NCBI RefSeq assembly: GCF_014174215.1
Contig: NZ_JABEQL010000001.1
Location: 124,001-188,000 of the forward strand
Direction of reading: 5' to 3'
From: Gluconacetobacter tumulicola
GTDB taxonomy: Bacteria > Pseudomonadota > Alphaproteobacteria > Acetobacterales > Acetobacteraceae
DNA: 64,000 nucleotides
Shown: piece after piece, positions 1 through 64,000 of the stretch
How positions within the stretch are numbered: the first letter of the stretch is position 1
How the letters are laid out: every line of letters begins with the position of its first letter
Position numbers and translations under genes: made by a program
The notes under the pieces: model-generated
Databases searched by the model: none
What the model was told of the DNA's origin: nothing
The model's input: only the letters and a program-made list of their open reading frames with translations

Positions 1-1509
1 ATTGCCGAATTCTTCGGTCAGGCGGGAGGTCTCGGGGTCCTCGGGGTCCAGCAGTCCGGGCGCGCTCACCTTCGGGTCGCCGATCAGATAGCCCTCGTCA
101 TCCACCGCGAAGCTGCCCATCACGATGCCGTTGAACAGCATGCGCCGGCGTGCCGCCAGCACGCCGCCATTCATCGGCAGCAGCCGCCCGCCATCCAGCA
201 CCAGCCGGCCGGTCGGCGCGGTATCCACCACCTCGACCGCACCCGGCGCCAGGTTCAGGATGTCGCCATCTTCAAGCAGGATCGGCAGCACACCCTTTTC
301 GCGCGCGATCGCGGCATTGGCCGTCAGGTGGCGCCATTCGCCATGCACCGGCACCGCAAAGCGCGGCCGCACCAGGTCGAACAACCGCCGCACATCGCCA
401 CCCGTGGCATGGCCGGACACATGCACCAGATGGTCACGATCGGTCAGCACCCGCACACCACGCCGGGTCAGATTGTCCTGCACCTGCATGACCGCCTGCT
501 CGTTGCCCGGGATCATGCGGCTGCTGTAGATGACCGTATCCCCCTCGCCCAGCGAAATGTTGGGGTGGCTGTCGCTGGCGATACGCGACAGGGCCGAACG
601 CGGCTCGCCCTGGCTGCCGGTGATGATCATCACCACCTCGTCGTCGGGCAGCGAATTGGCTTCCTGCTCGGACAAAAAGGGTGGCACATCGGCCAGATAG
701 CCGCATTCCCGCGCCGACACGTCCAGATTGCGCAGCGAACGGCCGACGATCACCACCGACCGGCCGGCCGCCTGCGCCGCCTTGGCGATGGTCTCGATGC
801 GGGCCACGTTGCTGGCAAAGCAGGTCACGGCAATGCGCCCGCTCAGCGAGGCGATCAGGTCGGTCATGCTCCGCCGCACGTCGGATTCCGACGCCGACGG
901 CCCCTGGGTCATCACATTGGTGCTGTCGCAGACCATGGCCAGCACGCCCTCGTCGCCCAGGGCTTCGAACGCCGCGACATCGGTGGGCGGCCCCACCATC
1001 GGCTGCGGGTCGAACTTCCAGTCGCCGGTATGCACGATAATGCCATGGGGCGTGCGCAGCACCACCGCCTGCGCCTCGGGCACCGAATGCGTCACCGGGA
1101 TGAAGCGCAGGTCGAACGGCCCGACATTGAAGGCGCCGCCCGGAGCGATGACGTGGATCTTCACCTGCTGGGTCAGATGCGCCTCGCCCAGCTTGCGGCG
1201 CAGCACCGAGGCTGCGAAAGGCGTGGCATAGATCGGGCAACCCAGACGCGGCCACAGATGGGCGACCGCCCCCAGATGGTCTTCATGCGCATGGGTAATG
1301 ACCAGCCCGGCCAGATCGTTCTTGCGCTCGACGATGAAGACCGGGTCCGGCATCAGGATCTCGGCTTCCGGCGTGTCGTTGCCGGAAAAGCCGATACCGC
1401 AATCGATGGCCAGCCAGGTGGATCCCAGCCGGTAGAGATTCAGATTCATGCCGATCTCGCCCGTTCCGCCCAGGGGCAGAAAGGCCAGACCATCATTGGT
1501 GTCGTTCAT
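1..1509 (-). CDS. rnj: Ribonuclease J, 3' end cut by window edge
   Basis: Metallo-beta-lactamase/beta-CASP ribonuclease that acts in the cytoplasm on mRNA and rRNA as endonuclease and 5'-3' exonuclease. The visible 503 residues start MNDTNDGLAFLPLGGTGEIG, the usual RNase J N-terminus. The metal site THAHEDHLG is at residues 72-80 (H73, H75, D77, H78). Further support comes from the HTGDWKFD and CDSTN motifs, the ITGSQGE segment and the VHVSGHA motif of the beta-CASP region. The ATG at 1509 is preceded by AAGGATAGG. The frame is open to base 1, so only the C-terminal part is missing. It lies downstream of birA and the nuo genes, a common alphaproteobacterial arrangement. The family identity is certain; the exact activity is inferred. 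Confidence 0.95.
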   Translation of the reverse strand, partial: MNDTNDGLAFLPLGGTGEIGMNLNLYRLGSTWLAIDCGIGFSGNDTPEAEILMPDPVFIVERKNDLAGLVITHAHEDHLGAVAHLWPRLGCPIYATPFAASVLRRKLGEAHLTQQVKIHVIAPGGAFNVGPFDLRFIPVTHSVPEAQAVVLRTPHGIIVHTGDWKFDPQPMVGPPTDVAAFEALGDEGVLAMVCDSTNVMTQGPSASESDVRRSMTDLIASLSGRIAVTCFASNVARIETIAKAAQAAGRSVVIVGRSLRNLDVSARECGYLADVPPFLSEQEANSLPDDEVVMIITGSQGEPRSALSRIASDSHPNISLGEGDTVIYSSRMIPGNEQAVMQVQDNLTRRGVRVLTDRDHLVHVSGHATGGDVRRLFDLVRPRFAVPVHGEWRHLTANAAIAREKGVLPILLEDGDILNLAPGAVEVVDTAPTGRLVLDGGRLLPMNGGVLAARRRMLFNGIVMGSFAVDDEGYLIGDPKVSAPGLLDPEDPETSRLTEEFGN

Positions 1510-1777
1510 AACCTATCCTTTTGTACCAACACGAATCATGACGGGAAAACAGTCCCTTCATGGGAATATGCATGTCGGGATGGTCCGCATGGCCCGCGGC
1601 GGGCCTGCCGACATCTCTCCCTTCGCGGACAGCAATCCTGTCCATCTGACTCCAACGCCCCCTTTTGGGGCAATCCCGCCGCGTCCGGCCGCCTGGTCCC
1701 ATGAGATCGGAGCCGGGAATCATCCTTCCCGCTCGACGATCATCGGACCCATGCGACCCTAAAACCCAGACCGGCTG
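1510..1777. other. Intergenic region between birA and RNase J
   Basis: No convincing gene is seen here. A 76-codon open frame on the minus strand has no recognisable protein character. Two short hairpins can be drawn (GGACAG/CTGTCC near 1630 and GCCCC/GGGGC near 1660), neither with a T-tract. In many alphaproteobacteria a type III pantothenate kinase gene sits at this place; none is present here. Confidence 0.4.
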
Positions 1778-2563
1778 TCAGGTTCCCGTGCCGCCCGACG
1801 CCCCGGCGGCGTCGCGATCCAGCAACAGGATTTCGCCGGTCGAAATCCGTTTCAGCCCATCGGCACAGCGCAGCAGGAGCATCCCCTGCTCGTCCAGGCC
1901 GACGAACGAACCTTCTACCTGCCCGCTTTCGCCGCGCACCACAAGTCTGGTGCCCGGCGGGTGGGCGCGTTCCAGCCATGCCGCACGCAGCGAAGCAAAG
2001 CCCTCCGCGCGCCACACCGCCTGCCAGCGGTCCAGTTCGGCGCATATCGCACGGGCCACGATCTCGGGGTCCGGGGCCGTTCCATAGGCGGCGACGCAGG
2101 CCAGACTCCGTCCGGCAATCGCGGGCACGGCCCGCAGATTGGCCCCGAACCCGATGACCAGCCAGCGTCCCGTGGCATCGCTCCCACGCTCGATCAGGAT
2201 GCCGGCGGTCTTACATCCCGCCAGCAGCAGGTCATTGGGCCATTTCAGCCGCAACTGCGCCGGATCGTGAATCCACGGCAGGATCGCCCCGTGAAAGGCC
2301 AGACTGGCCACAAACGGCCACAGCCCCACCGCACCATCCGCCTCGGCAGGACGCAGCAGGACCGAGAATGCCAGATTGCCGCCCGGGTCCTGCCAGTCGC
2401 GGCCCCGGCTCCCCCGGCCACTGGTCTGGCGACGGGCCATGACCGCCAGCCCCGCCTCCGCCCCCTCGCCAGCCCGCGCGATACAGTGATCGGAGGTCGA
2501 GCCCAGCTCGTCATGGATCTCGAGGCGCCAGGCGGTCGTACCCGGCGCCAACTCCACCGTCAC
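1778..2563 (-). CDS. birA: Biotin--[acetyl-CoA-carboxylase] ligase (BirA, catalytic type)
   Basis: Activates biotin with ATP and attaches it to the biotin carrier lysine of carboxylases. It has 261 residues with no N-terminal winged helix, so it should be a ligase only and not a repressor. Visible motifs are the GSTSD segment, the biotin/AMP loop SGRGSRGRDW (about residues 48-57) and the KWPNDLLLAGCKTAGIL segment typical of the BPL/LplA fold. The likely start is the GTG at 2563, which overlaps the nuoN stop by four bases (GTGA). This indicates translational coupling and membership of the nuo transcript. The C-terminal SH3-like domain is present. Confidence 0.93.
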   Translation of the reverse strand: MTVELAPGTTAWRLEIHDELGSTSDHCIARAGEGAEAGLAVMARRQTSGRGSRGRDWQDPGGNLAFSVLLRPAEADGAVGLWPFVASLAFHGAILPWIHDPAQLRLKWPNDLLLAGCKTAGILIERGSDATGRWLVIGFGANLRAVPAIAGRSLACVAAYGTAPDPEIVARAICAELDRWQAVWRAEGFASLRAAWLERAHPPGTRLVVRGESGQVEGSFVGLDEQGMLLLRCADGLKRISTGEILLLDRDAAGASGGTGT

Positions 2564-3984
2564 CTGAACAGGGCCTGCGCCGCTGCCTGGGCCGCGGTCG
2601 AAACCGGACCCAGCACGATCAGGAACCCGGCCGTCGCAACCCCCATCCCGACCGAGACGAAGGACAGCGACAGCGGCCGCCGGTCGAGAGGCGCCGCCGC
2701 CTCATCGAAGAACATCACCTTGATGATACGCACATAATAATAGGCACCGATCACGCTGCTGACGACACCAACCGCCGCCAGCCCGAACAGATGGGCATTG
2801 ATCGCGGCATAGAACACCATCAGCTTGCCGAAGAACCCGGCCAGCGGCGGCGCCCCCGCCATGCTGAACATGAAGATCGCCATCGCGGTGGCCAGCCCCG
2901 GATCGGTACGGCCCAGCCCGGCCAGGTCGGCGATCCCGGTCACCGCGCGCCCCTTGCGGCGCATGGCGATGATCACGGCAAAGGCCCCGACATTCATCAG
3001 CAGATAGGTGGTCAGATAAACCAGCGTGCCGCGCATGCCCTCTTCGGTCCCGGCCGACAGGCCCATCAGCGCATAGCCCATATGGCCGATCGAGGAATAA
3101 GCCATCAGCCGCTTGATATCGGTCTGCGGAATGGCCGCCAGCGACCCGAACAGCATCGAGACGATCGCAATGGCCTCGACCAGGATCTGCCATTGCGGCG
3201 CGACATGGCCGAACGGCCCCGCCATCACCCGCAGCAGCAGCGCAAAGGCCGCGATCTTCGGCGCGCCGGCCATGAAGGCGGTCACCGGCGTCGGCGCACC
3301 CTGATACACATCAGGCGTCCACATATGGAATGGCACCGCCGACAGCTTGAAGGTCAGCCCCGCCAGCATGAACACAATGCCGATCATCAGCCCCATCGGC
3401 ACGGCGGAGGTAGCACTGAGCGCCGTCTGGATGGCCCCATATTCCATGGTGCCGGCAAAGCCATAGACCAGCGCCGAACCATAGAGCAGCAGGCCCGAGG
3501 CCAGCGACCCGAGCACGAAATATTTCAGCCCCGCCTCGGCCCCCCGCACATCGTCCCGCGCGAAGGCGCAGAGGATGTAGATGGCCAGTGACGACAGTTC
3601 CAGCCCGATGAACAGCGTCATCAGATTACCCGACGACGCCATCATCATGGTACCCAGCGTCGAGAACAGCAGCAGGACCGGGAATTCGAACCGCTCCACC
3701 TTCAGGTCCCGCGCGTAGCCCACGGTCAGCATCGTCGCCAGCGCCCCGCCTGCCAGGCTGAGCAGCTTCATGAAGCGGGCAAAGCTGTCATTGATGAAGA
3801 TATGGTTGTAGCCGGTCCCGTCCGGCGACATCACGACCAGGAACGCGGTCAGGACGAAGGCGCCGATCGTCAGCATGGAGCAGGCGAGGAACGGCTGCCC
3901 CTTCTTCTGCACCACCCCGAAGACGAGGATCGCGAGGCCGCACAGTGCCAGGACGATTTCCGGCAGAGCAAGTGTCCAGTTCAT
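2560..3984 (-). CDS. nuoN: NADH-quinone oxidoreductase subunit N
   Basis: Antiporter-like proton-pumping membrane subunit of complex I, 474 residues. The start at 3984 (MNWTLALPEIVLAL) is the typical NuoN beginning; a longer open frame upstream only overlaps the nuoL gene and is not protein-like. Diagnostic segments are the TM5 glutamate in GLELSSLAIYIL, the lysine helix FKLSAVPFHMWTPDVYQGAP and TDIKRLMAYSSIGHMGYAL. It follows nuoL by 23 bases with no nuoM between, which is unusual. It overlaps birA by four bases. The ribosome-binding site is weak, so translation may depend on coupling to nuoL. Confidence 0.96.
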   Translation of the reverse strand: MNWTLALPEIVLALCGLAILVFGVVQKKGQPFLACSMLTIGAFVLTAFLVVMSPDGTGYNHIFINDSFARFMKLLSLAGGALATMLTVGYARDLKVERFEFPVLLLFSTLGTMMMASSGNLMTLFIGLELSSLAIYILCAFARDDVRGAEAGLKYFVLGSLASGLLLYGSALVYGFAGTMEYGAIQTALSATSAVPMGLMIGIVFMLAGLTFKLSAVPFHMWTPDVYQGAPTPVTAFMAGAPKIAAFALLLRVMAGPFGHVAPQWQILVEAIAIVSMLFGSLAAIPQTDIKRLMAYSSIGHMGYALMGLSAGTEEGMRGTLVYLTTYLLMNVGAFAVIIAMRRKGRAVTGIADLAGLGRTDPGLATAMAIFMFSMAGAPPLAGFFGKLMVFYAAINAHLFGLAAVGVVSSVIGAYYYVRIIKVMFFDEAAAPLDRRPLSLSFVSVGMGVATAGFLIVLGPVSTAAQAAAQALFR

Positions 3985-4007
3985 CGGTTCAAACCCGTTC
4001 CCGGAGA

Positions 4008-5948
4008 TCAACGGAAGACCAGCAGGGTGGAGACGAGCACCACCAGGCCGATCAGCATCGTGAAGGCATAGATCGCGATCGAACCGGTCTGGGTCCGCAC
4101 CGCCTGGGCGGCGGTACCCGCCGTCATCCGGGCCAGACCGTGGGGAATCCCCTCGATCACCTCTTCGTCCACGCCTTTCCACAGCAGGTTGGCAAGCGCC
4201 CGATACGGCCGGACGAACAGATGGTCATACAGCTCGTCGAAATACCATTTGTTCAGCAGGAACAGGTAGATCGGCCGCAGGCTGGTCGCCAGCGACACCG
4301 GAATGGCAGGGCTGGCCACGTAGCACAGATAAGCGACCAGAATACCCAGCACACCGGCAAAGGTCGGCACCAGCGCGATCAGTTCCGGCGTCTGTTCCAG
4401 CGTCGCGATGATGGTATTGCCCGGCGCATTCACGATCGCCCCGTTCCAGAAGGCTTCCTGGCCCGCGCCGACATAGTACGGCGCCAGCAGCAGGCCGGCC
4501 AGCACGGCACCCACCCCGAGCAGGACCAGCGGCAGCGTCATCCAGGCCGGGCTTTCATGCGCGCCCTCATGCAGGTGCGCATCGCGCGGCGCGCCGTGGA
4601 AGACCAGGAAGATCAGGCGCCAGCTATACAGCGCGGTAATGAAGGCCGTGACGCAGCCCAGCGTCCAGCCATAGAAGCCGAGGCTGCTATGGGCCATCCA
4701 TGTGGCTTCCAGGATCGCGTCCTTGGACCAATAGCCGGCGAAGGGGAAGATGCCGGCCAGGGCCAGGCTGCCTACCCACATCGCGCCATAGGTCAGCGGG
4801 ATCTTCTTCCACAGCCCGCCCATGCGGAACATGTTCTGCTCATCATGCACGGCATGGATCACCGAGCCCGCGCCCAGGAACAGCAGCGCCTTGAAGAAGG
4901 CATGCGTCGTCAGATGGAACATCGACGCCTGATAGGCCCCGGCCCCGACGGCCATGAACATGTAGCCAAGCTGCGAACAGGTCGAATAGGCGATCGTGCG
5001 CTTGATATCCGGCTGCACCAGCCCGACTGTGGCCGCAAAGAAGCAGGTCGTCGCCCCGATGAAGAGGATGAAGGCCTTGGTGTCGGGTGCGAATTCCACC
5101 AGCGGCGACATCCGCGCCATCAGGAACACGCCTGCGGTCACCATGGTCGCGGCATGGATCAGCGCGGAAACCGGCGTCGGGCCTTCCATCGCATCCGGCA
5201 GCCAGGTGTGCAGGAAAAGCTGCGCCGACTTGCCCATCGCACCGATGAACAGCAGCAGGCATATCGTCTCGTAGATCCGGTGCGTGCCGAACAGCCTATA
5301 GGTATCGTCGCCATGCGCCGGCACCAGCGCAAAGATATTGTCGTAGGTGACCGAGCCGAACTCGACGAACAGCAGCGCGATACCGACCATGAAGAACAGA
5401 TCGGCCACGCGATTGACCACGAAGGCCTTGATCGCGGCGGCACAGGCGCTCGGGCGGTCGTACCAGTAGCCGATCAGCAGATAGCTCGCGAGGCCCACAC
5501 CTTCCCAGCCGAAGAAGAGCTGGATCAGGTCGTTCGACGTCACCAGCATCAGCATGGCGAAGGTGAAGAGCGACAGATACGAGAAGAACCGATAGGTCGG
5601 GGTCGTCTCATGCCCCATGTAACCGATGCTGTAGATATGCACGAGGGCCGAAACCGCGGTCACCATGGCGACCATCGACAGCGACAACGTATCCAGCCGC
5701 AGCGTCCAGGCGGCGTGGAAGCTGCCGGCGCGGATCCAGTCCGCCAGTTGCACCACGACCGGCATGCCGCCGGCGTGCATCGCGGTGAGCAGCGCCCCGC
5801 TGCCGCACAGGGCCGCGATCACCATGACGGACGTGGTCAGCGCCTTGGCCGGCCCGTCGCCTATCATCCGCCCGAACAGTCCCGCCACCATGCAGGCGAA
5901 CAGGGGTCCGAGGACCGCGATCTCGAAAAGGGTAGATGCCGTTTGCAT
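4008..5948 (-). CDS. nuoL: NADH-quinone oxidoreductase subunit L
   Basis: Largest antiporter-like subunit of complex I, 646 residues, at the distal tip of the membrane arm with the long lateral helix at its C-terminus. The N-terminal region holds the LQLFFGWEGVGLASYLL-type segment (here LIQLFFGWEGVGLASYLLIG). The proton channel segment LPDAMEGPTPVSALIHAATM follows, then QPDIKRTIAYSTCSQLGYM. The C-terminus is complete (LNKWYFDELYD, then a final membrane helix), so there is no sign of fusion with a lost nuoM. It starts seven bases after nuoK ends. Confidence 0.97.
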   Translation of the reverse strand: MQTASTLFEIAVLGPLFACMVAGLFGRMIGDGPAKALTTSVMVIAALCGSGALLTAMHAGGMPVVVQLADWIRAGSFHAAWTLRLDTLSLSMVAMVTAVSALVHIYSIGYMGHETTPTYRFFSYLSLFTFAMLMLVTSNDLIQLFFGWEGVGLASYLLIGYWYDRPSACAAAIKAFVVNRVADLFFMVGIALLFVEFGSVTYDNIFALVPAHGDDTYRLFGTHRIYETICLLLFIGAMGKSAQLFLHTWLPDAMEGPTPVSALIHAATMVTAGVFLMARMSPLVEFAPDTKAFILFIGATTCFFAATVGLVQPDIKRTIAYSTCSQLGYMFMAVGAGAYQASMFHLTTHAFFKALLFLGAGSVIHAVHDEQNMFRMGGLWKKIPLTYGAMWVGSLALAGIFPFAGYWSKDAILEATWMAHSSLGFYGWTLGCVTAFITALYSWRLIFLVFHGAPRDAHLHEGAHESPAWMTLPLVLLGVGAVLAGLLLAPYYVGAGQEAFWNGAIVNAPGNTIIATLEQTPELIALVPTFAGVLGILVAYLCYVASPAIPVSLATSLRPIYLFLLNKWYFDELYDHLFVRPYRALANLLWKGVDEEVIEGIPHGLARMTAGTAAQAVRTQTGSIAIYAFTMLIGLVVLVSTLLVFR

Positions 5949-5955
5949 GGCCCGC

Positions 5956-6279
5956 TCAGCCCTTCATCATGGTGATGTCTTCGACCTCGATCGAACCGCG
6001 ATTGCGGAAATAGACCGTCACGATCGCCAGCCCGATGGCGGATTCAGCCGCCGCGATGGTCAGGACGAACAGGGTGAAGACCTGCCCGGACAGATCGCCG
6101 AGCGCGGAAGAAAACGCGACGAAATTCAAATTCGCCGACAGCAGGATCAGTTCGATCGACATCAGGATGATGATGACGTTCTTGCGGTTCAGGAAAATGC
6201 CGAACACACCCAGAACCAGCAGGATGGCACTGACCGTCAGATAGGGCCCGATGCCGATGCTTCCCAATCCGCCGGTCAT
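5956..6279 (-). CDS. nuoK: NADH-quinone oxidoreductase subunit K
   Basis: Small membrane subunit of complex I, 107 residues and three predicted membrane helices. It has the two conserved membrane glutamates of the family, one in [12 protein letters not shown] and one in [11 protein letters not shown]. These belong to the proton path between the quinone-side subunits and the antiporters. The ATG at 6279 overlaps the nuoJ stop by four bases (ATGA), showing coupled translation. The length is close to the family norm of about 100 residues. Confidence 0.97.
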
Positions 6280-7040
6280 TGCGCCAGCCCTCCATGATTC
6301 TCGGCACCGAGCCCGCCCTGCCCGGTCTCATCGACCGACTTGCCCTGGGGCACGGGCTCTTCCGTCACCCCGTACGACCCCGGAACCGACGCGATGTAGT
6401 AGGAATGTTCCGGCCGGCGGAAACCGCCATTGGCCGCCACGCCCTGCCCCAGGGGCACGGTCATCATGGTCAGCGTATCCGCCGCCGTGCGTTCGTGCTG
6501 GCGATCGATGTTCTGTCGGCGCCCCATCGGCCGTTCGCGCAGCGTCAGCACGATGGCACCGATCATCGCAACCAGCAGCACCAGGCCGCACGCCTCGAAC
6601 AGGAAGACGTAATGCGTATACAGCACGTCACCCAGCGCCGCGGTATTGGTCCGCCCCGGCGCCGCCACCACATGCGGCACGGACCCGATATCCTGCGCCA
6701 CCTGCCAGTGGCTGAAGGCCAGCGCCAGTTCGGCCAGCAGCACCAGCCCCACCGCCGCCCCGAAGGGTGCGTAACGCTGCAATCCTTCCCGCATCTGCGC
6801 GAAGCGGACATCGAGCATCATCACGACGAACAGGAACAGCACCGCAACGGCGCCGACATAGACGATGACCAGGATCATCGCGAGGAATTCGGCCCCAGCG
6901 ACCAGAAACAGACCCGCAGCATTGAAAAAGGCCAGGATCAGAAACAGCACGGAGTGAACGGGATTACGCGCGCTGACCACCATTCCGGCCGACAGGACCA
7001 GTACCGTCGCGAACACGTAGAAGACGATTTGGGTCATCAT
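6276..7040 (-). CDS. nuoJ: NADH-quinone oxidoreductase subunit J
   Basis: Membrane subunit of complex I with about five helices. The 254 residues include the conserved third helix [19 protein letters not shown], which carries the pi-bulge linked to active/deactive conformations. The N-terminus reads [14 protein letters not shown]. The last 60 or so residues are hydrophilic and Gly/Pro/Gln-rich (ending in [13 protein letters not shown]). This makes the protein longer than the usual 165-200 residues of many NuoJ proteins, a tail of unknown role. It lies between nuoI (60 bases upstream) and nuoK (4-base overlap). Confidence 0.95.
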
Positions 7041-7100
7041 CGGTGACCTTCCTGCCGCATGGCTCTTTTCTCCCGCTGCCGCACTGTCCCGGCCTCTCCC

Positions 7101-7589
7101 TCAACGATAGGGCGCATCGAGTTCCAGCCGTCGTGCCAGGACACTCTCCCAGCGGTCGCCGTTGGCGAGCAGCTTGTCCTTGTTGTACATGAGTTCCTCG
7201 CGCGTCTCGGTCGCGAACTCATAGTTCGGCCCCTCGACGATCGCATCGACCGGGCAGGCTTCCTCGCACAGGCCGCAATAGATGCATTTCGTCATGTCGA
7301 TGTCGTAGCGCGTGGTGCGCCGCGACCCGTCATCGCGCGGTTCGGATTCGATCGTGATCGCCTCGGCCGGGCAGGTCGCCTCGCACAGCTTGCAGGCAAT
7401 GCAGCGTTCCTCGCCGTTCGGATAGCGGCGCAGCGCATGTTCGCCACGGAAACGCGGCGAGAGCGGCCCCTTTTCGTATGGATAGTTGATCGTCACCTTG
7501 GGTTTGAAGAAGGCCCGCAGCGTCGCTCCCATGCCGGCCACCAGTTCGGCCAGCAGGAAGGAACGGACCGTTCGGTCAAGAGTGCCCAT
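7101..7589 (-). CDS. nuoI: NADH-quinone oxidoreductase subunit I (8Fe ferredoxin)
   Basis: Electron-carrying subunit with two [4Fe-4S] clusters (N6a and N6b) that pass electrons towards NuoB. The 162 residues start [17 protein letters not shown] at 7589; the ATG shares one base with the nuoH stop (TGATG), which fixes the start over a longer frame inside nuoH. The two ferredoxin motifs [12 protein letters not shown] and [12 protein letters not shown] are intact. The [20 protein letters not shown] stretch is typical for proteobacterial NuoI. Confidence 0.97.
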
Positions 7590-8614
7590 CAGCTCGCTCC
7601 TCCCTGGGGCAACAGCCCGGTGGCCAGCAGAAAGCCCGCCGTCAGCACCATCCACACCAGCGAAAGCGGGAGGAACACTTTCCATCCCAGCCGCATCAGC
7701 TGGTCGTAGCGGTAGCGCGGGAATGTCGCGCGCACCCAGATGAAGACGAACAGGCAGAACAGGATTTTCGCGATCAGCCACAGCGGCCCCGGTATCCAGG
7801 TAAAGGGCGCGATCCCGATCGGCGGCAGCCAGCCACCGAGGAACAGGATGCTGACCATCCCCGACATCAGGAACATGTTGGCATATTCGCCAAGGAAGAA
7901 GAGGCCGAAGGCCAGCGCCGAATATTCGACGAAGAAGCCGGCCACCAGTTCACTCTCGCCCTCGGGCAGGTCGAACGGCGCGCGGTTGGTTTCCGCCAGC
8001 GCCGAGATGAAGAAGATGATGAACATCGGGAACATCGGCAGGCAGAACCAGACATGGCGCTGCGCCAGCACGATATCGTTCAGGTTCAGGCTGCCCACCG
8101 CCAGCAGCACCGACACGATCACCAGGCCGATCGACACCTCATACGACACCATCTGCGCCGCCGCACGGAGGCCGCCGAGGAAGGCATATTTCGAATTCGA
8201 CGCCCAACCCGCGATCAGCACACCGTAGACACCCAGCGAGGAGATGGCGAGCAGGTAGAGAACCCCGACATTGATATTGGCCACCGCCCAGCCGTCATTG
8301 GTGGGGATGACCGCCCAGGCGGTCATGGCCAGCGAAAAGGTCAGGAACGGCGCGAACAGGAACAGGAACCGGTTGGCCCCGGACGGGATCACGGTTTCCT
8401 TGGTGATCATCTTGATCGCGTCGGCGAAGGCCTGCAGCACGCCGAACGGGCCGTTGACGTTCGGCCCCTTGCGCAGTTGCATCGCCGCCATGACCTTGCG
8501 TTCGGCCAGCGTCAGATAGGCCACGCCCAGCAGAAGCGGCACCAGAACGGCCAGCGCCTCGAGAACCGTCAGGATCACCTGGCCGATCAGTGTGTGCAGA
8601 AAGAAATGCGCCAC
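7589..8614 (-). CDS. nuoH: NADH-quinone oxidoreductase subunit H
   Basis: Membrane subunit that forms the quinone-binding chamber with NuoB and NuoD. The 341 residues are of normal length. Recognisable segments are [31 protein letters not shown] and the acidic loop [20 protein letters not shown], which is one of the best conserved stretches of complex I. It lies six bases after nuoG and overlaps nuoI by one base. Confidence 0.97.
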
Positions 8615-8620
8615 GTCGCC

Positions 8621-10687
8621 TTACTCCGCCGCCACGGTCCGGGGATGGACATAGATCCGCGAACACTCACCCATCGTCGGGCTGGCCCGGCAGATCGGAT
8701 CCGTCTGATAATAATCGTCGAAGACCGGGCGGAACGGCGCCGACGACACCGCGCCGGCGCCCATCGGCCCCGGCAGCGCCGACGCGTCCACCGCATCCAG
8801 CCCGCCAATCACCCGGAAGACCGGATTGACCGTGGCCAGCCGCTCCCGCAGCATCTCCACCGTGTCATAGGGCAGCGTATGGCCTACAACCTCGGAGAAG
8901 GCGCGCAGGATGCGCCAGTCCTCGCGCGCGTCGCCGGGCGGCATGACCGCCCGGAACGACCGCTGGACCCGCCCCTCGGTATTCACATAGGTGCCGGACT
9001 TCTCGGCATAGGTCGCGCCGGGCAGGATCACATCCGCCCGCACCGCCGCCGCATCGCCATGATGGCCCTGATAGATGACGAATGTTTGCGGCCCGATCTG
9101 CGCGGTATGGAACTCGTCCGCCCCCAGCAGCCACAGCACATCGACGCCGCCGCTCATCATTCCGGCGGCGCTGCGCCCGCCCTTGCCCGGCACCAGCCCC
9201 AGATCCAGCCCGGCGACGCGGCTCGCCGCGCGATGCAGCACGTTGAAGCCGTTCCACCCAGCCCCGACCACGCCCGTCTCGGCCGCCAGCGCCCAGGTCG
9301 AAGCCAGGATCGCCCGCGCATCCGGCCGCGTCAGCGCGCCATGCCCGACGATGATCATCGGCGTCTTCGCCGCCTTCAGCACCTCGGCGAAAGGATGCGT
9401 GCCATCCCGCAGGGCTGCCAGCACCTCCGGCCCCTCACCCAGCAATTCCGCCTTGTAGGTCGGGTCCGCCGTCGGCGCGCCGATCAGCCCGATCGGGAAC
9501 TCACCCCGGCCCGCCGCAAGGAAACGCTTGCGGATACGCGCATTCAGCACCGGCGCTTCCTGGCGCGGGATCGACCCCACGATCAGCAGCGCGTCGGCAT
9601 CCTCGATCCCGGCAATGGTGGTGCCGAACGTGTAATAGGCCCGGTGCGACAGATCGTAATCCGCGCCATCCTGGCGACAGTCGATATTGGGCGAACCCAG
9701 CGCCGTCATCAGGTCCTTCAGCGCAAGCAGGCTCTCGGCATCGCACAGATCACCGGCAATCGCCCCGATCCGGTCGCCCGCCACGCCCTCCAGCCGCTTG
9801 CCGATGGCCACGAACGCGTCCTGCCACGACACGGCCTGCAACTTGCCATGGACCCGCACCCAGGGCCGGTCCAGCCGGCGATGTTTCAGCCCATCGACCG
9901 AGAACCGCCCCTTGTCGGCCAGCCACTCCTCGTTCACGGCGTCATTGACGCGCGGCACGGCCCGCAGCACGGCGGTGCCGCGCACATGCAGGCTGATATT
10001 GGCGCCCACCGCGTCGCTGACATCGATGGAGTCCGTCCGCTTCAGCTCCCACGGCCGGGCGGTGAAGGCATAAGGCTTGGAGGTCAGGGCCCCCACCGGG
10101 CAGATGTCGATCAGATTGCCCGACAGTTCGGAGGTCAGCGCCTTCTCGACGTAATTGGTGACTTCCATGTTTTCGCCGCGCGAGACCGCGCCCAGTTCGG
10201 GCACGCCCGCGATCTCGGTCGCGAAACGGATGCAGCGCGTGCACTGGATGCAGCGCGTCATCACGGTCTTGACCAGCGGGCCGAGATATTTGTCCGTCAC
10301 CGCGCGCTTGGCTTCCTGATAGCGCGAGTGATCGGCGCCATAGCCGAACGCCTGATCCTGCAGGTCGCATTCGCCACCCTGGTCGCAGATCGGGCAATCC
10401 AGCGGATGGTTGATCAGCAGGAATTCCATCACCGCCCGCCGCGCCTTGCGCACGATCTCGGTGTCGGTCAGGATTTCCATCCCTTCCGCCACCGGAAAGC
10501 CGCAGGACGCCACCGGCTTGGGTGCCCGCACCACCTGCACCAGGCACATGCGGCAATTGCCGGCGACCGACAGACGCTCATGGAAACAGAAGCGCGGGAT
10601 TTCCTTGCCGGCCGCCTCGCACGCCTGCAGCGCGCTGGACCCGTTGGGAACGTCGACCACGATCCCGTCGACGGTTACTTTCACCAT
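8621..10687 (-). CDS. nuoG: NADH-quinone oxidoreductase subunit G
   Basis: Iron-sulfur subunit of the NADH-oxidising arm, 688 residues. The N-terminus is a plant-type [2Fe-2S] domain (FCFHERLSVAGNCRMCLVQV, cysteines near residues 35-50). A His/Cys-ligated cluster segment (CDQGGECDLQDQAFGY) and a 4Fe ferredoxin-like pair (CIQCTRCIRF, DICPVGALTSK) follow. The rest is a degenerate molybdopterin-oxidoreductase fold. The start MVKVTVDGIVVDVP at 10687 was chosen over a longer frame because this is where NuoG homology begins and nuoF ends six bases earlier. Confidence 0.96.
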   Translation of the reverse strand: MVKVTVDGIVVDVPNGSSALQACEAAGKEIPRFCFHERLSVAGNCRMCLVQVVRAPKPVASCGFPVAEGMEILTDTEIVRKARRAVMEFLLINHPLDCPICDQGGECDLQDQAFGYGADHSRYQEAKRAVTDKYLGPLVKTVMTRCIQCTRCIRFATEIAGVPELGAVSRGENMEVTNYVEKALTSELSGNLIDICPVGALTSKPYAFTARPWELKRTDSIDVSDAVGANISLHVRGTAVLRAVPRVNDAVNEEWLADKGRFSVDGLKHRRLDRPWVRVHGKLQAVSWQDAFVAIGKRLEGVAGDRIGAIAGDLCDAESLLALKDLMTALGSPNIDCRQDGADYDLSHRAYYTFGTTIAGIEDADALLIVGSIPRQEAPVLNARIRKRFLAAGRGEFPIGLIGAPTADPTYKAELLGEGPEVLAALRDGTHPFAEVLKAAKTPMIIVGHGALTRPDARAILASTWALAAETGVVGAGWNGFNVLHRAASRVAGLDLGLVPGKGGRSAAGMMSGGVDVLWLLGADEFHTAQIGPQTFVIYQGHHGDAAAVRADVILPGATYAEKSGTYVNTEGRVQRSFRAVMPPGDAREDWRILRAFSEVVGHTLPYDTVEMLRERLATVNPVFRVIGGLDAVDASALPGPMGAGAVSSAPFRPVFDDYYQTDPICRASPTMGECSRIYVHPRTVAAE

Positions 10688-10692
10688 CGCCC

Positions 10693-12018
10693 TTACTCCG
10701 CCGCCACAGGAATACCGAGCGGCACCTGCGTAATCCGCCCACCGCCATGGGCCGCCTTGTAGGCCATAATCCGCTCTTCCATCACCGGGCGGAAATGCCG
10801 GATCAGCCCCTGGATCGGCCACGCGGCGGCATCACCCAGCGCGCAGATCGTGTGGCCCTCGACCTGGCGCGTCACCTGTTCGAGCATGTCGATTTCCTCG
10901 ATCTCCGCCCGCCCCTCGACCATCCGGTTCATCACCCGCATCATCCAGCCGGTACCCTCGCGGCACGGTGTGCACTGGCCGCAGCTCTCATGCTTGAAGA
11001 ATTGCGAGAACCGGGCGATCGCCTTGATGATGTCGGTCGATTTGTCCATCACGATCATGCAGGCAGTGCCCAGGCCCGAGCGCTCGGCGCGCAGGCTGTC
11101 ATAATCCATCAGCACCGTTTCGCAGACCGACGCCGGCAGTAGCGGCACCGAACACCCGCCGGGGATCACCGCCAGCAGATTGTCCCAGCCGCCGCGCACC
11201 CCGCCGCCATGCTTCTCGATGATGTCCTTCAGCGGCACGCCCAGCTCTTCCTCGAACACGCAGGGCGTATTCACATGGCCCGAAATGGCCATCAGCTTGG
11301 TGCCCGCATTGTTCGGCCGCCCCAGCGCCGAGAACCACGAGGCCCCGCGCCGCAGGATGGTGGACGACACCGCGATGCTCTCGACATTGTTGACCGTCGT
11401 CGGGCAGCCATACAGGCCCATCGCCGCCGGAAAGGGCGGCTTCATGCGCGGCTGCCCCTTCTTGCCCTCAAGGCTTTCCAGCAGCGCGGTTTCCTCGCCG
11501 CAGATATAGGCGCCGGCACCCCGATGAATGTAGAAATCGAAATCCCAGCCCGACCCGGCGGCATTCCTGCCGATCAGCCCGGCCGCATAGGCCTCGTCGA
11601 TCGCAATCTGCAGATGACGCGCCTCATTGAAAAACTCGCCGCGGATATAAATATAAGCCGCATGCGCGCCCATCGCGAACGACGCAATCAGCGCGCTCTC
11701 GATCAGCTTGTGCGGCTCGTGCCGCAGGATTTCGCGGTCCTTGCAGGTCCCCGGTTCGGACTCGTCGCCATTGATGACCAGGTAATGCGGGCGTCCGTCC
11801 GAATTTTTCGGCATGAACGACCATTTGACACCGGTCGGAAAGCCCGCCCCACCCCGGCCACGCAGGCCGGAGCCCTTCATCTCGTTGACGATGGCGTCCC
11901 GGCCACGCGCCAGGATCTCGGCGGTGCCATCCCAGTCGCCGCGCTGGCGCGCCCCGGCCAGGCGCCAGTCATTCTGACCATACAGGTTGGTGAAGATCCG
12001 GTCTTTATCCTGAAGCAT
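10693..12018 (-). CDS. nuoF: NADH-quinone oxidoreductase subunit F (FMN, NADH binding)
   Basis: Binds NADH and FMN and carries cluster N3; entry point for electrons into complex I. The 441 residues contain the glycine-rich FMN/NADH site [15 protein letters not shown], then [33 protein letters not shown], and the [4Fe-4S] motif [12 protein letters not shown] with the later cysteine in [11 protein letters not shown]. All expected ligands are present. It lies between nuoE (15 bases upstream) and nuoG. Confidence 0.97.
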
Positions 12019-12033
12019 TGCCGTCTCTCCCGC

Positions 12034-12672
12034 TCAGCCCTGTTTCGCCGGACTATCCGTCAGCGTCTTGCGCCCACCTTCCGGTGCCGAGCTCACCCGG
12101 TCGATCGTCGGTCCCGGCGTCGGGCGTTCGCCACGACGCAGCGCCTCGATCAGCTCGATCGTGCGCGGCCCGTCCAGATCCTCGTAGAAATCATCATCAA
12201 CCTGCAGGATCGGCGCATTGGCGCAGGCACCCAGGCACTCCACCTCGGTCAGGGTAAACAGCCCGTCGGCGCTCGACTGGCCGAAACCGGCAATCCCGGT
12301 CGCCTTCTTGCAGGCCGCGACCACATCGTCCGAGCCACGCAGCCAGCACGAAGTCGTGGTGCAGACCTGAAGATGATACCGCCCGATCGGCCTGGTATTG
12401 AACATCAGGTAGAAGGTCGCCACCTCATAGACACGGATCGGCGCAACCTCCAGCCGGCGCGCGATCTCGTCCATCGCCACGCGCGGCACCCAGGCGCTGC
12501 CCGTCTGCCGGCCCATCTGCTTCTGCACGACATACAGGAGCGGGAGCGTGCCGCTGGCCTTACGCTCGGGCGGATATTTGGCCAGGATCGCCGCGATCTG
12601 CTCTTCGCTCTCGGCATCGAAGGCAAAGGTGGCGGGCTGTTCGATCTGATCGATGGGGGAATGAGCGGACAT
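12034..12672 (-). CDS. nuoE: NADH-quinone oxidoreductase subunit E
   Basis: Thioredoxin-like [2Fe-2S] subunit (cluster N1a) of the NADH dehydrogenase module, 212 residues. The start MSAHSPIDQIEQPATF at 12672 was preferred because the longer frame upstream lies inside nuoD. Family marks are GTLPLLYVVQKQMG, YEVATFYLMFN, CTTTSCWLRGSDDV (first cysteine pair) and VECLGACANAP (second pair). The tail after about residue 185 (ending in TDSPAKQG) is hydrophilic. It begins five bases after the nuoD stop. Confidence 0.96.
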   Translation of the reverse strand: MSAHSPIDQIEQPATFAFDAESEEQIAAILAKYPPERKASGTLPLLYVVQKQMGRQTGSAWVPRVAMDEIARRLEVAPIRVYEVATFYLMFNTRPIGRYHLQVCTTTSCWLRGSDDVVAACKKATGIAGFGQSSADGLFTLTEVECLGACANAPILQVDDDFYEDLDGPRTIELIEALRRGERPTPGPTIDRVSSAPEGGRKTLTDSPAKQG

Positions 12673-12677
12673 CTCTG

Positions 12678-13928
12678 TCACCTGTCTATCTCGCCGAACA
12701 CCAGGTCCAGCGACCCGATGATCGCGACCGCGTCGGCCAGCATGTGGCGGCGCGACATCTCGTCGATCGCCTGCAGATGGGCAAAGCCCGTGGGCCGGAT
12801 CTTGCACCGGTAGGGCCGGTTGCTGCCGTCCGCGACCAGATAGACCCCGAACTCGCCCTTGGGGCTTTCGACCGAAGTATAGGTCGCGCCCGGCGGCACG
12901 TGGTACCCTTCGGTGAACAGCTTGAAATGATGGATCAAAGCTTCCATCGACCGCTTCATCTCCCGGCGCGGCGGCGGGGTGATCTTGTGGTCCTGAATCT
13001 TGACCGGCCCCGGCTTGATCTGCGCCAGGCACTGCTCGACGATCTTCACGCTCTCGCGCATCTCGGCCACACGGACCAGATAGCGATCGTAGCAGTCGCC
13101 CTGGCGCGTGACGGGGATGTTGAACGTCACCTTGTCGTAATTGTCATACGGCTGCGCGCGGCGCAGATCCCACGGCACGCCCGAAGCGCGCAGACAGGGG
13201 CCGCTGAACCCCCAGGCCAGCGCCTGCTCGGTGGTGAACACGCCGATCCCGACCGTCCGCTGCTTCCAGATCCGGTTGTTGGTCAGCAGCGTTTCCAGAT
13301 CGTCGATCCAGCGCGGGAACTGCCGCGCCCATTCCGCGATCCGCTCTTCCAGCCCCGCCGGCAGGTCGCGCGCGACCCCACCCGGGCGGAAATAATTGGC
13401 ATGGAAGCGCGCGCCTGACGCCGCCTCGTAGAACTCGATCAGCTTTTCGCGCTCTTCATACCCCCACAGCGCCGGGGTCAGCGCGCCGCAATCGAGCCCG
13501 AACGAGGTCAGGTTCAGGATATGGTTCAGGATGCGCGTCATTTCGGCGAACATCACGCGAATCCATTTCGCGCGGTCGGGGATCTCGATCCCCAGCAGCT
13601 TCTCCGTCGCCAGCGCGAAAGCCTGTTCCTCGCACATCGGCGAGACGTAATCGAGCCGATCGAAATAAGGCAGCGCCTTGGGATAGGTCTTGTATTCGAT
13701 CAGCTTCTCGGTGCCGCGATGCAGCAGCCCGATATGCGGAATGGCGCGGGCGACGACTTCGCCTTCCATCTCCAGCACCAGGCGCAGCACACCATGGGCC
13801 GACGGGTGCTGCGGGCCGAAATTCAGGGCGTGGGAATCGATCTCCACGGTCCGGATTTCCGCCTTGGCCGCCGCGTCAGCCGACAGCAGCTCTTCCGGAA
13901 TATCCTCGTGAAGGACAATGTCGCTCAT
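12678..13928 (-). CDS. nuoD: NADH-quinone oxidoreductase subunit D (49 kDa)
   Basis: Forms the quinone site with NuoB and NuoH, 416 residues. It shows the hydrogenase-derived N-terminus [19 protein letters not shown] with the quinone-site histidine, then [37 protein letters not shown] and the C-terminal signature ending in LVFGEIDR. Separate nuoC and nuoD genes are seen here, unlike the fused form of enterobacteria. It is 52 bases after nuoC, the second-largest gap between neighbouring nuo genes after the 60 bases between nuoJ and nuoI. Confidence 0.97.
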
Positions 13929-13980
13929 CGTCCGCTCTCCCTCACCTTGCGCGCCCTCGCCATATGTCTGGATGGTCCCG

Positions 13981-14646
13981 TCATCGCGGCAACTTCAGCC
14001 CCTGGCGGGATTCATGCGCCTTCTCGTCGCCCGGCAGGGTCAGGATGCCCTCCCACGGCGATTCGAAATCGAAATTGCGGAAATCCTGCGTCAGCTTCAC
14101 CGGCTCGTAGACCACCTGACGACGATCCTCGTCGTACCGCATCTCGACATAGCCGGTCAGCGGGAAGTCCTTGCGCAGCGGATGCCCCTCGAACCCGTAA
14201 TCGGTCAGGATACGGCGCAGATCCGGCTGGCCCGAGAACAGGACCCCGAACAGATCGTAGCACTCGCGCTCCCACCACGTGGCACAGGGCCACAGATGAT
14301 GCACCGACGGCACCGGATTGGTCTCATCCGTGGTCACGATGACGCGGACCCGGTGGTTACGCGTCACCGACAGCAGATTGTAGACAACCTCGAATCGCTC
14401 CGCCCGCGCCGGATAATCGACACCGCACAGATCCATCATCTGTTCGCAGGCATAACGCGGATCGTCGCGCAGCAACCCCATCAGCGCCAGCAACCGGTCG
14501 CGGCTGGTCCGCACGACCAGTTCGCCATCCTCGATCGCGGCGGAATGGATACCCGGCACGCTCGTCGACAGCGCGAAGGCCAAGGACCCCAGCGCGCCAC
14601 GCGACTGGGCCTGCTGGGTCGTCAGTTCGGTGCCCGGTTCAGCCAC
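13981..14646 (-). CDS. nuoC: NADH-quinone oxidoreductase subunit C (30 kDa)
   Basis: Peripheral-arm structural subunit of complex I, 221 residues. The family signature [20 protein letters not shown] is followed by the [14 protein letters not shown] motif. The likely start is the GTG at 14646, which gives an 8-base overlap with the nuoB end. The N-terminal 20 residues are poorly conserved, so the start could be slightly internal. The C-terminal part ([13 protein letters not shown]) matches the alphaproteobacterial/mitochondrial type. Confidence 0.95.
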
Positions 14647-15214
14647 GGAGAATCGTCCCTGTCCTGCGGATTTTCTTCTGCAATTGCAGGATGCCGTAGA
14701 TCAGCGCCTCGGCCGTCGGCGGGCAGCCGGGAACGTACACGTCCACCGGCACGATCCGGTCGCATCCGCGCACCACGGAATAGGAATAATGGTAATAGCC
14801 GCCGCCATTGGCGCAGGACCCCATCGAGATCACCCAGCGCGGCTCGGCCATCTGGTCGTAGACGCGGCGCAGGGCCGGCGCCATCTTGTTGGTCAGGGTT
14901 CCGGCCACGATCATCACGTCCGACTGGCGCGGCGACCCGCGCGGAATGATGCCCATCCGGTCCAGATCATAGCGCGGCATGTAGGCGTGGATCATTTCCA
15001 CCGCGCAGCAGGCCAACCCGAAGGACATCGGCCACAAGCTGCCGGTGCGGCCCCAATTGACCAGCTTGTCGAGGTTGGCGACGACGAACCCCTTCTCGGT
15101 GATCTCGCCGGTAATCCCCTTGATGACGGCATCCTGCTCCGGCCCGGGGGGCAGCATGTCCCGGTTCCAGGCGATCGCGCCCTGCCCGTCACCTGTCGCA
15201 TCAGCGATACTCAT
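14639..15214 (-). CDS. nuoB: NADH-quinone oxidoreductase subunit B (cluster N2)
   Basis: Carries the terminal [4Fe-4S] cluster N2 that reduces quinone. The 191 residues hold the tandem cysteines of N2 in [11 protein letters not shown]. The third and fourth ligands are in [20 protein letters not shown] and [13 protein letters not shown]. The N-terminal 25 residues ([20 protein letters not shown]) are a variable extension. Its 3' end overlaps nuoC by eight bases, so the two are probably translationally coupled. Confidence 0.97.
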
Positions 15215-15250
15215 GCCTCGTCTCCTCCCCTCACGCGATCCCAGCGCCGC

Positions 15251-15616
15251 TCAATCCCAGTCCAGGGCACCCTTGCACCATTCATAGATGAACCCCACCG
15301 TCAGAATGCCCAGGAACCCCATCATCGACAGGAAGCCGAACAGGCCGATCCGCGACAGGCTGACCGCCCAGGGGAAAAGAAAGGCGACTTCAAGGTCGAA
15401 GATGATGAACAGGATCGCCACCAGATAGAACCGGACATCGAAACGATGCCGCGCATCGTCGAATGCCTCGAACCCGCATTCATAGGCCGAGACCTTCTCG
15501 GCATAGGGCTTCTGATGACCGAAGAGCAGGGAGCTTCCCAGCATCGCGCCGGCGATCACCACCGCCAGAACACCGAAAACCAGAACTGGAAAATAATCCG
15601 CAAGAACGGAATTCAT
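15251..15616 (-). CDS. nuoA: NADH-quinone oxidoreductase subunit A
   Basis: First gene of the complex I operon; a 121-residue protein with three membrane helices. The loop segment [20 protein letters not shown] carries the conserved Cys-Gly-Phe that is sensitive to the enzyme state, followed by [20 protein letters not shown]. Start [20 protein letters not shown]. The nuo promoter should lie in the 290 bases upstream, before tRNA-Asp. Confidence 0.97.
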
Positions 15617-15902
15617 GGCGCGTCTCCCTGACTGATGGCCCGCTTGCCGCGGGCGTCATGACGAACAGGGCGTCGTCATGGTCAGGAGGTTAGACCCATC
15701 GTCCGGACGCGACCAGACCGCGACGCGCCATCGGGGGATGAACATTCCCGTGATGATGAATACGCTATACGGATATGCGCGTTAGGGACGACCTGTCTTT
15801 TCCCGGACCAAAATATTGGAAGCCGGGCCAGATCCGATTATTGGGAAGATGCACCTTTAACAGGTGCCATACGGTCGATCATTATTAAACATGAAACGAC
15901 CA
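15617..15902. promoter_or_regulatory. nuo operon leader and tRNA-Asp downstream region
   Basis: Non-coding stretch that must contain the nuo promoter for the minus strand. No sigma-70 box pair can be named with confidence. A perfect hairpin GCACCT-TTAAC-AGGTGC at 15851-15867 lies about 36 bases downstream of the tRNA-Asp 3' end. It may end or process that transcript, but no T-tract follows. Confidence 0.35.
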
Positions 15903-15979
<77 letters not shown>

Positions 15980-16092
15980 GAAGGCGTGAGGCGGTGTTTA
16001 ACCATGCAGCCGGGACGCGTCAACCAGACGATTGTCATTTTGTCCGGTATGCCGACGAAGCAGGACAATCATCCGGCACCGGGCCGGCATCA

Positions 16093-16167
16093 TGGTGGGC
16101 GATGACGGGATCGAACCGCCGACCCTCTCGGTGTAAACGAGACGCTCTACCGCTGAGCTAATCGCCC
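16093..16167 (-). tRNA. tRNA-Val (TAC)
   Basis: A 75-base cloverleaf on the minus strand. The acceptor GGGCGAT pairs with ATCGCCC, the D-arm is TAGCTCAGCGGTAGAGC, the anticodon loop GTTTACAC gives anticodon TAC and the T-arm has CGGTTCGATCCCGTC. CCA is encoded at 16093-16095. It lies 113 bases upstream of tRNA-Asp in the same direction, so the two may share a transcript. Confidence 0.96.
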
Positions 16168-16199
16168 CAAGACAGGGCTGGCCCGCCAGGGCCAGCCGG

Positions 16200-16226
16200 G
16201 GAACAGGCGGACAGGCCGCCTGCTCC
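16200..16226 (-). terminator. Stem-loop downstream of hupB
   Basis: The arms GGAACAGGCGG and CCGCCTGCTCC form an 11-pair stem with one G-U wobble and a 5-base loop. It starts 19 bases past the HU stop codon on the minus strand. No T-tract follows, so it could be a transcript end stabiliser or a weak terminator. The position fits an end for hupB before tRNA-Val. Confidence 0.5.
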
Positions 16227-16244
16227 GGTCACATCAGCGCGTGA

Positions 16245-16529
16245 TCAGCTCACGGCTTCCTTCAGGTTCTTGCCCGGCTTGAAGCGAACCGAGGTCGAAG
16301 CCGGAATGTCGATTTCCTCGCCGGTGCGGGGATTGCGGCCCTTGGCTGCCTTGCGGGTCGCCGTCACGAAGGTCCCGAAGCCCACCAGACGGACTTCCTG
16401 CTTCTTCGACAGGGCCTTCTCGATCGCACTGAACACGGCGTCGACCACTTCGCCAGCCTTCGCCTTGGGCAGATCGGCATCATCGGCCACAGCGGCGACG
16501 AGTTCCTGCTTGTTAAGTGGCTTCTCCAT
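16245..16529 (-). CDS. hupB: DNA-binding protein HU
   Basis: Small nucleoid protein of 94 residues that bends DNA as a dimer. The start MEKPLNKQELVAAVADDAD at 16529 has AGAAAGG upstream. The HU/IHF signature is seen as GFGTFVTATRKAAKGRNPRTG, with the DNA-binding beta arm proline in GRNPRTGEEIDIPAS and the C-terminus VRFKPGKNLKEAVS. It sits downstream of lon on the same strand, the usual alphaproteobacterial order, with a 171-base gap that probably holds its own promoter. Confidence 0.97.
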   Translation of the reverse strand: MEKPLNKQELVAAVADDADLPKAKAGEVVDAVFSAIEKALSKKQEVRLVGFGTFVTATRKAAKGRNPRTGEEIDIPASTSVRFKPGKNLKEAVS

Positions 16530-16700
16530 TTTACGCCTTTCTTTCTCTGTGCACGCGCCGGAACCGAGCTCCCGCCAACGCCGCATTGGCCCGCACTATG
16601 CAGCCGTTTTTTGCCGCGTCAACCGAGCACACCGCCCGGATCAGCCGAAAATCCGGCCAAACCGGGGGGTTGGTGCCATTTTGACACAATCAATGCGGTG

Positions 16701-19214
16701 TCAATGCGGCAGGGACGCAGCAGCCATTCCCGTTGCAGGGGCCGGGCTGGCCACCGCATCTTCCGACTCCTGGCTCCATTCGATCGGCTCGGGGCGCCGA
16801 GCCAGGGCCTGGCCGATGACGTCATCGACATGGGAGACGGGAATGACGCGCAGGCCCTTCTTCACCGTGTCGGGAATATCGACCAGGTCCTTCTCGTTGT
16901 CCTTGGGGATGAAGACCGTCTTGATGCCCGCCCGGTGGGCCGCCAGCAGCTTCTCCTTCAGCCCGCCGATCGCCAGCACGCGGCCGCGCAGCGTGATCTC
17001 ACCCGTCATCGCCACGTCGCGCCGCACCGGAATGCCGGTCAGCACGCTGACCAGCGACGTCGCCATCGCAATGCCGGCCGACGGCCCATCCTTCGGAGTC
17101 GCTCCCTCGGGCACATGCACATGCAGGTCGCGCTTCTCGAACAGGGTCGGCTTGATGCCGAAGGTCACGGCCCGGCTGCGGACATAGGACAGGGCCGCCG
17201 CAACGCTCTCCTGCATCACGTCGCCCAGCTTGCCCGTCTGCTTGATCGCACCCTTGCCCGGCACCATCACGCTCTCGATGGTCAGGATCTCGCCCCCGAC
17301 CTCGGTCCAGGCCAGGCCGGTCACGACGCCGACCATGTCCTCGGCCTCGGTCTCGCCGTAGCGGAACCGCTTCACGCCCGCGTATTTTTCCAGATTCTTG
17401 CGGGTGATCGCCACCTTCTTGGCCTTGCCGGTCACGATCTCGCGCACCGCCTTGCGGGCCAGGGTCGCGATCTCGCGCTCCAGGTTCCGCACGCCGGCCT
17501 CACGCGTGTAGCTCCGCACCAGCTCGCGCAGCGCATCGTCGCTGACCGACCATTCGTCCGCCTTCAGGCTGTGCGCGTCCGCCTGCTTGTTCAGCAGGTG
17601 GCGCTTGGCGATCTCAACCTTCTCGTCCTCGGTGTAGCCGGACAGGCGGATGATCTCCATGCGGTCCAGCAGCGGCTGGGGCATGTTCAGGCTGTTGGCG
17701 GTGGTGACGAACATCACATCCGACAGGTCGTAATCGACCTCCAGATAATGGTCGGCAAAGGTCCCGTTCTGCTCCGGGTCCAGCACCTCCAGCAGCGCCG
17801 AAGACGGATCACCGCGCCAGTCGGCCCCCAGCTTGTCGATCTCGTCCAGCAGGAAGAGCGGGTTGGAGGCCTTCGCCTTCTTCATCCCCTGGATGATCTT
17901 GCCGGGCATCGAGCCGATATAGGTCCGCCGGTGGCCGCGGATCTCGGCCTCGTCACGCACGCCGCCCAGCGACATGCGCACATAATGGCGCCCCGTCGCC
18001 TTGGCGATCGACCGCGCGAGCGAGGTCTTGCCCACGCCAGGCGGCCCCACCAGGCACAGAATCGGCCCCTTGACCTTCTGCGCCCGGCTCTGGACCGCCA
18101 GATATTCCAGGATGCGCTCCTTGACCTTTTCCAGCCCGTAATGGTCGGTATCGAGCACCTTCTCGGCCTCGGTCAGGTCGCGTTGCACCTTGGACCGCTT
18201 CTTCCACGGCAGGCTCAGGATCCAGTCCAGATAGTTGCGCACCACCGTCGATTCGGCCGACATCGGGCTCATGGCGCGCAGCTTCTTCAGCTCCCCCATC
18301 GCCTTGTCGCGGGCTTCCTTGGGCAGGCGGGCCTTGGCGATCTTTTCCTCAAGCTCGGCGGTCTCGTCCCGACCTTCCTCGCCCTCGCCCAGTTCCTTCT
18401 GGATCGCCTTCAGCTGTTCGTTCAGATAGTATTCGCGCTGCGTCTTCTCCATCTGCCGCTTGACGCGGTTGCGGATGCGCTTTTCCACCTGCAGGACGCC
18501 AATCTCGGCCTCCATATGCGCGAACACACGCTCCAGCCGGGCGTTGACGCCGGGGATCTCCAGGATCTCCTGCTTTTCGGCGATCTTCAGGTTCAGATGG
18601 CTGGCGATCGTGTCGGCCAGCTTCGACAGATCCTCGATCTGGTTCAGCGAAACCAGGACCTCGGGCGCGATCTTCTTGTTCAGCTTGATATATTGCTCGA
18701 ACTGCGAGACCACGGTGCGCCCCAGCGCCTCGCCCTCGTTATCGGCAGCAGGCTCCTCGGTCACCGGCGTGATCTCGGCCTCGAAATGCCCCTCGATATC
18801 GTGCAGCACGGTAATCCGCGCCCGGCGCACCCCCTCGACCAGCACCTTCACCGTGCCGTCGGGCAGCTTCAGCAGCTGCAGGATCGTCGAAACCGTGCCG
18901 TAGCGATAGATATCGTCCGCCGACGGATCGTCCTGCGACGCATTCTTCTGCGCGACCAGCAGGATCTGCTTGTCATGCTTGGTCACCGCTTCCAGCGCCC
19001 GGACCGATTTCTCGCGCCCGACGAACAGCGGCACGATCATGTGCGGAAAGACGACGATATCGCGCAGCGGCAGCACCGCCATCGTCTCGGAATCGGCAAT
19101 CCCCGCCCCTTCCACATCGGAGTCGGCGGCGGTCAGGGGCAGATTCTGGTTTTCATCCGCGGCGGAGGGGCCGCTCTCGGGACGATCAGAATCGGGTCGG
19201 ATGGATTTGGGCAT
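16701..19214 (-). CDS. lon: ATP-dependent protease Lon
   Basis: Cytoplasmic AAA+ serine protease that degrades misfolded and regulatory proteins. The 837 residues include the N-terminal substrate domain ([20 protein letters not shown]), the Walker A motif [13 protein letters not shown], Walker [10 protein letters not shown], and the protease domain with catalytic Ser712 in [10 protein letters not shown] and the later Lys in [19 protein letters not shown]. The ATG at 19214 has a strong AGGAGGT eight or nine bases upstream. It follows clpX with about 210 bases between, enough for a separate (possibly heat-shock) promoter, which I could not define. Confidence 0.98.
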
Positions 19215-19416
19215 ATCGTGTGACCTCCTGAAGGACGATCGCGGGCGGGCGCCCATTCGCGGCACGCCCCGCCCGGTGTGTCGCTGACGCGATCACGGAT
19301 AACATCATGTCGTCATTCGGGGCCGCCACGGCAAGACCCCGGACGATGGGGACGCGCTGCCCGCATGGGGCACCGCCCCCGATGCGGGACGGCAGTCCCT
19401 GAGAAAAGGCCAGGGC

Positions 19417-19441
19417 GAACAGTCGGTCAGGCCGACTGTTC
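19417..19441 (-). terminator. Perfect hairpin enclosing the clpX stop codon
   Basis: The arms GAACAGTCGG and CCGACTGTTC form a perfect 10-pair stem with a 5-base loop. Read on the minus strand, the loop is CCTGA, so the clpX stop codon sits in the loop. About eight bases later comes TTTTC, a short T-run. The structure fits an intrinsic terminator or a 3' end stabiliser for clpX that begins inside the coding sequence. Confidence 0.6.
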
Positions 19442-20686
19442 AGCGGGCTTTTCCTTGCCATAGACATAGACCGGGCTGGTTTTGTTCTCGGCGACCTCCT
19501 TGTTGATCACCACCTCCTCCACGTTCTCCAGCCCAGGCAGGTCGAACATGGTGGACAGCAGGATGCTCTCCATGATCGCACGCAGGCCGCGCGCGCCGGT
19601 GCGCCGGGCGATCGCCCGCAGCGCCACCTGCTTCAGCGCATCGTCGGTGAAGGTCAGCTTGACCCCTTCCATCTGGAACAGGCGGGCATACTGCTTCACC
19701 AGCGCGTTCTTCGGCTTGGTCAGGATCTCGATCAGCGCCGCCTCGTCCAGATCCTCCAGCGTCGCCACCACCGGCAGACGGCCGATGAACTCGGGGATCA
19801 GGCCGAATTTCAGCAGATCCTCAGGCTCGACGTCACGCAGGATCGCACCCGTGCGTCGTTCGTCGGGCGACTGGACATCCGCGCCGAAGCCGATGCCCGA
19901 GCCCTTGCCGCGCGCACCGATGATCTTGTCCAGCCCGGCAAAGGCACCGCCGCAGATGAACAGCATGTTGGTGGTGTCCACCTGCAGGAATTCCTGCTGC
20001 GGATGCTTGCGCCCGCCCTGCGGCGGGACGGAAGCCACCGTCCCTTCCATGATCTTCAGCAGCGCCTGCTGCACGCCCTCGCCGCTGACATCGCGCGTGA
20101 TCGACGGATTGTCGGACTTGCGCGAGATCTTGTCGATTTCGTCGATATAGACGATGCCCCGCTGCGCCCGCTCGACATTATAGTCGGCAGCCTGGAGCAG
20201 CTTGAGGATGATGTTCTCGACATCCTCGCCGACATAGCCCGCCTCGGTCAGCGTGGTCGCATCGGCCATGGTGAAGGGCACGTCGAGAATCCGCGCCAGC
20301 GTCTGTGCCAGCAGCGTCTTGCCCGATCCGGTCGGCCCGACCAGCAGGATGTTCGACTTCGCGATCTCGACGTCATTGTTCTTCTGGCTGTGGGCCAGGC
20401 GCTTGTAATGGTTATGGACCGCGACCGACAGCACCTTCTTCGCATGGAACTGCCCGATCACGTAATCGTCCAGAACCTTGCAGATCTCCTTGGGAGTCGG
20501 CACGCCATCGCGCGACTTCACCAGATGCGTCCTGTGCTCCTCACGGATGATATCCATGCAGAGTTCAACGCATTCGTCACAGATGAAGACAGTCGGACCA
20601 GCGATCAGCTTCCGGACCTCATGCTGCGACTTGCCGCAGAACGAGCAATACAAGGTGTTCTTGGAATCGCTGGACTTGTTATTCAT
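19427..20686 (-). CDS. clpX: ATP-dependent Clp protease ATP-binding subunit ClpX
   Basis: AAA+ unfoldase that feeds substrates to ClpP, 419 residues. The N-terminal zinc-binding domain has C14, C17, C36 and C39 (CSFCGK and ICDECVELC). The AAA domain shows Walker [14 protein letters not shown], Walker [12 protein letters not shown], the pore loop segment with GYVGEDVE, and the sensor/arginine finger region. An IGF-type ClpP-binding loop is replaced by the local variant in [10 protein letters not shown]. Start [19 protein letters not shown]. It lies downstream of clpP with a 208-base gap. Confidence 0.98.
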
Positions 20687-20894
20687 AACCGCTCCTACCC
20701 CCGGAATGCCAGGCCGCGTACTGCCCGGACCGGGGTCGAAAATCTTGACTCAGGACAGGCCTTCCATCAAGCCCGCCCAAGCCGGCGGGTTGCGCCGAAC
20801 AGAAAAAAGCGCCCCCACCCCTCATGCCCCCGATCTGAAACCCGAAGACTTCAGATCAAAAACATTAAATAAATCAATATATCGCCATCAGGTC
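20687..20894. other. clpP-clpX intergenic region with stem-loop
   Basis: No gene is seen. The stem GATCTGAA/TTCAGATC (20832-20857, 8 perfect pairs, 10-base loop) lies 38 bases beyond the clpP stop. It is preceded on the minus strand by an AT-rich run (20861-20885). It may be a clpP transcript end or part of the clpX leader. No T-tract follows in the direction of clpP transcription. Confidence 0.4.
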
Positions 20895-21533
20895 TCAGCT
20901 TTTGGCCGCAACCGTCGTCGCATGATTGCGCACCACCTCGTCCACGATGCCAAAGGCCAAGGCCTCGTCAGCCGACATGTAGCTGTCGCGCTCCAGCTTG
21001 CGTTCGATCTCCTCGAGCGTCTGGCCGGTATGGGTTTCGTAGATCTCGTTCAGGCGCTGGCGGATCGTCAGGATCTCCCGCGCCTGGATCTCGATGTCGC
21101 TGGCCTGCCCCTGCGCCCCGCCCGAAGGCTGATGCACCATGACCCGCGCGTTCGGCAGGGCGAAGCGCCGCCCCTTCTCGCCACCCGCCAGCAGCAGCGA
21201 CCCCATCGAGGCCGCCTGGCCGATGCACACCGTGCTCACCGGGCTGCGGATGTACTGCATGGTGTCATAGATGGCCAGGCCGGCCGACACCACGCCACCC
21301 GGGCTGTTGATGTAGAACGAGATCTCCTTGGTCGGATTCACGCTCTCCAGATACAGGAGCTGCGCCGACACCAGGGCAGCCACCTGATCGTAGACCGGTC
21401 CGGTCAGGAAGATGATCCGTTCCTGCAACAGGCGGGAATAGATATCGAAAGCCCGCTCCCCGCGCGAGGTCTGCTCGACCACCATGGGTACTAGGGCGTT
21501 GCTGAAGATCTCCACGGGATCCCGATCCCTCAT
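20895..21533 (-). CDS. clpP: ATP-dependent Clp protease proteolytic subunit ClpP
   Basis: Serine protease that forms the tetradecameric chamber served by ClpX. The 212 residues carry the complete catalytic triad: Ser109 in IGQAASMGS, His134 in [10 protein letters not shown] and Asp183 in [11 protein letters not shown]. The N-terminus [20 protein letters not shown] is usual for proteobacteria. The oligomer handle helix [14 protein letters not shown] is present. It lies between tig and clpX in the conserved order tig-clpP-clpX-lon. Confidence 0.98.
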
Positions 21534-21741
21534 AGTCTCATTCCCGTTCCTGAAAACGCGAAGACCCGACTCACCACCCCCGGCGGCGCCTGAGCGTCCA
21601 TCGGGGAAGGTGGCCGGGTCGTTCCCCGGTTACCTCACACAAGATAGAGATAAACCGAGCGGATACCACCCCACCGCCATCATTTCGCGGCGATAGCGGC
21701 GATAAAAGCGATGGGGTACCGATGGCGGGATGCCGGACCGA

Positions 21742-23079
21742 TCAGAGATCGGCGGGCGGAATCTCGGCCAGTTCCTCGGGCGTCACGTCCTTGTCGGTCA
21801 CGGTGGCCAGTTCGATCACATAATCGACGACCTTGTTTTCAAAGATCGGGCCACGCAGGCTCTCGGCCGCCTGCGGGTTCTTGCGGAAGAAGTCGAACAC
21901 CGCCTGTTCCTGGCCCTGATAGCGCATGGCCTCGGCCCGGATCGCTTGCAGCATCTCGTCCTGCGAGACCGTGATGGCGTTCGCACGGCCGATCTCGGCC
22001 AGCAGCAGGCCCAGCTTCACCCGGCGCTCGGCAATCTTGCGATAGTCGGCCCGCAGGGTTTCCTCGTCCTTGCCCTCGTCTTCCTCGTCGAGCTGCCCTT
22101 CCTTGCGGTCGGCCTCGACGCGCTGCCAGATCTGGCCGAACTCGGCATCGACCATGCCCTGCGGCGCCTCGAAATCGGTCTTCCCGGCCAGGGCGTCCAG
22201 CAGCTCGCGCTTGATGCGCAGGCGCGAAAGCTGCTCGTATTCCTGCTCGACCTGCTTCGTGATCAGCTCGCGGACCTTCTCCAGCCCCTCGAAGCCCATC
22301 TTCTTGGCCAGTTCGTCGTCGATCTCGACATCGACCGGGCGCTTCAGCCCCTTGGCCTTGATGTCGAAGGTCGCTTCCTTGCCCGCCAGGTTCTCAGCCG
22401 AATAATCGGCCGGGAAGGTGACGGTGATCACCTTCTCCTCGCCCGGCGACAGGCCCTCGATCTGCTCGGCGAAACCGGGGATGAAGCCCGTGCCGCCGAT
22501 CTCGACATTCACGTCGTCGGCGGTGCCGCCTTCGAACGGCACACCGTCCAGCTTGCCCACGAAATCGACGACCACGATATCACCCTGCGCGGCCGGACGG
22601 ATCTCTTCGACCGTCACGAAGTTGCGCTGGCGGCTCGCAATGTCCTTCAGGGCCTTGTCGACCGTCTCGGCATCCGCCGTCGCCTTCAGCCGCGTCAGCG
22701 TCAGGTCCGACAGATCGGGCTGCGCGATCTCGGGCAGCACTTCCATCTCGACCTTGAATTCCAGGTCCGTCTTCCCGTCCGGCTCGGCGCCGGAAACCAG
22801 GTCGACTCGCGGCTGCAGCGCCGGGCGCAGGTTGCGTTCCTCCAGCAGCGCACGGGTGGCGTCACTGACCGCCTGCTCCAGCACTTCACCCTGCACGGCG
22901 GCGCCATGGCGCTGCTTGACGAGGCTCAGGGGCACCTTGCCGGGACGGAAACCCGGCAGAGTCATGGACTGCCCCACTTCCTTCAGGCGGGCGGTCCGCT
23001 TGCTCTCCAGTTCGCCGGCGGGCACCGTGACGGTGAAGCCGCGCTTCAGGCCGTCGGAAAGCGTTTCAGTAACCTGCAT
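21742..23079 (-). CDS. tig: Trigger factor
   Basis: Ribosome-bound chaperone and peptidyl-prolyl isomerase, 445 residues. The ribosome-binding signature GFRPGKVPLSLVKQRHG lies near residue 45. The middle FKBP-like domain includes DIVVVDFVGKLDGVPFEGG, and the helical C-terminal domain follows with an acidic QLDEEDEGKDEET insert. The start at 23079 (MQVTETLSDGLKR) is where homology begins; an in-frame ATG four codons earlier, preceded by GAGAGG, cannot be excluded. It is the first gene of the proteostasis block, downstream of tRNA-Leu. Confidence 0.96.
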   Translation of the reverse strand: MQVTETLSDGLKRGFTVTVPAGELESKRTARLKEVGQSMTLPGFRPGKVPLSLVKQRHGAAVQGEVLEQAVSDATRALLEERNLRPALQPRVDLVSGAEPDGKTDLEFKVEMEVLPEIAQPDLSDLTLTRLKATADAETVDKALKDIASRQRNFVTVEEIRPAAQGDIVVVDFVGKLDGVPFEGGTADDVNVEIGGTGFIPGFAEQIEGLSPGEEKVITVTFPADYSAENLAGKEATFDIKAKGLKRPVDVEIDDELAKKMGFEGLEKVRELITKQVEQEYEQLSRLRIKRELLDALAGKTDFEAPQGMVDAEFGQIWQRVEADRKEGQLDEEDEGKDEETLRADYRKIAERRVKLGLLLAEIGRANAITVSQDEMLQAIRAEAMRYQGQEQAVFDFFRKNPQAAESLRGPIFENKVVDYVIELATVTDKDVTPEELAEIPPADL

Positions 23080-23278
23080 CTGCCAGGCCATCCTCTCGGT
23101 CAGAACTTCCAAAGAACGCACGAGTCCACCCGGGACGGCGACATCCGCACGCAAAAAGCAGCCGGCGCGGGCGGCAGCCGCACGCGCGCCACCCCCGCAC
23201 CGAATTCAATCAGTGCCTCGTACCCCGCTGATCCGAAAAATTCCCGCAAGAACTTCTCGGGCAGGACACAGGCCGGGC

Positions 23279-23363
<85 letters not shown>

Positions 23364-23392
23364 ATCGGCGCCCGGCCTCCAAGCGCGCGGCT

Positions 23393-24892
23393 TTAGCGCA
23401 CGCCGCCTGATCCGGCAAGCCGACAATGGCGCGAGTCCGCGCTCCGGCGCGCCCGCTCGCCCAACGCCACCGCCTCAGCCCGTGCCGCGCCCAGATGCCG
23501 GTCGAATTGTTCGGCCACCGGCCAGGGTCCCGCGCGCATCCCGGCCTCGCCGTGGATCCACACGCCGGCACAGGCCGCATGCCACGGCTCCATCCCCGCC
23601 GCCAGCAGGGCGGCAATGATTCCGGTCAGCGTATCGCCCGAACCGGCGGTGGCCAGCGCCGGCGTGGCATGGGCGTTGATGGCCGCCCGGCCGTCGGGCG
23701 ACGCGATCACGGTATCCGGCCCCTTCAGCACCACCACGGCCCCGATCCGGCGCGCCGCGGCCCGGGCCGCATCCAGCCGCCCGGCCACAGGCGCCCCGAA
23801 GACCCGGGCGAACTCCCCCTCATGCGGCGTGATGACCCCCACCCCGGCCAGACGCTCCGGCTGCCCGGCCGCCCAGGCGAACGCCCCGGCATCGGCCAGC
23901 ACCGTCCGCCCCGCCCCCAGCAAAACGGGCAGCACCCGGCCCACCTCCTCTTCCGTCAACCCCGGCCCGCACACCCACACCGTCCGGCGCCGATCCTCCA
24001 GCAGGCTGGACAAATCGCCGTCATCCACCACCAGCCCAGACTCGGCCATTCTGTAAAGGTCCGCCGCCGAACCGGCCGCCAGCCGTACCAGCCCCGCCCC
24101 CGCCGCGCGCGCCGCCCCGGCGGCCAGCCGCGCCGCGCCCGGCATCGTGCCGCCCCCGCAGATGCTGACCACGCCGCGCGCATATTTGTGACTGTCCACC
24201 GTCTGGCCCGGCACCTGCCACAATCCCGGCTCGTTGCGCCAGGTACGAACCGACACCGCGTCCCACACCATGTCGGGCATGCCGATATCGGCAACCACCA
24301 GCCGCCCCAGCCTCTCGCGCCCCGGCAGCAGCAGATGGCCGGGCTTGGCCCGCACGAAGGTCACGGTCATTTCCGCCGAAGGCGCATAGCCAAGGACCAG
24401 CCCGGTCGCGCCGTCAATGCCACTGGGCATGTCCACCGCCACCACCCGCCGGGCCGCCGCCAGCACCGATGCCAGCTCCGGGTCGATCGCCCGGCTCAGC
24501 CCCGCGCCAAACACCGCATCAATCACAAGGTCAGCCCGCGCAACCTCTTCCGCCGTAAAAGCCACGCGCGGCCCACACCATTCGGCGGCGGCAGCCGCCG
24601 CGTCACCACCCGCCCGAGGCGGCGCCAGGCGCGCCACGGCCACCGGCCAGCCGGCCTGCGCCAGGCGCCGCGCCGCGACATAGCCATCCCCGCCATTATT
24701 CCCCGGCCCGCACAGCACCAGCACCCGGCACGGCGCGACATGACGCATGACGGCACGCGCCACCGCCCGGCCGGCATGCTCCATCAGGTCGCGCACCGGC
24801 ACCGTCCGGCTGCCCGCCTCGTCGATCAGGGCCATCTCGGCCGGGTCCGGCAACAGCAGCGCGTTCGACGCCTGAAGCGGCAGCTGGTCCAT
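23393..24892 (-). CDS. nnr: Bifunctional NAD(P)H-hydrate epimerase / ADP-dependent dehydratase
   Basis: Repairs hydrated NAD(P)H: the N-terminal half (YjeF_N) epimerises R- and S-NAD(P)HX and the C-terminal kinase-like half dehydrates the S form with ADP. The 499 residues show VLCGPGNNGGDGYVAARRLA (epimerase) near residue 65, DAVFGAGLSR, and DMPSGIDGATG. The dehydratase half has GVITPHEGEFARVFG, VVLKGPDTVIA and ATAGSGDTLTGIIAALLA. The start at 24892 (MDQLPLQASNALL) has GGAGGAGAT upstream; a longer frame is not conserved in character. Confidence 0.94.
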   Translation of the reverse strand: MDQLPLQASNALLLPDPAEMALIDEAGSRTVPVRDLMEHAGRAVARAVMRHVAPCRVLVLCGPGNNGGDGYVAARRLAQAGWPVAVARLAPPRAGGDAAAAAAEWCGPRVAFTAEEVARADLVIDAVFGAGLSRAIDPELASVLAAARRVVAVDMPSGIDGATGLVLGYAPSAEMTVTFVRAKPGHLLLPGRERLGRLVVADIGMPDMVWDAVSVRTWRNEPGLWQVPGQTVDSHKYARGVVSICGGGTMPGAARLAAGAARAAGAGLVRLAAGSAADLYRMAESGLVVDDGDLSSLLEDRRRTVWVCGPGLTEEEVGRVLPVLLGAGRTVLADAGAFAWAAGQPERLAGVGVITPHEGEFARVFGAPVAGRLDAARAAARRIGAVVVLKGPDTVIASPDGRAAINAHATPALATAGSGDTLTGIIAALLAAGMEPWHAACAGVWIHGEAGMRAGPWPVAEQFDRHLGAARAEAVALGERARRSADSRHCRLAGSGGVR

Positions 24893-25041
24893 CGGGCAAT
24901 CTCCTCCGGTCAAAGGCGGCCTCTCGCGGGCGCGGCCCGTGCCATCGTCTTGCGCGCCGGGGCGGAATTGGCGATCAAGCATACCATCGCCGTCCGCGTC
25001 CCGTCACGCGGGCCATCCCTTACCCCTGGCCGGGAGCTGAC

Positions 25042-25494
25042 ATGACCTCCTCGATCCTCTGGAGCCTCGTGCTCGCGATCCACCTGCTCGGCATGACCGC
25101 CTGGGTCGGCGGCATGGTCTACGCCGTATTCGTCCTGCGCCCCAGCCTGGGGCTGCTGGATGCAACCCAGCGCGCGTCGGTCCACCTGCAGACACTCACG
25201 CGCTTCTTCCGCCTCGTCTGGCACACGATGCCCACCGTCCTGGTCACCGGCTGGCTGATGATCCTGCACGAAGGCGGCTTCGCCGCCATTCCGTGGCAGG
25301 TGAACGCGATGCAGCTCCTCGGCCTGGCCATGGCGGCCGTCTTCGCCCGCATCTATTTCGGCCCGTTCCAGAAGGCCCGCCGCGCCATCCGCCCGCAGCC
25401 CGCGCTGTTCGACACCATCCGCTCGCTGGTGACGATCAATATCGGCCTGGGCATCCTCACCATTCTGTCCGCCGCCATGGCCCGAGGCCTGTAG
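25042..25494 (+). CDS. CopD/HemJ-like four-helix membrane protein
   Basis: Integral membrane protein of 150 residues with four predicted helices. The N-terminal IHLLGMTAWVGGMVYAVFVL resembles the histidine-bearing first helix of CopD-domain and HemJ-like proteins. A second histidine lies in RLVWHTMPTVLVTGW, and further basic/aromatic residues follow in FARIYFGPFQKARR. The family is linked to copper or haem metabolism in other bacteria; which applies here cannot be told. It stands alone on the plus strand, divergent from the NAD(P)HX repair gene. Confidence 0.75.
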   Translation: MTSSILWSLVLAIHLLGMTAWVGGMVYAVFVLRPSLGLLDATQRASVHLQTLTRFFRLVWHTMPTVLVTGWLMILHEGGFAAIPWQVNAMQLLGLAMAAVFARIYFGPFQKARRAIRPQPALFDTIRSLVTINIGLGILTILSAAMARGL

Positions 25495-25527
25495 GCCGGC
25501 GGAAAAGCGCCGCTCCTGGCAAGCCTG

Positions 25528-25623
25528 CGCGCGTTTCCTGCGCTTCGGTGCTCACGGCCACCAAGGCCGCTCCGCTCCGATGCTCGGAAACACACGACGG
25601 GCGCGGCCCTCACGGGCCGCTCT
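25528..25623. repeat. Imperfect intergenic repeat, copy A
   Basis: Begins CGCGCGTTTCCTGCGCTTCG and has a second conserved block at 25596-25623 (GACGGGCGCGGCCCTCACGG and on). Both blocks recur in the same order at 29456-29519, with a longer spacer here. It lies downstream of the CopD-like gene and just past the 3' end of the GH15 gene. No transposase or ORF is associated. Confidence 0.5.
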
Positions 25624-25668
25624 CGCTCAGGATCGACGCCGCCGCACCAGCCTACCCCTCAGGCACTC

Positions 25669-27501
25669 CTACAAAACAGGTAACGGCGCGGCGCCCATGG
25701 TGGTAATGCGCCCGGCGTTGAGGATCGATGCCGAGTTGATCAGCGACAGGTGAGAGAACGCCTGCGGGAAATTTCCCACCTGCCGCCCGGTGGTGGCATC
25801 ATATTCCTCCGCCAGCAGGCCCAGGTCGCTGCACAGCGCCAGCAGCCGGTTGAACAGGGCATGGGCCTCCTCCATCCGCCCCTGGGCAACATAAGCGTTC
25901 ACCAGCCAGAACGAGCAGGCAATGAACGCCCCTTCGTCCCCGGCCACTCCCTCGACCACCCGATCGGGCAGATAGCGGCGGACGAATCCGTGCTCGTCCA
26001 GCAATTCGCGTTCGATCGCCGCGATGGTGCCGCTCACGCGCGGATCATCGGCGGGCAGAAAGCCCACGACCGGGATCAGCAGCAATCCCGCATCCAGTCC
26101 CGTGCCGCCGAAATACTGGACAAAACAATTCTTGTCCGCGTTGAACGCCTCACGACACACCGTGTCATGAATATCCTGCCGCAGGGCCTTCCACTCCTCC
26201 AACGGCGCCTCCAGCCCGTATTTCTCGACATCGCGAATCGCCCGGTCGAACGCAAGCCAGCACGAGATCTTGGACACGGTGAACTGGCGCCGCCCCCCGC
26301 GGACCTCCCACATGCCCTCGTCCGGCTCCTTCCAGATCGTCGCCAGATGCTGCAGCAGTCCCACCTGCAGCCGCCAGCCGTCGGTAATCGCGCACAGGCG
26401 CGTCTGCCGGGCCACATGCAGCGCCGCAATGGCCTCGCCATACACGTCGAGCTGAAGCTGACCGGCCGCCGCATTGCCCACCCTTACCGGCTTCGACGCC
26501 TCATAGCCCGGCAGCCAGCCGGCCTCCCATTCATTCAGCAGCCGCTCGCCGGCGATCCCGTACATGATCTGCACCTGGTCGGGGCTGCCGGCGACGGCCG
26601 CCTGCAGCCAGTCACGCCACGCCATCGCCTCCTCGAAATAACCGCCGGCCATGATCGCGATCAGCGTCAGCGAGGCATCGCGCAGCCAGCAATAGCGATA
26701 ATCCCAGTTGCGCCCGCCCCCCAGCTCCTCGGGCAGCGAGGTGGTCGGCGCCGCGACGATCCCGCCCGTGGGCTGGTAGATCAGCGCCTTGAGCGTCAGC
26801 AGCGAGCGCCGCACCATGGCGGCATGCTCCCCCTGATAGGTGCAGCGCCCGATCCAGTCCGACCAGAACTGCTCCGTCCGGTGCAACGCCGCCAGCGCGT
26901 CGATCGGCTGGGACAGCGCGCCGTGCGAATCCATATAGGTCAGCACGAAGGGCACCTGATCGCCCTCGGACACGATGAAGCGCGATACGGTATGGCGATC
27001 CTCGCCATGCAGCGCGACCGGACAGCGCAGCACGCAACGCGACGGCCCGGCGATGGCACTGATGCCCATATTGTCCGGCAGGCGCGTGACCCACGGCACC
27101 GACAGCCCGTAATCGAACCGCATCACCAGCCAGTTGAGGATCGGCACCGCCCCGCGCCGCCCCTCGACGATCCGGATCAGGGTCGGCTCGGCAGCGCCGA
27201 TGGCCATGAAATCCAGGATCGCGACCACACCGGTATGGGTCTCGAACACCGTTTCCAGCACCATGCCATGGTTGCGATACGACCGTGTCACCGTAATCGG
27301 CGTGCCGCCCCGCTCCTCGTCCGGCGCCAATTGCCAATGTCCGTTCTCGCCGTCGCCCAGCAAGGCGGCGAAACAGGCCGGACTGTCGAAGCGCGGCCAG
27401 CAGAGCCAGTCGATCGACCCGTTCCGCCCTACCAGGGCGCAGCTGCGCCCGTCGCCGATCAGGCCATAATCCTCGATTTTCAACGGCGTGACTGTGACCA
27501 C
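25669..27501 (-). CDS. Glycoside hydrolase family 15 protein (glucoamylase/trehalase type)
   Basis: Probable alpha-glucosidic hydrolase, 610 residues, cytoplasmic since no signal peptide is seen. The N-terminal beta domain begins LKIEDYGLIGDGRSCALVGR with the NGSIDWLCWPRFDSP motif of bacterial GH15 proteins. The (alpha/alpha)6 catalytic domain has the first catalytic Glu region SLPEELGGGRNWDYRYCWLR and the second near LLAEEYD in the C-terminal part. The start is most likely the GTG at 27501, because GGAGG lies four bases before it and the longer frame lacks a ribosome-binding site. The substrate (starch, trehalose or another alpha-glucoside) cannot be decided. Confidence 0.9.
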   Translation of the reverse strand: MVTVTPLKIEDYGLIGDGRSCALVGRNGSIDWLCWPRFDSPACFAALLGDGENGHWQLAPDEERGGTPITVTRSYRNHGMVLETVFETHTGVVAILDFMAIGAAEPTLIRIVEGRRGAVPILNWLVMRFDYGLSVPWVTRLPDNMGISAIAGPSRCVLRCPVALHGEDRHTVSRFIVSEGDQVPFVLTYMDSHGALSQPIDALAALHRTEQFWSDWIGRCTYQGEHAAMVRRSLLTLKALIYQPTGGIVAAPTTSLPEELGGGRNWDYRYCWLRDASLTLIAIMAGGYFEEAMAWRDWLQAAVAGSPDQVQIMYGIAGERLLNEWEAGWLPGYEASKPVRVGNAAAGQLQLDVYGEAIAALHVARQTRLCAITDGWRLQVGLLQHLATIWKEPDEGMWEVRGGRRQFTVSKISCWLAFDRAIRDVEKYGLEAPLEEWKALRQDIHDTVCREAFNADKNCFVQYFGGTGLDAGLLLIPVVGFLPADDPRVSGTIAAIERELLDEHGFVRRYLPDRVVEGVAGDEGAFIACSFWLVNAYVAQGRMEEAHALFNRLLALCSDLGLLAEEYDATTGRQVGNFPQAFSHLSLINSASILNAGRITTMGAAPLPVL

Positions 27502-27757
27502 GGTTCCTCCAGAGACAAGACGCCAGAGACATGACACCCAACACAACGCGGCGCCGGAAGGCTGCCCCGCCCTCCCCGATGCTCCGCGCTTGATTTTCGT
27601 CCCATTTCTCGATACGGACAGTCACGCGGAATCGGAGGATTCGCCTTCATTTTCGCAAGGCCCTGCTTCGTCGCAGGAAAACAGGCCGAAAAAAGCCTGC
27701 CGAACCACATCGTGGCGGAATGGACGGGACCACACCACTGACACGTTCGAGAGAATT

Positions 27758-29419
<1,662 letters not shown>

Positions 29420-29455
29420 CAGCCTGGCCGGACATGCGCGTCGGTGACGATCCGA

Positions 29456-29519
29456 CGCGCGTTTCCCGCGCTTCGATGCGCGCAAAGACATGACGGGCGC
29501 GGGCATGACCGGCCGCTCC
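29456..29519. repeat. Imperfect intergenic repeat, copy B
   Basis: Begins CGCGCGTTTCCCGCGCTTCG and continues to a second block at 29492-29519. The second block matches copy A at 23 of 28 positions by eye. It lies downstream of the helicase gene, again in a 3' intergenic position. See copy A at 25528. Confidence 0.5.
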
Positions 29520-29602
29520 CGCCCACCAGCCCACAGTCAGGCTCCAGGCCCCCGGCGTCCTGACTGGCGCACGCTGGTCGGGACACCGTGGATAGAAAAC
29601 CG

Positions 29603-30883
29603 ATGAACACCGAAATCGATATCAGCGCACTCGGCGTGGACGGGGATGGCATTGCCCGCATGCCGGATGGCGAGCGCCTGTTCGTCCCCGGCGCCCTGGC
29701 CGGCGAACGCGTCAGCGTCCGGCAGGTCGATGCCCGCTCGGCCCATCTCCTGTCCGTGCTGCGCCCCAGCCCGGACCGGGTCGCGCCACCCTGCCCGCTG
29801 TTCGGCCAATGCGGCGGCTGTGCCATCCAGCATTTGTCCCTCCCCGCCGCACTGGACTGGAAGACCGAAACCCTCGTCCACGCCCTGGAACGGGCCGGCT
29901 TTGCCGATCCAATCGTCACCGCCCGATTCCAGAGCCCACCCGCCTCGCGCCGGCGCGTCGATCTGGCAATCCGCCGTCGGCCCGACGGCGTGGCGATTGG
30001 GCTGCACGCAAGGCGCGGCGACGTGGTCGACCTCACGACCTGCCCGATCCTCGCCCCCGCATTGTTCGCCCTGCTGCCCGCATTGCGTGACGTCGCCCGC
30101 TCGCTGGGCGCGTTGCGGCAGAGCGGCGATGTGCTGATCAACCTGCTCGATTCGGGGCCGGACCTGCTGCTGGCAACCGACGGACCGCTGGAGCCGAGCG
30201 ACCGCGCCAAACTGGCGGAATTCGCGCGCAGCCAGCACATCCCCCGCATCGCCTGGCGCCGCGCCGGCACCACCGACACGCCGGAGACCGCCGCCCAGAC
30301 CGGTCCGGTGCACCACCTCTTCTCGGGTGTCGCCGTCGCCCCGCCGCCCGGCGCCTTCCTCCAGCCCAGCAGCGCGGGCGAAGCCGCCATCATCGCGGCC
30401 GTCCTGGCCGCACTTCCGCGCAAGCTGGGCCGCCGTGACGCGATCATCGAACTCTATGCGGGCTGCGGAACCCTCTCCTTCGCACTCAGCGAGAAGGCCC
30501 GGGTCCTGGCCTTCGAAGGCCATCCCGACGCCGTCGCATCCCTGCGCCGCGCCACCAGCGGCACCCGTGTCGTGGCCGAGCAGCGCGACCTGAACCGCCA
30601 GCCGGTCATGGCCCGCCAGATCGCCGAGGCCGGCGCCATCGTCCTCGACCCGCCCTACATGGGCGCCGGCGCCCAGATGGCGCAGATCGTCGAAGGCCGG
30701 CCGGAACGGGTCGTCTATGTCAGTTGCAACCCCCAGGCCCTGTGCCGCGACGCCGCCGGGCTGAAGGCGGCCGGATACACGCTGGACGGCGTGACGATCA
30801 TCGACCAGTTCCTGTGGTCGACCGAGGTCGAGGCCGTCTGTGTCTTCAGCACCCCACCTGCGCCACGCCGCCGGACGCGATAA
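29603..30883 (+). CDS. TrmA/RlmC/RlmD-family 23S rRNA or tRNA (uracil-5-)-methyltransferase
   Basis: SAM-dependent RNA m5U methyltransferase, 426 residues from the ATG at 29603 (a GTG five codons earlier is possible). A short TRAM-like N-terminus (IDISALGVDGDGIAR) is followed by the [4Fe-4S] ligand set CPLFGQCGGCAIQHL plus the cysteine in TTCPIL. The SAM-binding motif is LYAGCGTLSFALS, the Asp-Pro-Pro motif is VLDPPYMGAG and the catalytic nucleophile is Cys375 in VYVSCNPQAL. Whether the target is 23S U1939, U747 or tRNA U54 cannot be told. Confidence 0.9.
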   Translation: MNTEIDISALGVDGDGIARMPDGERLFVPGALAGERVSVRQVDARSAHLLSVLRPSPDRVAPPCPLFGQCGGCAIQHLSLPAALDWKTETLVHALERAGFADPIVTARFQSPPASRRRVDLAIRRRPDGVAIGLHARRGDVVDLTTCPILAPALFALLPALRDVARSLGALRQSGDVLINLLDSGPDLLLATDGPLEPSDRAKLAEFARSQHIPRIAWRRAGTTDTPETAAQTGPVHHLFSGVAVAPPPGAFLQPSSAGEAAIIAAVLAALPRKLGRRDAIIELYAGCGTLSFALSEKARVLAFEGHPDAVASLRRATSGTRVVAEQRDLNRQPVMARQIAEAGAIVLDPPYMGAGAQMAQIVEGRPERVVYVSCNPQALCRDAAGLKAAGYTLDGVTIIDQFLWSTEVEAVCVFSTPPAPRRRTR

Positions 30884-30975
30884 ATCCTGTCCGGAACAAG
30901 CGACGGGAGCCGCCCTTCCGGCCCCGCCTCGCGATCCGATAGAGATGAGGGCGCCCACGGAACGAGGATCGAGGA

Positions 30976-31694
30976 ATGCGCTTCAGGTTCGGGCCGACCC
31001 TTCCCGCCTGGCTGTTCATGCTCTCGCCCGCATGGGCGGAAGATATCTCCGTTCGCGGTACGGTTCATCCCGTCGTGGTATCGAATCTGCGCCGCATGCA
31101 GGACACGATGGACGCCATCGCCCTGAGGGACGGCCAGCCGAGCGGCCTCCATCTCCATGTCGCGGCACGTCTGGAACCTGGGGACCGTCCCCCGGAAGAC
31201 ACCCGTCTCTTTCTCGACACGAAGCGCGGCCCTGTTTCCCAAAACCGGCAATGAACTCGTCCTGCCGCTCGACGAGGCCCTGGCGGCGGAAAATCCCAAC
31301 GTCTTGGCAGCCCTGTCCCCGCAACAGGAAATCAGGTTCCAGGCGACGGCAAGCGTGGACCGGTTTCCGGCCACCCGCTTCACGGGCCGGGACGCGCGCG
31401 CCTGGCTATCGACGGCTTGACCGCCAGATTGGCCACAGGACCGGCTTTCTCCTGTCCGCCTTCGTCCCCGCCACGAAGAGCCTCACCGTCACGCTGCCCG
31501 CCCGATCGGAATTTTCCGTGACGGAAAACGAAAAGATATTCAGCCTGGTCCAGAATCAGGCCGACAGGCCCTATGCCTTCACCTTCCAGCCCCGCCTCTA
31601 TCCCGCCGAAGCCGTATTCAGCAGCACAAAACCGATCTCGGGCATCGCGATGGCTTTTCCGGTTCCGCTCAATCCGTGGAAGCGAGCGGAATAA
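30976..31694 (+). pseudogene. Frameshifted gene for a secreted protein
   Basis: Three consecutive plus-strand frames each read like parts of one protein. Frame 1 (from 30976) gives a signal peptide, MRFRFGPTLPAWLFMLSPAWAE in character (cleavage near residue 21), and about 70 more residues. Frame 2 carries NELVLPLDEALAAENPNV to DARAWLSTA and stops near 31420. Frame 3 carries TGFLLSAFVPATKSLTVTLP to NPWKRAE and stops at 31694. At least two single-base shifts, near 31200-31240 and near 31395-31430, would be needed to join them. The function is not recognised. Sequencing error is the alternative explanation. Confidence 0.5.
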
Positions 31695-31898
31695 ACGCCC
31701 ATCCAGCCCCCCGGAACGGCGCGAACGGGGGCGTACGCGCCACTCGACCTGGCCAGCCGGCCGCACGCGGGCACGACGCTGACGGTCATGGCGGTGACGA
31801 TGCGGGCCTGCGCGCATCTGGCAGGCCGGTTGAAGTCCGGACAGATCTGACGATCGGGGGCCCGCTCCCCCGATCGCCGCGATCCCCTCCGCAGGACC

Positions 31899-34085
31899 TT
31901 ACGGAGCGAGAAGCCTCCGCACCGCCGGCTCGACCGCGATCATCAGCCCGGCAGGCGGCAAGGTCGCGCCGGCGGACGTGCCGGACACATCGGCGGAACC
32001 ATTGATGGCGGCATCTTCCTGATCGAAAATCTCCTTCTCCGGCGCAGAGAGTATCCGCCTGCCATCCAGCGCCTTCAATCCCGCCCGGGCGATGACCGCG
32101 AGGTGACTGGACGTCACCAGGGCTTCGGACAGGCCACGCACATGCGCCACCGGGGCGAAGGCCGCATCATTGTCGCGCCAGACCGCAAGCTGCCGCCGAA
32201 GGGCCGGCGCCACACTGTGGTCTCCCGCCACATAGCGCGCCACCAGTATCGAAAACCGCTGCGCCTGTGCCGGATCGGGCGACGCGACTTCCCCGATTTC
32301 ATCCAGCCTGTGGCCGTGGCGCCCCACATAGCGATTCATGTTGTAGTTGCGCAGCGGAACCGTGGCACTCGCCAGCACCATCACCGGATCGACCGTACCG
32401 GGCGAAAGCCGTGCCGCCATGCGCCACCTGTTCGCCTCGCCCTGCAATCCCGTGATCTGGAGTTCGGAATTCACCACGGCAAGGCGCCGATACATGTCGT
32501 CGACATCCCGCACGGCGGCTGGCGACCAGAACCGTTCGGCGATTGCGGCCGCACGCGGCCAGATCCGCGCATCGAGCATCTCGTCGGTTACAAGTTCCGC
32601 CCATAACGGCGCCTCGCCGCCAAGCACGTAGGATTTCTGCTGCTCGGTCAGGGGCGGCGGCGCGGGTTCCTTCAGGAAGGCGGCAACCAGGTCCGGCCGC
32701 GCGCCCTTCTGCAACATCCTGTCGGCCTGGGCACGGGTAATGCCGTTCGCGGCCGGATCGTACGGGTCGACCAGATAATGCTGGCCGGCCGGCTGGAGCA
32801 GATCGAGGTAATACCCGGCGGACACGATGACGGGATGACGGCCTTCGGTGGCGGAGGCAATGAATTTCGAACTGCGCCAGACATCGACCACCACGTCGGA
32901 CGGAATGGCCGCCTCGCTGACCTCATCCCACCCGACCATGATCTTTCCCTGACCGGCCAGGATCTTCTGCACCTGCGCGGTAAAGGCCGCCTGCAACGCC
33001 TGCGGCGTCGCATAGCCATGGTCCTTCATCCAGGCCGCGATCTTCGGATTCTTCATCCATTCGCCGGGATCGACCTCGTCACCGCCGGAATGGAAATAGG
33101 CATCGGGAAACAGCCGGCCCATTTCGCCATAGAGCCGGCGCACAAGGCGCAGCGTCGCCGGCAGGGTCGGGTCGAGCGCGGCCGTATTCTTGTTCTTCGG
33201 CTCCGGATCGACCGGACTTTGCGCCGCCAGTTCGGGATGGGCCAGCAACAGGGCCAGCGCATGGCCCGGCACGTCGAATTCGGGCACGACCCGGATACCC
33301 CGATCCGCCGCATAAGCCACCAGGTCCCGGATCTGGCGCTGGGTGTAGTACTGGCCGTGCGATCCCTTCGCGGTCAGTTCGGGCAACACGCGGCTCTCCA
33401 CCCGAAAGCCGGTTCCATCGCTGAGATGCAGGTGCAGGACGTTGAGTTTCAGCATCTCCATCGCGTCGATCTGGCGCTTGATGGTCTCGACCGACACGAA
33501 ATGGCGCGACGTGTCGATCATGATCCCGCGCCAGGCGAAACGGGGATGATCGGCGATGGTCGCAAAATCGATCTTCGGCCCGTTTTCATCCCGCCCGATC
33601 AGTTGCGCGAGCGTCGCCAGACCGTGGACCACCCCATCGGGGCCGTCAGCCGTCAGCGTGACGCCGCCGGGGCCGACCTCCAGCCGGTAATCCTCCTTCG
33701 CCCGCGTCGTCAGCCAGCCCGCATCCTGTCCCGCCTCGATCCTCAGCGGAACCGGCGCCGAAGCCGGGTCGGCGGGCCGATCGGCCACGGGCATCACCCG
33801 TCCGGCCAGCGCATCGGCACGGCCCAGGAAGCGCCCGGCCGCCGCCCGCAGCATCGCGGAAGGCGGACGGCTCCACGACACGACGAAGCCGCCGGGCAGC
33901 GGAAGCGCCCCGCCGGGGAAGGCAACCGACGAAGGAAGCGGCATCAGCGCGGGCGCGGGAGCAGGCGCCACGGGCCCTGCCGCCGCCGGCAGCTCTCCCG
34001 GTTGCGTCGCGCAGGCCGAAAGCGCCATCGTCGCGGCAAGCAGCGAAGACCCGGCAAGAGCCGCGCGCGCGGTCGAAAACATCAT
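31899..34085 (-). CDS. Beta-N-acetylhexosaminidase, GH20 lipoprotein
   Basis: Releases terminal N-acetylglucosamine/galactosamine from chito-oligosaccharides or glycans outside the cytoplasm. The 728 residues begin with a signal ending in a lipobox (LSAC), so it is probably membrane-anchored. A GH20b domain (residues about 45-165) precedes the TIM barrel with GIMIDTSRHFVSVETIKRQI, LHLHLSDGTGFRVES and the catalytic Asp-Glu pair in FHSGGDEVDPGEW. The later WDEVSEAAIP and GGEAPLWAE segments support the family. The start is ATG 34085 (AGGAG nine bases upstream), or the ATG at 34091 that overlaps the cutC stop. Last gene of the amino-sugar operon. Confidence 0.93.
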   Translation of the reverse strand: MMFSTARAALAGSSLLAATMALSACATQPGELPAAAGPVAPAPAPALMPLPSSVAFPGGALPLPGGFVVSWSRPPSAMLRAAAGRFLGRADALAGRVMPVADRPADPASAPVPLRIEAGQDAGWLTTRAKEDYRLEVGPGGVTLTADGPDGVVHGLATLAQLIGRDENGPKIDFATIADHPRFAWRGIMIDTSRHFVSVETIKRQIDAMEMLKLNVLHLHLSDGTGFRVESRVLPELTAKGSHGQYYTQRQIRDLVAYAADRGIRVVPEFDVPGHALALLLAHPELAAQSPVDPEPKNKNTAALDPTLPATLRLVRRLYGEMGRLFPDAYFHSGGDEVDPGEWMKNPKIAAWMKDHGYATPQALQAAFTAQVQKILAGQGKIMVGWDEVSEAAIPSDVVVDVWRSSKFIASATEGRHPVIVSAGYYLDLLQPAGQHYLVDPYDPAANGITRAQADRMLQKGARPDLVAAFLKEPAPPPLTEQQKSYVLGGEAPLWAELVTDEMLDARIWPRAAAIAERFWSPAAVRDVDDMYRRLAVVNSELQITGLQGEANRWRMAARLSPGTVDPVMVLASATVPLRNYNMNRYVGRHGHRLDEIGEVASPDPAQAQRFSILVARYVAGDHSVAPALRRQLAVWRDNDAAFAPVAHVRGLSEALVTSSHLAVIARAGLKALDGRRILSAPEKEIFDQEDAAINGSADVSGTSAGATLPPAGLMIAVEPAVRRLLAP

Positions 34086-34087
34086 GC

Positions 34088-34867
34088 TCATTTTCTCCTG
34101 GAACAATCCCCGGACGTCGGGGCAACGCGACCTGCACTGTCCAGCACACGGCGTATCGCCCTGACCGTCGCGGCATCGGTCGGCACCGGATTGTCGCCGA
34201 AACCGGCATGTCGCGCACCCTGCCCCCGTGGCGGATCGCCACTGCGACAGGAGCCGTGAATCTCTTTGACCCCGGTGGCCGCGACGAGTGCCGCGACCGA
34301 AACCGGCGAGACGCCGCCACCGGCCATGACGGCAATGCGTCCACCGGCCCGATCGGCCAGACGGCGCAGCCTCTCGCGCCCCTCCCAGGCGGTGGTCCCC
34401 CCGCCCGAGGTCAGGATGCGTTCGAACCCCAACCCCACCGCGACCTCCAGCGCCGCGTCCGGATCGACCGCCTGGTCGAAGGCGCGATGCAGCGTGGCAC
34501 GGGACAGGCCGCAGGCGCGGGCATGGTCGAGCAGCCGGCGCAGCATGGCCTCGTCAAGCCGCCCATCCGCCAGACAAGCGCCCAGTACGATACCGGACAG
34601 GCCAGCCTGCGCCAGGGCGGCGATATCGCCGCGCATGACCGCCTCCTCGTCCGGAGAAAATACAAAATCGCCAGGACGGGGCCGGATCATCGCAAAGACC
34701 GGGCACGGTGCACGGGCGGCGATCGCCATCAGCCCCGCCGAAGGCGTCAGTCCGCCCAGCACCAGCGCGGCACAAAGCTCGACCCGGTCGGCACCGCCCG
34801 CCACGGCCGCCGCCAGGTCCTCGGCCCCATCGACGCAGACTTCCAGCAGGATGGGGCGCGCGTGCAT
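34088..34867 (-). CDS. cutC: CutC-family TIM-barrel protein
   Basis: A 259-residue CutC homologue, named for copper homeostasis in E. coli, though a copper role is disputed. Family marks are LLEVCVDGAEDLAAAVAGGA, DRVELCAALVLGGLTPSAG, MIRPRPGDFVFSPDE, ATLHRAFDQ and the C-terminal VKEIHGSCR. The gene is embedded in the amino-sugar operon, sharing one base (TGATG) or four (GTG start) with nagB and abutting the GH20 gene. This context argues for a carbohydrate-related role here; that is an inference. Start chosen at ATG 34867. Confidence 0.88.
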   Translation of the reverse strand: MHARPILLEVCVDGAEDLAAAVAGGADRVELCAALVLGGLTPSAGLMAIAARAPCPVFAMIRPRPGDFVFSPDEEAVMRGDIAALAQAGLSGIVLGACLADGRLDEAMLRRLLDHARACGLSRATLHRAFDQAVDPDAALEVAVGLGFERILTSGGGTTAWEGRERLRRLADRAGGRIAVMAGGGVSPVSVAALVAATGVKEIHGSCRSGDPPRGQGARHAGFGDNPVPTDAATVRAIRRVLDSAGRVAPTSGDCSRRK

Positions 34868-35676
34868 CACGGCCCCGCCGATCGCGCCGACTGAATCGCG
34901 ACGAGTTCCGGGTCATGCCGCATCTGCCATTCGATCGCATCGCGCTGGGCCAGGCCCGAAGCCGCCGCCGCGTCGAGCAGGACAAGGCAGTCCGGATGGA
35001 ATTGCAGGGCGGACCCCGGCACCGCCGCGCTGACCGGCCCCTCGATCGCACGCGCCGCGATCGCGGCCTTGCGCGCACCGGTCACGACCATCAGCGTCCT
35101 GCGGGCCTCCAGGATCGTGCCCGTTCCCATCGTGATGGCCCGCGTCGGCACACGCGACGGGTCGCCGCCGAACATCCCGGCATTCTGCGCCAGGGTCGCC
35201 TGCGCCAGGGTGACGACACGGGTACGGCTGGCAAGCGACGACAAGGGCTCGTTGAAACCGATATGTCCGTTCTCGCCCAGGCCGAGAAGCTGCAGATCGA
35301 TCCCGCCGGCCTGTGCGATACGCGCCTCGTATCCGGCGGCTTCGGCATCGGCATCGGCCGCCGCGCCATTGGGAACATGGCTCCGCTCCGGAGCAAGGTC
35401 GACATGCGCAAACAGGTGCGCATGCATATAATGACGATAGGATTGGGCATGACCGCCCGGCAGGCCGACATACTCGTCGAGATTGAAGGTGGTGACAGCA
35501 CCGAAATCGACACCATCCGCACGGGCAGTCCCGACCAGCAGGCGGTAGATCGCCTCCATGGTCCGCCCTGTCGCCAGCCCCAGGACGGAATCCGGCCTGC
35601 CGCGCACCTGATCGGCCAGCAGCCGCGCCGCCAGTCCGGCAACATGGGCAGGATCGGGGCAGATGATGATCTTCAC
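34867..35676 (-). CDS. nagB: Glucosamine-6-phosphate deaminase
   Basis: Converts glucosamine-6-phosphate to fructose-6-phosphate and ammonia, feeding amino sugars into glycolysis or the pentose phosphate route. The 269 residues show LGLATGRTMEAIYRLLV (phosphate loop), FNLDEYVGL with the catalytic Asp, LGLGENGHIGFNEP with the catalytic His/Glu, and SALQFHPD near the end. The start is the GTG at 35676, preceded by AGGAG nine bases upstream and overlapping the transporter stop by four bases (GTGA). No nagA accompanies it in this locus. Confidence 0.95.
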   Translation of the reverse strand: MKIIICPDPAHVAGLAARLLADQVRGRPDSVLGLATGRTMEAIYRLLVGTARADGVDFGAVTTFNLDEYVGLPGGHAQSYRHYMHAHLFAHVDLAPERSHVPNGAAADADAEAAGYEARIAQAGGIDLQLLGLGENGHIGFNEPLSSLASRTRVVTLAQATLAQNAGMFGGDPSRVPTRAITMGTGTILEARRTLMVVTGARKAAIAARAIEGPVSAAVPGSALQFHPDCLVLLDAAAASGLAQRDAIEWQMRHDPELVAIQSARSAGP

Positions 35677-37049
35677 GGCGCTTCGCTCCTTCCCGTGGCC
35701 AGGGCCGGCCGTCGCATCCCCGCGCGCAGCGCGACGATCCATCCGCCGATGAAGACATAGGATGGAACGGCCAGCGCCATGAAGGAAGGCGTGGTGCCCA
35801 GCACCGGGACAAGATGCACGAAAACCTGCGGCAGCACCGCCCCGCCGGAATAGGCCATGACCAGGAACGACGTCGTCCGCCCCCCCTCGGGGCCACCCTC
35901 GGCAAGCACGATGGGAAAAAGCGCCGGCAGGATCATCGCATTAGCAAACCCCAGCAGCGCCACGCAGAAGACCGGCACCACGCCCGGAGCCACCATCGCC
36001 ACCAGGCACAGCAGGATCCCGCCGACACAGGACAGCAGCATATAGCGTTCCTGGTCGACGACACGCGGCACGAGGACCATGCCGGCCAGATAGCCGGCCA
36101 TCATCGCGGCGAGGGTCAATGCCGTCAGATATTTCGTCACGTCCAGCGACAGGCCGAAGGAACGGCCATAGAGCCCGATGGCGTCCCCGGCCATGACCTC
36201 CACCCCGACATACAGGAACATGGCAAGGGCCCCGGTCGCAAGCCATCCCGGCTGGGCCGCCGCCCCACGATCGCGGGTACGCGGCGCGGTGGTCTCCATG
36301 GCGATATCGGGCAGCCTGGCGCGCGCGGTAAAGACCGCCAGCAGCAGCAGCACGGCAGCCATGGCCGCATAGGGTGCGTGAACGGCGTGGGTAAAGGCCG
36401 CCAGCATCGCGTCGCGCGAAGGGCCGGGCGGCGTACGCGCGATATCGGCCGCCACGCCTCCGACATTCGGCATGACGATGACCGCGAACAGCGCGGGTGC
36501 CACGATCCCGGCGAATTTGTTGGCGACCCCCATGATCGCGATGCGCTGGGCGGCACGATCATGGCCCCCCAGCAGGCTGACATACGGATTGATCGTAATC
36601 TGCAGCAACGACAGCCCGGCCCCGATCACCGTCAGGCCGGCAAGCGCACCGGCATACCATCGCGCGTTGACGCATTCCCCGAACAGCGCGGTCCCCGCCG
36701 CCATCACCACCAGCGCGATGGACAGGCCCCGCCGCAGACCGATCCGCCGCGTCAGCGCCGTCGCCGGCAGCGGAAAGATGAAATAGGCGAGATAGAAACA
36801 GACGGGCACCAGAAACGCCGAGACATCATCCAGATTGAAAGCAACCTGGACGAACGTGATCAGCGGGCCGTTCAGCCAGGTCACGAAACCGATGCTGAAG
36901 AACAGGGTGGCCATGATCAGGATGGGGCGCCAGCCATAGGCCCCGGCGGGGCTGCGTGCCGCAAGGCTGGCCACCCACGACCGTCCATTGAATCCCCCGG
37001 CCGGTGAAGACACCGGCCGGGGCGAAAGATCGGGTCCGTCCTGCACCAT
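35673..37049 (-). CDS. nagP: FucP/NagP-type MFS sugar permease
   Basis: Major facilitator superfamily importer of the glucose/galactose/fucose:H+ symporter group, 458 residues, about 12 membrane helices. Signature segments are FFSIGFVTWLNGPLITF in helix 1, LLQITINPYVSLLG (the family's NPY motif) and FANAMILPALFPI. Given the operon, N-acetylglucosamine or chitobiose is the likely substrate; NagP is the name used for such transporters in other proteobacteria. It shares one base with the receptor stop (TGATG) and four with nagB. Confidence 0.85.
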   Translation of the reverse strand: MVQDGPDLSPRPVSSPAGGFNGRSWVASLAARSPAGAYGWRPILIMATLFFSIGFVTWLNGPLITFVQVAFNLDDVSAFLVPVCFYLAYFIFPLPATALTRRIGLRRGLSIALVVMAAGTALFGECVNARWYAGALAGLTVIGAGLSLLQITINPYVSLLGGHDRAAQRIAIMGVANKFAGIVAPALFAVIVMPNVGGVAADIARTPPGPSRDAMLAAFTHAVHAPYAAMAAVLLLLAVFTARARLPDIAMETTAPRTRDRGAAAQPGWLATGALAMFLYVGVEVMAGDAIGLYGRSFGLSLDVTKYLTALTLAAMMAGYLAGMVLVPRVVDQERYMLLSCVGGILLCLVAMVAPGVVPVFCVALLGFANAMILPALFPIVLAEGGPEGGRTTSFLVMAYSGGAVLPQVFVHLVPVLGTTPSFMALAVPSYVFIGGWIVALRAGMRRPALATGRSEAP

Positions 37050-39469
37050 CAGAACCCGGTGGACAGCGAAACCACGGCGGCAAACACGCCGCCGACATAA
37101 TAGACCGGCGCGCCGCCCGTGGCGATTTGGCCGGTCGACGTGACGTGCGGATGGGCGTTCGCGGTGTAGCTGGAGCCGGAGAGATAGTGATTGTCGCCGA
37201 GATTGGTCAGGTTGAGCTGGATCTGCGGGTGCTTCATCGGCCCCAGCGCCTTCATCCGATAACCCAGCCCCAGGTTCGACGTAATGTAGGACGGCATTTT
37301 CTCATCATTCATGAAGGTCGTGTACTGGGTATCGACATAGCGCAGGTCGAAATTGCCGAAGAAGGTGCCGTCATCGTAATTCAGGCCGATGGTGCCGGTG
37401 AATTTCGGCGCCGCCACCGCGACCTTGCCTGCCGTCGGCAGCGAGCCCATCCCGGTGTTGAAATCATTGTCGAAGGTCGAATGCAGGAACTGGCCCGAGA
37501 CATACGGGCTGAAATGATGCCAGCGCGCCAGCCCAAGTTCCGCCTGGATGCCGCGCGAGGTCTGGCCGCCGATATTGATCGGGGATGCAACCATCTGGTT
37601 GGTGCCGGGAATATAGCCCGTCGACGTTACCTGATGGTTGGTCATGTTGATGTTGAACAGCGACATCGAGAAATTATAAAGACCGCCCTGATGACGATAA
37701 CCGATTTCCTCGCTGATCGAATATTCGGGCTTGAGGCTCTGCGGCTGCATCACCGCGTGTGACGAATTCGGGTCGAAGATCTGCGAATAGGCCTCGACCG
37801 AGGCCGGAGCCCGGAATGCCGTCGTCCCGTTGAGGAAGATCTGGTCGTGCGGCGTGATCTTGTAACTTGCCGAGAATTGCGGCAACGGTTCGAAGTAATT
37901 GCCCTGCATCTTGTACGGGTCCGCCCCGGGGATCAGGTTCGTTCCCTGACGCGAGACCATGGCGACGCGGAAGCCGGCGCTGAGGGTCAGCCTGTCGTTC
38001 AGCAGGCGCTGCGTATCGGCGATGAACAGCGTGTTGACCTGCTGCATGAAATTCAGATCGTACCCGGACAGGATATGCCCGTTCACGCGGATCGGCGTGC
38101 CCGACCAGCCGCTGCCATCGGCATTGACCGGCAGGAAATCCGACAGTTCCTCATGGGTGGTATAGGCGTACCACCAGCCGAAGGAGAACGTGTTGCTCTT
38201 GCTGATCCGCCAGTCGGCCGACATGTTCAGCCCACCCGTCTTCTGGTTCCACGGATCGCGACCCACGGTCAGGATGCTGCCATTGACGACGGTTCCGCCC
38301 GAAAGCTGGCCATATTGCTGCGTTCCGTAATACCCGCCGACCGCCGGAATGTTTTCGCCGCCCAGGGACGGACCGAACTGATGGACGTAGTAAGGCGTCA
38401 CATGCAGCTTCAACCGGTCCGTCAGCGAGAAGTTCATCGGCATCACGAGAAGCTGCTGGTTCAGATTCTGGTTCGCCAGCTTGTAGTAACGCGCGTCGCC
38501 CGGAGTGAAATTCGGGTCGTAGGAGAATCCGACGCCATATTGCTTCCATTGCGCCATGGTGGGCGCCCGCCACGAGGTCGCTTCCTGACGGTTGTAGGAG
38601 AATATGGCGGCGATATTGTTGCCGTCCCCCCACTCCTTCACGAATTTGGTGTCGAGATGATAACGCATGAAACCACCGGGACCGCGCGCGCCATTATCGT
38701 AGCCGGTATGGGAGAAGGACAGGAACCCGCGCACGCCGGACTTACCGATGTCACCCGTATCGAACCGCAGGAATTCCTTGTTGAAACTATAGGAACCGCC
38801 GGCAAGATCGGCAAATCCGCCCATATGGTGCGACGGGTTGATCGCCGTCGCCGTGATCTGTCCGCCCACGGCGTTGTAGAACGGCGCGTTCAGGTCCGGC
38901 GCCCCCTGGGAAATCGTGACGGAACCAAGATTCTCGGTATCGACCAGCGTTGCCGTATAGGGCGCGTAATTGATCGGGTCCGCCAGCGGCGCGCCTTCGA
39001 ACAGATAACCGAACTGGGTTTCGTTCAGGCCACGAACCTGGAGATGGTCCCCGGTGGTGCCGAACGGGTCCTGGCTGCTCACCGTCACGCCGGGAAGATC
39101 GGCGATCAGGGACGTGATGTTGGATGACGGCGACTGTTTGGCGATGAAATCGCGCGTGATGCCGCTCTGCGAACGCGGCGCGGATTGCGGCGGCATCAGC
39201 CCGCCGCCCGGCGTGCGATTGGTAATGCCCGTCGCCGCCACGGCATGGTTGGTGACCGAGATTTCTTCTGATGACCGGGTGAACTGCCCCAGGACGGACG
39301 AACTCAGATCATCGCCGCCGGAAGCCTGGTTCTGGACCGCCGGCGCGCTCGCCGTGGCCTTCCGGTCCTCGCCGATGGCCGTCTTTTTCGTCTGGGCGTG
39401 CGCGGCTGCCGCGACAAGGCCGGTCAGCGCAACGCAGGAGAGGGAAAGCTGGCGGAATGAGATGCGCAT
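37049..39469 (-). CDS. TonB-dependent outer-membrane receptor (amino-sugar locus)
   Basis: Outer-membrane active transporter of 806 residues. A signal peptide (RQLSLSCVALTGLVAAAAHA) is followed by a plug domain with SSNITSLIADLPGVTVSSQD and LQVRGLNETQFGYLFEGAPL. A long beta-barrel ends in aromatic Phe (VVSLSTGF). As first gene of the operon with nagP, nagB, cutC and GH20, it probably imports chito-oligosaccharides or other N-acetylglucosamine compounds. Start at ATG 39469 with GGAG eight bases upstream; a longer frame to 39514 is not signal-peptide-like. Confidence 0.92.
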   Translation of the reverse strand: MRISFRQLSLSCVALTGLVAAAAHAQTKKTAIGEDRKATASAPAVQNQASGGDDLSSSVLGQFTRSSEEISVTNHAVAATGITNRTPGGGLMPPQSAPRSQSGITRDFIAKQSPSSNITSLIADLPGVTVSSQDPFGTTGDHLQVRGLNETQFGYLFEGAPLADPINYAPYTATLVDTENLGSVTISQGAPDLNAPFYNAVGGQITATAINPSHHMGGFADLAGGSYSFNKEFLRFDTGDIGKSGVRGFLSFSHTGYDNGARGPGGFMRYHLDTKFVKEWGDGNNIAAIFSYNRQEATSWRAPTMAQWKQYGVGFSYDPNFTPGDARYYKLANQNLNQQLLVMPMNFSLTDRLKLHVTPYYVHQFGPSLGGENIPAVGGYYGTQQYGQLSGGTVVNGSILTVGRDPWNQKTGGLNMSADWRISKSNTFSFGWWYAYTTHEELSDFLPVNADGSGWSGTPIRVNGHILSGYDLNFMQQVNTLFIADTQRLLNDRLTLSAGFRVAMVSRQGTNLIPGADPYKMQGNYFEPLPQFSASYKITPHDQIFLNGTTAFRAPASVEAYSQIFDPNSSHAVMQPQSLKPEYSISEEIGYRHQGGLYNFSMSLFNINMTNHQVTSTGYIPGTNQMVASPINIGGQTSRGIQAELGLARWHHFSPYVSGQFLHSTFDNDFNTGMGSLPTAGKVAVAAPKFTGTIGLNYDDGTFFGNFDLRYVDTQYTTFMNDEKMPSYITSNLGLGYRMKALGPMKHPQIQLNLTNLGDNHYLSGSSYTANAHPHVTSTGQIATGGAPVYYVGGVFAAVVSLSTGF

Positions 39470-39578
39470 GGTGACAACTCCACGACCCGGCTGACGGTGA
39501 ACAGTCTCTGTCATTGCTCTTCAGAAACAAGCTCGCAAACGGGTTTTTAATGCGCAACAGGAATTTAATTCGGGTGAC

Positions 39579-39593
39579 TTAATTCGAACTTAA
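39579..39593. promoter_or_regulatory. Candidate operator upstream of the amino-sugar operon
   Basis: AT-rich imperfect palindrome TTAATTCGAACTTAA centred on TTCGAA, 110 bases upstream of the receptor start, in a region otherwise GC-rich. It resembles in part the stronger palindrome at 40832-40852 (both contain AGTTC followed by A/T-rich bases on one strand). Binding by the adjacent ROK repressor is an inference. Confidence 0.35.
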
Positions 39594-39615
39594 AACAAAG
39601 TGTTTTCGTTCTCCA

Positions 39616-39634
39616 CCCGCAAAACTGTTGCGGG
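39616..39634 (-). terminator. Hairpin downstream of the ROK repressor
   Basis: Perfect 7-pair inverted repeat CCCGCAA-AACTG-TTGCGGG, starting 33 bases past the repressor stop codon. No T-tract follows, so it could instead act on the start of the receptor operon transcript. Confidence 0.4.
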
Positions 39635-39666
39635 AATGACACAATCTCGCCGGCCACACAGGCCGT

Positions 39667-40800
39667 TCAAACGCCGTCCGGACCGAAAATGAAGTAGCGC
39701 GCCGCAAGGCTTGCGGCGCCGCAGGCAAAGCTGTCGGGCTCAAAATCCCGGAACTGGATCATACCCCGCGAAACCGGGCGCCGCAGGATGTGGGACTCGG
39801 TCTCGCGTTGCAGGGCATGGCCATAGATCCCGTCACGCAGGTTGGGGTCCAGCATCACCACGACATGGCTCGGATCGATCAGCTGGATCAGATGGGCGGT
39901 GGCAAGTCCCATCGAGGCGCCGGCATGATGCAGGATCGACAGCGCCTCGGGGTGCGCACCGGCCGCCAGCCGGGCCAATTCGGCGATCTCTCCGGGCAGC
40001 CCCGCCCGCCGAGCGGCATTGCCGATTGCCAGAAGCGAGGCCACGGTCTCCAGGCAGCCGCGATTGCCACAGCGACACGGCAGGGCATGGGCCATGTCCG
40101 TCACGATCGGCGCGTGCGACATTTCCCCCGCCCCACCGGCATAACCGCGCAGAAGCCGCCCATTGACGATGTTCGCGCAACCGATGCCGTTGCTGATAAA
40201 GATCACGCTGAAATCGGGGCTGCTTCGCAAGGCTCCGAACAATTGCTCGCCCAGGATCAGGGCATTCGCATCGTTCTCGATCCAGGTCGGCAGGCCGGTC
40301 CGCTTCGACAGCACCCCCCCGATATCGACATCGCGCCAGCCCAGGGCGGCACAGGCCAGGCAGGTCTGACGATCGTTGGCCACAAAACCCGGAAGAGCCA
40401 TGCCAACGCCCGAAACCTTGGCCGACCGAAGCCCCTTCCGCAGGTGCGTGATCGCATCGCACAAGGACGACACGCATGTTTCCAGATCAGCATGACGCGG
40501 CAGCTCCATACGGTCGTGCACGGTTCCATGCAGGTCGGTCAGCACCACGATTGCCGGATCGTCCTGCAGGGAAATGCCGATGAACCACGCCGCTTCCGCC
40601 CGCACGGCAAGCGGCACCGAAGGCCGCCCGCTGCCGTGAACCGGCGTCTGCTCGCACAGGATTTCCTGCTTCAGCAGATCGCGCACCAGGCTGGACACGG
40701 CGGCCTTGCTCATGCCCAGGCGCAAGGCGAGTTCGCTCCGGCTCTCCGGTCCATTGCGACTGAGGCTGCTCAGAATCAGATAATGTCCGGTGGAGAACAT
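39667..40800 (-). CDS. ROK-family transcriptional repressor (NagC-like)
   Basis: The 377 residues comprise an N-terminal winged helix (SRSELALRLGMSKAAVSSLVRDLL, residues 20-44) followed by a sugar-kinase-like ROK domain with FIGISLQDD, NDANALILGE, the EMSHAPIV segment and the zinc-binding cluster CRCGNRGCLETVAS. The phosphate loop is degenerate, as usual in repressors. It lies between the amino-sugar operon and the divergent ROK kinase, so it is the likely local repressor, with the kinase or its product pool as signal. The probable operator is 40832-40852. Confidence 0.9.
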   Translation of the reverse strand: MFSTGHYLILSSLSRNGPESRSELALRLGMSKAAVSSLVRDLLKQEILCEQTPVHGSGRPSVPLAVRAEAAWFIGISLQDDPAIVVLTDLHGTVHDRMELPRHADLETCVSSLCDAITHLRKGLRSAKVSGVGMALPGFVANDRQTCLACAALGWRDVDIGGVLSKRTGLPTWIENDANALILGEQLFGALRSSPDFSVIFISNGIGCANIVNGRLLRGYAGGAGEMSHAPIVTDMAHALPCRCGNRGCLETVASLLAIGNAARRAGLPGEIAELARLAAGAHPEALSILHHAGASMGLATAHLIQLIDPSHVVVMLDPNLRDGIYGHALQRETESHILRRPVSRGMIQFRDFEPDSFACGAASLAARYFIFGPDGV

Positions 40801-40831
40801 GCTGAGAGGTCCCTGAAGGAATCGTCGGTCA

Positions 40832-40852
40832 ATAGTTTATATTATGAACTAT
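40832..40852. promoter_or_regulatory. Palindromic operator between divergent ROK repressor and ROK kinase
   Basis: The arms ATAGTTTAT and ATGAACTAT are separated by ATT and match at 8 of 9 positions. The site is 31 bases from the repressor start and is followed by TTGACG at 40854, a possible -35 box for the kinase. The AT-rich, dyad form is like NagC/Mlc-type ROK operators. Confidence 0.6.
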
Positions 40853-40960
40853 GTTGACGGAATAGGGAAATGTCTGTTTACAAAAAAGGGCCGATAAACA
40901 GGGTCGGGGTAGACGGGCCTGCCTGTCGTCCGGATGGGCAATCTGAGTGTGGAACCCTTC

Positions 40961-41884
40961 ATGATTCTTTGCGCAGATATTGGTGGATCGTTCATCGATT
41001 TCGCGGTGGTTCACCCCGATGGACGGACCGAACACCGCCGCTCCGTTCCGACACCGCTCGATAACGCCCCCGCCTTCATCGGCGCACTTGTCGCGCTCTG
41101 CGCGCCCTGGCCCGACATGCCGCTGCACATCGCCATAGCGGGCGTGGAATGTCCCGATACCGGCATCATCCACGCGGCGAACATTCCCTGCCTGCAAGCC
41201 CTTCCGCTTGCCGCCCATCTCCACCGGGAAACCGGTCGCGCGGTCCGGATCGCCAATGATGCGGATTGTTTTGCACTGGCCGAGGCCCATTTCGGCATCG
41301 CCAAGGGGCATCGCAATGTCTTCGGCGTGATTCTCGGTACGGGAATCGGTGGCGGTTTCGTCCTCGATGGCCGGATCGTGCCAGGCCTGGGCGGCGTGAC
41401 GGGCGAATGGGGGCATGCGCCGGTTGTCATCCCCCCTCCTGTCCCCCTTGATCAGGAGGCAGCCGAGACCCTGGTCCCGCTCTTTCGCTGCGGCTGCGGC
41501 ATCTCGGGGTGCCTCGACACGATCGCGGGCGCCCGCGCGCTGGAACGGCTGCATCTCTGGGCGGGCGGCACGCCGCAGACCAGCCGGGCGATCTTCGAAG
41601 CCTGGCAGACAGGCGATCGCCAGGCCGGCAGGACGCTCGATATCTGGCTGTCTTATATGGGCGCCGGCCTGGCCCATGTGATCAACGTCACCGGCAGCAC
41701 CATCGTCCCGGTCGCCGGCGGCCTGAGCAACGCCCACGCCCTGGTCGACGCGCTGGACGAGGCCGTCCGCGCCCGCATCCTGACCACCACGTCCGGCCCG
41801 CTTCTCAGGCGCGCTGCACTAGGAGCCGATGCCGGCCTGCTCGGCGCGGCCTGCCTCGGGCTGGATATCCGCGCGCAGGAGTGA
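40961..41884 (+). CDS. nagK: ROK-family sugar kinase, probable N-acetylglucosamine kinase
   Basis: Phosphorylates a hexose or amino sugar with ATP, 307 residues. The N-terminal phosphate loop is LCADIGGSFIDFAVV, the catalytic Asp lies in NDADCFALAEAHFG, and GTGIGGGFVLDGRIVPG and GEWGHAPV are ROK signatures. The zinc motif CGCGISGCLDTIAG has the expected cysteines. The ATG at 40961 puts the DIGG motif at the usual position; ATG 40934 is an alternative. The context with nagB and GH20 makes N-acetylglucosamine or glucosamine the probable substrate. Confidence 0.85.
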   Translation: MILCADIGGSFIDFAVVHPDGRTEHRRSVPTPLDNAPAFIGALVALCAPWPDMPLHIAIAGVECPDTGIIHAANIPCLQALPLAAHLHRETGRAVRIANDADCFALAEAHFGIAKGHRNVFGVILGTGIGGGFVLDGRIVPGLGGVTGEWGHAPVVIPPPVPLDQEAAETLVPLFRCGCGISGCLDTIAGARALERLHLWAGGTPQTSRAIFEAWQTGDRQAGRTLDIWLSYMGAGLAHVINVTGSTIVPVAGGLSNAHALVDALDEAVRARILTTTSGPLLRRAALGADAGLLGAACLGLDIRAQE

Positions 41885-41893
41885 AAGGGCGGT

Positions 41894-42325
41894 TCAGCCT
41901 CCCTCTCCGCTTTCCACCATTGTTTTCAGACCGTGCAGGACGATATCCCAGTTTTGCGCCGCATGGTCCGCCTGCTCTTCGGTCGCGCAATTGGACGTCG
42001 TCACCGTGATGTTCACCCGTCCATTCTCGTCGCCCAGGCGATATCGAATGACCAGACGCGCCTCGGGCAAATCCTCGGTGCCCGAAAAGCTCGACCAATA
42101 GCTGTAGGACAGACCGGCTCGGGGCTCGAAAGCCAGCACCGTACCGCGATCCTCATAGTGTTTGCCTTGATACTCCCCCCGGAAAATCATCGACGCGCCG
42201 ATCTGCCAATCCGTCGTCAGCTTCGTCCCGAAGAAATAACGTTCAATCAAGGGCGGACTGGTCAGGGCATCCCAGACCATGGCAATAGGTGCATCAATCA
42301 GAATGTTGGCGGATTTTTCATACAT
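41894..42325 (-). CDS. AHSA1-type SRPBCC domain protein
   Basis: Small cytoplasmic protein of 143 residues with the START/Bet v1-like AHSA1 fold: IDAPIAMVWDALTSPPLIERYFFG at the N-terminus (helix-grip start), FRGEYQGKHYEDRGTVLAF and WSSFSGTEDLPEA. Such proteins bind hydrophobic ligands, but no ligand can be named. It is divergent from the AraC gene at 42373 and may be its target. It ends nine bases from the end of the convergent ROK kinase. Confidence 0.8.
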   Translation of the reverse strand: MYEKSANILIDAPIAMVWDALTSPPLIERYFFGTKLTTDWQIGASMIFRGEYQGKHYEDRGTVLAFEPRAGLSYSYWSSFSGTEDLPEARLVIRYRLGDENGRVNITVTTSNCATEEQADHAAQNWDIVLHGLKTMVESGEGG

Positions 42326-42372
42326 CGCGCTATCCTCGAAACGAGACGCAAGGATAAGTTCGGCACCGAGCC

Positions 42373-43176
42373 ATGGCTTGTAAAAACCCGACGGAATCGC
42401 CCCCTTCGCTGGATCGTGCCGTCCTGTCCATTCCTGCGAGCGTCAGGACCGGCAGAATTTCGCCGCCAGACGACCTGTCCCCGATGATCGAGCATTTCTG
42501 GTGGGTACAATGGTCGACCGAACAGGGACAGTCATCAGAGGTGCTGTCCTATCCCTCCGTTCATATCGTGTTCGAGAAACAGCACGCCGAAATCGTGGGA
42601 ATCGTACGGAAAAAATTCACACGAAGACTTGAAGGAGACGGAGAAGTCTTCGGAATCAAATTCCGTCCCGCCATGTTCCGCCAATGCGACAGCACGTCCG
42701 CCTGCAAGCTGACGGATAGAACCCTCCCGCTGGATCTTGCCGTCTGGGATCGCGCACTCATCTCCCAATTGCTCCACGCTCCGTCGATACAGGAAAAAGC
42801 GCGTCTCGCGGAAATGGTCTTGCGTCTGGTCGCAAGGCCCGTCGACCGGCGCGCCCTCCAGATCCGCGATCTGGTCGAAGACGTTCGCACCAATCCGGAC
42901 ATGCGCTCGGTGGCCGACCTGGTCCTGAAATCAGGATGGACCGAGCGCGCGCTGCAACGACTTTTCCGCGACTATCTGGGGGTCAGTCCCAAATGGGTCC
43001 TGCGGCGCTTTCGGCTTCAGGAAGCGTCGGAATGCCTGGCGAAGGGTGCTGGCACGATCGCCTCGATCGCGGCGGAACTCGGCTATTTCGACCAGGCGCA
43101 TTTTACGCGTGATTTCAAATCCGTCGTCGGTCTCTCGCCCCGTTGTTTTCTGAACAGAACAAAAGGCATAAAATAA
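42373..43176 (+). CDS. AraC-family transcriptional regulator
   Basis: The 267 residues consist of an N-terminal ligand-type domain (LSYPSVHIVFEK, GIKFRPAMFRQ, of the DUF6597 kind) and a C-terminal double helix-turn-helix (VADLVLKSGWTERALQRLFRDYLG; IASIAAELGYFDQAHFTRDF). It is transcribed away from the AHSA1 gene, so the pair probably shares a 47-base control region. The inducer is unknown. Confidence 0.85.
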   Translation: MACKNPTESPPSLDRAVLSIPASVRTGRISPPDDLSPMIEHFWWVQWSTEQGQSSEVLSYPSVHIVFEKQHAEIVGIVRKKFTRRLEGDGEVFGIKFRPAMFRQCDSTSACKLTDRTLPLDLAVWDRALISQLLHAPSIQEKARLAEMVLRLVARPVDRRALQIRDLVEDVRTNPDMRSVADLVLKSGWTERALQRLFRDYLGVSPKWVLRRFRLQEASECLAKGAGTIASIAAELGYFDQAHFTRDFKSVVGLSPRCFLNRTKGIK

Positions 43177-43215
43177 CGCACGTCACAATCCGGCAGAAAA
43201 ACGCGGCCTCACACG

Positions 43216-43599
43216 TCAGACGTGAAAGCTCTCGCCGCAGCCACACCGCCCCTTCTCGTTCGGATTATTGAAGGTGAAGCCGGATTCGAGTTGCTTGACC
43301 TCATAATCCATCGTCGTGCCGATCAGGAACAGCGTCGCCTTGCGGTCGACCAGCACGGTCACGCCCTTGTCGGTCACGACCTCATCGCCCGGCCCGGCCG
43401 CCTCGACAAAGCTCATATCGTAGGCGTGGCCGGAACACCCCTTGGTCGAGACCGCAATCCGCAGCAACTGCCCGGCATGGGCCGTGGCATACAGCGCCCG
43501 CAGCCGATCGGCCGCGCGGTCGGACAGCGCCATCAGGGGCGGCAGCGCCCGCCGGGTCGGAGCGGACGATGCGGTCGTCGCATTGCTGGAAACAGTCAT
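43216..43599 (-). CDS. sufA: A-type Fe-S carrier SufA
   Basis: Accepts Fe-S clusters from the SufBCD scaffold and hands them to target proteins. The 127 residues (start at 43599, with GGGAGATT upstream) have the three A-type cysteines: C55 in VSTKGCSGHAYDM and C119/C121 in GRCGCGESFHV. The N-terminal 22 residues are variable. It is the last gene of the suf operon, 46 bases after sufT. Confidence 0.94.
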   Translation of the reverse strand: MTVSSNATTASSAPTRRALPPLMALSDRAADRLRALYATAHAGQLLRIAVSTKGCSGHAYDMSFVEAAGPGDEVVTDKGVTVLVDRKATLFLIGTTMDYEVKQLESGFTFNNPNEKGRCGCGESFHV

Positions 43600-43645
43600 T
43601 GGCAATCTCCCAATCCCGGCGGGCATGGCATCCCGCCGCGACGTG

Positions 43646-44104
43646 TCAGAACATGTTCAGGCTCAGACGGGCATCGTCGCTCATGCGCGACATATCCCAT
43701 GGCGGGTCCCAGACGATCTCGACCGTCGCCTCGGTCACGCCAGGGACGGCGCGAACCGCTTCCTGCACCTGAGCCGGCAGTTCCTGCGCGCTGGGACAGT
43801 TGGGGGCCGTCAGCGTCATTTCAATGCGCACCGTGCCGTCACGATGCAGGTCGATGGCGTAGATCAGGCCCAACTCATAGATATTCACCGGAATTTCCGG
43901 ATCGTAGACCGAGGCGATGGCCGCGATCACGGCCTCCTCGTCGGGCACCGCCGCCGCACCGTCCGCCGCCGGCTCGCCGTCAGGCGTCCAACCTGCCACC
44001 GCAGGGCTGTCCCCAGCCGCAGGCGCGTCGAACGAGAAGGCATGCCCCTCCGCCCCGTTTCCGGTCTCTTCCATCGCGGCCATCCTGTCGGTCTGAACCA
44101 TCAT
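43646..44104 (-). CDS. sufT: SufT/DUF59-family Fe-S maturation protein
   Basis: MIP18/PaaD-like domain protein of about 152 residues that helps cluster maturation in SUF-type organisms. The DUF59 core starts at VIAAIASVYDPEIPVNIYEL and has the reactive cysteine in LTAPNCPSAQELP and the WDPPWDMSRMSDDARLSL end. The first 60 or so residues are Ala/Gly/Pro-rich with no recognisable domain, an extension over minimal DUF59 proteins. Two adjacent ATGs (44104, 44101) could start it. It begins eight bases after sufU. Confidence 0.92.
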   Translation of the reverse strand: MMVQTDRMAAMEETGNGAEGHAFSFDAPAAGDSPAVAGWTPDGEPAADGAAAVPDEEAVIAAIASVYDPEIPVNIYELGLIYAIDLHRDGTVRIEMTLTAPNCPSAQELPAQVQEAVRAVPGVTEATVEIVWDPPWDMSRMSDDARLSLNMF

Positions 44105-44111
44105 TCCCGCC

Positions 44112-44567
44112 TCATCCGTCCCTCGTCTCACCCACCGGCGTTCCCGCAGGCGCCTCGATCAATGCCGCCTCCAGCGCCGACCATGCCAGGGTCGCGCAGC
44201 GGATGCGCGACCGGTGCCGGTGCAGGGGCGCGAAGACCCTCAATTCCGGACAGGAATCGCCGTCCTGCCCGCTTTGCAGCAGGGCGGTAAAATCCCGCCC
44301 CATGGTCGCGGCCCCGATCCTGTCCTGCCCCGCCACCAGCCCGGCCATCATGTCGGCCGAGGCCAGGCAGATCGCACATCCTCGCGTCTGGTGACGAACC
44401 GTCCCGATCCGCCCGTCCGCATCCAGCCAGACCCCGATCCGCACCCGGTCGCCGCACATCGGGTTCGTGCCCTCGCCCCGGCCGGTCGCGCCTTCCAGCG
44501 GGCCGGCATGGACGGGCGCACGCGCCCGTTCGATCACCTGCCGCTGATAAAGCCCGTCCTGATCCAT
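44112..44567 (-). CDS. sufU: SufU-type scaffold / sulfurtransferase
   Basis: IscU-like zinc protein that accepts sulfur from SufS, 151 residues. The ligands are Cys38 in NPMCGDRVRI, Cys64 and Cys67 in TRGCAICLASADMMAGLV, and Cys124 in SRIRCATLAWSALEAAL. The GDRV form and an insertion between the second and third cysteine regions are typical for SufU rather than IscU. It sits 21 bases after sufS, its expected partner. Confidence 0.93.
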   Translation of the reverse strand: MDQDGLYQRQVIERARAPVHAGPLEGATGRGEGTNPMCGDRVRIGVWLDADGRIGTVRHQTRGCAICLASADMMAGLVAGQDRIGAATMGRDFTALLQSGQDGDSCPELRVFAPLHRHRSRIRCATLAWSALEAALIEAPAGTPVGETRDG

Positions 44568-44588
44568 CGGCCCGCGCCCGCTCCCGTC

Positions 44589-45839
44589 TCAGACGAAGAA
44601 GCCGCGGATCTGCGTCAGCGTCGATGCCAGCGCATCCACCTCCTCGCGCGTCGTGTAGAGCGCAAAGCTGGCACGGGCGGTGGCGGACAGGCCCAGGCGC
44701 CGCATCAGCGGCTCCGCGCAATGATGGCCGGCCCGCACCGCGATCCCGTTGCGGTCCAGCAGGGTTGCGATGTCATGCGGATGCACATCGTCCATCGTGA
44801 ACGAAATCACGCCCCCACGCTCCGCAGGCGCCCCCACGACGCGCAGGCCCGGCACCTCGGCCAGGCGCTGCAGCGCATAATCCACCAGCGCCGTCTCATG
44901 CGCCGCAATCGCATCGTACCCGATCGCTTCGATATAGCTGATGGCCGCCCCCAGCCCGATCGTCTCGATGATCGCCGGCGTGCCGGCCTCGAATTTATGC
45001 GGCACGGTAGCCCAGGTGGAGCGCTCGAAACTGACCGAGGAAATCATGTCCCCACCACCCAAGAACGGCGGCATCGCCTCCAGCAGTTCGCGCCGTCCCC
45101 ACAGCACGCCGATCCCGGTGGGACCATACAGCTTGTGGCCGGTGAAGGTGTAGAAATCGGCGTCGATCGCCTGCACATCGACCCGCCGATGCACGACGAA
45201 CTGGCTGCCGTCGAACAGCACGCGCGCCCCGGCCGCATGGGCGATATCGGCAATCCGCCGCGCCGGCGTCACGGTGCCCAGCACGTTCGACATGTGGGTA
45301 ACGGCCACCAGCGCCACCTTGCCGTCCGCCACCAGCCGCTCCAGCGCGTCCAGTGCAATGTCGCCCTCATCGGTAATCGGCGCCACGCGCAGCTCTATAC
45401 CCGTCCGGTCCCGCAGCATCTGCCACGGCACCAGATTGGCATGGTGCTCCATCTCCGAAATCACCACCGCCTGCCCCGGCCGCATCAGGCTGCCGAAGGA
45501 ATGCGCGACCAGATTGATCGCCTCGGTGCTGTTGCGGGTAAAGATCACCTCTTCCCGCGCCGTAGCACCGATCAGCCCGGCCACCTGGTCACGCACCGCC
45601 TCATAGGCATCGGTGGTGCGCTCGCTCATCCAGTGCAGCCCGCGATGGATGTTGGCGTATTGCGTGCGCATGGTGTCGGCCATCGCATCGATCACCTGAA
45701 CCGGCTTCTGCGCCGAGGCGGCACTGTCCAGAAAGACCAGCGGGCGCCCATGCACCGTCTCGCCCAGGATCGGGAAGTCGGCACGCCGGTCGCGCAGCGC
45801 GTCGATCGGGTCGGTCATCACGGAAGGCGAGACATCCAT
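44589..45839 (-). CDS. sufS: Cysteine desulfurase SufS
   Basis: PLP enzyme that removes sulfur from cysteine to a protein persulfide, 416 residues. PLP-binding Lys236 is in FTGHKLYGPTGIG. The persulfide Cys374 is in VRAGHHCAEPLM, a group II form. YLDSAA-type start is FLDSAASAQKP. A small variation is DGSQFVVH where DGAQ(A)VPH is more common in the family. One base separates it from sufD. Confidence 0.96.
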   Translation of the reverse strand: MDVSPSVMTDPIDALRDRRADFPILGETVHGRPLVFLDSAASAQKPVQVIDAMADTMRTQYANIHRGLHWMSERTTDAYEAVRDQVAGLIGATAREEVIFTRNSTEAINLVAHSFGSLMRPGQAVVISEMEHHANLVPWQMLRDRTGIELRVAPITDEGDIALDALERLVADGKVALVAVTHMSNVLGTVTPARRIADIAHAAGARVLFDGSQFVVHRRVDVQAIDADFYTFTGHKLYGPTGIGVLWGRRELLEAMPPFLGGGDMISSVSFERSTWATVPHKFEAGTPAIIETIGLGAAISYIEAIGYDAIAAHETALVDYALQRLAEVPGLRVVGAPAERGGVISFTMDDVHPHDIATLLDRNGIAVRAGHHCAEPLMRRLGLSATARASFALYTTREEVDALASTLTQIRGFFV

Positions 45840-45840
45840 G

Positions 45841-47106
45841 TTACGCGTCCTTTCGGGTCCACCAGGTCTCGACCGCGCGGTTCAACACCGCCCGCAGGGC
45901 CTCGTCCCCCATCAGTTCGACCGCGTCGTGCAGGAACGCCTTGACCAGAATGGCCCGGGCCTCTTCCCCCGCCACGCCACGGCTGCGCAGATAGAACAGC
46001 TGGTCGGCATCCAGTGCCCCCACGGTCGCGCCATGGCTGCACCGCACGTCGTCGGCATAGATTTCCAGTTCCGGCTTCGCATCGATCTCGGCATGGTCCG
46101 ACAGCAGCAGGGCCTGGTTCATCTGGTAGCCGTCGGTCTTCTGCGCAACACGCTCCACCAGGATCTTCCCCTGGAAGACGCCCCTGGCATGGCCCGCCAG
46201 CACGTTCTTCACCGTCTGGCGCGAATTGCACGACGGCGCGGCATGCGTGATCACGCTGGTCAGGTCGGCAATCTGCCGCCCGTCCAGCAACTGCGCACCG
46301 TTGACATGCACGATGCCACCCTCGGCATTCAGCCGCGCATGAACCTCGTGTCGCGCCAGGGCCGCGCCCAGCGTCAGGGTGAAACTGTCATAGGACGCAT
46401 CGCCCCCGACCTCGGCATGGACCACCGCCAGATGCCGGGCAGCCGGGTCCTCGGTCTGCAGCTTGGCGTGGATCAGATGCCCGCCCTCGGCAACCGCAAC
46501 ATCCAGCACCGGATTGTTCAGATAGTCGCCGCGCCCGACCGACAGATCCAGCACCGACAGCCGCGCCCCGGCCCCCAGCACGATGCGATGCCTTGGATGA
46601 ACCGACAGCGCCACGCCATCGGGCGCAACCACGACCGACAGCAGCATCATCCGCCCGGCATCGACGCCAGGTGCCACCGTCAGCGCCAGCCCGTCTTCAG
46701 CCAACAGGGCATTCAGCGCGCTGGCAACATCGTCATGCGCCGTCAGGTCCGCGCCGGCAGCAAACCGCGTGACCGACACCCCGTCCGGCAGGCGCGACAG
46801 GTCCGGCGCAAAACGCCCATTGACCATGACAGCACGCGGCAGATCGGCATCCGGATCATAAGCCCGCACGGTATCGGCCAGCAGCGCATCGACCACCACC
46901 CCGTCCGCCTGCGCCGACGCCCCGGCAAAGGGAATATCCGCCAGCGTCCGCAGCGAGGTATATTTCCACGCCTCGACACCCGTGCGCGGCAGGCCGGCCC
47001 GGCGCAGCAGGTCGGCCGCCTGCACGCGCGTGGCGTTCCCGTCCCCGCCCGTGTAGCGGTTCAGGAACGCGGCGGCGCTGACGCCGGCGGGAGCGATCGC
47101 GTTCAC
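45841..47106 (-). CDS. sufD: Fe-S assembly protein SufD
   Basis: Partner of SufB and SufC in the scaffold complex, 421 residues. The right-handed beta-helix core shows VEAWKYTSLRTLAD near the N-terminus and the family segment CSHGATVGALDADQLFYLRSRG with the conserved Cys/His near the C-terminus. The GTG start at 47106 overlaps the sufC stop by four bases (GTGA). The MNAIAPAGVSAAAFLNRYTGG N-terminus is short of further features. Confidence 0.94.
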   Translation of the reverse strand: MNAIAPAGVSAAAFLNRYTGGDGNATRVQAADLLRRAGLPRTGVEAWKYTSLRTLADIPFAGASAQADGVVVDALLADTVRAYDPDADLPRAVMVNGRFAPDLSRLPDGVSVTRFAAGADLTAHDDVASALNALLAEDGLALTVAPGVDAGRMMLLSVVVAPDGVALSVHPRHRIVLGAGARLSVLDLSVGRGDYLNNPVLDVAVAEGGHLIHAKLQTEDPAARHLAVVHAEVGGDASYDSFTLTLGAALARHEVHARLNAEGGIVHVNGAQLLDGRQIADLTSVITHAAPSCNSRQTVKNVLAGHARGVFQGKILVERVAQKTDGYQMNQALLLSDHAEIDAKPELEIYADDVRCSHGATVGALDADQLFYLRSRGVAGEEARAILVKAFLHDAVELMGDEALRAVLNRAVETWWTRKDA

Positions 47107-47885
47107 GCGGCCTCCGCCAGGAAACGGGCATAGCCCTGGGCCTCGAGCTGCTTGGCCAGTTCCGGCCCGCCGCTATGGATGATGCGCCCGCGCGCCATCA
47201 CATGGATGCGGTCCGGCACGATGTAATCCAGCAGCCGCTGATGATGGGTAATGACCAGCGCCGAGAAATCCGGCGCGCGCAGCGAATTCACGCCCTCGGC
47301 CACGATGCGCAGCGCATCGATGTCCAGCCCGCTGTCGGTCTCGTCCAGAATGGCGAAGGAGGGGTTCAGCATGCGCATCTGCAGCACTTCGTTGCGCTTC
47401 TTCTCACCGCCCGAAAAGCCGACATTCACATTGCGCTTCAGCATGTCGTCGGACATCGACAGATGCTTCGTCTCCTGCCGCACCGCCTTCAGGAAGGCCA
47501 CCGCGTCCAGTTCGTCCTGCCCGCGGGCGCGGCGCACCGCGTTCACGGCCGTACGCAGGAAATTCGCATTATTGACGCCCGGCAGTTCGACCGGCGCCTG
47601 AAAGGCCAGGAACAGGCCCAGCGCCGCGCGCTCTTCCGGCTCCAGCGCCAGCAGGTCCTGACCCTTGAAGGTCGCGCTGCCCGCCGTCACCTCATAATCC
47701 TCGCGCCCGGCCAGCACATAGGAGAGCGTGGACTTGCCCGACCCGTTCGGGCCCATGATGGCATGGACCTCGCCGGCCGGGATCTCCAGATCGACGCCGC
47801 GCAGGATTTCCTTGTCCGCGCCGTTATCCGAAATCTTGGCGCACAGGCCGGCAATCCGCAAAAACTCGTTGCTCACGTCACTCAT
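47103..47885 (-). CDS. sufC: Fe-S assembly ATPase SufC
   Basis: ABC-type ATPase of the SufBCD complex, 260 residues, soluble. It has Walker A IMGPNGSGKSTLSYVLAG, the signature NVGFSGGEKKRNEVLQM, Walker B NPSFAILDETDSGLDIDAL, and the switch histidine in LVITHHQRLLDYI. Six bases separate it from sufB. Confidence 0.97.
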   Translation of the reverse strand: MSDVSNEFLRIAGLCAKISDNGADKEILRGVDLEIPAGEVHAIMGPNGSGKSTLSYVLAGREDYEVTAGSATFKGQDLLALEPEERAALGLFLAFQAPVELPGVNNANFLRTAVNAVRRARGQDELDAVAFLKAVRQETKHLSMSDDMLKRNVNVGFSGGEKKRNEVLQMRMLNPSFAILDETDSGLDIDALRIVAEGVNSLRAPDFSALVITHHQRLLDYIVPDRIHVMARGRIIHSGGPELAKQLEAQGYARFLAEAA

Positions 47886-47891
47886 CTCCGT

Positions 47892-49382
<1,491 letters not shown>

Positions 49383-49396
49383 GTCTTCCTGCTCCC

Positions 49397-49867
49397 TCAG
49401 ACTGCGACGGCCGGGCCGGCAGCGGATATGTCATGGGCCGCACACGCAGCCCCCGGTCCCCGCGCGGCCTGCCCGCGGGTCTGCATGTCGGCCAGCGTGA
49501 TCGAGGACAAGGCCCCGCGGATCGCGTCATTGACCGCATCCCATTGCCCGCACAGGCCGCACAGCGTGCGTGCATCGCACTCCCCGCCATCGACGCACGC
49601 CGTCAGCGAGATCGGCCCGTCCACGGCGGTAATGACCCGCGCCACCGAAATTGCGTTCAGCGGCAGCGCCAGACGGTATCCCCCACGCGCGCCGCGCAGG
49701 GAAATCACCAGTTCGTCGGCCGCCAGGATCTTCAGCACCTTGGCCACGGTGGGTTCGGGAATGCCCGTGGCCTGCGACAGCGCCGGCGACGTCATCACCT
49801 CGTCCTGCTGCGCCAGACGCACCAGGGCAACGACGGCATAGTCGGTCAGCTTCGACAGTCTCAGCAC
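49397..49867 (-). CDS. Rrf2-family Fe-S regulator of the suf operon
   Basis: IscR/SufR-like repressor of 156 residues. The winged helix [22 protein letters not shown] and the [10 protein letters not shown] wing are typical. The possible cluster ligands are Cys91, Cys97, Cys103 and Cys106 ([16 protein letters not shown]). The GTG at 49867 was taken as start because it follows AGGAGG by six bases and gives the canonical [11 protein letters not shown] beginning. As first gene of the operon it probably represses its own transcription when clusters are sufficient. Confidence 0.9.
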
Positions 49868-49919
49868 CCGCACCCTCCTTTTCGTCCCTGGATTGCGGCC
49901 CGCCCCATAGCGGACCAAT

Positions 49920-49929
49920 TCAGTACTGA
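49920..49929. promoter_or_regulatory. Candidate Rrf2 operator in the suf promoter
   Basis: Perfect 10-base palindrome TCAGTACTGA in an AT-rich patch (AATTCAGTACTGATTTATGA), 53 bases upstream of the regulator start. A TTGACG box lies further upstream on the minus strand (about 49957). The match to published IscR boxes is not exact. Confidence 0.45.
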
Positions 49930-50015
49930 TTTATGATCCAGATGATGCCCCACGGCGCCAGCGTCAAGTGCAAACCACGCACGCCGGGCCGTCGCGGCCG
50001 CATGGCACCGGCCGT

Positions 50016-51329
50016 TCATCCCACCTGCGCTCCGAAAACCAGGTGCAGCGCCAGCGACAGCACCGCCCCGGCCAGAAAACCGACCAGCGTGCCGTTCAGC
50101 CGCACGAACTGCAGGTCCTTGCCCACCCGCAATTCCAGCCGCGAGACCAGCATGTCGGTATCCCAGCCCGCCACCACTCCGGCAATGAAGCGCGACAGAC
50201 GCTCGCGCACGAAGGGCAGGCTGCCCAGGATCATGCGCCGCGCCCACCCGACCACGCGCTCACGCAGGGCCTGGTCGGTGCGCATCTGGTCCGCCAGCCG
50301 CTGCAGCGTGTCCCGCACGATCGACGCAGCCCAGCCGTCGGGACAGGCCATGTCGGCCTCGATCATCTGCCGCATCCGGCGCCAGACATCCCCGCCCCAG
50401 TCGCGGATGCTGTCATGGGTCATCACGCCCGCGATCGCCCCCGTGATCTCGCGGCGCCGCTCGGGGTCGGTCTCGATCCGGTCGATCTCGCCCCGCACCC
50501 AGGTCGTGAATCCCTCGCGCAGCTCCGAATTCTGCGGATCGATCCGGTCCAGTTCCTGATTGACCGCGATCAGCACCTTGGTCGCGATCGATCCCCCGAT
50601 GGCCCAGCCCAGAATCCGCCCGCCCTGCTCGCGCACGCGGTCCTCGATCATGGCGCGCAGCGAATCTTCCTTGGCCTTCAGCCCATCCTTCATCCGCGCC
50701 AGCAGAAACGACAGGACTTCCTGATGCCGGTTCCCCTCCACCAGGGCCCGCAGGGTCCGCGCCACCACCGGCGCCACCTCCTCGCCCCCCAGGATCAGCG
50801 GCAGCATCCGCGCCACGGCCGACCCGGCCCGCCCGTCCTCCAGGCGCGCCATCACCGCGGGCGCGGCGCCGGCCAGCGTGCGGCACACGGTGTGGGCGGT
50901 CGCCGGGTCGTCCAGCAGCCCGGCCACGATTCCCGGCAGGTCGATCCGCTCAAGTGCCGCGGCCACATCGGCCTCGGTAAAGACATGCGTCGCCACGAAG
51001 CGGCCCAGCGCCTCGCCCAGGCGCGCCTTCTGCGCGGGCAGGATGGCGGTATGGGGAATCGGCAGGCCCATCGGCCGCCGGAACAGGGCGGTCACCGCGA
51101 ACCAGTCCGCCAGTCCGCCCACCACCCCCGCCTTGGCGCCCGCCCGCAGCACGTCGAGCCACAGCGCATCGGCCACCAGGCCGGCGGCCGGCGCGGCGTA
51201 GGCCGCCACGGTCACCGCCCCCATGCCGGCCAGCAGGCCACCGGCCGCGCGGCGATATCGGCGCAATGTCCGCCAGGCGGCCCGATCCGCGTCGAACCTG
51301 GCATTTTCCGCATCGGGGCTCGTCTTCAT
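50016..51329 (-). CDS. DUF445 (YjiN-like) membrane protein
   Basis: A 437-residue protein of the DUF445 family with a membrane helix pair near the N-terminus (LLAGMGAVTVAAYAAPAAG) and one at the extreme C-terminus (GFLAGAVLSLALHLVFG). Family signatures are GGLADWFAVTALFRRPMGLPIPHTAILP, KARLGEALGRFV, and RLNGTLVGFLAG. The long middle is helical with many charged residues. Function is unknown. Start MKTSPDAENARF at 51329. Confidence 0.85.
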   Translation of the reverse strand: MKTSPDAENARFDADRAAWRTLRRYRRAAGGLLAGMGAVTVAAYAAPAAGLVADALWLDVLRAGAKAGVVGGLADWFAVTALFRRPMGLPIPHTAILPAQKARLGEALGRFVATHVFTEADVAAALERIDLPGIVAGLLDDPATAHTVCRTLAGAAPAVMARLEDGRAGSAVARMLPLILGGEEVAPVVARTLRALVEGNRHQEVLSFLLARMKDGLKAKEDSLRAMIEDRVREQGGRILGWAIGGSIATKVLIAVNQELDRIDPQNSELREGFTTWVRGEIDRIETDPERRREITGAIAGVMTHDSIRDWGGDVWRRMRQMIEADMACPDGWAASIVRDTLQRLADQMRTDQALRERVVGWARRMILGSLPFVRERLSRFIAGVVAGWDTDMLVSRLELRVGKDLQFVRLNGTLVGFLAGAVLSLALHLVFGAQVG

Positions 51330-51513
51330 CCCCCGCTCGATACCACTCCGCACGCGCCGACCCAAGCGCCGCCCGCGCGATCCGCTGTCCCGCCTGCGGC
51401 ACGCCGACCGAAATTCGGCGTGATCCGCCCCGCGAGACATTGCGATGGGAACGCGAACATGAAACGCTGCCGGGGCGTGATGCACGGATGACTACGGAAA
51501 AGACAGGCCAGCA

Positions 51514-54327
51514 ATGACCGACACCTCCATCAGCGATGCGGCGGAAATGCTGCTCGACCTCGCACGGCAATCGGTCACGGGGGCCGAAGACCTGTCCGCG
51601 GGCAATCCCATCATCACGCTGGCCCGCCGAATCGGCCGGCGCCTGACCGCCGGCACGCTGACCACCGACATGCTCGACGGCGTGGTGCGTCATCTGCGCG
51701 ACGACGCCTTTCGCAGCCGGGCCGCACGCCTGGGCAGCTATGTCGACGGCACCGACGATTCGCGGATCGCGACCCGCCTGCGCGACGTCGCCCGCACGGT
51801 CGCCGGCGCACCGGGGCCGGACGGCACCCCGCCCACCTTCGGCGCCTTCCGCAAGACCGTGGAACGCTGCCGCTTCGCGGCCGTCTTCACCGCCCACCCG
51901 ACCTTCGCCCTGGCCAATCCGGTCTACGACCTGCTGGCGACGATGGCCTCTTCCGACGCCACGCCCCCCGCCGCCCTGCCGGAGCTTGAAACCCACCGCC
52001 GCGCCGCCCCGCCGACCCTGGAGGAGGAATTCGCCCTCGCCTCGGCCGCGATCCTGCGCGGCCGCGACGCGGTGGACCGGCTTACCGGCGCCCTGCTGGC
52101 CGAGGCCCGCGCCCGCTGGCCGCATGAATGGTCGGTCCTCAGCCCCCGCCCGGTGATCCTGACCAGTTGGGTCGGCTACGACACGGACGGGCGCACCGAT
52201 ATCGGCTGGTGGGACACGATCCGCCTGCGGCTGCGCATGAAGAAGCTGCAACTGGAACGGCTGCACGCGCAGATCGCCCCCCTGCTGCCGCCGGCCCAGG
52301 ATCTGCATGCGCGGGTCGAACGCGCGCTGGACGCCGTGACCGCGCAGATCGAAGCCTGCCCGGTCGGCATCAGTGTGCAACCCGAAGCCGTGGCCGCCTT
52401 CGCCGCCGTGCTGATCGGCCGCAGTGACGAGGCGATCCCGGCAGCCAGCCATCTGGCCGCCTTGTTCCAGGAGGCCATCGACTCCGCTCCGCCCGACGAC
52501 CGGATGGCCCTGTCCGTCGCCCGGGCCGGATTGCTGGCCCATGGCATGGGCGCCGCCCACACCCATGTGCGGCTGAATTCGACCCAGATCCACAATGTCG
52601 CCCGCCAACGGCTGGGGATCGAGGACAACCCGGAAAACCCGTCACAGCGCCGCGCGCTGCTGACGCACATCAACGACGCGCTGGAAGAAGCCCAGCCGGT
52701 CGAGATCGATTTCGGATCGCTGCTGGTCGAGCAGGCCACCGCCGCCCGCCTGATGATGACGGTGCGCCAGATCGTCCGCCATATCGACCATGAGAGCCCG
52801 GTCCGCTTCCTGATCGCCGAGACCGAGAGCGGCTACACGCTGCTGGCCGCCCTCTGGCTGGCCCGCACCTTCGGCATCGCCGATCATGTCGAAATCTCGC
52901 CGCTGTTCGAAACGCAGGAGGCACTGGAAAACGGCGCCCATATCGTCGAAGAGGCCCTGCGCTCGCCCCACTGGCGCGACTATCTGCGCCGCACCGGGCG
53001 GATGAGCCTGCAATTCGGCTATTCGGATTCCGGCCGCTATGTCGGGCAGCTCGCCGCCACCTACCTGATCGAGCGCCTGCGGCTGAAGATCTGCGACCTG
53101 CTGCGACGCTGGGACCTCACGGATGTCGAGGTCATCCTGTTCGACACCCATGGCGAGAGCATCGGCCGCGGCGCCCACCCGTTCCGCCTGACCGACCGGC
53201 TCGACTATCTGTCGCCGCCGCAGGCACGCGCCATCTTCGCCGATGCCGGCCTGCATATCCGCGAGGAAACCGCCTTCCAGGGCGGCGACGGCTACCTGCT
53301 GTTCGGCACAAGCGCACTGGCCGACGCCACCGTCAGCATCATCGCGGAACATGCCTTCGCCCATGCCCCCCGGGACCGCGACCCGGTCTATGACGAGCCC
53401 GATTTTTCCGCCGATTTCTTCTCGACCATCGGCGCGGGCATGGCGGCCCTGGTCGAGGACCCGGGCTACGCCGCCCTGCTGGGCGCCTTCGGCCCGTCCC
53501 TGATCGACAAGACCGGGTCCCGCCCCTCGGCCCGGCAGAGCGATGCCGGCGCCGCCACCACCCGCATCAGCCATCCCAGCCAGTTGCGCGCCATCCCCAA
53601 CAACGCGATCCTCCAGCAGCTCGGCTGGTGCGCCAACACCATCCAGGGGCTGGGCACCGCCTCCGCCCGCCATCCCGAAACGTTCGAGGAATTCCTCGGC
53701 CGCAGCCCGCGCTTTCGCCGCGCGCTGGATTTCGCGGCCCACGCCCTGTCCCATTCCGACGACATGGTGCTGCGCGCCGTGATCTACATGCTGGACCCGG
53801 ATATGTGGCTGAACCGCGCAACGGCCGAGACCGACCCGGCCCGGCGCGACGCCTATCTGGCCCTCATGCAGGGGCTGGAGCGGCTGAATTTCTGGGCCAG
53901 CACCCAGGCCATGTTCCGCCGCATCCAGTCCGACCACCTGGCCCTGCGTCGCGCCTGGGCACAGGCCCCCACCATGGGCACCGAAGAAAAGCTGCTGCAC
54001 GCCATCCGCATCGCCATGATCGAGCAGCTCTGGCTGCTGTCGACACGCATCCCCTATTTCTCGCCGCGCAACGCCTTCTCGCGGGAAGCATTGACGACGC
54101 GCGTGCTGTGCCTGGAAATCCCCGCCGCCCTGCGTGAGTTGGACCACGTCTTCCCCTCGGTCACGCGCAGCGGGCTGGAACTGGATTATCACGAGGAACA
54201 CAGCCCCCGCTCCGAAGGGGCCTATGTCCGCGAACATGCCGAAATCTTCGCGCCCATGCTGCGCCTGTTCAATCTGCTGCGCGAAACCAGCGTCGCGGTT
54301 ATGCATCATGTCGGAGCCTTCGGCTGA
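51514..54327 (+). CDS. ppc: Divergent phosphoenolpyruvate carboxylase-like protein
   Basis: A 937-residue PEPC-fold protein that would carboxylate phosphoenolpyruvate to oxaloacetate. The normal catalytic landmarks are partly changed. His128 lies in FTAHPTFAL, where TAHPTE is usual. VRLNSTQIH (Arg353) stands where RQES is usual, and GYSDSGRYVG has Arg508 where Lys is usual. The FHGRGG-GRGG loop is shortened to FDTHGESIGRGA (His546), losing its first Arg. The C-terminus ends HHVGAFG instead of QNTG. RAIPNNAILQQLGWCANTIQ fits the PEPC RAIPW region. It may be an atypical PEPC or a paralogue with altered activity. Confidence 0.75.
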   Translation: MTDTSISDAAEMLLDLARQSVTGAEDLSAGNPIITLARRIGRRLTAGTLTTDMLDGVVRHLRDDAFRSRAARLGSYVDGTDDSRIATRLRDVARTVAGAPGPDGTPPTFGAFRKTVERCRFAAVFTAHPTFALANPVYDLLATMASSDATPPAALPELETHRRAAPPTLEEEFALASAAILRGRDAVDRLTGALLAEARARWPHEWSVLSPRPVILTSWVGYDTDGRTDIGWWDTIRLRLRMKKLQLERLHAQIAPLLPPAQDLHARVERALDAVTAQIEACPVGISVQPEAVAAFAAVLIGRSDEAIPAASHLAALFQEAIDSAPPDDRMALSVARAGLLAHGMGAAHTHVRLNSTQIHNVARQRLGIEDNPENPSQRRALLTHINDALEEAQPVEIDFGSLLVEQATAARLMMTVRQIVRHIDHESPVRFLIAETESGYTLLAALWLARTFGIADHVEISPLFETQEALENGAHIVEEALRSPHWRDYLRRTGRMSLQFGYSDSGRYVGQLAATYLIERLRLKICDLLRRWDLTDVEVILFDTHGESIGRGAHPFRLTDRLDYLSPPQARAIFADAGLHIREETAFQGGDGYLLFGTSALADATVSIIAEHAFAHAPRDRDPVYDEPDFSADFFSTIGAGMAALVEDPGYAALLGAFGPSLIDKTGSRPSARQSDAGAATTRISHPSQLRAIPNNAILQQLGWCANTIQGLGTASARHPETFEEFLGRSPRFRRALDFAAHALSHSDDMVLRAVIYMLDPDMWLNRATAETDPARRDAYLALMQGLERLNFWASTQAMFRRIQSDHLALRRAWAQAPTMGTEEKLLHAIRIAMIEQLWLLSTRIPYFSPRNAFSREALTTRVLCLEIPAALRELDHVFPSVTRSGLELDYHEEHSPRSEGAYVREHAEIFAPMLRLFNLLRETSVAVMHHVGAFG

Positions 54328-54458
54328 GTATTTCGCTCGCCTCCCGCTCACGCCCCTCCTGGCAGGTCCGCGAACCGCCGCCGCCCACAGGCCGCCCCCT
54401 GAAGGCGGCGGCGCACCTGCCGGGGCTGCGGCGCGTCGTCGCCCCCAATCCCGGCCCC

Positions 54459-55238
54459 ATGACCGGGCATGGCACCAATAGCTGGCTGGTCGATCACCCC
54501 GGCGGCACGGCCATCATCGACCCGGGCTCGGACCATCCTGCCCATCTCGAAGCCCTCCTCGCGGCGGCTGGCGGGCGGATCACCCATATCCTGCTGACCC
54601 ACACCCATCGCGACCATCTGACCGGCGCCCGTCCGCTGGGCCAGATGGCGGGCGCGCCGGTCTGCGGCTTCCGCCACAGCGCGGTTCCCTCCTTCACCCC
54701 CGACATCGCGCTCGATGACGGGTCGGTCGTGGCGGGGCTGACGGTCCTGCACACACCGGGCCATGCGACCGACCATCTGTGCTTCCTGACGGCGGACGGC
54801 ATCCTCTTCACCGGCGATCACATCATGGGCTGGTCGACGACCATGGTCCCACCCGCACCCGATGGATCGGTGCGCCAGTTCCTCGACGGCCTGGCCCGCA
54901 TCGGCGCCCTGGCACCGTCCCTGCTGCTGCCGGCCCACGGGCCGCCGATCCCGACCCCCGAATCCTGCATCCGGGCCCTGATCGCGCATCGCCTGTCGCG
55001 CGAGGAAAGAATCCTCGCCGCCCTGCATCAGGGTCCCGCGACGCTCGATGAGATGATGCGGCGCGTCTACCGCGCCATACCGCCCACGCTGCGCCGGGCG
55101 GCGGAACTGAATCTGCTGGCGCACCTGGAAAAATTACGTGATGACGGTCGCGCCATTCACGATCGCGATGGCTGGCGCGCCACCACCGCCCACGGAGAGT
55201 CCCCGCCTTCCCAGGTCCCGGGCCGCCCGTGCCCCTGA
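54459..55238 (+). CDS. LACTB2-like metallo-beta-lactamase fold hydrolase (N-terminus disturbed)
   Basis: Metallohydrolase related to human LACTB2 and similar bacterial proteins, 259 residues from this ATG. The metal motif is THTHRDHLTG (H48, H50, D52, H53), with HTPGHATDHLC, FTGDHIMGWSTTM and LPAHGPP. A winged-helix-like C-terminal domain follows (TLDEMMRRVYRAIPP). The family's N-terminus LRRVVAPNPGP is encoded in frame just upstream without an ATG, GTG or TTG. A start-like MSEPSAEYFARLPLTPLL lies in another frame at 54308. A one-base shift near 54370-54380 would join them. The gene may therefore be broken or mis-sequenced. Confidence 0.75.
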   Translation: MTGHGTNSWLVDHPGGTAIIDPGSDHPAHLEALLAAAGGRITHILLTHTHRDHLTGARPLGQMAGAPVCGFRHSAVPSFTPDIALDDGSVVAGLTVLHTPGHATDHLCFLTADGILFTGDHIMGWSTTMVPPAPDGSVRQFLDGLARIGALAPSLLLPAHGPPIPTPESCIRALIAHRLSREERILAALHQGPATLDEMMRRVYRAIPPTLRRAAELNLLAHLEKLRDDGRAIHDRDGWRATTAHGESPPSQVPGRPCP

Positions 55239-55254
55239 CGAACCGGAGGAACCG

Positions 55255-56907
55255 TTGACCACACGCCTGTCCCTGCTGCTGTCCGCGTCGCTCATCTGCC
55301 TGGGCCTGTCGCCGGCCCGCGCCGCCATCGACCATCCCGACACGGCCCATGCCGACACCACGCACGCCGCCCACCCTGCACAGCCCATCGAACGGACCAG
55401 CAGCGGCACGATCACGATCGACGGCAAATCCATCGCCTACCAGGCGGTGGCCGGCACATTGGTGGTCCATCCCCATGGATGGGACGATTCCGACGAAACC
55501 GTTCAGCACCAGACCCCGGGCAGCGACGCCCATGCCATCGACGGCAATCCCGACGCCACGGCGTCGATGTTCTATGTCGCCTATTTCCGCAAGGACAGCC
55601 GGGCGGAATCCCGCCCCGTCACCTTCATCTATAATGGCGGACCGGGCTCGTCCTCGGTGTGGCTGCATATGGGCGCCTTCGGCCCGCGCCGGGTGGTGAC
55701 GAACGACGACACCCACACCCCCGCCAGCCCCTACCGGCTGATCGACAACCCGCAGAGCCTGCTGGACGTCACCGACCTGGTGTTCGTCGACGCGCCGGGC
55801 ACCGGCTTCGGCCGCATCAACGGCAAGGACAAGGAAAAGCTGTTCTGGGGCGTGGATGCCGACGGCCAGGCCTTTACCAGCTTCGTCACCCAGTTCCTGG
55901 CGAAATATGGCCGCTACAACTCGCCGAAATACCTGTTCGGCGAAAGCTACGGCACCATGCGCTCGGCCGTCCTGGTCAACGATCTGCAAAATCAGGAAAA
56001 CATCGATTTCAACGGCGTGATCCTGCTGTCGCAGATCCTCAGCTACGACAACAGCGTGGACGAACCGGCGCTGAATCCGGGCATGGACGAACCGTTCGTG
56101 CTGGCCCTGCCGACCTATGCCGCGACGGCATGGTATCATCACAAGCTGCCGCAGCAGCCCGCGGACCTCAAGACCTTCCTGGCCGAGGTCGAGCATTTCG
56201 CCAGCACCGACTACCTGGCAGCCCTGCAGCAGGGCGCAGGACTGCCCGACGCCGACCGGGCAAGGATCGTCGAGCGCCTGCATGCCTATACCGGCCTGCC
56301 CGCGGATTATGTCCGCCGCGCCGACCTGCGCATCGACGGCGGCGAATTCTCCAAGACCCTGCAATCGGATGACGGCATGACGACCGGCCGGCTGGATACC
56401 CGCTTCTCCGGCCCCGCGCTGGACCCGCTGAGCGAGGAAGCCGGATACGACCCGCAATCGACCGCCATCAGCTCGGCCTATGTGTCGCTGTTCAACGACT
56501 ATGTGCGCAAGACGCTGAATTACGGCGACGGCCTGACCTACCGTCCGGAAATCGACATCCAGCACTGGAACTTCCACCACGCCGCCGGCGGTCCCGACGC
56601 GACGGAATCCGACGGCCCTGCCAACGTGATGCCCGACCTCGCCCAGGCGATGAAGACCAACCCGACGCTGAAGATCATGCTCAACGCCGGCTATTTCGAC
56701 CTGGCGACCCCGTATTACGAGGGGATCTACGAAATGCGCCACCTGCCGATCCCGGCCGCCTTGCAGAAGAATATCGAATTCCGCCAGTACCGGTCAGGCC
56801 ACATGGTCTATGCCAATATCCCGGCCCTGACCGAACTGCACGACAACATCGCCGACTTCATCCGCCGCACCGACAACCAGCCGGCGGCCGTAGCCAGCGC
56901 ACCGTAA
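55255..56907 (+). CDS. Secreted S10-family serine carboxypeptidase
   Basis: Carboxypeptidase-type alpha/beta hydrolase, 550 residues, exported (signal LSLLLSASLICLGLSPARAA). The oxyanion motif is FIYNGGPGSSSVWLHMGAFGP, the nucleophile Ser231 lies in FGESYGTMRS, and the acid and histidine lie in MLNAGYFDLATP and RSGHMVYANIP. The TTG at 55255 is the likely start because CCGGAGG lies just upstream and gives a proper signal peptide; the longer frame lies over the upstream gene. A His/Asp-rich linker (DHPDTAHADTTHAAHPAQP) follows the signal. Confidence 0.92.
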   Translation: MTTRLSLLLSASLICLGLSPARAAIDHPDTAHADTTHAAHPAQPIERTSSGTITIDGKSIAYQAVAGTLVVHPHGWDDSDETVQHQTPGSDAHAIDGNPDATASMFYVAYFRKDSRAESRPVTFIYNGGPGSSSVWLHMGAFGPRRVVTNDDTHTPASPYRLIDNPQSLLDVTDLVFVDAPGTGFGRINGKDKEKLFWGVDADGQAFTSFVTQFLAKYGRYNSPKYLFGESYGTMRSAVLVNDLQNQENIDFNGVILLSQILSYDNSVDEPALNPGMDEPFVLALPTYAATAWYHHKLPQQPADLKTFLAEVEHFASTDYLAALQQGAGLPDADRARIVERLHAYTGLPADYVRRADLRIDGGEFSKTLQSDDGMTTGRLDTRFSGPALDPLSEEAGYDPQSTAISSAYVSLFNDYVRKTLNYGDGLTYRPEIDIQHWNFHHAAGGPDATESDGPANVMPDLAQAMKTNPTLKIMLNAGYFDLATPYYEGIYEMRHLPIPAALQKNIEFRQYRSGHMVYANIPALTELHDNIADFIRRTDNQPAAVASAP

Positions 56908-57095
56908 AGCGGACGATTTTCATTGACGCCTGCCGGCCATGTCGTAAATTCGTGGCCGGTTCGACGCGACCCGCCGCCTGCGGCCCCACCGGCCACGGTG
57001 AACACGTCTTCGCTCCGCCCCCTCCTGTCCCGGGCGAGCCCGTCAGCAATGCAGGCCCTGATCCCGACGGTTCGCCCTGACAGACGAGGTTGGGC

Positions 57096-57854
57096 ATGCG
57101 TACCTTCAGACACGCCAAACTCATGGCATCGACCCTCCGCGCGGATCTCGCGGAACGGGGCACGATAATCGGTCACTCCGAAAGCCTGGAGATCGTGGCA
57201 CGACAATTCGGTTTCAGGAACTGGAACGTCCTGGCCGCCCGGATCGCCGCCGCCGAACAGCAGGCCGCACCCGCCCGGCTGCCGACTGGATGGTTCGCCG
57301 CCGGCACCGCCCCGGAAAACTACCGGATCGGCGTGGAACCGGATCACGGCGACGCTCCGACGCGCACGGCCGGCATCACCTGCCTGTTCACCCCCGACGA
57401 CCCCGATGCGGCGCGGATCGAAAAGGGTTTCGCCACCTTGATGCAGGCGGTCGATGCCCACCCGTTCATCGGGCAGCGGCTGCGTTTCTCGGCCCGACTG
57501 AAAACCCGCGACGTCACCGGCCAGGCCACGATCTGGATGCGGGTCGACGATGACAAACCGACCACGATCCTCTTCGACAATCTGACGAACCGGCAGAATG
57601 ACGCCGCCCTGACGGGCACATCGGACTGGACGCCACGCCACATCGTCTTCCAGATCCCCGACGATGCCGACAGTCTCCATTACGGCTTCCTGCTGACCGG
57701 CATGGGAACGGTCCAGGTGCGGGATGTCCGCCTCGAAACGGTCGACATGGAAGAAGCCGTTTCCACCACGCGACAACTGTACCAGGGTCAGCGCCGCAAA
57801 CGCCGCGTGGCCGAAGGTGGGCCGCGAAACCTCGATTTTTCCCACCTCGCCTAG
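57096..57854 (+). CDS. Protein with glyoxalase-related N-terminus and beta-sandwich-like C-terminus
   Basis: A 252-residue protein without signal peptide. Residues 1-50 (KLMASTLRADLAERG, SLEIVARQFGFRNWNVLAARI) match the short helical domain often annotated as glyoxalase-related or found before GIY/ligand domains. The C-terminal 150 residues hold beta-rich segments (RLRFSARLKTRDVTGQATIWM, HYGFLLTGMGTVQVRDVRLE) like those attached to some transcription and stress proteins. No catalytic site is visible. Start at ATG 57096 with GAGG upstream. A TTGACG/TAAATT pair at 56923-56950 is a weak promoter candidate. Confidence 0.6.
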   Translation: MRTFRHAKLMASTLRADLAERGTIIGHSESLEIVARQFGFRNWNVLAARIAAAEQQAAPARLPTGWFAAGTAPENYRIGVEPDHGDAPTRTAGITCLFTPDDPDAARIEKGFATLMQAVDAHPFIGQRLRFSARLKTRDVTGQATIWMRVDDDKPTTILFDNLTNRQNDAALTGTSDWTPRHIVFQIPDDADSLHYGFLLTGMGTVQVRDVRLETVDMEEAVSTTRQLYQGQRRKRRVAEGGPRNLDFSHLA

Positions 57855-58158
57855 CCTCTCGCCGATCATGCGGCTTCGGAGGTCGAAGGGCACATGACCG
57901 CAAACGCGCGGTGGATCGCCGACAGGGCAATTTTGCAAATGCGCTCTCAGTTAACGGCCATTGCAGCCATCATGTAAATCCGGCATTGCCCAGGCCACGC
58001 GGGATTTCATGCTTTTCATGCAGCCAGTGGCTGCGCCGCCTGGTTTCGTAGCGCAGGATCTGTGTCGGATTGTCGACCAGGCTGGCGATGCAGATGGTCT
58101 GCGCCCCGGCCGAAGCCCGGGCCAGTTGCGCGAAGGGCAGGTCACCAGCGCAGTTCGG
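57855..58158. other. Junction region between GC-rich core and lower-GC cluster
   Basis: No intact gene. On the minus strand an open frame of about 62 codons follows the AraC stop in the same frame (58158 to 57970). It reads like protein (LPFAQLARASAGAQTICIAS, then RYETRRRSHWLHEKHEIPRG) but has no start. It may be the tail of a gene that lost its 5' part, or chance. No tRNA, integrase or direct repeats were seen here. Confidence 0.3.
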
Positions 58159-59079
58159 TCACGCCCCCTCCAAGACTTTACGGATCGTCTTGGCCGGAGG
58201 TTCCCCGAATGTCTCGGCATAATAGGCTGCAAAGCGCCCGAGATGGAAGAACCCGCATTCCATAGCAATATGGGATACGCCCCTCCGCGCCAGGTCGGGC
58301 GCCAGCATGGCCCGCCTAGCCCGGTCCAGTGCACGTTGGCGCAGCCATACGCGTGGTGTCATGCCGGTCACCTGCAAGAAGGCAGATCGGAGGATATAGG
58401 CCGGAATACCAATTTGTTGCGCAATAGAAGCGACAGATAGGAACGTTTCGTCAGAGTCGTTGATGACGTGGCGAGCCCGGGAGAAGACGCTATATGCAAG
58501 CTTCCCACGCAGGGGGTGCGGGTCCGCGCCATTACTGTTACCGATATATGACACGATCTCTGAAACGCGGTCGGCCACGAGGCCGGGAATAACCCCTTCA
58601 GGTCGTCCTGGAAAGCGTTGCACCATATCCGACGCGGTTGATATCAGCGATGCGAGCCAGCTCGCCATGTATTGCATTTCCGGATAAGCAGGTACTGGCA
58701 CGACTCCACTGATTTTTCGCGGGTCAAACTCCGGCAATGCCATCTGTTCGATCAAGATGTAATAGGCATGACAGTTCTCCTTTCCGGTCACGGTGATTTC
58801 ATGCCCTCCGAGGTGCACGAACGCCTTATCGCGGCGCCGCTCACCGTTAATCAGGCCACTGCCGCTGGCATGAATCGGCAGCACGATGGCAATATTATTC
58901 GGTGGAGGACTGGTGGTCTGACCAACAGCGACTTTTATTTTCTCCTCGATAATTGAAACATTTCCAAAAGACGCGATTTTGACCGAACCCTCGAACGCGC
59001 CTCTCCCCAGTTGCATGTAGCGCTGTTCCCAGTCTGGCAGGGCTGATTCCTGTTCGGACGCGTCGGAAAACCTTTGCAT
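58159..59079 (-). CDS. AraC-family regulator divergent from the amine dehydrogenase genes
   Basis: The 306 residues have a cupin-like N-terminal half (IAIVLPIHASGSGLINGERR, FVHLGGHEITVTGKENCHAYY) and a C-terminal double helix-turn-helix (SVASIAQQIGIPAYILRSAFLQ; ARRGVSHIAMECGFFHLGRFA). The layout resembles FeaR/EutR-type activators of amine catabolism; this is by domain layout, not by close identity. It is transcribed away from the heavy-chain gene across a 156-base region rich in TTGCA elements, so control of the cluster is likely. ATG 59079 preferred over a TTG six codons earlier. Confidence 0.85.
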   Translation of the reverse strand: MQRFSDASEQESALPDWEQRYMQLGRGAFEGSVKIASFGNVSIIEEKIKVAVGQTTSPPPNNIAIVLPIHASGSGLINGERRRDKAFVHLGGHEITVTGKENCHAYYILIEQMALPEFDPRKISGVVPVPAYPEMQYMASWLASLISTASDMVQRFPGRPEGVIPGLVADRVSEIVSYIGNSNGADPHPLRGKLAYSVFSRARHVINDSDETFLSVASIAQQIGIPAYILRSAFLQVTGMTPRVWLRQRALDRARRAMLAPDLARRGVSHIAMECGFFHLGRFAAYYAETFGEPPAKTIRKVLEGA

Positions 59080-59115
59080 CCTGAAATCCTGTGGCAATTT
59101 CGTACCTCGCCATCA

Positions 59116-59182
59116 TTGCATATAAGCAACATATCGAATGCACAATGTTTGTGCAATAAAATTTGCAAAACTGGATATTGCA
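59116..59182. promoter_or_regulatory. Regulatory region with TTGCA/TGCAA elements and a perfect palindrome
   Basis: Contains TTGC-ATATAA-GCAA (59116-59129), the perfect palindrome TGCACAA-TGT-TTGTGCA (59139-59155) and further TTGCA elements at 59163 and 59178, the last two 15 bases apart. It lies between the AraC regulator and the heavy-chain gene. Repeated half-sites are usual for AraC-family activators. Binding is inferred. Confidence 0.55.
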
Positions 59183-59235
59183 CCTCCCATCGACCTGCTA
59201 CCCACAAAGAAACGCTGTCGGGGAGAGAGATTTTG

Positions 59236-60384
59236 ATGGCTAAAATGATCACTGCCGGTTCGTGGCTGATTCTCTTGACCCTGTTTCCCATTGCCGTCCA
59301 TGCTGATGAAGCGGCATTCGTGCCCGAGACCGTCACGGTCAAGACGAGGATATCGCCGGGTCCCAATGTCCTCGTAAACCAGATGGGGATGGCGAGCAGC
59401 ACACTCTACATCTATTCCGCGCAGGACCTGACCCTGAAAGGAAGCGTCAGTGGCGGCGCCTGGGGGCTGTCCACGCTCTCGCGCGATGGGAATACCGCCT
59501 ATATGGCGTCCAGTTTCTTCAGCCGCATCACCTATGGAACCGGTGAAGACATTCTTCAGGTCTTTGACGTGCCCACCAATACGGTAAGGAAGGAAATTCG
59601 CCTTCCGTTCAAGGTCACACAATACACCCCGGATGCCTCGCAGTTACGCCTGAGTGCGGATGAAAAATTCATCTATGTCCAGAACGCGACTCCGGCGACA
59701 TCCGTTACCGTAGTCAATCTTGAAAGCGCCAAGGTTTCCCAGGAAATCCCGCAGCCGGGCTGCTACGGCATCTACCCGGCTACCGAGGGGCACAGTTTTT
59801 CCACTATCTGTACTGACGGCAGCTTCATGACGTTCTCGATGGGGGCGGACGGTACCACCTTCACATCTCGGAAGAGCGAAAAGATCTTCGACGTCGACAA
59901 TGATCCGATTTATCTGGCATCGGCTCGCGCAGGCGATGATCTGTTGTTCATCTCCTATAATGCCAACGTGTATCGGCTGTCAGACAAGAGCGGCGTGATC
60001 AGGAAAGTCAATGTCACCAGTCTCACTCGGGGCGTTTCCGGGAACTGGGGCACTTCGGGTTACGGCGTCCTCAGTTACAATGATGCCAACAATGTTCTGT
60101 TCGTCACAATGTATCCCAATCATCATGAGGGCACCCACCATCGTGGCGGCAAGCAGATCTGGGCCTACGATCTTGCGCGTGGGACGCTGCTCTCCCGCTC
60201 CCCGGTAAACGACATCTCAACGATCGCCGTCAGCACGGGAGAAAAACCATCCCTTTATGGCCTGAATATGAAAAAGAATTTTCTTGAGGAATATGCCGTG
60301 GATAGAAATCACGGATTCTCCCTGAAAAAGACGACACAGCATACAGATTTCGGCTTTGCCACGATGATCATGGGCAACCTGTAA
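59236..60384 (+). CDS. aauB: TTQ amine dehydrogenase heavy (beta-propeller) subunit
   Basis: Periplasmic large subunit of a methylamine/aralkylamine dehydrogenase, 382 residues. A signal peptide (LILLTLFPIAVHA) precedes a seven-bladed propeller of the Me-amine-dh_H family, with MGMASSTLYIYSAQDLTLKG near the N-terminus. A cysteine pair (QPGCYGIYPATEG and STICTDGSFMTF) is like the heavy-chain disulfide. HHEGTHHRGGKQIWAYDL matches the usual HxGSHKxxxxEVW-type region. ATG 59236 has GGGGAGAGAG upstream. The gene order BEDA matches the aau and mau clusters; AADH versus MADH substrate is undecided. Confidence 0.88.
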   Translation: MAKMITAGSWLILLTLFPIAVHADEAAFVPETVTVKTRISPGPNVLVNQMGMASSTLYIYSAQDLTLKGSVSGGAWGLSTLSRDGNTAYMASSFFSRITYGTGEDILQVFDVPTNTVRKEIRLPFKVTQYTPDASQLRLSADEKFIYVQNATPATSVTVVNLESAKVSQEIPQPGCYGIYPATEGHSFSTICTDGSFMTFSMGADGTTFTSRKSEKIFDVDNDPIYLASARAGDDLLFISYNANVYRLSDKSGVIRKVNVTSLTRGVSGNWGTSGYGVLSYNDANNVLFVTMYPNHHEGTHHRGGKQIWAYDLARGTLLSRSPVNDISTIAVSTGEKPSLYGLNMKKNFLEEYAVDRNHGFSLKKTTQHTDFGFATMIMGNL

Positions 60385-60914
60385 TGCAAGCCAACGTCCC
60401 TTCGTGCCTGTCACTCTCGCTTGTTGTCTTTATCCTGCTCGTCTTCCTGCGCGCGAGCGGCCACAAGCTGTTCAGCTTCACTGTATTCACTGGCTATGTC
60501 GCTGACTACAGGCTCATTACAGGACGTTTTTTGTCCTTCGTCTGTGGTGGTCTCGTAGCGGCGGAAATACTGGTCGTTCTACTTCAGTTGCTCCCAATCA
60601 GTCAGATTTTTGGGCTCGTTCTGGCGGCCGGACTGCTGGTTACCTACTCCGCTGGCATGGCCATCAATATTGTTCGTGGACATACCGATATAGAATGCGG
60701 ATGCGGTGGCGCCGTTCAACATTTATCGTGGTCGTTGGTTATTCGCAATTGTATCCTTCTGGCACTGATTTGTGCCGTCGCGATGTATCCATCGCGCGGT
60801 CTTGACGCTTTCAGCACCGAGATCGCTGTCCTCTGCGGCTTTTTGTTTTGGATCGTCTTTCTGCTTAGCGAGCAAATTCTCGCCAATTCATCGTTGGTTC
60901 GTCTTACGCAATAG
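60384..60914 (+). CDS. aauE: MauE/AauE-like membrane maturation protein
   Basis: Integral membrane protein, 176 residues, about five helices, of the MauE/DoxX-like family needed for correct light-chain production, probably passing redox equivalents for disulfide formation. The Cys pair motif lies in IECGCGGAVQHLSWSLVIRN, the place of CGCFG in other MauE proteins. The start overlaps the heavy-chain stop by one base (TAATG). Confidence 0.85.
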   Translation: MQANVPSCLSLSLVVFILLVFLRASGHKLFSFTVFTGYVADYRLITGRFLSFVCGGLVAAEILVVLLQLLPISQIFGLVLAAGLLVTYSAGMAINIVRGHTDIECGCGGAVQHLSWSLVIRNCILLALICAVAMYPSRGLDAFSTEIAVLCGFLFWIVFLLSEQILANSSLVRLTQ

Positions 60915-60939
60915 GACGCCGGCTTCGTGAGGACCTTAC

Positions 60940-61533
60940 ATGAAACTTATCATTTTCATCTTGACTGTAATCGTTCTCCTGCTCGTAGCGCTCTCTCTCT
61001 GTTTGCTCGCGCTCGGTCGCCAGGTAGGTATCCTGTTCGAACGGATCTCTCCCATGGGTGCATTGGTTAACGATTCAGGTCCTGCTGTCGGCCAACGAAC
61101 ACCGGCGTTCAGCCTTCCCAGCCTGACCGGCGGCACGACCGTCATCGGCCCGGGAACGAAGCGCTCGACCATGGTGTTCTTTCTTTCTCCGACCTGCCCC
61201 GTCTGCAAGAAGTTGCTTCCTATCGTACATTCGATCCGGAAGGCTGAAGACAGTTGGCTGGACGTGGTACTGGCCAGCGACGGAGAGACAGCGCAGCACG
61301 AGCGCTTCATCGAGAGAGCGGGCCTGGGAAGCTACCCCTACGTAGTCTCGGCCGAACTTGGAATCGCCTATCGTGTCGCCCGCCTTCCTTACGCGGTCCT
61401 TCTCGACCAGGACGGCATGATCCGTGCCAAGGGGCTGATCAATAGCCGCGAACAGTTTGATAGTCTGTTCAACGCATTCGAGATGAAATTCGGCTCCATC
61501 CAATCCTATCTCGACGCTCAGCCGGCGGCGTAG
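60940..61533 (+). CDS. aauD: MauD/AauD-like periplasmic thiol-disulfide protein
   Basis: Membrane-anchored thioredoxin-fold protein, 197 residues. One N-terminal helix (LIIFILTVIVLLLVALSL) is followed by a periplasmic domain with the redox site SPTCPVCKKLLP (Cys86, Cys89) and RLPYAVLLDQDGMIRAKGL with the cis-proline. MauD proteins help form the six disulfides of the TTQ light chain. It starts 25 bases after the MauE-like gene. Confidence 0.88.
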   Translation: MKLIIFILTVIVLLLVALSLCLLALGRQVGILFERISPMGALVNDSGPAVGQRTPAFSLPSLTGGTTVIGPGTKRSTMVFFLSPTCPVCKKLLPIVHSIRKAEDSWLDVVLASDGETAQHERFIERAGLGSYPYVVSAELGIAYRVARLPYAVLLDQDGMIRAKGLINSREQFDSLFNAFEMKFGSIQSYLDAQPAA

Positions 61534-61603
61534 CAACGATCGATTTCCGCACCGCGCACCCTGTCACAGTCCATCACTTGAAACATGAAAGGAGCCTCCC
61601 CGG

Positions 61604-62143
61604 ATGGCCAAACGGATCGACAACTTGGTTGAATGGGTAGATGGCGTTGCCGAGGCCAGCATGCGTCATCTTGCCGGCATGTCCGGACGCCGAAGCCTCC
61701 TCCACAAGGCCGGAAAAATCTTCATCGGCGGCGCAGTCTTGCCGATGCTGCCATATGATAATTCAAATGGCGTTTCTCACGCCGAAGAACGACATGCAGA
61801 AGGCACGATCCCTGACGACTGCCAGTACTGGCGTTATTGTTCATTGCACGGCGGGCTTTGTAGCAAATGTGGCGGCAGCGTGACCCAATGCCCGCCAGGA
61901 ACCACGCCATCAAAGGTTGCGTGGGTCGGAACGTGCCGAAATCCCAAGGATAACAAGGACTACCTTGTTTCATACAATGATTGCTGCGGAAAGGCAGGCA
62001 GTTGCGGGGATGAATGTACCCGGCAGGAACGCGACCGTCCGGGCTACCGCATGGGCCTTGCGAGCGAATCCAGTTGGTGTATCGCAAATGGAAAGCAGGG
62101 GGTTCACTGCACGGTCGCCATCGTTGTCGGGTTGGCCGAATGA
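61604..62143 (+). CDS. aauA: TTQ amine dehydrogenase light (catalytic) subunit precursor
   Basis: Catalytic subunit carrying tryptophan tryptophylquinone, which oxidises primary amines to aldehydes and ammonia in the periplasm. The 179 residues start with a long Tat-type leader (RR at 29-30 in SGRRSLLHKAG, then a short hydrophobic stretch). The mature part has the cysteine-rich fold with the two TTQ tryptophans Trp107 (VAWVGTC) and Trp158 (SSWCIANG), exactly 51 residues apart as in known light chains. The catalytic Asp126 is in YNDCCGK and Thr170 follows a Cys. The stretch before the second TTQ partner's C-terminal cysteine is two residues shorter than in MADH, and no Tyr aligns with MADH Tyr119. 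Confidence 0.92.
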   Translation: MAKRIDNLVEWVDGVAEASMRHLAGMSGRRSLLHKAGKIFIGGAVLPMLPYDNSNGVSHAEERHAEGTIPDDCQYWRYCSLHGGLCSKCGGSVTQCPPGTTPSKVAWVGTCRNPKDNKDYLVSYNDCCGKAGSCGDECTRQERDRPGYRMGLASESSWCIANGKQGVHCTVAIVVGLAE

Positions 62144-62583
62144 AATCGCGTTTGTGCAGCGTCATGGTATTGATCGCATCGTCATCGCCGGCTTTTGCCG
62201 GTAACGACGGGAAAGCACTCTATCTTGAGACGTGCTCCGGTTGTCACCAGCCATCGGGAGAGGGGCAACCCGGCCTCGCTCCACCGCTGTCCAATGCAGT
62301 ATTGTGGGGCGGACTGGGCGATGCAAAGGCGCGATATATTGCCGCGGTAATGTTGATCGGCCTGAATGGAACGATCAACTCGCAGGGCAATACATACGCG
62401 GGCCTCGCCATGCCGCCGCAATCGCAACTAAGCGACGCACAGTTGGCGTCCATCGCGACCTATGTACTCAACGGTCTGAATGGCGTTGACGCGCATGTGA
62501 CGCCCGATCTGTTTGCAACCCTTCGTCGGACGCCACCCTCGCATCCGGAGATCAAGGCTATGCGCGCGGTTGCAGTCAAATGA
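62140..62583 (+). CDS. Small monohaem cytochrome c
   Basis: Periplasmic c-type cytochrome, 147 residues. A signal peptide (SVMVLIASSSPAFA) is followed by the haem site CSGCH (Cys32, Cys35, His36) and a likely Met ligand in GLAMPPQSQLSD. The start ATG overlaps the light-chain stop by four bases (ATGA), so it is coupled to it and probably accepts its electrons. The fold resembles class I cytochromes that serve periplasmic dehydrogenases. Confidence 0.85.
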   Translation: MKSRLCSVMVLIASSSPAFAGNDGKALYLETCSGCHQPSGEGQPGLAPPLSNAVLWGGLGDAKARYIAAVMLIGLNGTINSQGNTYAGLAMPPQSQLSDAQLASIATYVLNGLNGVDAHVTPDLFATLRRTPPSHPEIKAMRAVAVK

Positions 62584-63023
62584 GATACGATATTCTCTTC
62601 ATTGCCTCAGCCCTGCTTTTCTCCTCCAGTGCGCTGGCAGAGCCATCGGCCCGCACGCGCTATCTACTGAAATGTTCCGGCTGCCATCTTCCCGATGGAT
62701 CAGGAGAGATATCAGGTGGAATTCCGAATTTCGTTGGCAGTGTCGGCGTATTCGCAGACCTTCCCGAGGGGCGCGCCTACCTGATGCACGTTCCCGGCGT
62801 CATTGGATCGAGTATGGATGACAAGGGCATCTCGGACGTCATGAATTATATTATGGAAACGTTTGCCGGCACCTCCCTGAGTTCGGACTACAGATCGTTT
62901 TCTCCGCGGGAGGTTTCCGAACTACGCAAGAAAAATATCGGAAACCTCGTAGAATATCGCCGAAAAGTAGCGGCACTATTGAACAAACGCGGTGTAACTC
63001 TTCCCCCTTATCCCTGGCCGTAA
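62580..63023 (+). CDS. Second small monohaem cytochrome c
   Basis: A 147-residue protein with signal peptide (LFIASALLFSSSALA) and haem site CSGCH (Cys32, Cys35, His36). The body differs from the preceding cytochrome (GGIPNFVGSVGVFADLPEGRA), with a candidate Met ligand near SSMDDKG or later. It overlaps the preceding gene by four bases (ATGA). It may pass electrons on to the terminal oxidase. The two cytochromes share size and the start of the fold but little else, so recent duplication is unlikely. Confidence 0.8.
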   Translation: MRYDILFIASALLFSSSALAEPSARTRYLLKCSGCHLPDGSGEISGGIPNFVGSVGVFADLPEGRAYLMHVPGVIGSSMDDKGISDVMNYIMETFAGTSLSSDYRSFSPREVSELRKKNIGNLVEYRRKVAALLNKRGVTLPPYPWP

Positions 63024-63224
63024 AACACATTCCGCAAAAAACAGTATTTTCCGGATCTGTTTAGGAAACATCCCTCGGGATGAAGCAGGTTGCGCGCGAG
63101 AACACTAAGGCAGGCAGATGACAATACGCCGCAGCCTGCCCAACAGCTCACCTCGTTACAAGATGAGGCTGTGGACGATTGCAAAGGCATCACGCCCGAG
63201 CCAGATCACGCATTTAGGAAAACA

Positions 63225-64000
63225 ATGATGAGTAAATCTCTTTTTCTTATCTTTGATGAGCCGTCCGATCGATATCCCCGAAAGGACGAACATGGAGTTG
63301 GCACGCACCATCGTTGCGACGATATCCGATATTGGATACCCCGCCAACCAACACTGTTCGGCTTTACGTTTCTCCTCACCGCGTCCGTCAGCCTGTCTGC
63401 CTTTGCCGCCGATCACGAGGGTGCAAAACCGTATCATCGTCACAGTCAGGCGAATGCCCATCTCAGCCGGCATGTCGCGCCGCCGCCCGTCGCGAAGGGT
63501 ATCCCACTAAAAGACGAGACTATCCAGGTCAGTGCATCACGTTTCCGGTCGCATGGATCGGAAGCAATGGTCACGCGCCGTGTCATGGACCAGTTTGTGT
63601 CGGGCACCAGCCCGCTGAAGATCCTCTCGGCCACAACCCCAGGGGTGACTTTCGCGTCTGACGATGCTTTCGGCCTCGATACCGCGGCCAACACGCTTTA
63701 CATTCGTGGCTTCAACCAGAGCCAGATTGCGGGAACACTTGATGGAATCCCTATGGGTGATCAAGGATTTCTTCAATACAATGGACTCGGTGTGGATCAG
63801 GCCGCCATTCAGGATAATATCGTGGCCATGAGCGTGTCGCAGGGTGGTGGGGCGGTCGATATTCCATCCGCGCAAAATCTGGGCGGAGCAATCCAATTCC
63901 ATACCTCCGATCCGGATGATCGAATGGGGGGACGAGTCTCGCAGATGTTTGGAAGCAATAATGCTGTCCGGACCTTTGTCCGCCTTGACAGTGGGAAGCT
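63225..64000 (+). CDS. TonB-dependent outer-membrane receptor, 3' end cut by window edge
   Basis: N-terminal part of a TonB-dependent receptor, frame open to the window end (258 residues visible). A long N-terminal stretch (to about residue 65) contains a membrane-type signal (FTFLLTASVSLSAFAADHEG), preceded by about 40 hydrophilic residues. The plug domain follows with PLKILSATTPGVTFASDDAF, TLYIRGFNQSQIAGTLDGIP and AVDIPSAQNLGGAIQF. ATG 63225 (or 63228) has AGGAAA upstream; a later start near the signal cannot be excluded. About 200 bases with no gene separate it from the cytochromes, so it may have its own promoter. Confidence 0.82.
   Translation, partial: MMSKSLFLIFDEPSDRYPRKDEHGVGTHHRCDDIRYWIPRQPTLFGFTFLLTASVSLSAFAADHEGAKPYHRHSQANAHLSRHVAPPPVAKGIPLKDETIQVSASRFRSHGSEAMVTRRVMDQFVSGTSPLKILSATTPGVTFASDDAFGLDTAANTLYIRGFNQSQIAGTLDGIPMGDQGFLQYNGLGVDQAAIQDNIVAMSVSQGGGAVDIPSAQNLGGAIQFHTSDPDDRMGGRVSQMFGSNNAVRTFVRLDSGK

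Follow-up and report, generated by a model that had tools for sequence, protein, structure and literature searches.

To our knowledge, MauG with MADH is the single system in which the biogenesis of the TTQ cofactor has been elucidated, and no route has been established for the MauG-less aau branch. In the parts of the literature covered by our search, no paper on TTQ formation in AADH was found, and a proposal may have been published elsewhere. The A. faecalis cluster reportedly has the order aauB, E, D, A without mauF, mauG, mauL, mauM or mauN, and orf-2, located after aauA, is said to encode a small monohaem cytochrome c. The mauRFBEDACJGMN clusters of Paracoccus and Methylobacterium encode heavy and light chains, a MauE and a MauD homologous to those described here. 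Among the closest known systems is aauBEDA of Alcaligenes faecalis, AADH being the best relative with a solved structure for both dehydrogenase chains of our locus.

The window, i.e., the whole 64-kb stretch of DNA analyzed, carries between positions 58159 and 63023 the genes proposed by the first-pass annotation, in the order and at the coordinates it gave, with profile matches far above chance. A divergent AraC-family regulator (58159 to 59097, minus strand; PF12833 [HTH_18], E 5.5e-16) shows partial NCBIfam matches to AndR and EutR, both far under the cut-off. All of the following genes are on the plus strand. The heavy chain, a beta-propeller of the aromatic-amine-dehydrogenase type (59236 to 60384; PF06433, 94 bits for a cut-off of 21), likely starts at the ATG at 59236, as read from the sequence, rather than at the mechanical ORF call at 59074. 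It is followed by a MauE-like membrane protein (60384 to 60914; PF07291, 79 bits, E 6.5e-22), a MauD-like thioredoxin-fold protein (60940 to 61533), whose 197.9 bits exceed the cut-off of 188.6 of the equivalog model TIGR02661, and the TTQ light chain (61604 to 62143; PF02975, 148 bits, E 1.5e-43). The ATG of the next gene, which encodes the ordinary class I cytochrome c that we call H1 (62140 to 62583; PF00034, E 7.8e-13; distal Met codon at 62410 to 62412), overlaps the light-chain stop, and the H1 stop is overlapped in turn by the start of the gene for H2, a small monohaem protein and candidate TTQ-building factor (62580 to 63023; CSGCH at 62673 to 62687). A TonB-dependent receptor (PF07715 and PF00593) begins at 63090, fills the window up to 63998 and runs past its end (870 aa in the fetched locus L006); it could possibly serve in substrate uptake, its membership in the operon being a putative idea. 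Compared with aauBEDA, the cluster thus has an additional ordinary cytochrome c, H1, between the light chain and H2, as well as the AraC regulator and the TonB receptor. We take orf-2 of A. faecalis to be, probably, the homologue of H2. Since the G+C content of the cluster genes (0.52 to 0.58) is below that of positions 1 to 57000 of the window (0.657), the cluster was probably acquired by the host genome. It is plausible, as first suggested, that this host is an acetic acid bacterium.

That these genes specify a TTQ amine dehydrogenase, as first claimed, is borne out by the matches of both chains and by the presence of both TTQ tryptophans in a PF02975 light chain, and we hold this assignment to be nearly certain. 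The two tryptophan codons lie at 61922 to 61924 (W107) and 62075 to 62077 (W158), and Asp126 and Thr170 sit at the spacing of the catalytic residues. Across 19 aligned light chains, including that of the window, both tryptophans and the aspartate are invariant, and the threonine is replaced by serine in many. Some of the cysteines that light chains usually have in their CSCCGG and CGKxxCxxC stretches are absent from that of the window. A QHNDH/CTQ (qhp) system was set aside, as the light chain belongs to PF02975. The closer kinship with aau than with mau, also proposed at the outset, agrees with comparisons to solved structures. The heavy chain matches AADH best (2i0s_A, 143 bits, E 1.1e-40), with the best MADH at 74 bits (E 6.7e-20), and the light chain matches AADH 2agl_D with 142 bits (E 2.4e-40). 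Against MADH, the light chain reaches 115 bits with the top entry, a precursor that still carries its leader, and 94 bits with mature chains. Identity with the P. denitrificans proteins is 37% for the light chain and 28% for the heavy chain, the latter sharing 42% identity with the product of a plasmid gene of P. aeruginosa annotated as aauB. The mau-type models remain under their cut-offs (TIGR02658, 101.9 versus 454; TIGR02659, 121.9 versus 196.9). No match to MauF or MauG was found within the 64-kb window, the nearest CCP_MauG protein lying 13 kb from the cluster, and neither amicyanin nor MauJ, MauM or MauN is encoded between or directly after the cluster genes. The module therefore cannot be called complete in the known sense, as it had been, because it contains no known TTQ-building enzyme.

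The first-pass annotation also spoke of two cytochromes c, which holds for H1. Judged by its sequence, H2 is no ordinary electron carrier, since it is missing the loop in which class I cytochromes normally bear their distal methionine. H2 has a single CxxCH motif in about 125 mature residues. At E 0.001, neither Pfam nor NCBIfam has a model that matches the window protein, and PF00034 was matched by 41 of 74 H2 members, the window's own not among them. We reduced 182 H2 ORFs to 179 and then to 112 nonredundant sequences, leaving out three in which no haem motif could be read (L095, L134 and L181), probably owing to sequence errors in at least some of them, and L152, with two motifs in frame. 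An 18-column loop preceding the haem-ligand methionine is missing entirely in 112/112 nonredundant H2 and present in 45/45 H1. The ligand column holds Met in 98% of these H1 and in no H2, in which it is Gly in 90% (Gly73 in the window protein, 62796 to 62798) and never His; in the rest of the H2 alignment, apart from the haem motif, Met, His, Lys and Cys each stay below 60% at every column. Profiles were used to assign sequences to H1 or H2, so part of this clean split is by construction. With the loop deleted and the Met ligand lost, the distal haem face of H2 should be open, suggesting an open coordination of the iron.

The CxxCH motif and a cytochrome c-552-like fold nonetheless place H2 among class I cytochromes c as regards its fold. 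By profile, its nearest solved protein is the Thermus thermophilus cytochrome c-552 (E about 5e-23), the match skipping chain residues 52 to 72 (21 residues) of the Thermus protein, the stretch in which the ligand Met69 lies. The predicted model of H2 (pLDDT 93.7, pTM 0.87) likewise has c-552 as its nearest fold, C-terminal extension included, albeit with a modest structural match (best Foldseek E 3.3e-3, none below 0.001). A conserved Asn/Arg/Glu set was considered as catalytic and dropped; the same residues occur in Thermus c-552 and so look like framework rather than an evident catalytic set. MauG, a two-haem protein of the CCP_MauG superfamily, as is BthA, resembles H2 in the proposed oxidation of a TTQ precursor only; H2 belongs to a different family, with one CxxCH and no PF03150 match. 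With one haem, H2 has nothing that evidently corresponds to the two-haem bis-Fe(IV) state of MauG, an observation that speaks against a TTQ-building role.

The neighborhoods of light-chain genes set H2 apart from MauG. Light-chain matches below 100 bits (L283, Thermomicrobium) were excluded from the set of 210 in this sample, which is biased. H2 adjoins 140 of 161 unique light chains (138 by rule and 2 by inspection, counting the H2 of L222, which lies on the opposite strand between two heavy/light pairs), MauG and MauF adjoin 10, neither partner adjoins 11, and none has both. H2 is absent from all 13 loci with MauG and MauF. In five genomes (G1072 and G1153 to G1156), one H2-type and one MauG-type cluster coexist, and each keeps to its own partner. 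Among the 11 pairs with neither partner, two are at contig ends; for eight of the 11, the same genome or bin has an H2 cluster at another place, and for three (L202, L208 and L228) it has none within the DNA fetched. No fusion of H2 with other cluster genes occurs among the fetched ORFs. In the light-chain tree, from which L208 was excluded as too short, the window chain falls in a supported set of 15, all of the H2 type, and the MauG-type chains form one separate clade. The exchange of H2 and MauG is therefore a single event on the tree, so exclusivity alone cannot tell whether H2 replaces MauG or accompanies the aau branch on some other account.

We propose that the heavy and light chains would oxidize a primary amine to aldehyde and ammonia in the periplasm, passing electrons one at a time to H1, with MauE and MauD putting in the light-chain disulfides and MauG having no part in making TTQ. 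Instead, H2, which resembles c-552 but is missing the loop with the Met ligand, would bind the precursor dehydrogenase and, its haem iron being open, would use H2O2 or O2 to withdraw electrons from, or oxygenate, the paired W107 and W158. H2 would thereby take the place of MauG, a two-haem enzyme to which it is unrelated, and of MauF, which accompanies MauG. The gene order, the residues, the deleted loop, the exclusivity with MauG, the lack of a detected MauG relative in some H2 genomes and the near-perfect co-occurrence in the samples searched are observations; the open coordination, the reaction and the action of H2 on the light chain are predictions from them. On sequence evidence, we give about an even chance to H2 replacing MauG in building TTQ, and slightly less than that to the fuller statement that the aau branch has in H2 its missing TTQ synthase, a one-haem cytochrome c made into a peroxide- or oxygen-using enzyme by loop excision.

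The main rival is that H2 is a cytochrome dedicated to aau-type dehydrogenases, for docking or as their electron acceptor. The loss of the loop would then expose the edge of the haem so that electrons could pass rapidly from TTQ, H1 or an azurin would relay them onward, and TTQ would be made by something else. Its adjacency to 140/161 light chains and its c-552 fold would suit such a role, as would the public records, which name the gene cytochrome c-552 precursor, cytochrome c or hypothetical protein. However, a haem without its Met ligand should be a poor carrier, and H2 is retained with or without H1, the latter being present at 52/138 H2 loci; the likely acceptor thus varies across clusters and H2 does not. 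Moreover, H2 and MauG/MauF exclude each other, though MauG-type dehydrogenases need an acceptor too. Distance correlations with the light chain over 52 loci (0.81 for H2, 0.80 for H1) do not separate the two as partners. We consider this role possible but rather unlikely.

Less probable still, in our estimation, is that H2 is another structural or assembly factor, such as a light-chain chaperone or a haem-dependent sensor, and that TTQ arises through an unlinked non-MauG enzyme or largely forms by itself with O2 or metal. Genomes without a CCP_MauG match must use something other than MauG, and the initial hydroxylation step of MADH is considered autocatalytic (PMC7876137). Our gene comparison, which covered eight chosen gene profiles, yielded nothing direct against this reading.

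Synthesis in trans by a MauG-like two-haem protein, either that at L006:16604-17920, 13 kb downstream, or one of three others in the genome, is very improbable. The four CCP_MauG proteins of the host do reach 87 to 222 bits with a MauG profile, scores not surpassed by the MauG genes that adjoin MauF in G1072 and related genomes (165 to 207). However, such proteins are common bacterial peroxidases, and no CCP_MauG match at E 0.001 was detected in 16 of 70 light-chain genomes (three of them single-contig), all 16 with H2, so that MauG in trans is weakened as a general answer and is a candidate for the host genome alone.

TTQ dehydrogenases are not rare in the family of the host, and the present one is no lone curiosity: they occur in 36 of 397 sampled genomes, and the host genome has three distinct ones. 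H2, at 101 bits or more, was found in 36/36 family genomes with a light chain and in 1/361 without, the exception being a locus truncated by a contig end, so that it starts within H1; every remaining match in the family, whatever its kind, scores 52 bits or less. Likewise, among 299 genomes of the phylum, the nine with H2 of at least 96 bits all carry a light chain, and the others reach at most 46 bits. An obligate electron partner would yield the same near-perfect co-occurrence, which counts against reading H2 as the TTQ builder.

H2 is thus one small gene that, in the samples searched, is constant in and specific to the MauG-less kind of cluster, with a structural hint of catalysis. If our proposal is true, the aau branch, whose MauG-less clusters are commoner than the MauG kind in our biased sample and make up the majority of the TTQ dehydrogenases in it, would arrive at its cofactor by another route than the textbook one. 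A single haem and a new fold would then do what MauG does with two haems, and an electron carrier would have become a tryptophan-oxidizing enzyme by losing a loop.

The feature at positions 58159-63023 opens with an AraC-family regulator gene on the minus strand, followed by genes for the amine dehydrogenase heavy chain, MauE, MauD, the light chain carrying TTQ (the cofactor built from two of its tryptophans), H1 and H2. The mechanical open reading frame of the heavy chain starts at 59074, and its likely start is the ATG at 59236, preceded by a purine-rich stretch. H1, an ordinary class I cytochrome c gene (62140-62583), starts within an overlap with the light-chain stop, and H2, encoding a second small monohaem protein (62580-63023), likewise overlaps the H1 stop; a TonB-dependent receptor gene lies downstream of H2. 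Since the G+C content of the cluster genes is 0.52 to 0.58, against 0.657 in window positions 1-57000, their base composition suggests that the cluster is a later acquisition. Just past the window end, on the minus strand of the same contig, C1 (L006:9141-11735, L006 being the fetched region around this cluster), a flavin amine oxidase (PF01593) with a Tat-like leader is encoded together with a cytochrome c and a protein resembling RidA (PF01042). These genes, a few kilobases from the TTQ cluster, have the appearance of another amine-oxidation set, with the cytochrome as acceptor.

The first-pass annotation had judged the cluster closer to the aau (aromatic amine) than to the mau (methylamine) type, and this is borne out. 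Against solved structures, the heavy chain scores 143 bits to the Alcaligenes aromatic amine dehydrogenase (AADH) and 74 bits to methylamine dehydrogenase (MADH), and the light chain 142 bits to the Alcaligenes AADH and 115 (one precursor entry) or 94 bits (mature chains) to MADH. Both chains fall short of the NCBI equivalog models for MADH by a wide margin, and no MauF or MauG match was found within the window. The nearest annotated cluster among those examined, aauB-mauE-mauD-aauA-cycA-cycA on a Pseudomonas aeruginosa plasmid, has the same gene order (light chain 54% and heavy chain 42% identical). The cross-link tryptophans W107 and W158 are both present in the light chain, and Asp126 and Thr170 are presumably catalytic, judging by the spacings of these residues in AADH; both tryptophans and the Asp are invariant across 19 aligned light chains, including this one.

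MauG, which with MauF is the known TTQ-building partner of MADH, and H2 are distributed in a mutually exclusive manner. Regions reaching up to about 9.5 kb on either side of light chains were taken from family, phylum and class searches, together with 20 regions from one other family, 16 plasmid loci chosen from 31 records and the best 80 of 595 named loci on GTDB contigs, these 80 being mostly from Pseudomonas and other Gammaproteobacteria, as the first query row was of that kind. All frames were searched with profiles that had genes of this genome as seeds, and with others for MauG and MauF made from annotated mau clusters. Among the 210 light-chain open reading frames, 161 were unique: H2 adjoins 138 of them by rule, plus two whose long reading frames broke the rule (L115 and L256), while 10 (13 loci) have both MauG and MauF nearby, 11 have neither H2 nor this pair, and none has H2 as well as the pair. 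H2 is present at 75 of the 80 named loci. In five genomes a MauG-type cluster coexists with an H2-type one, and each of the two clusters has its own partner. The light chains with neither are at L099 (with L104 and L108), L084, L255, L259, the first pair of L213, L215, L229, L202, L228, L258 and L208, with L258 and L208 located at contig ends. For 8 of these 11, an H2 cluster occurs elsewhere in the same genome or bin; for L202, L228 and L208, none was found in the regions fetched.

In the samples searched, H2 is also nearly specific to light-chain carriers. Across 397 family genomes, sampled as for the light-chain search, H2 scores at least 101 bits in 36/36 light-chain genomes and in one further genome, G145, and the next-best match in any genome reaches 52 bits; the profile includes sequences from some of the searched genomes, a help to the positives, though not to the gap that separates them from the negatives. 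The contig in G145 (66% complete) starts inside H1, just ahead of H2, so its light chain would be beyond the contig end. In a 299-genome phylum sample, the nine genomes with H2 at 96 bits or more are all light-chain carriers of the phylum search, and no other genome there exceeds 46 bits. On a quick-search tree of 160 light chains (110 columns, with many unresolved forks and several long branches), MauG-type light chains form one clade with full SH-aLRT support, the window light chain belongs to a starred set of 15, all of H2 type, and partner exchange needs one change. A single exchange event is, on its own, weak evidence for function.

The H2 proteins carry one haem motif, CxGCH in 110/110 of the first non-redundant set. 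In the larger set, 3 of 182 copies, L095, L134 and L181, have no readable motif, and the loss in L095 is an error or recent decay, since L096, 99.7% identical in DNA, keeps it intact. In the H1/H2 alignment, 18 consecutive columns present in H1 are missing from 112/112 non-redundant H2. The ligand-methionine column holds Met in 98% of 45 H1, and in H2 holds Gly in 90% and never Met or His; H1 and H2 were assigned by profile score, so part of this clean split is built in. No intermediates were seen, family-search scores falling from 101 to 52 bits, and in H2 none of the remaining Met, His, Lys or Cys columns reaches 60%. Four positions before the first Cys, H2 has Tyr in 94% and otherwise Trp or Phe. 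Among solved proteins the profile matches Thermus cytochrome c-552 best (E about 5e-23), the alignment skipping from chain residue 51 to 73, a stretch with the Met69 ligand of that protein. For the window H2, the AlphaFold2 model (pLDDT 93.7, pTM 0.87) likewise has c-552 as its nearest fold (TM 0.61 to 0.65, with weak Foldseek E values, 3.3e-3 at best). Conserved Asn, Arg and Glu residues of H2 look like framework, as they are common to c-552. We infer that the haem of H2 is five-coordinate.

A factor needed to build the cofactor would be expected to be always present, to occur nowhere else and never to accompany the known alternative, and a haem enzyme requires an open iron. H2 matches this picture; judged from sequence, the chances are about even that it is needed to build TTQ in place of MauG. 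A dedicated role in electron transfer, the main rival, is less likely: an acceptor cytochrome would be expected to retain a good redox ligand and could be swapped among lineages, as is H1, which adjoins 52 of the 138 H2-adjacent light chains. Some other accessory role for H2 is less likely again. In this genome taken alone, TTQ might, with low probability, come from a MauG acting in trans: four proteins of CCP_MauG, the two-haem superfamily containing MauG, are encoded here, and by MauG profile score they do not stand apart from the divergent MauG proteins of genome G1072 and its relatives. One of the four, a two-haem protein (L006:16604-17920), is encoded after a phosphoesterase gene some 13 kb downstream of the light chain. 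CCP_MauG matches occur in 54 of 70 light-chain genomes; the other 16, some of them fragmented bins where the gene could be missing, all carry the H2 cluster. Three of these are single contigs (G797, G453 and G585), and it is unlikely that a MauG relative makes their TTQ.

The Alcaligenes faecalis aau cluster, described by Chistoserdov in 2001, is reported to be without mauG, with aauA followed by a gene for a small monohaem cytochrome. We found no role for H2 in the literature searched, most of the field being published in journals outside that search. MauG and other tryptophylquinone enzymes are treated in PMC7876137 and PMC6405878, in whose main texts the terms "AADH" and "aromatic amine" are absent.

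The cluster had been thought to be a first case of a TTQ amine dehydrogenase in this group; in fact, 36 of 397 sampled family genomes carry a light chain over the cut-off, 14 of them, including this one, in the same genus, and no member of the genus is among the 20 nonmatching family genomes listed. Light chains were found in 12/398 phylum and 12/385 class genomes sampled, this genome being counted in each. In three genomes of the genus g60, three heavy/light pairs lie within about 30 kb of a single contig (L098, L099, L103, L104 and L107 to L109), one of them without adjacent H2, MauE or MauD. Outside Pseudomonadota, a Thermomicrobium roseum plasmid (L283) carries three divergent light-chain-like reading frames (35 to 47 bits) as well as a MauE-domain protein, and neither a heavy chain nor an H2 or MauG match occurs close to them. 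Three heavy/light pairs occur in the present genome (4.29 Mb, 90 contigs): that of the window, one on contig C26 (heavy, MauD-like, light, H2, MauE, MauD) and one on C9 (heavy, light, H1, H2). In the C26 cluster (L004:7363-11554), one of the two MauD-like genes separates the heavy-chain gene from the light-chain gene, an arrangement that recurs in several genomes of the genus. Since the window chains are only 36 to 39% (light) and 27 to 33% (heavy) identical to the C26 and C9 pairs, the three TTQ dehydrogenases of this organism probably differ in substrate.
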